A DNA stretch of 25,695 nt, taken from the IMG/VR virus record IMGVR_UViG_3300044646_001479, positions 1-25,695 of that record; one strand, written 5' to 3'. The notes under the pieces were generated by a model, which was given only the letters and a program-made list of their open reading frames with translations, was not told the origin of the DNA and searched no databases. Origin of the DNA: a virus. How positions within the stretch are numbered: the first letter of the stretch is position 1; each line of letters begins with the position of its first letter. Positions 1 to 25,695 of this stretch are shown one piece after another. The translations under genes and the position numbers were made by a program.

Positions 1-48
1 TGGCGACATCGGCATTTGGGAATGTCCGTACTGTAGGGATGTAAGGGC

Positions 49-609
49 CTAGACAACCCGCCAGCGGTTCGTCGCCGTGAAGTACACGAGCAGGGCCGCC
101 CCGCCGTTGGCGCTCATCACGTAGTCGCCGGCCCACGGCACGGTGAGCCGGTTGGCCGCCGTGCTCGAGGCCGACTCGTGCTTCAGCGTGATTGCGAAGC
201 TGCCGGTGTTCACCAGGAGGACGGCCTGGCCGTTGGCTCCGGCCACGATGCCGGTGATGTTCCTGGCGGCGCTCGCGTCCAGCCGGAAGATGTCGCCGGA
301 GCCGATCGCGTAGTCGTTCTGGTCGGCCGTAATCTGGGACGGAGAGGTCACGACGTTCGGGATCGCGTCCGATCCGCCCGTCTGATGCTGCGACGCATGG
401 GTCGCGGCCGCGTAGCTGCCGCTGGCCTGCTTGCCGTCGAGCGTGCCCTGGAGACCGGTCACGTCGGAGATCGCGTGCGAGTGCGGCAGATCGCGGATCG
501 CTCCGAGCGTGACCTTCTGTGTCGTCGTGCCAGCGGCGTTCGTGGCTGGCACCACGGCGGCCGCGGCGGCCGTGCCGGCCGGGAGCTGGGAGATCTTCAC
601 GTCGGCCAT
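49..609 (-). CDS. Tail fibre or tail-surface-like structural protein
   Basis: A 186-residue protein with a low-complexity Ala/Thr N-terminus (MADVKISQLP). A segment near residues 45-80 (SDVTGLQGTLDGKQASGSYA) resembles the S-D-V-x-G-L-x-x-x-L-D-x-K-Q linkers common in phage fibre and tail-spike proteins, followed by HxSQHxxGGSDAI, another fibre-type motif. The C-terminal half is beta-rich and ends in TNRWRVV, like trimeric fibre tips. Such proteins sit on the virion surface and bind the host. It begins 1 nt after the stop of the preceding small gene. The 48 nt beyond its stop, at the left window edge, are too short to assign. Family-level inference from motifs; receptor unknown. Confidence 0.7.
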   Translation of the reverse strand: MADVKISQLPAGTAAAAAVVPATNAAGTTTQKVTLGAIRDLPHSHAISDVTGLQGTLDGKQASGSYAAATHASQHQTGGSDAIPNVVTSPSQITADQNDYAIGSGDIFRLDASAARNITGIVAGANGQAVLLVNTGSFAITLKHESASSTAANRLTVPWAGDYVMSANGGAALLVYFTATNRWRVV

Positions 610-610
610 G

Positions 611-793
611 TCAGTTCTGCTCCGTGCGGATTGCGAACCCGTTCTCTGCCGTCAGCGTTTCGCCGTTCTCGGCCTTCACCCGGTACGTGACCACGGGCGG
701 CGGGCTGGGGGAATCGCCGCCCCAGGGCCGCCGCAGCTTGCGGCGGGGCAGGCTGAGAATCCGGAGGTTTTGAGGCCGGTAGACGATCGCCAT
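611..793 (-). CDS. Small hypothetical protein upstream of fibre gene
   Basis: A 60-residue protein starting MAIVYRPQNLRIL, with a basic, Pro-rich middle (RRKLRRPWGGDSPSPPP) and a C-terminal segment VVTYRVKAENGETLTAENGF that looks like a beta-hairpin. The frame is open further upstream, but the only sensible start is this ATG, 7 nt after the stop of the HTH gene; the upstream extension is Arg/Ser/Pro-rich shadow sequence. It fits tightly between the HTH gene and the fibre gene. No family recognised; a small tail-associated protein is a guess from its position. No clear Shine-Dalgarno sequence is visible. Confidence 0.55.
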   Translation of the reverse strand: MAIVYRPQNLRILSLPRRKLRRPWGGDSPSPPPVVTYRVKAENGETLTAENGFAIRTEQN

Positions 794-800
794 GGTCGTG

Positions 801-1136
801 TCAGTGTCGCGGCATGGCCCGATCGCTTGAACCGACCCACCGCAGCTCGCGGACCTCGTCGGTCCATCGGGCCTGGACCTCGAGCAGCCGCGCCCGCACC
901 TCGTCGGGCGTCGGGTCCGGGGCCGGCGGCCGCCAGCCACCACCGCGGCCACGCTTGGGGAGGTCGGCGAGCTGGTCCCGCAGCCTGGCCCGCAGCGTGT
1001 CGACCGTGATGCCGACGGCCCTGGCGATCTCTTGCTGGCATCCTCCCGCACGCCAGAGCCTGCGGACGTGCCGCTCCTGGGCTCGCGTCAGCATCTTCTT
1101 CGCCGGGGCCGGTGGCCCGTCACGACGCCGCGGCAT
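801..1136 (-). CDS. Helix-turn-helix phage protein
   Basis: A 111-residue protein with a helix-turn-helix at about residues 16-50: RAQERHVRRLWRAG, then QQEIARAVGITVDTLRARL, which fits recognition of DNA by a resolvase- or sigma-like HTH. A Pro/Gly/Arg linker follows, then PTPDEVRARLLEVQARWTDEV, a short helical motif I associate with small phage HTH proteins. The start is the ATG that overlaps the end of the RusA gene by 17 nt, which is typical of this operon. It could be a regulator of the genes to its left or a small terminase-like DNA binder; nothing in the sequence decides between these. Confidence 0.6.
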   Translation of the reverse strand: MPRRRDGPPAPAKKMLTRAQERHVRRLWRAGGCQQEIARAVGITVDTLRARLRDQLADLPKRGRGGGWRPPAPDPTPDEVRARLLEVQARWTDEVRELRWVGSSDRAMPRH

Positions 1137-1581
1137 CGGGGAGCCTCGTGATCGTGACCACGGTCCGGGCCAGCTCGCCGCGGGCCGCGTAACGCTTGCG
1201 GCAGTGGCCGTCGACGACCTGGGTGTCGTCGTGCCAGACCGCCCCGGAGGTCGTGATCGCGTCCTGGGCACCCTTCGCCAGGTTGTCCCAGTCACCGGCC
1301 CGCATGCCGGGGAACGAGGGCGAGCCGGCCCGCAGCTCGCCGCTACGCGTCAGGTGGGACGGAGGCCGCTCGAAGACACACTCGACCGAGATCTCGTAGG
1401 GGCCGTGTGTGGCCTCCCAGCCGGCCCGACGGGCCACGGCGGCGGCCTGGAGGGCCACGGCGGCCTTGAAGACCTTGATCCCGTTCTTCGTCGGCGTGTA
1501 CGTGTGGCCGTTGGCCCAGCGTGCACGCGGCTGCGGCACCGGTGGCCCCAGCACCTCGAAGGTGATCGTGGTCGCTTCCAT
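1120..1581 (-). CDS. rusA: RusA-family Holliday junction resolvase
   Basis: A 153-residue protein, close to the usual 120-160 for phage RusA. The N-terminus TITFEVLGPPVPQPRARW is the conserved first strand and P-x-P-x-x-R segment. The acidic metal-binding cluster is present: GDWDNLAKGAQDAI (D97, D99, K103, D107) and VWHDDTQVVDGHCRKRY (D118, D119), spaced as in RusA. Members form dimers that cut four-way DNA junctions symmetrically, here presumably phage recombination or replication intermediates before packaging. It sits at the far end of the recombination operon that also encodes the Sak4-like ATPase and SSB-like protein. Start ATG gives a full-length domain. Confidence 0.92.
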   Translation of the reverse strand: MEATTITFEVLGPPVPQPRARWANGHTYTPTKNGIKVFKAAVALQAAAVARRAGWEATHGPYEISVECVFERPPSHLTRSGELRAGSPSFPGMRAGDWDNLAKGAQDAITTSGAVWHDDTQVVDGHCRKRYAARGELARTVVTITRLPDAAAS

Positions 1582-1623
1582 GCGACCGTCGAAGGTAGGG
1601 CGGCCACCGCCTGAATCTAGGGT

Positions 1624-1923
1624 CTATCGCAGGGCGATCCGGGCCGAATGAAGGGCCATCTCGTCTGGGTCTACTCGATCGTAGTAGATCACGAACACCA
1701 CGTTGGCCTTGTTGCCGTAGAGCGACTTAAGCGTCGACCGCAGCCGGTCGAGCTTCGTCGCCGCGGCGTGGCTGAACCGCTCCGGGAACGACACCCGCAG
1801 GAACGTCGTGTCGTTCGCGAAATGGTCCATCAGCACCTGGGCCGGGGCGTGCTGCCAGCCACTCGGCTCGTAGACCGTGCGGCAGGCCGACGCGATCTGC
1901 TCGGTCGTCACGTCGAGGATCAC
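1624..1923 (-). CDS. Hypothetical protein, GTG start overlapping upstream stop
   Basis: A 99-residue protein beginning VILDVTTEQIAS. The start is read as GTG within a GTGA overlap with the stop of the DUF1376 gene, which suggests translational coupling; the frame further upstream is a shadow of that gene. It has a helical N-terminal half (IASACRTVYEPSGWQHAPAQVLMDHFA) and a C-terminal hydrophobic strand (NVVFVIYYDRVDP). I do not recognise the family. Its position between the DUF1376 gene and rusA suggests a role in replication or recombination, but this is only context. Confidence 0.65.
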   Translation of the reverse strand: MILDVTTEQIASACRTVYEPSGWQHAPAQVLMDHFANDTTFLRVSFPERFSHAAATKLDRLRSTLKSLYGNKANVVFVIYYDRVDPDEMALHSARIALR

Positions 1924-2699
1924 GAGGCGGCCTCCTGGAGGATTCGCTTCGCGCCCCTCACGGACTTGTCGACGAACTCGCCGCCCAGCATGCGAGCGAC
2001 GAACGTCCCTTTTTCGTTCCTGGCGCAGTACTGCCGGAGCGTGGGCGGCGTGTCGAACCCGTCGCACATGCCCTTTTTGATCTCGGGGATCGCCGCGATC
2101 GCCTCCTCGAGCCAGCCAGGCTCCCGCAGCCGGTCGAGGGCCTCCTGGGGTGGCTCGGAGGATCGCCACTGCCGTTTCTCTCCCCAGACGGCGTTCCAGG
2201 CTGTGACCAGCCGTGTCCAGCCTTCCCCAAAAGCCTCCGGCGGCGGGGGAGGTGGTGGTGGTGAATAAGACATGGACATGGAAGCATCGTCCGGGCATAT
2301 GCCGTCGCATATGCGATCGCATATGCCATCGCATGCCGAATCGTCTGATTCGGCCGCGAAACCCGGTTCCGGAGTTTGGGCGGCGGCCCCCTTGGCCCAC
2401 CTCGCGGAGGCGGACTGACGAGCCCGCTCGCTCCGTTCGTGGGCCAGGTGCCGCTCATGCTCCAGGCGGGTGTTCTTCCTAAGTCCCCCTGTCGATTTGG
2501 GGAACTTGGGGGAGATGGTTTTCCAGGCCTTGGTGATCCCTGGGGAGATCAGCTCGAGGCGCTTCACGTCGTCCGGGATGCCGCCCTGCTCCCACTGGGC
2601 GATGAGGAGGGCCACGTAGTGGCCTCGCTCCTCGGCCGTCCAGCCGAGCGTGGCGGCGACGAAGTCGCGACCGAAGAATGGGAACCAGCTACTCGACAT
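1920..2699 (-). CDS. DUF1376/YdaU-like phage replication-associated protein
   Basis: A 259-residue protein. Residues 1-70 match the DUF1376 (YdaU) pattern: WFPFFGRDFVAATLGWTAEE, then HYVALLIAQWEQGGIPDD, where a Trp-x-Pro start, 'LT/TxEExGxYxxLL' helix and 'GGIPDD' turn are diagnostic. These proteins lie in phage replication modules and resemble replisome-organiser winged helices. A variable middle holds the odd repeat CDGICDRICDGIC and a run of eight prolines. The C-terminal part (about 160-259) is helical, with FGEGWTRLVTAWNAVWG and a KGTFVARMLGGEFVDK end. It overlaps the HNH gene start-side by 11 nt and the next gene by 4 nt. Domain call is strong; precise role is inferred. Confidence 0.82.
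   Translation of the reverse strand: MSSSWFPFFGRDFVAATLGWTAEERGHYVALLIAQWEQGGIPDDVKRLELISPGITKAWKTISPKFPKSTGGLRKNTRLEHERHLAHERSERARQSASARWAKGAAAQTPEPGFAAESDDSACDGICDRICDGICPDDASMSMSYSPPPPPPPPEAFGEGWTRLVTAWNAVWGEKRQWRSSEPPQEALDRLREPGWLEEAIAAIPEIKKGMCDGFDTPPTLRQYCARNEKGTFVARMLGGEFVDKSVRGAKRILQEAAS
2295..2342. repeat. 12-bp tandem repeats containing GCATATGC palindromes
   Basis: Three 12-bp units GCATATGCCGTC, GCATATGCGATC and GCATATGCCATC stand head to tail, followed by a degenerate fourth unit GCATGCCGAATC. The first two units carry the 8-bp palindrome GCATATGC, at exact 12-bp spacing; unit 2 into unit 3 adds the palindrome GCGATCGC. They lie inside the DUF1376 replication gene and encode the Cys/Asp/Ile peptide repeat. 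The arrangement recalls phage lambda, where origin iterons lie inside the O gene. An origin or protein-binding role is inference; a simple coding repeat is the alternative. Confidence 0.7.
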
Positions 2700-3144
2700 C
2701 TTCGTCCTTCCTGCGGAGTGTCAGGCCAGACTCGATCGCCAGCTCGATGTTCCGACGCAGCTCGTCGACATCAACCAGGCCCTTCCAGACGGAGATCCCG
2801 ATCGAGCTGGTGAGGTCGACCAGGCCTTGGCTTGTCGGCATCACCAGATCGCCGGCCTGCGTGTAGCAGGACAGGACGACGTTCTTCGCCGGGTCCGTGT
2901 CGGTCTTCGCGTGTATGTACGCGTGGCACCCGTTGCACAGGGCCAGGAGGTCGTCGATCCGCTCGCGGTACTTCCTGGCGTAGGTCAGGTGATGCACGGA
3001 GTCGATGCCGTTGAGCCGGCACCGCTCGCACACGCCGCCAGCTCGCTCGTGGACCTCCTTCTTTAGGACGGACCACTCTCGACTGCACAGATAGGCCGCG
3101 TACTTCTCGCGGTCGTCTTCGATCAGCTTCCAGTCACTGCCCAT
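2689..3144 (-). CDS. HNH-type endonuclease
   Basis: A 151-residue protein. Residues 17-80 form an HNH fold: YLCSREWSVLKKEVHERAGG, a CxxC (C39, C42), the catalytic-type HHLTYARKYRERIDDLLALC (H51, H52), then a second CxxC (C70, C73) and AYIHAK (H78). The two Cys pairs probably bind structural zinc and the histidines the catalytic metal. The C-terminal half is helical without an obvious motif. The start has a strong AGGAGG with 7-nt spacing. It lies within the replication operon, not beside a terminase, so it may be a homing-type or replication-associated nuclease. Nuclease family is well supported; target is unknown. Confidence 0.82.
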   Translation of the reverse strand: MGSDWKLIEDDREKYAAYLCSREWSVLKKEVHERAGGVCERCRLNGIDSVHHLTYARKYRERIDDLLALCNGCHAYIHAKTDTDPAKNVVLSCYTQAGDLVMPTSQGLVDLTSSIGISVWKGLVDVDELRRNIELAIESGLTLRRKDEDVE

Positions 3145-3196
3145 AATGGCCTCCTTTTGCCTTCAATCGCTCACCGGCCATACGAAGAATCCGCTC

Positions 3197-3736
3197 TCAA
3201 TGAGGCCAAACCGGGAACAATTTCCCATTCCTGTCGATCTCCGCCCAGAACCCCTTTAATGACCAGCGCCTCGTCTCTGGGTTCCAAGTGAGGTCTTCAT
3301 AATTCGCCTTATCATCTCGATTTCGCGGCTTAAGCTCGCCGTTATTATTCCCGCGCAAAATCCCCATCCAAGCTTTTTCAGTCGCTAACTGTGCCAGCTC
3401 GTCGGCGCAAGAAATAAATCCGATGTATTTTGCGCCCCTGAGTTCTTTCCTTTGTCCAAATCCCATCACCCTGCGTCCAACGCAATTGGATTCCCCAACG
3501 TAAACACAATCACCGGTTTCGCTAAAAGCTATGTAAACGCCGCGGCATGGCGGCAATCTGTCTAAGTCCTCATCGTTATGGACAACGTACATGCAGGGCC
3601 GCAGCAGCGATCGAATCATCCTTTCAGCCATTCGGTCAAAAATCCTTTGCGCGTCCCAGTTCACGAACTGTTCGTGAGTCATCGGCCCTGGCCCTGTACT
3701 GTCGCACTTAATTTCCGAGCCGATGCGATAGGTCAC
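3197..3736 (-). CDS. GIY-YIG-like nuclease in an AT-richer segment
   Basis: A 179-residue protein with a GIY-YIG core: CRGVYIAF (GVY, Y68), CVYVGES (YVG, Y79-G81), an Arg at R88, Glu E120 in LATEKAWMGIL and an Asn in LKPRN (N139). These are the expected five catalytic positions. The N-terminal 60 residues are not recognised; the C-terminus is Trp-rich. Start is GTG, overlapping the previous stop as GTGA, preceded by GGGAGGG. The DNA is visibly AT-richer than its neighbours and uses many A/T-ending codons, suggesting recent acquisition. It could be a homing-type or DNA-repair-type nuclease. Confidence 0.75.
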   Translation of the reverse strand: MTYRIGSEIKCDSTGPGPMTHEQFVNWDAQRIFDRMAERMIRSLLRPCMYVVHNDEDLDRLPPCRGVYIAFSETGDCVYVGESNCVGRRVMGFGQRKELRGAKYIGFISCADELAQLATEKAWMGILRGNNNGELKPRNRDDKANYEDLTWNPETRRWSLKGFWAEIDRNGKLFPVWPH

Positions 3737-4044
3737 TTGGAAGCCCTCCCGTACCTCATCTCCCGATTCCCCGTCGGCGAGACCGCCTCGCCGATCTCCA
3801 CGACCAGGCCACGACGCCGCAGCTCGTGCATGCGTCGTGCGACCTGTTGCTCCGTCAGCCCGCACCGGACGGCAAGCTCGTCCTTCGTGCCGGGGCCGGC
3901 CGCCAGGGCGGCGAGAATCCGCTCCTCGTGACTGCCGACGAACGTCGGCGCGTTGGCCGCGGCCGACCTCGAGGTCGGCGGATCGGACCGGCGGCAGAGC
4001 GCCACGAGCGGAAGGTCCGCGTTACTTTCGATGTAGGTCGGCAT
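3733..4044 (-). CDS. Winged-helix DNA-binding protein
   Basis: A 103-residue protein starting MPTYIESNADLP. Residues 44-95 form a winged helix: SHEERILAALAAGPGTKDELAVRCGL, then TEQQVARRMHELRRRGLVVEIG, where the second part is the recognition helix and the last strands the wing. This is the MarR/phage-regulator type of fold seen in many replication-module genes. The N-terminal segment CRRSDPPTSRSAA is the motif 'DPxTSxxAA' common in phage proteins that precede such helices. The start ATG overlaps the upstream gene by 23 nt. Likely a phage transcription or replication regulator; the DNA target is unknown. Confidence 0.72.
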   Translation of the reverse strand: MPTYIESNADLPLVALCRRSDPPTSRSAAANAPTFVGSHEERILAALAAGPGTKDELAVRCGLTEQQVARRMHELRRRGLVVEIGEAVSPTGNREMRYGRASK

Positions 4045-4288
4045 CCGTGCCTGCCTTTCGCTTTTTGGGGAGGCCGATCCGGTCGAAGATTCGGTCGATT
4101 GCCGCTTCGATCTGGTCGGCGTCGGCGTCAATGCATCCGTGCCTGACGAGCTGACGGGCCTTCGCGAGAGCCATCACGTCCAGCCTTTCGAGCGCGACGG
4201 TCGCGGCCACCCTCGCCGGCCGCCGCTTCGGCTGCGGCTTGGCCGGCTTCTTCTTCATGTTCTTCCAGCTATCGTGCCAAGCCATCAT
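4022..4288 (-). CDS. Small basic hypothetical protein
   Basis: An 88-residue protein, very Lys/Arg-rich at the N-terminus (MMAWHDSWKNMKKKPAKPQP), followed by helical segments (TVALERLDVMALAKARQLV) and DADADQIEAAIDRIFDRIGL. The start lies in an ATGA overlap with the upstream stop; the second ATG immediately after is equally possible from the GGGAGGG spacing. No family recognised. The basic end could bind nucleic acid. It sits in a run of small genes between the SSB-like and winged-helix genes and is probably co-translated with them. Confidence 0.6.
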   Translation of the reverse strand: MMAWHDSWKNMKKKPAKPQPKRRPARVAATVALERLDVMALAKARQLVRHGCIDADADQIEAAIDRIFDRIGLPKKRKAGTDADLHRK

Positions 4289-4521
4289 GCCCTCCCTCGG
4301 TCGCGCCGATCGAGATAGGTGATCCGGTCCTCGTGGGACTGAATGGCCCGCTCCATGGCGGCCGAGTTGAAACACGGCCCCATGTCGAACATCAGCGGCG
4401 GCGGGAGCTGCGGCTGGGCCTTCGCCGCCGCCTCCCGCTCCTCGCGGATCTCCCGATCCACGTCGTCGATCATCCGGTTCCAGTCGCGGTTCTCCCGCAT
4501 GCGGTCAGAATGGGATGGCAT
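4285..4521 (-). CDS. Small charged hypothetical protein
   Basis: A 78-residue protein with a charged helix (NRMIDDVDREIREEREAAAK), a Pro run (QLPPPLMFDMGP) and a C-terminal helix ending DRRDRGRA. No family recognised. The start chosen is the first ATG, overlapping the SSB-like gene by 17 nt; an internal ATG seven codons on is also possible. It is placed directly downstream of the SSB-like gene in the recombination operon and its stop couples to the next start. Confidence 0.6.
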   Translation of the reverse strand: MPSHSDRMRENRDWNRMIDDVDREIREEREAAAKAQPQLPPPLMFDMGPCFNSAAMERAIQSHEDRITYLDRRDRGRA

Positions 4522-4975
4522 CGGTGCCGGCCTCCTCCTGAAAGTCCGCGTGCGCCTTCGCCGCCTGGCTGCGGGCCGGGGTTCGCTTGGCCGGTGCCGC
4601 CTCTTGCGGCGGCAGGAACTTCCGCACGTTGGCGAACGTCTTCCCGGTGTTGCCCAGCCGGTGGTAGATCTCCGCCTCGAGGCGGCGGCCGACCAGGTCG
4701 CCGGCCTGCGTCGTGTTCCACTCGGCCGGCGACAGGCCGAGAGAACGTGCGAGCGTGCCGACGATCCGATTCGCCCACTCGTGGCCCTTGGGAAGCGAGC
4801 ACCAGATCCACGACAGTGCCTTGTCGTCGTGGGCGAGGACGACCGTCAGGTTCGTGTCGGTCTCAGCGACCCGCGTGATCTGGAACGCGTGCGTCCCTTC
4901 CGGCACGATCTGCCGCTCGGCATACACCGGGGCCGAAGGTTCGTCGGCCGGAAAATCGTCGAATCCCCAATCCAT
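4505..4975 (-). CDS. SSB-like single-strand DNA-binding protein (DUF669 type)
   Basis: A 156-residue protein. Residues 20-125 are beta-rich and end GKTFANVRKFLPP, which matches the end of the DUF669-type phage SSB fold. A Lys/Ala/Arg linker (about 128-145) follows, and the last residues are GTDAIPF, closely resembling the acidic DxIPF tip by which bacterial SSBs recruit partners. Single-strand DNA coating for annealing or replication is the expected role. It lies two genes downstream of the Sak4-like ATPase, the usual partner of this kind of SSB in phages. Fold assignment is inferred from motif resemblance, tip from direct reading. Confidence 0.75.
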   Translation of the reverse strand: MDWGFDDFPADEPSAPVYAERQIVPEGTHAFQITRVAETDTNLTVVLAHDDKALSWIWCSLPKGHEWANRIVGTLARSLGLSPAEWNTTQAGDLVGRRLEAEIYHRLGNTGKTFANVRKFLPPQEAAPAKRTPARSQAAKAHADFQEEAGTDAIPF

Positions 4976-4995
4976 GGAAAGTCTCCTTGAAGGTG

Positions 4996-5832
4996 TCAGT
5001 CAATCGAAACAAGCACGGGTGTCTGGGGAGCGTGCTGCCGCACCTGGCCCCAGTCGATGTAGGCCTGGGCGGCGAGCGACGCCGTCCGGTGGCCCAGGTG
5101 GATAGTCGCCTTGCCGGGCGAGGCGATCTCGATGTGAGTCGCCCCGCTCCTGCGCAGGAACTTGGAAGTCCCAGGCAGGCCGCATGCGTCCAGGTGGAGC
5201 CGCATCAGCCGCATCGCCTGGCGAGGCTTGCAGGCCCAGCCCAGGATCCGCCCGTCGGGCGAGTCCTTCAGCATGCCGCGGCAGGCGGCCACGCAGGCCG
5301 GCGAGAGCAACTTCACGATGCCGTCGCCGGTCTTCGACTGCGTCCACCTGAGAACGTCGCCGTCGAGGTTGTCGCCGGTGAGCCTCCACAGGTCGCCGTG
5401 GCGGCTCCCGCACTCGTAGCCCAGGAGCATCCACGTTCGCAGCAAAAGCCCCTTGTCGGCCAAGCTGCGAAGCCTGCGGCCGTCGTGGGCGTGGGTCTGC
5501 TCGATCCCGTGTCGCAGTTGCTCCACGGTCCAGGCCCGCGTGGGTGGCTTGCGAGCCTTGACCCGCATCACGCCGCGCGGCAGCTCGTCCACGAGCCCCT
5601 GCTCGTAGGCGTCACGCCAGAGCGACATCAGAATCGTCCGCTCACTGCGGACCGTGACCGCCGACACCTGTTCGAGGCGGCGGCGGAGGTACGCGTTGAT
5701 CCGCTCGGCCGAGATCGTGGAGACCCGGCCGGCGATCCGCTTCACGTTGCCCTGGTGGGCTGCGCTCACGGACCGCTGGGACAGGTACTTCTTCGCCACG
5801 ACCGAGAACGTGAGGATTTCAGGTCGTGGCAT
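4996..5832 (-). CDS. Tyrosine recombinase, operon copy with altered box II
   Basis: A 278-residue protein with an N-terminal SAM-like core-binding domain (about 8-95) and a C-terminal catalytic domain. Visible motifs: GYECGSRHGDLWRL with the first Arg (R144), QSKTG with the beta-strand Lys (K167), KFLRRSGATH (R227), HLGHRT (H248) and the nucleophile region AYIDW (Y258). The first His of the usual HxLR motif is Lys here (K224). Unusually it is not near an att region but inside the recombination operon, overlapping the Sak4-like gene by 14 nt. It may resolve phage or plasmid-like dimers rather than integrate. Second integrase of the window lies at 8618. Confidence 0.85.
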   Translation of the reverse strand: MPRPEILTFSVVAKKYLSQRSVSAAHQGNVKRIAGRVSTISAERINAYLRRRLEQVSAVTVRSERTILMSLWRDAYEQGLVDELPRGVMRVKARKPPTRAWTVEQLRHGIEQTHAHDGRRLRSLADKGLLLRTWMLLGYECGSRHGDLWRLTGDNLDGDVLRWTQSKTGDGIVKLLSPACVAACRGMLKDSPDGRILGWACKPRQAMRLMRLHLDACGLPGTSKFLRRSGATHIEIASPGKATIHLGHRTASLAAQAYIDWGQVRQHAPQTPVLVSID

Positions 5833-6781
5833 CGGCGGCCTCCTTCGGCTCGATCTCGTCGTGCCGCGCGTTGGCCCGGTCGGTCAGGTCCGACCACTCG
5901 TCGTCGGCGAGCTTGCCCTCGGAGAGGAGCGTGTCGATCCGGTCGACGATCTTCCCTAGGGTCCGCACGTTGGAGGCCGCGGCGATGTACTCCGCGATCT
6001 GCTCATGAAGCGCGGCCCCCGGCGCGGCCGCTTGGGCTGTCGGCCGCGCCGGGGTTGAAGGCGGCGGTGATGGAGGAGCACCGCCGGGCCGCTGCTGTCC
6101 GTTGTTCAGCCAGGCCGCGAGCTGCCGGCCGAGATCCTCGCCGGCTTCGCGGATCACCGCGTCCTTCAGGAAGGCCGCCCGGGTCTTCGTGACGACCAGG
6201 TCGTGATCCTGGGTCACGTCGCCGACGACCGTGAACTCGTACTCGAGGCCGTCCCGCTGGACCGGTTGCAAACCGACCTTGCGGACCTGGTTCCGGCCGC
6301 CGACGTTCTCGACCACGTACTCGACTTTCGATCGCAGCGTGCAGATGACGTGTAGCGGAGCGCCCAGGATCGCGTCCACAAGGGCGTTGTGCCTGGGCGT
6401 GGCGTCACGCCAGGCCCCGAAGTTGCCGCCGCCCTGGTTCCGTTTGCCGGCCTTGTCGACGTATTCGAGGATGCCGCCCTTGCCGGCCCACGCGTGCGAG
6501 AGGCTGTCGATCACGAGCGTCGAGTAGCCGCCCTTCGCCGCGTCCGCGATCGCCTCGAGGAACCGCTCGACCTCGTAGCTGTCCAGCTCGTTCACGTCGA
6601 AGTCGAGGCCGCGCTCGCCGCTGTAGAGGCTGGCAGAGCCTCGCTCCGTGTCGATCACCGCCACCCGGCCGCCCAGGCCGGCGGCGATCCGGAGCGCCGT
6701 CATCGTCTTCCCGCTGCCCGCGGGTCCGATCAGTCCGAGCCGCAGCTTCGCCGCGGCCTTTGTTGCCTTCTGAAAGCCCAT
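5819..6781 (-). CDS. Sak4-like RecA-fold ATPase (annealing/recombination)
   Basis: A 320-residue protein with a Walker A (GPAGSGKT, residues 19-26), a Walker B (STLVIDSLSH, D92), and the RecA-core beta-sheet pattern. This is the AAA_24/Sak4 type of phage single-strand annealing ATPase. A Gln/Pro/Ala linker (about 225-255) separates a small C-terminal helical domain. Sak4 proteins act with a phage SSB to drive strand annealing; an SSB-like gene follows two genes on. Two starts are possible: ATG at 6787 overlaps the upstream stop, but the GGAGG spacing of 8 favours the ATG used here. Confidence 0.87.
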   Translation of the reverse strand: MGFQKATKAAAKLRLGLIGPAGSGKTMTALRIAAGLGGRVAVIDTERGSASLYSGERGLDFDVNELDSYEVERFLEAIADAAKGGYSTLVIDSLSHAWAGKGGILEYVDKAGKRNQGGGNFGAWRDATPRHNALVDAILGAPLHVICTLRSKVEYVVENVGGRNQVRKVGLQPVQRDGLEYEFTVVGDVTQDHDLVVTKTRAAFLKDAVIREAGEDLGRQLAAWLNNGQQRPGGAPPSPPPSTPARPTAQAAAPGAALHEQIAEYIAAASNVRTLGKIVDRIDTLLSEGKLADDEWSDLTDRANARHDEIEPKEAADATT

Positions 6782-6783
6782 GG

Positions 6784-7014
6784 TCATTCCCTCCAGTGAG
6801 TGTCGCCGCGGGCGGTCTCCGCCCCCCGCAGCTCAATCGAGCATCCCTTGCCAAGCCGCCTCCGGCGGCATCCTGCGGAAGGGCAATCCGTGCCCTTCCG
6901 CTCCTCATGAATCTTGACGGCGACCAGGGCGACCGCCGCGACCGAGACGACGAACAGCGTCACGGCGGCCGACATCAGGGCCAGAATCACCCCATCGACG
7001 ACTCCCATGCTCAT
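6784..7014 (-). CDS. Small single-pass membrane protein
   Basis: A 76-residue protein with one strong hydrophobic segment near residues 4-33 (GVVDGVILALMSAAVTLFVV then SVAAVALVAVKI), followed by a basic, Cys-containing tail (CPSAGCRRRRLGKGC). Positive charge after the helix predicts an inside C-terminus. The ATG used overlaps the previous stop as ATGA and has GGAGA at about 8 nt; another ATG two codons upstream has too short a spacing. Function is unknown; it stands just upstream of the Sak4-like gene, so it could be a co-expressed early protein. Confidence 0.65.
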   Translation of the reverse strand: MSMGVVDGVILALMSAAVTLFVVSVAAVALVAVKIHEERKGTDCPSAGCRRRRLGKGCSIELRGAETARGDTHWRE

Positions 7015-7259
7015 CGCCATGTCTCCCCGGTTTCGTCCTCGGCCAGTGGCCGCCACTCGTCGAGGGCGGTCTTCGCCCGGAGCATCAGCACGGCCCCGGC
7101 GCGAATGTGAAACGTGTTGATCCCGACCGGCGTCATGTCGGCGATGAGCCGCTCGAGCACGCGGCCCGGGCCGGCCAGTCGCCGCAGCGCGTCGGCCCGA
7201 CGGCGGACCCACGCGTCGCGTTCCTTCTCGCGGTGATGTGCAGACCGTGGCTTCGCCAT
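7011..7259 (-). CDS. Small basic hypothetical protein
   Basis: An 82-residue protein, very basic at the start (MAKPRSAHHREKERDAWVRRRADALRRL), then a helix and a short hydrophobic segment (GINTFHIRAGAVLMLRAKTAL). No family recognised. It overlaps the following membrane-protein gene by 4 nt and starts 3 nt after the preceding gene ends, so it is part of the same early transcript. A nucleic-acid-binding role is only a guess from charge. Confidence 0.6.
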   Translation of the reverse strand: MAKPRSAHHREKERDAWVRRRADALRRLAGPGRVLERLIADMTPVGINTFHIRAGAVLMLRAKTALDEWRPLAEDETGETWR

Positions 7260-7262
7260 GGC

Positions 7263-7508
7263 TTAGAACTCCGCGAGCTGCGAGGCCTCGATCACGTAGG
7301 CGTCTCCGGCGTCGTCGCGAACGACGAGCGAGCCGAAGTCGGTGAACTGCTCGATCCGGCCAGGACGGGGGAACGCCCCGACGCAGTGCTGGAACCAGAT
7401 CGAATCGCCGACGCTGGGCAACAGGCCGCGTCGGCCGTAGGTCTCGGCCATCCCTGCGGCGGCCGCGGCGGCCTCCGCGTCACCAGGCATCCGATTCATG
7501 GCGTCCAT
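7263..7508 (-). CDS. Small hypothetical protein, SH3-like barrel possible
   Basis: An 81-residue protein. Residues 28-81 alternate short beta strands: LLPSVGDSIWFQHC, RPGRIEQFTDFGSLVV and DAGDAYVIEASQLAEF. This pattern fits a small SH3-like or tudor-like barrel, but that is only a visual inference. The N-terminal part is Ala-rich. The start has AGGAG at 7 nt. It is the last gene of the early block before the possible operator region on its right. Function unknown. Confidence 0.6.
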   Translation of the reverse strand: MDAMNRMPGDAEAAAAAAGMAETYGRRGLLPSVGDSIWFQHCVGAFPRPGRIEQFTDFGSLVVRDDAGDAYVIEASQLAEF

Positions 7509-7544
7509 GCCAAGTCTCCTGATCGTGAATAGGTGAGCGTGAAA

Positions 7545-7616
7545 TCAGCCGGCGAGGCCGGCGGAAAGAACACGTAGAAGAACGATTGCCAACTCGATCC
7601 AGACCGTGACGTTCAT
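7545..7616 (-). CDS. 23-residue hydrophobic peptide ORF with strong RBS
   Basis: An ORF of 23 codons reading MNVTVWIELAIVLLRVLSAG and three more residues, ending in TGA. It is preceded by TGGAGG with 5 nt before the ATG, as strong as those of the larger genes nearby. The peptide is almost entirely hydrophobic, like a short membrane peptide. It occupies the gap between the two blocks of early genes and lies just downstream of the palindromes at 7639-7665. Small size makes chance occurrence possible; nothing proves translation. Confidence 0.4.
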   Translation of the reverse strand: MNVTVWIELAIVLLRVLSAGLAG

Positions 7617-7638
7617 GCGTGCCTCCATGCACTGAATC

Positions 7639-7665
7639 ACTTCGAGCGTCGAAGTCATCCATGAC
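7639..7665. promoter_or_regulatory. Two adjoining palindromes, possible operator
   Basis: Two perfect inverted repeats share a GT: ACTTCGA-GCG-TCGAAGT (7 bp arms) and GTCAT-CC-ATGAC (5 bp arms). They lie in the 160-bp gap upstream of the leftward early block. On the minus strand a TTGACT resembling a -35 box lies at 7680-7685, but no convincing -10 box follows at 17 bp. The surrounding sequence is AT-richer than the genes. A repressor or activator site controlling the early operon is a reasonable inference. The rest of this gap holds nothing I can name. Confidence 0.4.
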
Positions 7666-7776
7666 GTGACGCGGAAGGTAGTCAATAGATCGTGAATTGA
7701 TCAAGCCCAGGATCAGAATTTTTTCGGCAGGGGCTTTTCCCGCGAGAAACGCGAGGTTTGCGGGCCGCCGGCGCTG

Positions 7777-8088
7777 CTAGCGTCCGGTGGCCTGGGAGAT
7801 CATGTCGGAGAGCTGGCCCTTCGAGACGCCCTCCGGGACGACCAGGCCGAGCTGCTCCGCGTAGGCGAGCTGGCGATCCGTTGGCGGATCGGCCCGCCAG
7901 GCCTTCGGCATCCGCGGCCACGACAGGACCGACGCGGCGATCGCCAGGGCAGAGGATGCCGCGACGAGGAGGTTCGGCTTCTGGCCGAACACTCCGAAGA
8001 ACAGTAGGAAGGCCGACACGCCCACAACCAGGGCCAGCCCGCCAGCACGGACGGCATAGCGTCCGCCTTCGATCAGCAGCTCGGGCAC
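7777..8088 (-). CDS. Two-helix membrane protein with C-terminal helical domain
   Basis: A 103-residue protein starting with GTG, which has GGAGG at 5 nt. Two hydrophobic segments lie at about residues 12-32 (YAVRAGGLALVVGVSAFLLF) and 38-56 (PNLLVAASSALAIAASVLSW). The C-terminal 33 residues (DPPTDRQLAYAEQLGL then PEGVSKGQLSDMIS) look like the small helical motif 'Q-x-x-Y-A-x-x-L-G...S-K-x-x-x-S-D-x-I' found at the ends of various phage and bacterial proteins. It follows the excisionase-like gene and could belong to the lysogeny block, for example as a membrane-located exclusion protein, but this is a guess. Confidence 0.65.
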   Translation of the reverse strand: MPELLIEGGRYAVRAGGLALVVGVSAFLLFFGVFGQKPNLLVAASSALAIAASVLSWPRMPKAWRADPPTDRQLAYAEQLGLVVPEGVSKGQLSDMISQATGR

Positions 8089-8110
8089 GACAACCTCCAG
8101 GAGATTCTGG

Positions 8111-8350
8111 TCAGGCCGCCGTGGATCCCTTCCGGGGCCGCCCGCCGCGCTTGGTTCTGGCCCGGGCCTTCTCCTTGCTCAGGCGCTCCACTTCGTCGAG
8201 ATAGTAGAAGACCCGGCGAGGGGATTCCACCACGCGGTGCAGCTCTCCCGACAGGGCCAGCTTCCGGAAGTAGCTGTCGTCGCACCCGAACACCTTCGCG
8301 GCCTCGCGTGGCGAGACCAGCTTCCGGCCCGTCTTCGGCTCGATCACCAT
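8111..8350 (-). CDS. Excisionase/MerR-like HTH protein
   Basis: A 79-residue protein. After MVIEPKTGRKLVSPREAAKVFG, with the typical LVSPREAAKVFG first helix, comes CDDSYFRKLALSGELHRVV, the recognition helix and wing, then VESPRRVFYYLDEVERL, the end of a winged MerR/Xis type fold. A basic tail (RARTKRGGRPRKG) follows. Such proteins bend DNA at att sites or repress lysogeny genes. It is divergent from the integrase across 267 bp, a classic int/xis-type layout. The ATG chosen has GGAGG at 8 nt; the one two codons upstream would be too close to it. Confidence 0.72.
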   Translation of the reverse strand: MVIEPKTGRKLVSPREAAKVFGCDDSYFRKLALSGELHRVVESPRRVFYYLDEVERLSKEKARARTKRGGRPRKGSTAA

Positions 8351-8617
8351 TGCCATAGCCTCCGATGCTAGGGGTGGCGCTGCTCCATTCAAGCCCGCAG
8401 CCCGCTTGCCTTGCGGCATGCGGGCTGCGTAGCCTTCTCTGGCCTCCGGTTGCGTCCCCGACGGGATCGCAACGTTCGGCAGTGGCGGGGACGGGACGCA
8501 ACTCCCGCGACCAACCGTGCGGCGGCCAACCGGAACCGGCGGAAAAACGGGAACCCGGCCACGGAGGGGCGACACCGCATGGAAGCGTGACCTATCCCCT
8601 AGTTGGAGGTTCACGCC
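8351..8617. promoter_or_regulatory. Divergent int/xis intergenic region, attP candidate
   Basis: The 267 bp between the divergent excisionase-like and integrase genes hold no gene. They carry dense repeats: the stem at 8396-8429, a 10-bp inverted repeat GTTGCGTCCC at 8449-8458 with GGGACGCAAC at 8493-8502, a competing inner pair GTCCCCG and CGGGGAC, and direct repeats CCAACCG at 8511 and 8526, 15 bp apart. This organisation fits arm-type sites, operators or attP. No core sequence can be identified without a host junction. Confidence 0.45.
8396..8429. repeat. Perfect 10-bp inverted repeat with inner stem
   Basis: CGCAGCCCGC and GCGGGCTGCG are exact inverse complements around T-TGCC-TTGC-GGCA-T, whose TGCC/GGCA can pair as well, so the whole 34 nt can fold as a long hairpin or serve as a symmetric protein site. 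No T-run follows on either strand, so a simple intrinsic terminator is not supported. Its place between divergent int and xis-like genes favours a binding site. Confidence 0.7.
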
Positions 8618-9517
8618 ATGACGCTCAACGCTTTTCTCGAAACTATCTACGTGCCGCTCCGGCTCCGGGGCCGCTCCCAGGAAAGTGTCCGACTCCTGAA
8701 GCATGCCGTCACCCAGTTCAGCCGGTGGCTCGGCCGGCCGGCCCTGCTCGAGGATCTCGACGACCTGGTCGTCTCGCAGTGGCTCACGACCCGCGGCCAG
8801 AAACTGTCCCCGAACTCCGTCGCCCGTGAGAGGAGCGGGATCCTGGCCCTGTGGAACTTCGCCCAGGCCCGCGGGCTCGTGAAGCTGCGGCCGGCCGTCG
8901 CACCGGAGCTGATCCCGGAGCGGGTGCCGCGGGCGTTCACGGCCGACGAGCTGGCGCGGCTCGCCGCCTCGGCCCGGCAGGCGAGCGGGTGGGTCGGGCC
9001 GGTGCCGGCGAGCGTGTTCTTCCCGGCCCTCGTCGCCGTCGGCCTGGAGACCGGCGAGCGGATCAACGCGATCCTCTCGACGCCGCGGCATTGCTGGAAC
9101 CGGCCCACGCTAACGGTCCCTGCGGGCGTCAGGAAGGGCCGCCGCCAGGAGCGGGTGTACGAGCTGTCCCCGGAGGCATCGGACCTGGTGGACCGCGTCA
9201 CGGCCCACACGGGGCCGACGGTCTTCTGGTGGATGGCTTCCGGGACGGCATTGCGGAAGCGATGGAAGACGATCACGAGGCGGGCCGGCCTCGGGGACGG
9301 CCGCGAGGTCCAGTTCCACGCCCTGCGGCGGTCGACCGCGTCGCACCTGGCGGCGGCCGGCCTCGACGCGACGGCGTTCCTCGGCCACTCGTCCGACCGG
9401 ATCACTCGCCGGAGCTACCTCGACCCTCGCGTGGTCGACGCCCGCCGGCCGAAGGCCTGGCAGGCGATGCCGCGGATCTTCAAGCCCGACGAGGATCCGC
9501 CGGCCAAAACGGCGTAG
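8618..9517 (+). CDS. int: Phage integrase, tyrosine recombinase
   Basis: A 299-residue tyrosine recombinase and the only rightward gene. An N-terminal core-binding domain (about 1-95) precedes a catalytic domain with all motifs: GLETGERINAIL (R148), VRKGRRQ (K173), FHALRRST (H234, R237), FLGHSSD (H257) and SYLDPR (nucleophile Y267). Integration and excision of the phage genome at att sites is the expected function. GGAGG at 8 nt selects the ATG used; an in-frame TTG five codons earlier overlaps the ribosome site. It is convergent with the MazG-like gene and divergent from the excisionase-like gene. Confidence 0.92.
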   Translation: MTLNAFLETIYVPLRLRGRSQESVRLLKHAVTQFSRWLGRPALLEDLDDLVVSQWLTTRGQKLSPNSVARERSGILALWNFAQARGLVKLRPAVAPELIPERVPRAFTADELARLAASARQASGWVGPVPASVFFPALVAVGLETGERINAILSTPRHCWNRPTLTVPAGVRKGRRQERVYELSPEASDLVDRVTAHTGPTVFWWMASGTALRKRWKTITRRAGLGDGREVQFHALRRSTASHLAAAGLDATAFLGHSSDRITRRSYLDPRVVDARRPKAWQAMPRIFKPDEDPPAKTA

Positions 9518-9546
9518 CGTCCCCGGATTTTGCCGACGGTCGAATC

Positions 9547-10080
9547 CTATGCGTCGCGATCCGTGCGACCGTCGCAACCCGCCTCCGGAGCCCGGCACCC
9601 GGGGCCGCGGAGCGTGCCCTCGTTCAGCTCCGGCCAGAGCTGCTCGGAGTGGATCGCCGCGAGCAGCCCCCAGGCCGCATGGGGCAGATGGTCCTCCGAG
9701 CGATCGCCGGCCAGATACTTGTAGACGTGGCGGAGGGCGTGGTTCAGGAGATCGCCGACCGGCATCCCCTTCTCCCAGTTGAAGTCGCTGTACTTCGCCG
9801 CCCCCTCCGCGCACGTGCGAGCCACGGCCTCGAGGCCGATCGGCGATATGAGATCGTATCGCGTGGCCTCCGCGTCGCTTGACCGCACGGCCCCGGTGGC
9901 GAACCGCACGTTCGCCCCTTCCTGCTCCTTCACTTCGTCTGCCTCCTGGTAGTGTCTGACCATGTGGATCGTGTGGAGCAGCAGCCCGGCGAGCGTGCCG
10001 CTCGTGCCGTGGTAAGCCCCGCTGAATCGCCGCGCCCGCTGCTCCGCATCCCGCAGCTCGTCATCGGTGAGCCAGTGCAT
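9547..10080 (-). CDS. MazG-like (DUF5664/MazZ-type) nucleotide hydrolase candidate
   Basis: A 177-residue protein. The C-terminal two-thirds fit DUF5664: RYDLISPIGLEAVARTCAEGA, then AKYSDFNWEKGMPVGDLLNH, then ALRHVYKYLAGD and HLPHAAWGLLAAIH. The pattern R-Y-D-L-x-P, G-A-x-K-Y, N-W-x-K-G, L-x-x-H-x-x-x-Y and H-x-x-H-A-x-W is typical. MazZ-type members hydrolyse dATP and dGTP in phages whose DNA contains 2-aminoadenine; others have no proven substrate. The N-terminal 65 residues are unrecognised. The ATG overlaps the phosphoesterase stop by 1 nt (TGATG). Whether this phage makes modified bases is not shown by the window. Confidence 0.75.
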   Translation of the reverse strand: MHWLTDDELRDAEQRARRFSGAYHGTSGTLAGLLLHTIHMVRHYQEADEVKEQEGANVRFATGAVRSSDAEATRYDLISPIGLEAVARTCAEGAAKYSDFNWEKGMPVGDLLNHALRHVYKYLAGDRSEDHLPHAAWGLLAAIHSEQLWPELNEGTLRGPGCRAPEAGCDGRTDRDA

Positions 10081-11081
10081 CACGACGCCCTCACCTTGCC
10101 GTTTGCGATCCGCATATTCTGAACGTCGAACTCGCCGCCCTCGTGAACGGTCACGACCGCGAACCCGTGGTTCCACGAGTTGATTCGGGCGTATGCCGGC
10201 GTGAGGTCGCACAGGCAACCCGTCGACCAGGTCGTCGTCTCCGCGTGCCACATGTCGCTTTCGGCATGGGTGCTCGACCGATGCGAGTGGCCGACGAGCG
10301 TCGTGTGATGGGTCCGCATGAAGGCCCCGCGGGCCGGGTTGACCGGGGCCGCCACGCCCCGCTGTAGCTCGTGCCCATGGAGGACCGGCAGCTCGCCCAG
10401 CATCACCGGCCGGCCCTCCTCGACGAGCGTGATGTCGTGCTTGTCCAGGTAGAGCCAGGACTGAAGGCTCGAAAGCTTGTCCTTCGACAGCTCGGGGGCG
10501 TGCTGCCAGATGTAGTGCTGCCACCGCTCCTCGTGGTTGCCGGCCTTGTACACGATCGGAATGTCGGGGAACGTCTCGCGGATCCAGCCGACGAACTGCC
10601 GCTGGGCTTCCAGCTCGCCGGAGAAGTCGCGTTGACGCGGATCCTTGATCCAACGCGAAAGCGCGTAGAAGTCGCCGATGTCTCCGTTCAGGAGCAGGGC
10701 GTCGAGGCCCAGCTCGGCCAGGTGATGGACGGCGGCGAGGACAGCGACCTCGTCGTGGTAGGGAACGTGAACGTCCGAGAGGATGCCGACCCGGCCGACG
10801 ACCTCGAGGACGTGCGGCCGCCAGGGCTCGGCCGATGTCGGGACGAGCCGATACTCGACGCCGGCCATGCGTGGCTGGCGGTTGATGTTCTTCATCTGCT
10901 TCCGGCTTCGCTCGCCATGCAGGCCGAGCTGCCGCTGGATCCGCTTGCGGGCCTGCTCAATCGTCAGAGCCCCGCGGGACTCCTGGGCGAGCATCCTCGC
11001 GAGGCCGCGGGCCGGGTGGTCCGGGTTCTCGCGGACGATCCGCCTGGCTGCGGCGGTGAGGGGATCTCCTCCGGTTGGCAT
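10080..11081 (-). CDS. Calcineurin-like metallophosphoesterase
   Basis: A 333-residue protein with all motifs of the family: GILSDVHVPYHD (D103, H105), LLNGDIGDF (GD, D134), KAGNHEERW (GNHE, N182-H183), VLHGHE (H235/H237) and LVGHSHRS (GHxH, H265, H267). An N-terminal segment of about 60 residues looks like a helix-turn-helix (RGLARMLAQESRGALTIEQA), so it may be a DNA-targeted phosphoesterase. The family acts on phosphate esters, including DNA ends. The start has AGGAGG at about 5 nt. It is followed directly by the MazG-like gene, suggesting nucleotide or DNA-end metabolism. Confidence 0.9.
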   Translation of the reverse strand: MPTGGDPLTAAARRIVRENPDHPARGLARMLAQESRGALTIEQARKRIQRQLGLHGERSRKQMKNINRQPRMAGVEYRLVPTSAEPWRPHVLEVVGRVGILSDVHVPYHDEVAVLAAVHHLAELGLDALLLNGDIGDFYALSRWIKDPRQRDFSGELEAQRQFVGWIRETFPDIPIVYKAGNHEERWQHYIWQHAPELSKDKLSSLQSWLYLDKHDITLVEEGRPVMLGELPVLHGHELQRGVAAPVNPARGAFMRTHHTTLVGHSHRSSTHAESDMWHAETTTWSTGCLCDLTPAYARINSWNHGFAVVTVHEGGEFDVQNMRIANGKVRAS

Positions 11082-11131
11082 CCGTGCCTCCTGGGTGGGG
11101 TCTGGGAAGTGTGGCGGGCTGGCCGCCTGAG

Positions 11132-11452
11132 TCAATCGCCCACATAGAAGCGGTTGGCGGCGATCAAAGCGTTCCGTGCCTTGATCTGCACGCGGTTCCC
11201 GACTTCGTTCAGCCACCGCTTCCGCCCCTCGCACCCGCACCCGCCCGGCTTGCCTTCGGTACGGGTCCACTTCTCGACCCGCTCCTTCGTGATGCCGATG
11301 GCGGCCAGCCCCTCCTCGACGAGGTCGCCGATAGGGATGGGCCGCCAGACCTTCTCTGGCACGGGGCGGCACTCGCGCAGCGTCTTTTTGCGCTTTGCCT
11401 GATACCCGCATGTCGGGCACTTGAGCCAGTAGTTATCAAAATCACACAGCAC
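11132..11452 (-). CDS. Zinc-ribbon small phage protein
   Basis: A 106-residue protein beginning at GTG, directly after the stop of the 666-residue gene, with GAGG about 8 nt upstream. Near the N-terminus is a ribbon-type CPTCGYQAKRKK (CxxC), with a nearby Cys and a later pair in GGCGCEGRKRWLN. These could bind zinc. The middle is PIGDLVEEGLAAIGITKERV, a helical piece. I do not recognise the family by name; the motif GCGCxxRKxxLN recurs in small phage proteins of unknown function. Confidence 0.7.
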   Translation of the reverse strand: MLCDFDNYWLKCPTCGYQAKRKKTLRECRPVPEKVWRPIPIGDLVEEGLAAIGITKERVEKWTRTEGKPGGCGCEGRKRWLNEVGNRVQIKARNALIAANRFYVGD

Positions 11453-13453
11453 CTAGAGTACCTCGACGTTCCATGCCGTATTGCCGTCGTTGCCTCCACC
11501 AGGCGACCAAATCTGGTCAAGGACAATCGCGCCAGTCGGAGGCTGACACATAGTTCCATCAGCACACGAAACGCACGGCTCGTTGTAAAAAATCAACGTC
11601 GGCCCGCCGCCGGTGTATTGCGCACTTGCCCTCACTTGGCAAGAGTTCCAGCAGGAGTCGCACCATGGGATAGATGGCGAATTGTCTTTGTTCCTGCACG
11701 GCTCTATCCACACGGAAATCCTGGGCTGGAATGTCGTTCCGATGAGCGACCACCGGCCGCTTGACCCAAGGTTATTCCATGGACTGTCGCCTTCAACTGA
11801 TCCGCCGCTGCCACCGCCACCAGCTCGCGACAGAACTAGAGTGGTAGGCTCGTCAACTCCCTCAACAAAAAACGGGCCAGTAGGCCAGACATCAACTTCA
11901 ATCTCGTCCGGCGATTCTTCTTCTCCACGGCAGCACCGGAAACAGTTTTTCCAGTTGCCGGCTTTGTCTGTTACGTCATAGTCGCCGCCAGCCGTAACTA
12001 CTGCCGTGCGGCCGTTTATGTCAGAGGCGGTAAACGAAAAACTTGAGCAGTCAGTAATCGGCTCGTCTGCCGTCAGAGTTGCGCCGCACGACCCGTAAAA
12101 CTGCGACACGATCACTTGCGGCGGCAGCGACGGTCCGCGATACACAACGTAGACTCTTGCAGTCAGAAATTCCTCCCAATACTCGCTATCGGCAGCGGCG
12201 TTTACGCCGCATATTCTGTGCGAATAGGTGCATATTTGTGGGATTTCGTTGCTTGCCTGTCGCGTGTCTCGATTTAGCACTAGCGTGAGGTCGTTGTAGT
12301 AGTCCTCGCAGCACTCAACGCTATATGTCTGCCACGCGAGATAGCCATCCCCCGCGCTCGTGATGGTCAGTCCCGTGATCTGCCCAGAAGTGCCGCTCGA
12401 TGTATTTGTGTCGATCACGGCTACCAGCGATGCGCCTGACGCAACCAACGATTGCGGACCCAGTTGCTGAATAAGAACAGAAACAGTAGCCGACTCAGCC
12501 GGCACACTTGCGTCTTCCTTGTAATATGCGCCGCCGTCGAAGACGACGACGGACTGAACTACGCCGCCGCTCTTGTAGTACTCGCCGCCGTAATAGATGG
12601 CGATTGCTGTGATCTCGCCGTCGTCGCCTACAGAAGAAACTTCGGCGTAGAACCCGTCCCACTCAGGCTGTACGCCGTCAGTGACGGCAGTAGAAATCGT
12701 GTCGCCGGCGACATACCCCGAGCCGGCGGAAGTAATGGTCAATGCCGATACGGACCAGACTGCGTCTCCGTTCCAGTCGGTTGTCTGCGAAAGCGTTACG
12801 CCAAGGGCCGCACCACTTCCCGTCGTGCTATTGACCGAAGCGGTGACCGTAGGCATCACGCGGTTTGTTTTGACTACCGCCGACGCGCCGGCAAGTGTTG
12901 TGCCTCCCGTACCGTTGGCGAAGCTGACGGACTGCCCATCTGCGTAACCGGTTCCGCCTGCCGTGACAGAAACACTTGCTACTTGCCACACGGCACGCCC
13001 GTCATACTGCCACGCATTGTCTGTTGCCTGGGACAGCGTTACAGACATTCCGACCCCCGACCCTCCGCTTGCGGATGCGGTGACGGTTGGTGTCACTCTG
13101 GCAATTCTTGCGTATCCTTCGCCGCCGTCCGTGACGCTGACGGCAGTGATCGGCCCAGGCGTGTCGCCAGGAGCCGTAGCTCTTGCGGCAGCGCCAGACC
13201 CAAAGTCTGAACTGATCGTCAGCGAAATAAGATCGCTGCCCTGAGCATTGGCGTCATCCCATCCGCTGAGCGTAACAGTGACAGTATCTGGAAGAGTGCC
13301 GTTCACGCATCCACCGCATGGGTCGCAACAAGGCGAACAGCTTGCCCCCAGCATGAAGCCGACCGGGTACATGCCAGCCGCAAACAACGCCAGCCCCCAC
13401 AGCACGAGCGAAGGTGGGTCTGCCGATTGAATTGCGGCGAGCAGCTCGAGCAT
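11453..13453 (-). CDS. Large distal tail/adhesin-like protein with GxGY repeats
   Basis: A 666-residue protein with a hydrophobic N-terminal helix (about 15-36: SLVLWGLALFAAGMYPVGFM), then a Cys-rich stretch (CSPCCDPCGGC). The body holds repeated beta units with G-x-G-Y turns: DGGEGY at 109-114, AGGTGY at 165-170, SAGSGY at 242-247 and SAGDGY at 366-371; TVTAS...VTLSQ-TD segments at 123-144 and 202-225 are near-duplicates. The C-terminal 300 residues are Cys-rich (RCCRGEEE, CNSC-like pairs). The DNA is less GC-rich than its neighbours. A tail-tip or host-contact protein fits; the hydrophobic N-terminus is unusual for a virion protein. Confidence 0.7.
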   Translation of the reverse strand: MLELLAAIQSADPPSLVLWGLALFAAGMYPVGFMLGASCSPCCDPCGGCVNGTLPDTVTVTLSGWDDANAQGSDLISLTISSDFGSGAAARATAPGDTPGPITAVSVTDGGEGYARIARVTPTVTASASGGSGVGMSVTLSQATDNAWQYDGRAVWQVASVSVTAGGTGYADGQSVSFANGTGGTTLAGASAVVKTNRVMPTVTASVNSTTGSGAALGVTLSQTTDWNGDAVWSVSALTITSAGSGYVAGDTISTAVTDGVQPEWDGFYAEVSSVGDDGEITAIAIYYGGEYYKSGGVVQSVVVFDGGAYYKEDASVPAESATVSVLIQQLGPQSLVASGASLVAVIDTNTSSGTSGQITGLTITSAGDGYLAWQTYSVECCEDYYNDLTLVLNRDTRQASNEIPQICTYSHRICGVNAAADSEYWEEFLTARVYVVYRGPSLPPQVIVSQFYGSCGATLTADEPITDCSSFSFTASDINGRTAVVTAGGDYDVTDKAGNWKNCFRCCRGEEESPDEIEVDVWPTGPFFVEGVDEPTTLVLSRAGGGGSGGSVEGDSPWNNLGSSGRWSLIGTTFQPRISVWIEPCRNKDNSPSIPWCDSCWNSCQVRASAQYTGGGPTLIFYNEPCVSCADGTMCQPPTGAIVLDQIWSPGGGNDGNTAWNVEVL

Positions 13454-13454
13454 G

Positions 13455-13799
13455 TCAGCACTCCGCAGCCGTGAGGAGCCAGCGGTCGCCCACGAACACG
13501 CACAGCACCTTCCGCGTGCCGCTCGTCACCGTCACGGTGGCGAAGTAGTTCGTGGCCGTGAACGTGACCGTCGGCGAAAGGGCCGTTCCGTCGGCGTTGA
13601 TCTGCGTCACGGTCGCGGTCGTGTTCTTCGTCCAGGTCGCGGCGATCGTGCCCAGCCGCGGCGGCTCGCCGTCGTCGCCGCCGGCCTGCCTAAACTTGAT
13701 CGGCGGCATGTCCCGACTGCCGCGCTCGTAGGCGAGCGTGGCGGCCGCCACCCGGCGGGCGGCGTCCTCGGTGAACGCGACTTTCCGCTCGCCTGCCAT
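13455..13799 (-). CDS. Small structural-like protein
   Basis: A 114-residue protein. The first 45 residues are charged and helical (AGERKVAFTEDAARRVAAAT), followed by beta-rich sequence from about residue 48 (LGTIAATWTKNTTATVTQIN) to the end (FATVTVTSGTRKVLCVFVGD). Its stop is 1 nt from the start of the 666-residue gene, so the two are probably translated together. A tail-fibre-like or baseplate accessory role is inferred from position; no family recognised. Confidence 0.65.
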   Translation of the reverse strand: MAGERKVAFTEDAARRVAAATLAYERGSRDMPPIKFRQAGGDDGEPPRLGTIAATWTKNTTATVTQINADGTALSPTVTFTATNYFATVTVTSGTRKVLCVFVGDRWLLTAAEC

Positions 13800-13802
13800 G
13801 CG

Positions 13803-21456: not shown

Positions 21457-21771
21457 CTACCGTAGGACGGTCGGGCACTTGCCGTCGGGGCAGGGCGGGG
21501 CGGCCTTCGCCCGCTCGGCCACGCAGCGCTTGCACTCGCACCGGCAGGCCTGCGAGACCCGGCCGTCGGGCTTCCACATGCCGCGAACGCATGTCTGGCC
21601 GCAGTCGCATGCCACCGGGGCCGGGCCGGGGCCGGGGGCCGGGGCCTCGGGGAGCATCGACGCCCGGGCGGCCGCCACCGCGGCGAACGCCCGCGGCTGC
21701 TCGAGGTCGATCACGGCCGGGTCGGCCGAGAGCCAGACGAGGAACGAGATGATCCACTGCCAGAGCGACAT
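21457..21771 (-). CDS. Membrane-anchored Cys-rich protein
   Basis: A 104-residue protein. Residues 3-20 (LWQWIISFLVWLSADPAV) form one hydrophobic helix; then an Ala-rich acidic linker, a Pro/Gly run (EAPAPGPGPAP), and a tail with nine cysteines: CDCGQTC, CRCECKRC, CPDGKC. The Cys pattern could bind metals or form disulphides outside the membrane. It is last in the inserted block before the capsid gene. No family recognised. Confidence 0.65.
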   Translation of the reverse strand: MSLWQWIISFLVWLSADPAVIDLEQPRAFAAVAAARASMLPEAPAPGPGPAPVACDCGQTCVRGMWKPDGRVSQACRCECKRCVAERAKAAPPCPDGKCPTVLR

Positions 21772-21773
21772 GA

Positions 21774-22037
21774 TCAGAGCCCTCGTGCGTGGTCGATCAG
21801 TGGGAAGCCGTCGTCGCCGATGGTCGGGGCCTGGACGAGCCGGGCGTCCTGGCGAGCTGCCGGCGGCGGCGGGTCGGCGAACGCGGCGATCCAGAGGAGG
21901 TTCTTCGCGGCCCTGGCAATCCACGTCAGGACCGGCCGGTCGGGCGGGCCAGGGCGTGGCGAGCGGTCGCCGGCGAGCCAGTAGCCGATCGCCGCCGCGG
22001 CCAGGATGACGAACACCGTGTTCTTGTCGAGTCTCAT
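21774..22037 (-). CDS. Small membrane protein
   Basis: An 87-residue protein with one hydrophobic helix at about 7-23 (TVFVILAAAAIGYWLAG), then a Pro/Arg stretch and a second amphipathic region (LTWIARAAKNLLWIAAF). It overlaps the protease gene by 4 nt (ATGA) and ends 2 nt before the next start. Probable inner-membrane protein of unknown function within the inserted block. Confidence 0.65.
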   Translation of the reverse strand: MRLDKNTVFVILAAAAIGYWLAGDRSPRPGPPDRPVLTWIARAAKNLLWIAAFADPPPPAARQDARLVQAPTIGDDGFPLIDHARGL

Positions 22038-23131
22038 CGAATCACCTCAGTCGGGGCCGGCGTCAGAAACGCGCCGTTGTCGAGATCACGCCAGCCGAAT
22101 CCGGAGACCGAGCCGACCGCGTAGCTGTCGGGCTGACTGCCGAGCATGCGGTCCACTGTAGAGCGAGTCACCCAGAAGGAGCCCTCCGGCATGTCGTCGG
22201 GCCACTTCGGGCCGGAGATCCATCGCGGCCCCCAGGAGTTGAGGCAGAGCAGGGCATCGGACGGCGATCCGTTCTTCGCGTAGCGGACCGCCACGAAGCA
22301 CATGCAGTGTGCCCACTGGCCGGAAGCCCTCGCGTAGGCGTGCTGGTCCCTTGCGCTTTCGAACCCGACCATCGAACAGACCGGGATCGGGAACCCGGCC
22401 TCGATCGCGGCGGCGGCCTCCGCGAACGTCTTGACCATCGCGACATGCGTGGCCGGATGCTTCTTCGCGATCGTGTCGAGCTTGCCGCCGTCGCCCTTGC
22501 CGCCGTTGCCGTAGGCTCCCCACGACTTCGCCCGGTCGGCCGAGTAGGCCCGCAGGTCGTGGCCGCCCACCGGCTCGCGGTAGACGACGCCCCAGTCCCG
22601 AACCCATCGGGCCGCGGCTGCGCCGTAGCTGCCGTCGGAGTAGCCGCCGACCGGCGAGCTGCCGTCACCGGATCGCCCGCGGGCCTCGACGCGGGAGCCT
22701 CCGTAGATCGCCTCGGTCGACGGGAACGGCGGCGGCATCGGCAGGCGACCGGTCTCCCAGTCGATGCACTGGGCAACCCAGACGCCGTGAGCCCAGCCCC
22801 ACGAGACGCAGTCGCCGATGCCCTGCCGCTCAACGATCCACGGCCGACCGTAGAGGGCCTGGTGTGCCTTGTAGGCCGCACGGTAGAGGAACGTGTCGTG
22901 TCCCTTCGCCTCGCGGATCGTCTCGGCTCCGGCCTGCCTGAACAGCGGCTGGGGCAGCTCCTGCAGGAACCGCTCGACGCCCTCGGGGTCGGGCGTCCAT
23001 CCGGTCGGGGCCTCGTCGCCAATCCAGCCGGCCGGCCTGGGGCCGGCGACGAACTCGCCGACGATCACGGCGAACGCGATCCCCAGGAAGCCGGCCAGCG
23101 CGAGCCAGCGGTAGGTGTTGCGGCGGCTCAT
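22034..23131 (-). CDS. Membrane-anchored papain-like (C1-type) cysteine peptidase
   Basis: A 365-residue protein with an N-terminal signal anchor (MSRRNTYRWLALAGFLGIAF, helix about 9-29). The peptidase domain has the papain landmarks: QGIGDCVSWGWAHG (Q103 oxyanion Gln, C108 nucleophile), GQWAHCMCFVAVRY (H275) and LLCLNSWGPRW (N298 with W300), plus the closing EGSFWVTRSTVDRML. Gly-rich spacing between Cys and His is as expected. Peptide-bond hydrolysis is therefore likely, outside the membrane. It sits within a block of membrane genes between the prohead protease and capsid genes. It could be a lysis or envelope-degrading enzyme, or a virion protease; the window does not decide. Confidence 0.85.
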   Translation of the reverse strand: MSRRNTYRWLALAGFLGIAFAVIVGEFVAGPRPAGWIGDEAPTGWTPDPEGVERFLQELPQPLFRQAGAETIREAKGHDTFLYRAAYKAHQALYGRPWIVERQGIGDCVSWGWAHGVWVAQCIDWETGRLPMPPPFPSTEAIYGGSRVEARGRSGDGSSPVGGYSDGSYGAAAARWVRDWGVVYREPVGGHDLRAYSADRAKSWGAYGNGGKGDGGKLDTIAKKHPATHVAMVKTFAEAAAAIEAGFPIPVCSMVGFESARDQHAYARASGQWAHCMCFVAVRYAKNGSPSDALLCLNSWGPRWISGPKWPDDMPEGSFWVTRSTVDRMLGSQPDSYAVGSVSGFGWRDLDNGAFLTPAPTEVIR

Positions 23132-23694
23132 TTCGCGGCGGCCTCCGCGGCGGCGGCGACCTCGCGATAGGCCGCGATCCACGTGGCCCGCTGCTCCGGC
23201 GTCAGCGGCTTCCCGCTCGTGCCGGCCACGCGGTCGAGGTAGTCCTTCACGGCGGACCGGACCCGCGGGTGGCGGTCGCCGATCGAGTCACCGCGGAGTC
23301 GGAGATCGAACGCCCGGACCCGAAGGTCGTCGAACGCCACGCCGCTCGTGACGATCGGCGTCGACTGCATGGCGTCCCACTCGACCTCGCCGGCCAGCTC
23401 GCCGAACAGGGCCGCGAGCTTCGCCGCGTCTGAGGCGGCCTCGGGGTGGGCGTTGAACAGGCCACGCAGCACGAGCGGGGCGTCGGGGGCCGGCGGGGCC
23501 GGCGTCGGCTCCGTGCGATTGCGGCCCGACCAGACGAGGGCCAGGGCGGCGAGCAGGCCAGCCCCGACGACGTGCCGCAGCTCGACAGACGGCAGCTTCG
23601 CGTGGGCCACGGTCACGAGCTGCTCGAGGCGGTCGCGACCCAGGAACGCGTAGGCCGCCCCGGCGGCCAGGGCAACCAGGAGGAGCGTGTCCAT
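23128..23694 (-). CDS. Two-helix membrane protein
   Basis: A 188-residue protein with hydrophobic helices at about 3-20 (TLLLVALAAGAAYAFLG) and 41-58 (HVVGAGLLAALALVWSG), a Pro-rich linker (TEPTPAPPAPDAP) and a helical C-terminal domain of 110 residues (AKLAALFGELAGEVEWDAMQ; TPEQRATWIAAYREVAAAAE). It overlaps the papain-like gene's start by 4 nt (ATGA), so the two are translationally coupled. No family recognised; the two helices and location next to a membrane peptidase suggest a partner in the same envelope process. Confidence 0.65.
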   Translation of the reverse strand: MDTLLLVALAAGAAYAFLGRDRLEQLVTVAHAKLPSVELRHVVGAGLLAALALVWSGRNRTEPTPAPPAPDAPLVLRGLFNAHPEAASDAAKLAALFGELAGEVEWDAMQSTPIVTSGVAFDDLRVRAFDLRLRGDSIGDRHPRVRSAVKDYLDRVAGTSGKPLTPEQRATWIAAYREVAAAAEAAAK

Positions 23695-23695
23695 G

Positions 23696-24067
23696 TCAGA
23701 CCCTCACGAGTGGCAGCAGTTGCTCGATGGCACCGGCGGCGATCGCGATCACGAGCGACCGCACCGGCGAGCGGACGAGAATCCAGAGCGGGTACACGGC
23801 GGCCGGGACCGCCTGGTCGGCGACCGCGTCGAACAGGCTCGCCACGGCCGACAGCGCGAGGGCCTTCTTCTCGGGGCCGGTCATCGACGAGACCGTGTCG
23901 AGAGCGGTCACGACGAGCCGCAGGAGGGCGAGCATCAGCTCGCCGAACTCCGCCCAGGTGATGCCGCCGGCGGCCGCGGACCTCGAGGTCTCGACGAACG
24001 CGGCGATCTTCGCGAGGAGGCCGTCCTCCAGATTGGTGGCGGCAGCGACCGGGGCGGCGGCGATCAT
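23696..24067 (-). CDS. Holin-like or other small membrane protein
   Basis: A 123-residue protein: an N-terminal amphipathic helix (LEDGLLAKIAAFVETSRSAA), then FGELMLALLRLVVTALDTVS, a turn with GPEKKALALSAVASLFDAVA, and a hydrophobic C-terminal helix (YPLWILVRSPVRSLVIAIAA). Two or three helices with a charged P-E-K-K turn resemble some class of phage holins, but this is not diagnostic. Its ATG overlaps the zinc-ribbon stop (ATGA). Placed in the block of membrane genes beside the peptidase, a lysis role would be natural but is only inferred. Confidence 0.5.
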   Translation of the reverse strand: MIAAAPVAAATNLEDGLLAKIAAFVETSRSAAAGGITWAEFGELMLALLRLVVTALDTVSSMTGPEKKALALSAVASLFDAVADQAVPAAVYPLWILVRSPVRSLVIAIAAGAIEQLLPLVRV

Positions 24068-24219
24068 CGGGTTCGTCTCCAGACGGCATCGGCCGGCACC
24101 ACCTGGCGGCGGCGCTCGCGGCACTTCTGACACTCCACGTAGCGGACCTGGCGGTCGCCGGCCCGCTTGCTCGACTCGACGCGGAGGCGGCCCCCGCACT
24201 TCTGGCAACTAGCCGGCAT
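24064..24219 (-). CDS. Small zinc-ribbon protein (Com-like)
   Basis: A 51-residue protein: MPASCQKCGGRLRVESSKRA, then RQVRYVECQKCRERRRQVVP, with two CxxC pairs (C5, C8 and C30, C33) for one zinc. The basic residues round the second pair fit RNA or DNA binding, as in Com-type phage regulators and other short zinc ribbons. The start ATG overlaps the end of the prohead protease gene by 11 nt. It could control translation of the neighbouring genes; function not proven. Confidence 0.7.
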   Translation of the reverse strand: MPASCQKCGGRLRVESSKRAGDRQVRYVECQKCRERRRQVVPADAVWRRTR

Positions 24220-25192
24220 GGGCTCGCATCCTCGCGACTGCTGCCGCGGCTGCGGCCCGGGCACCGGCGAGCGACGAGACCGTCAGCGACCGCGGGGCGG
24301 GCTCGATTGCCGGGATCTTCTCCGGCGAGTCGTCGATCCACACGTCGATCTCAACGCCGGCGTCCTGGGCGGCCGACCGCTTTTGCTGGTCTGGCCCGCA
24401 CAGCAGGACGCCGGCTAGCTCGGTGTACAGCTCGCCGAACGCGAGCCGCAGCTCGTGGCGGTTGGCCTCGGTGTCCTCGCGTCGCGTGATGCACCACACG
24501 CGCGACCCGCGGCCCGTGGCATCGGCCACGAACGACCGCCACAGGCCGGGGGCTGCGGTGAACGTCTGGTCGAAGTCGAGCGAGATCGTCAGCGACCGAT
24601 CGGCCTGGCCGTGATTGACCATGCCGCGGGCGGCACGCCACGCGTCGAGGGATCGCGGAGCGATCGAGCTGGACGGGTAGGCCGGGTTCGTGACTGCGGA
24701 GATGTCATAGAGCCCGGAGGCCTGGTGGACGAGCCGCGTGATGCCGCCGCGCTCGTCCTCGGTCCAGCTTTCGCCGCCGTCGGCCACCGTGAACGCGAAC
24801 GACGAGCCGGTGATCGTCCGGTCCTCGACCATCATCACGAGATCCCGGCCGTCGCTTGTCAGGAGCGGCGTATGCCGGAAGGCCAGCCCGCGGGCGTCCT
24901 TCCGCAGCTCGAGGCGGCCGTTGGACGTGCGGCCGGTGATCCGGCTCGGGTCATGGTTGAACAGGAACGGAACGTCGATTTTGCCGCGCGGGTCGTTTGG
25001 CTTCCGGTCGACCAGGCCGTCGAAGGCGGTCGGCGAGAACTTCTCGCGGAAGCCTCCGAGATCGACGGAGAGCGAATCCCACGGCGGCGAGATGCCGACG
25101 AGCGCGGCCGGCTCGCCGTCCCGCTTCTCGACGCCGATCGCGTCGGGCGTGTCGGTGGTCAGGAGGTAGCGGCGCTCAACTTGTTGCGACAT
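24209..25192 (-). CDS. Prohead protease fused to a HAD-type phosphatase domain
   Basis: A 327-residue two-domain protein. Residues 1-180 are an HK97-type (U35) prohead protease: FNHDPSRITGRT (H80), ITGSSFAFTV (S131), LYDISAVTNPAYP (D163). Residues 200-295 read as a HAD hydrolase: SLDFDQTFTAAP (D206, D208, T210, motif I DxDxT), VWCITRRE (T236, motif II), QQKRSAA (K271, motif III) and DVWIDDSPEKI (D287, D288, motif IV). An Ala-rich tail follows. The protease should cleave the capsid scaffold domain; the HAD domain would remove phosphates. A fusion of these two is uncommon. The start ATG follows the portal stop with 17-nt overlap. Confidence 0.88.
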   Translation of the reverse strand: MSQQVERRYLLTTDTPDAIGVEKRDGEPAALVGISPPWDSLSVDLGGFREKFSPTAFDGLVDRKPNDPRGKIDVPFLFNHDPSRITGRTSNGRLELRKDARGLAFRHTPLLTSDGRDLVMMVEDRTITGSSFAFTVADGGESWTEDERGGITRLVHQASGLYDISAVTNPAYPSSSIAPRSLDAWRAARGMVNHGQADRSLTISLDFDQTFTAAPGLWRSFVADATGRGSRVWCITRREDTEANRHELRLAFGELYTELAGVLLCGPDQQKRSAAQDAGVEIDVWIDDSPEKIPAIEPAPRSLTVSSLAGARAAAAAAVARMRAHAG

Positions 25193-25695
25193 CGTCGTCC
25201 TCCTGGCCGATCGGGTCGGCCGACAGCTCGGAAACACGCTTACCGACCGTGAACTCCGTCGGCTCGCCGTCCTCGTAGACCCGCAGGCTGGCGGCCGGGT
25301 CGGCCTCGGTCGCGGCGATCGAGAACGGCGACCCCTCGACGCCCAGGACGCCGTCGATCATCAGATGCTCGATCGTGCCCTCGCCCCCGGCCCAGTAGAC
25401 GTACTGGCCTTCGCGGAAGCCGCCGGCCTCCGGCACGCCGGCCCCGGGTGCCCGGGCGGGCTCATCGGCCGGAGCCTCCACCGGGGCAGGCTCGGCTGGC
25501 GGCTCGCCTTCAGGCGGCGCGACCGTGGCGGCTGCGGCGTTGGCGAGCGTCGAGAATCCGAGCTGCATGTAGGTTTCGTCGGCCGCCGGATCGGGCAGCA
25601 GATCGAAGTCCTCGAGGTCTCGCAGCTCGTTCGGTGCCAGCGCCCCCATGTTGAACATCGACTGGTAGAGCTGGACGCGGCTGGCGGTGTCGCCG
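25176..25695 (-). CDS. Portal protein C-terminus, partial
   Basis: The frame is open to the right edge of the window, so the N-terminal part lies outside. The visible part starts with DTASRVQLYQSMFNMGALAPNEL followed by LEDFDLLPDP, the typical ending of phage portal proteins (Q-S-x-x-x-x-G-x-L-x-P-N-E-x-R-x-L-E). A Pro/Ala/Glu linker follows, then a small domain GQYVYWAGGEGTIEHLMIDG and SLRVYEDGEPTEFTVGKRVS, similar to the tudor-like tail found on some portals. Portals form the dodecameric ring through which DNA enters the head. Its stop overlaps the protease start by 17 nt. The internal ATG at 25658 is not the real start. Confidence 0.82.
   Translation of the reverse strand, partial: GDTASRVQLYQSMFNMGALAPNELRDLEDFDLLPDPAADETYMQLGFSTLANAAAATVAPPEGEPPAEPAPVEAPADEPARAPGAGVPEAGGFREGQYVYWAGGEGTIEHLMIDGVLGVEGSPFSIAATEADPAASLRVYEDGEPTEFTVGKRVSELSADPIGQEDDDVATS

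Follow-up and report, generated by a model that had tools for sequence, protein, structure and literature searches.

A prohead protease fused to a predicted mini-HAD domain in a freshwater phage group, a possible route for an enzyme into the phage head

We describe a phage gene whose product consists of three parts, namely an S78 prohead protease, a predicted cap-less HAD fold and an Ala/Arg-rich tail. The fusion is a trait of a freshwater phage group, and the most likely reading, which we hold with reserve, is that the HAD domain is an enzyme cargo, which stands between the catalytic core and a targeting tail and would be loaded into the procapsid together with the protease. The window analysed here is a complete virus record of IMG/VR (25,695 bases), and on its minus strand the gene runs as a single frame from an ATG at 25192 to a stop at 24211–24209 (327 aa), with no internal stop or frame change. 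The features used below are as follows (window coordinates, with the basis of each assignment in parentheses).

24209–25192, minus strand: protease–HAD fusion gene, 327 aa (frame read; one conserved frame in 246 of 258 loci)
25199–25204, minus strand: Shine-Dalgarno-like AGGAGG, 6 nt 5' of the ATG of the fusion gene (sequence reading)
24653–25102, minus strand: S78 protease core, residues 31–180, with H80, S131 and D163 (profiles, T4 gp21 fold with Z 11.5, residue counts)
24593–24652, minus strand: linker 1, residues 181–200, a region of recombination breakpoints (breakpoints near residue 180; median dN/dS 0.81)
24314–24592, minus strand: predicted mini-HAD domain, residues 201–293, with D206, D208, T210, T236, K271, D287 and D288 (phrog_4919/4256, models, structure matches, residue counts)
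24287–24313, minus strand: linker 2, residues 294–302 (variable length; pLDDT below 50 at 297–308)
24212–24286, minus strand: Ala/Arg-rich C-terminal tail, residues 303–327, a proposed prohead-targeting signal (lowest median dN/dS, 0.20; predicted helix 308–326; conserved columns)
25176–25694, minus strand: portal gene, 3' part; overlaps the fusion gene at its start (phrog_12 portal, E=3.7e-8)
20179–21375, minus strand: major capsid protein of HK97 type (PF05065, E=2.3e-26; TIGR01554)

Several other frames of the window deserve mention. The stop of the fusion gene is overlapped by a 51-aa frame (24064–24219, minus strand), which has two CxxC and reads as zinc-ribbon-like. Two frames judged by eye (4996–5832, minus strand, and 8603–9517, plus strand) are tyrosine-recombinase-like, and with these candidate recombinases the phage would be temperate. 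Between the protease and capsid genes, a 382-aa protein (22034–23182, minus strand) presents the papain-like Cys/His/Asn motif order (GDCVSWG, WAHCMCF, LNSWG); the three residues are conserved in nine rows of a ten-row alignment including the window, the tenth row being gapped, and searches of Pfam, PHROG and PDB sequences gave no match for this protein.

The initial annotation of this DNA had placed a protease and a HAD in one open frame, and this is confirmed by the minus-strand frame given above. It had also pointed to a sequencing error joining two genes as one circumstance that would overturn it. Such a joint by sequencing or assembly error can be dismissed for practical purposes; the window is an IMG/VR record and single assemblies can contain errors, but 95 distinct full-length proteins, representing 222 full-length loci from many metagenomes, have this frame, as does a contig of a Planctomycetaceae MAG, and this also answers the earlier suggestion that the same fusion be sought in other genomes. 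The IMG/VR searches, whose loci overlap, used the whole protein (61 loci), the C-terminal part (best 80 of 155), a protease profile (best 80 of 574) and a HAD profile (best 80 of 533); because only the best-scoring loci were returned, the fused and unfused counts that follow are not population frequencies. Both domains lie in one frame in 100 of the 107 loci composed of the window record and those of the whole-protein and best C-terminal-part searches, and the 258 first-round loci comprise 246 fused, nine with the protease only and three with the HAD only; on these counts and the 95 distinct proteins, we have rejected a chance frame or a sequencing join. Seven of the nine protease-only loci are cut by the DNA end, and the remaining L059 and L161 are one contig; among the three HAD-only loci, one (L106) is cut and the other two (L062 and L258) are genuine standalone HADs. 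When the search was keyed on the protease, 76 of the best 80 (of 574) were fused, three cut and one unfused, and a search keyed on the unfused L059 gave 17 loci, including eight fused, one cut, L059 itself and seven distant proteases without this HAD.

Among named phages, 415 records match the full protein and none covers 80% of it; among the 60 listed of 338 HAD-matching records of deposited phages, the match never falls on a protease annotation, and no report of a protease–HAD fusion was found in the open-licence literature. A natural fusion of an S78 protease is described in PMC6563490, and its partner there is the major capsid protein and not an enzyme. As a separate observation, the S78 frames of L287 and L302, from Planctomycetota-phylum genomes, continue by reading into major-capsid-like sequence. 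A full fusion with 70% identity is located on a 40-kb contig of the Planctomycetaceae MAG, largely colinear with the window. Since the HAD was found in 1 of 392 Planctomycetota genomes, this being the MAG genome already found, the host link rests on this one contig.

Residues 31–180 match Pfam Peptidase_S78 (PF04586) with E=3e-29 and 102.7 bits against a cut-off of 21, and the protease part also matches TIGR01543 (E=4.7e-19, 69 bits against a cut-off of 59) and phrog_80, head maturation protease (E=4.9e-34). The full AlphaFold model of the fusion protein (mean pLDDT 79.6) matches T4 gp21 (5jbl) with a Foldseek E of 1.7e-4 and Z 11.5 over 144 aligned residues, and herpesvirus proteases more weakly (Z 5.4–6.8); a sequence search of solved structures gave no credible relative of the protease or the HAD. 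In the 95 distinct full-length proteins, H80 is kept in 94 and S131 and D163 in all, and we take these three residues to be the catalytic triad. The prohead-protease landmarks noticed in the initial annotation therefore stand, with S78 profiles above their cut-offs and H80, S131 and D163 conserved. Judged from its sequence, the protease part is an S78 (HK97-type) prohead protease, with a predicted cleavage of the capsid protein or itself. It resembles the HK97-family prohead proteases (PF04586/TIGR01543) in the protease core, the H/S/D positions and the procapsid/herpes protease fold, as well as in gene order, with the portal gene before it and an HK97-type capsid gene downstream; it differs from them in having a HAD domain ahead of the C-terminal tail and in the several genes that stand between the protease and capsid genes. 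Distant S78 proteases (L268–L274) have frames of about 600–840 aa in which the motif RGFCPTGPGGG-DNSCGG is repeated, and they have a basic C-terminus in common; their long extensions are possibly other cargo architectures.

Motifs I–IV of HAD proteins are DxDxT, T/S, K and DD, and the domain after linker 1 presents them in order as D206-x-D208-x-T210, T236, K271 and D287-D288, just as had been read at first. D206, D208, T210 and D287 are each found in all 95 distinct full-length proteins, K271 and D288 in 94, and position 236 is T in 68 and S in 27. The K271 exception is L053, a frameshifted copy; in this locus (L053:2-2020) the frameshift breaks the HAD part and the frame continues into the following genes. 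A profile search of the C-terminal part, which had been proposed as a check, gave a divided answer: the curated HAD families of Pfam and NCBIfam matched none of 38 members, residues 201–298 matched phrog_4919 (E=8e-17) and phrog_4256 (E=4.7e-15), both without annotated function, and no credible non-HAD family appeared. At E up to 10, weak matches were found to PF14417 MEDS in 27 of the 38 members (best E=7e-4) and to GP46 in four of them, which look like chance matches.

The fold was examined with models of the domain alone and of the full protein. With the HAD-only model (pLDDT 90.8, pTM 0.83), the best Foldseek matches in PDB are HAD phosphatases at E of about 0.01, interspersed with universal stress and receiver proteins, and VIA-align gave Z 7.3 for the T4 Pnkp phosphatase, 7.1 for MDP-1 and 7.0 for a universal stress protein, values that do not separate the folds. 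The full model ranks class C acid phosphatases, together with a relative, first over residues 175–295 (Z 8.0–8.9, 114–116 aligned residues), ahead of T4 Pnkp (Z 7.8) and AphA (Z 7.7). Structure prediction, another check proposed earlier, was in favour of the HAD. When the HAD was compared with viral models, the ten best Foldseek matches (E 7e-7 to 5e-4) were small proteins, one of them named HAD-like; weaker matches (E 0.01–0.05) to stretches of proteins from uncultured phages that bear the names XkdF and Prohead protease hint, on model comparison, at other protease–HAD fusions. A Rossmann-like fold other than a HAD phosphatase, for example of the receiver or universal-stress type, would agree with the lack of any curated HAD profile hit and with the receiver and universal stress proteins among the matches of the isolated domain; we nevertheless consider it highly improbable, because DxDxT, T/S, K and DD are conserved in HAD order, the best matches of the full model over 175–295 are the acid phosphatases and their relative, and family members in deposited phages are annotated as HAD-like domain protein. 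With no curated Pfam or NCBIfam HAD profile hit, the HAD call rests on motif order, the AlphaFold fold match and PHROG kin, and on these we read residues 201–293 as a predicted cap-less HAD fold with predicted phosphatase activity. The nearest solved folds are the class C acid phosphatases (H. influenzae e(P4), 3pct), AphA and the T4 Pnkp phosphatase domain (Z 7.5–8.9); these have 13–18% identity to the HAD and belong to other proteins and settings, and their substrate is not transferable.

There are many free-standing relatives of this domain, in agreement with the earlier remark that separate small HADs occur in phages. In deposited phages, the HAD matched 338 records (E up to 10) and a second query 437 (E up to 1), mostly hypothetical proteins among the matches listed. 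All seven standalone members tested against PHROGs match both phrog_4919 and phrog_4256, and in a ten-row alignment (A4) that includes seven standalone proteins, D, D, T, K and W-DD-P are invariant and the motif II threonine is almost so. The phrog_4919/4256 mini-HADs, such as phiEco32 gp47, rV5 ORF21 and those of Pakpunavirus and a Vibrio phage (HAD-like), have the same domain with DxDxT, T/S, K and W(I/V)DDxP, and differ in being free-standing small proteins, often amid early or DNA-metabolism genes. Of the five deposited-phage contexts that we read (Vibrio phage 1.139, phiEco32, rV5, Henu5 and pSal-SNUABM-01), that of Vibrio phage 1.139 has the HAD relative upstream of the terminase. An IMG/VR scan with A4 (best 80 of 526) gave mostly standalone HADs, and among 89 neighbouring frames chosen from 177 there were six P22-type portals (that of L313 and those of L343, L345, L348, L360 and L369, the latter five confirmed singly) and six metallophosphoesterases; other standalone HADs adjoin helicase, topoisomerase, exonuclease or terminase genes. 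By reading, the standalone HAD of L062 lies between terminase-like and portal-like frames. One contig carries a lambda-type portal (L370:698-2788; PF05136, 5.5e-46) with a C-terminal mini-HAD (phrog_4256, 3.2e-28 over 590–690), and a ClpP-type protease comes next; no portal–HAD fusion was found beyond this contig, the other 79 of 80 loci matching the portal part only. Defence-system models gave no match.

New in the present analysis, besides this tie of a related mini-HAD to portals, is that the catalytic cassette has been repeatedly exchanged at the domain joint with the HAD kept. Protease and HAD identities are loosely linked across pairs (Spearman 0.34): in A1, 33 pairs have a HAD at least 93% identical and a protease at most 65% identical, and a single pair shows the reverse, with a protease identity of 90% or more and a HAD identity of 75% or less. 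Between the window and L032, DNA identity is 90–100% over the portal as far as base 160 of the reversed window, 30–93% in the portal end and protease core, and 93–100% from residue ~180 on. Eight further pairs were profiled, and the identity step lies at residue ~180 in seven and ~200 in one (L024/L067), which brings to nine the pairs that break at the protease/HAD joint. Twelve rows have the second protease type, and placing this type on the HAD DNA tree takes 12 changes, at least eight of them forced by starred branches; each of the 12 records examined has one protease copy. From these identity steps, tree changes and single copies we conclude that a cassette of the portal C-terminus and protease core swaps between phages and the HAD stays. 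Phase variation between two protease alleles in one genome was considered and rejected on the 12 of 12 single-copy records, which may be incomplete. The papain-like gene is a second exchanged cassette of the same head cluster, since it is 61–63% identical to its counterparts in L032, L005 and L037 and the genes on either side are 89–100% identical.

Selective constraint is distributed unevenly along the fusion protein. Median pairwise dN/dS rises from 0.20 in the tail (303–323 as scored) through 0.38 in the HAD and 0.45 in the protease to 0.81 in linker 1; these are pairwise estimates on GC-rich DNA from pairs that are not independent. The tail, with a predicted helix at 308–326, is the most constrained stretch, and the HAD is placed between it and the catalytic core; the stretch 294–306 ranges from 7 to 24 residues in length across the aligned proteins compared. 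The unfused L059 has the same downstream neighbours as the fused loci, and its C-terminus is likewise an Ala-rich tail, similar in the last stretch. Its end-anchored score against the fused tail is reached by 0.14% of 20,000 shuffles and its free-position score by 2.1%, and its raw profile score is -18.6 bits, below background; on these values, common descent of the two tails is suggested, not proven. The occurrence of this close relative without a HAD, and of distant S78 proteases with quite different long extensions, would be expected if the HAD served chiefly a structural purpose, spacing the protease C-terminus or helping it to fold, and its catalysis no longer mattered; with all seven HAD catalytic positions kept in 94–95 of the 95 distinct proteins (T or S at position 236), we think this improbable. 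In the 2013 work of Duda, Oh and Hendrix on HK97 protease domains and encapsidation, protease C-terminal fragments or fusions reportedly bring foreign proteins into proheads. For a related protease, a published account states that the C-terminus likely carries a prohead-entry signal. By analogy, we propose the tail 303–327 as a candidate prohead-targeting signal; this conserved tail, absent from the initial annotation, gives the strongest hint of how the HAD would reach the head interior.

We next set out the cargo reading as a series of steps. The C-terminal tail would carry the fusion protein into the procapsid, and because the HAD sits between the catalytic core and the targeting tail, the position expected of cargo, each protease copy that enters would bring one HAD. 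Protease copies per head number about 60 in HK97 Prohead 1 and about 90 in D3 (PMC12749128). During maturation, the protease would probably cut the flexible linkers and release the HAD, which may then act on a phosphate ester. A nucleotide or nucleic-acid end is our guess for this substrate, from the nearest folds and the neighbours of standalone members. The HAD may act in the maturing head, or in a new host after ejection with the DNA; the initial annotation had favoured a dephosphorylation step tied to head assembly, and we regard a role after DNA ejection as equally likely. The initial interpretation is supported in part: one polypeptide with an S78 protease and a HAD-type fold is conserved across many genomes, and the phosphatase activity, procapsid location, self-cleavage and assembly role that it put forward are predictions. 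We rejected an internal start that would yield the HAD as a separate product, since an internal ATG with an SD-like motif was found in 10 of 53 and neither is conserved. This lack of a conserved internal start, together with the fusion itself, which holds the HAD at the stoichiometry and location of the protease, would also suit a HAD that is never free cargo and acts on the fusion protein itself or during assembly, in the cytoplasm or the pre-cleavage core, for example on a phosphorylated capsid or scaffold protein. Head proteins of these phages are not known to be phosphorylated, however, and the HAD has been kept while the adjacent protease core was swapped for one of ~55% identity, which indicates that it needs no contact with one particular protease; we therefore hold such a role to be rather unlikely.

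Enzyme cargo is favoured by the following evidence: the fusion and the catalytic residues of both enzymes are kept in the 95 distinct proteins; linker 1 varies freely and the HAD, the protease and above all the tail are constrained; there is no conserved internal start, and the unfused L059 has a similar Ala-rich tail; and related mini-HADs are tied to head genes, by the portal fusion of L370 and the six P22-type portal loci. Against it, many standalone relatives stand beside DNA-metabolism or early genes and not head genes, the portal fusion is on a single contig, no curated HAD profile is hit, and the L059 tail has the negative score given above. Enzymes fused to portal and MuF proteins are interpreted as virion cargo in a published survey (PMC5512222), and T4 Alt (PMC7411985) is likewise an enzyme joined or targeted to an internal head protein; the carrier here is the maturation protease, and cargo status is by analogy. 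A wider reading, which we offer tentatively and hold with clear doubt, is that the protease serves as a general loading vehicle with a swappable front cassette, a middle cargo slot and a fixed tail. The HAD would then be present in tens of copies per head, released by self-cleavage and, as an early effector, brought into the host along with the DNA, and the long extensions (~600–840 aa) of the distant S78 proteases would be other cargoes in the same slot.

If the cargo reading is true, the fusion would represent a natural and widespread use of the C-terminal protease route into proheads, a route reportedly exploited in engineered HK97 fusions. It would also supply a cargo enzyme and a carrier that are both defined, and a short tail as candidate targeting signal, all testable by HK97-type expression in the laboratory. 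That the core has been exchanged repeatedly at the joint suggests that head proteolysis is under selection of its own, apart from the cargo. The fusion further suggests a role for phrog_4919 and phrog_4256, which have no annotated function yet are present in many named coliphages.
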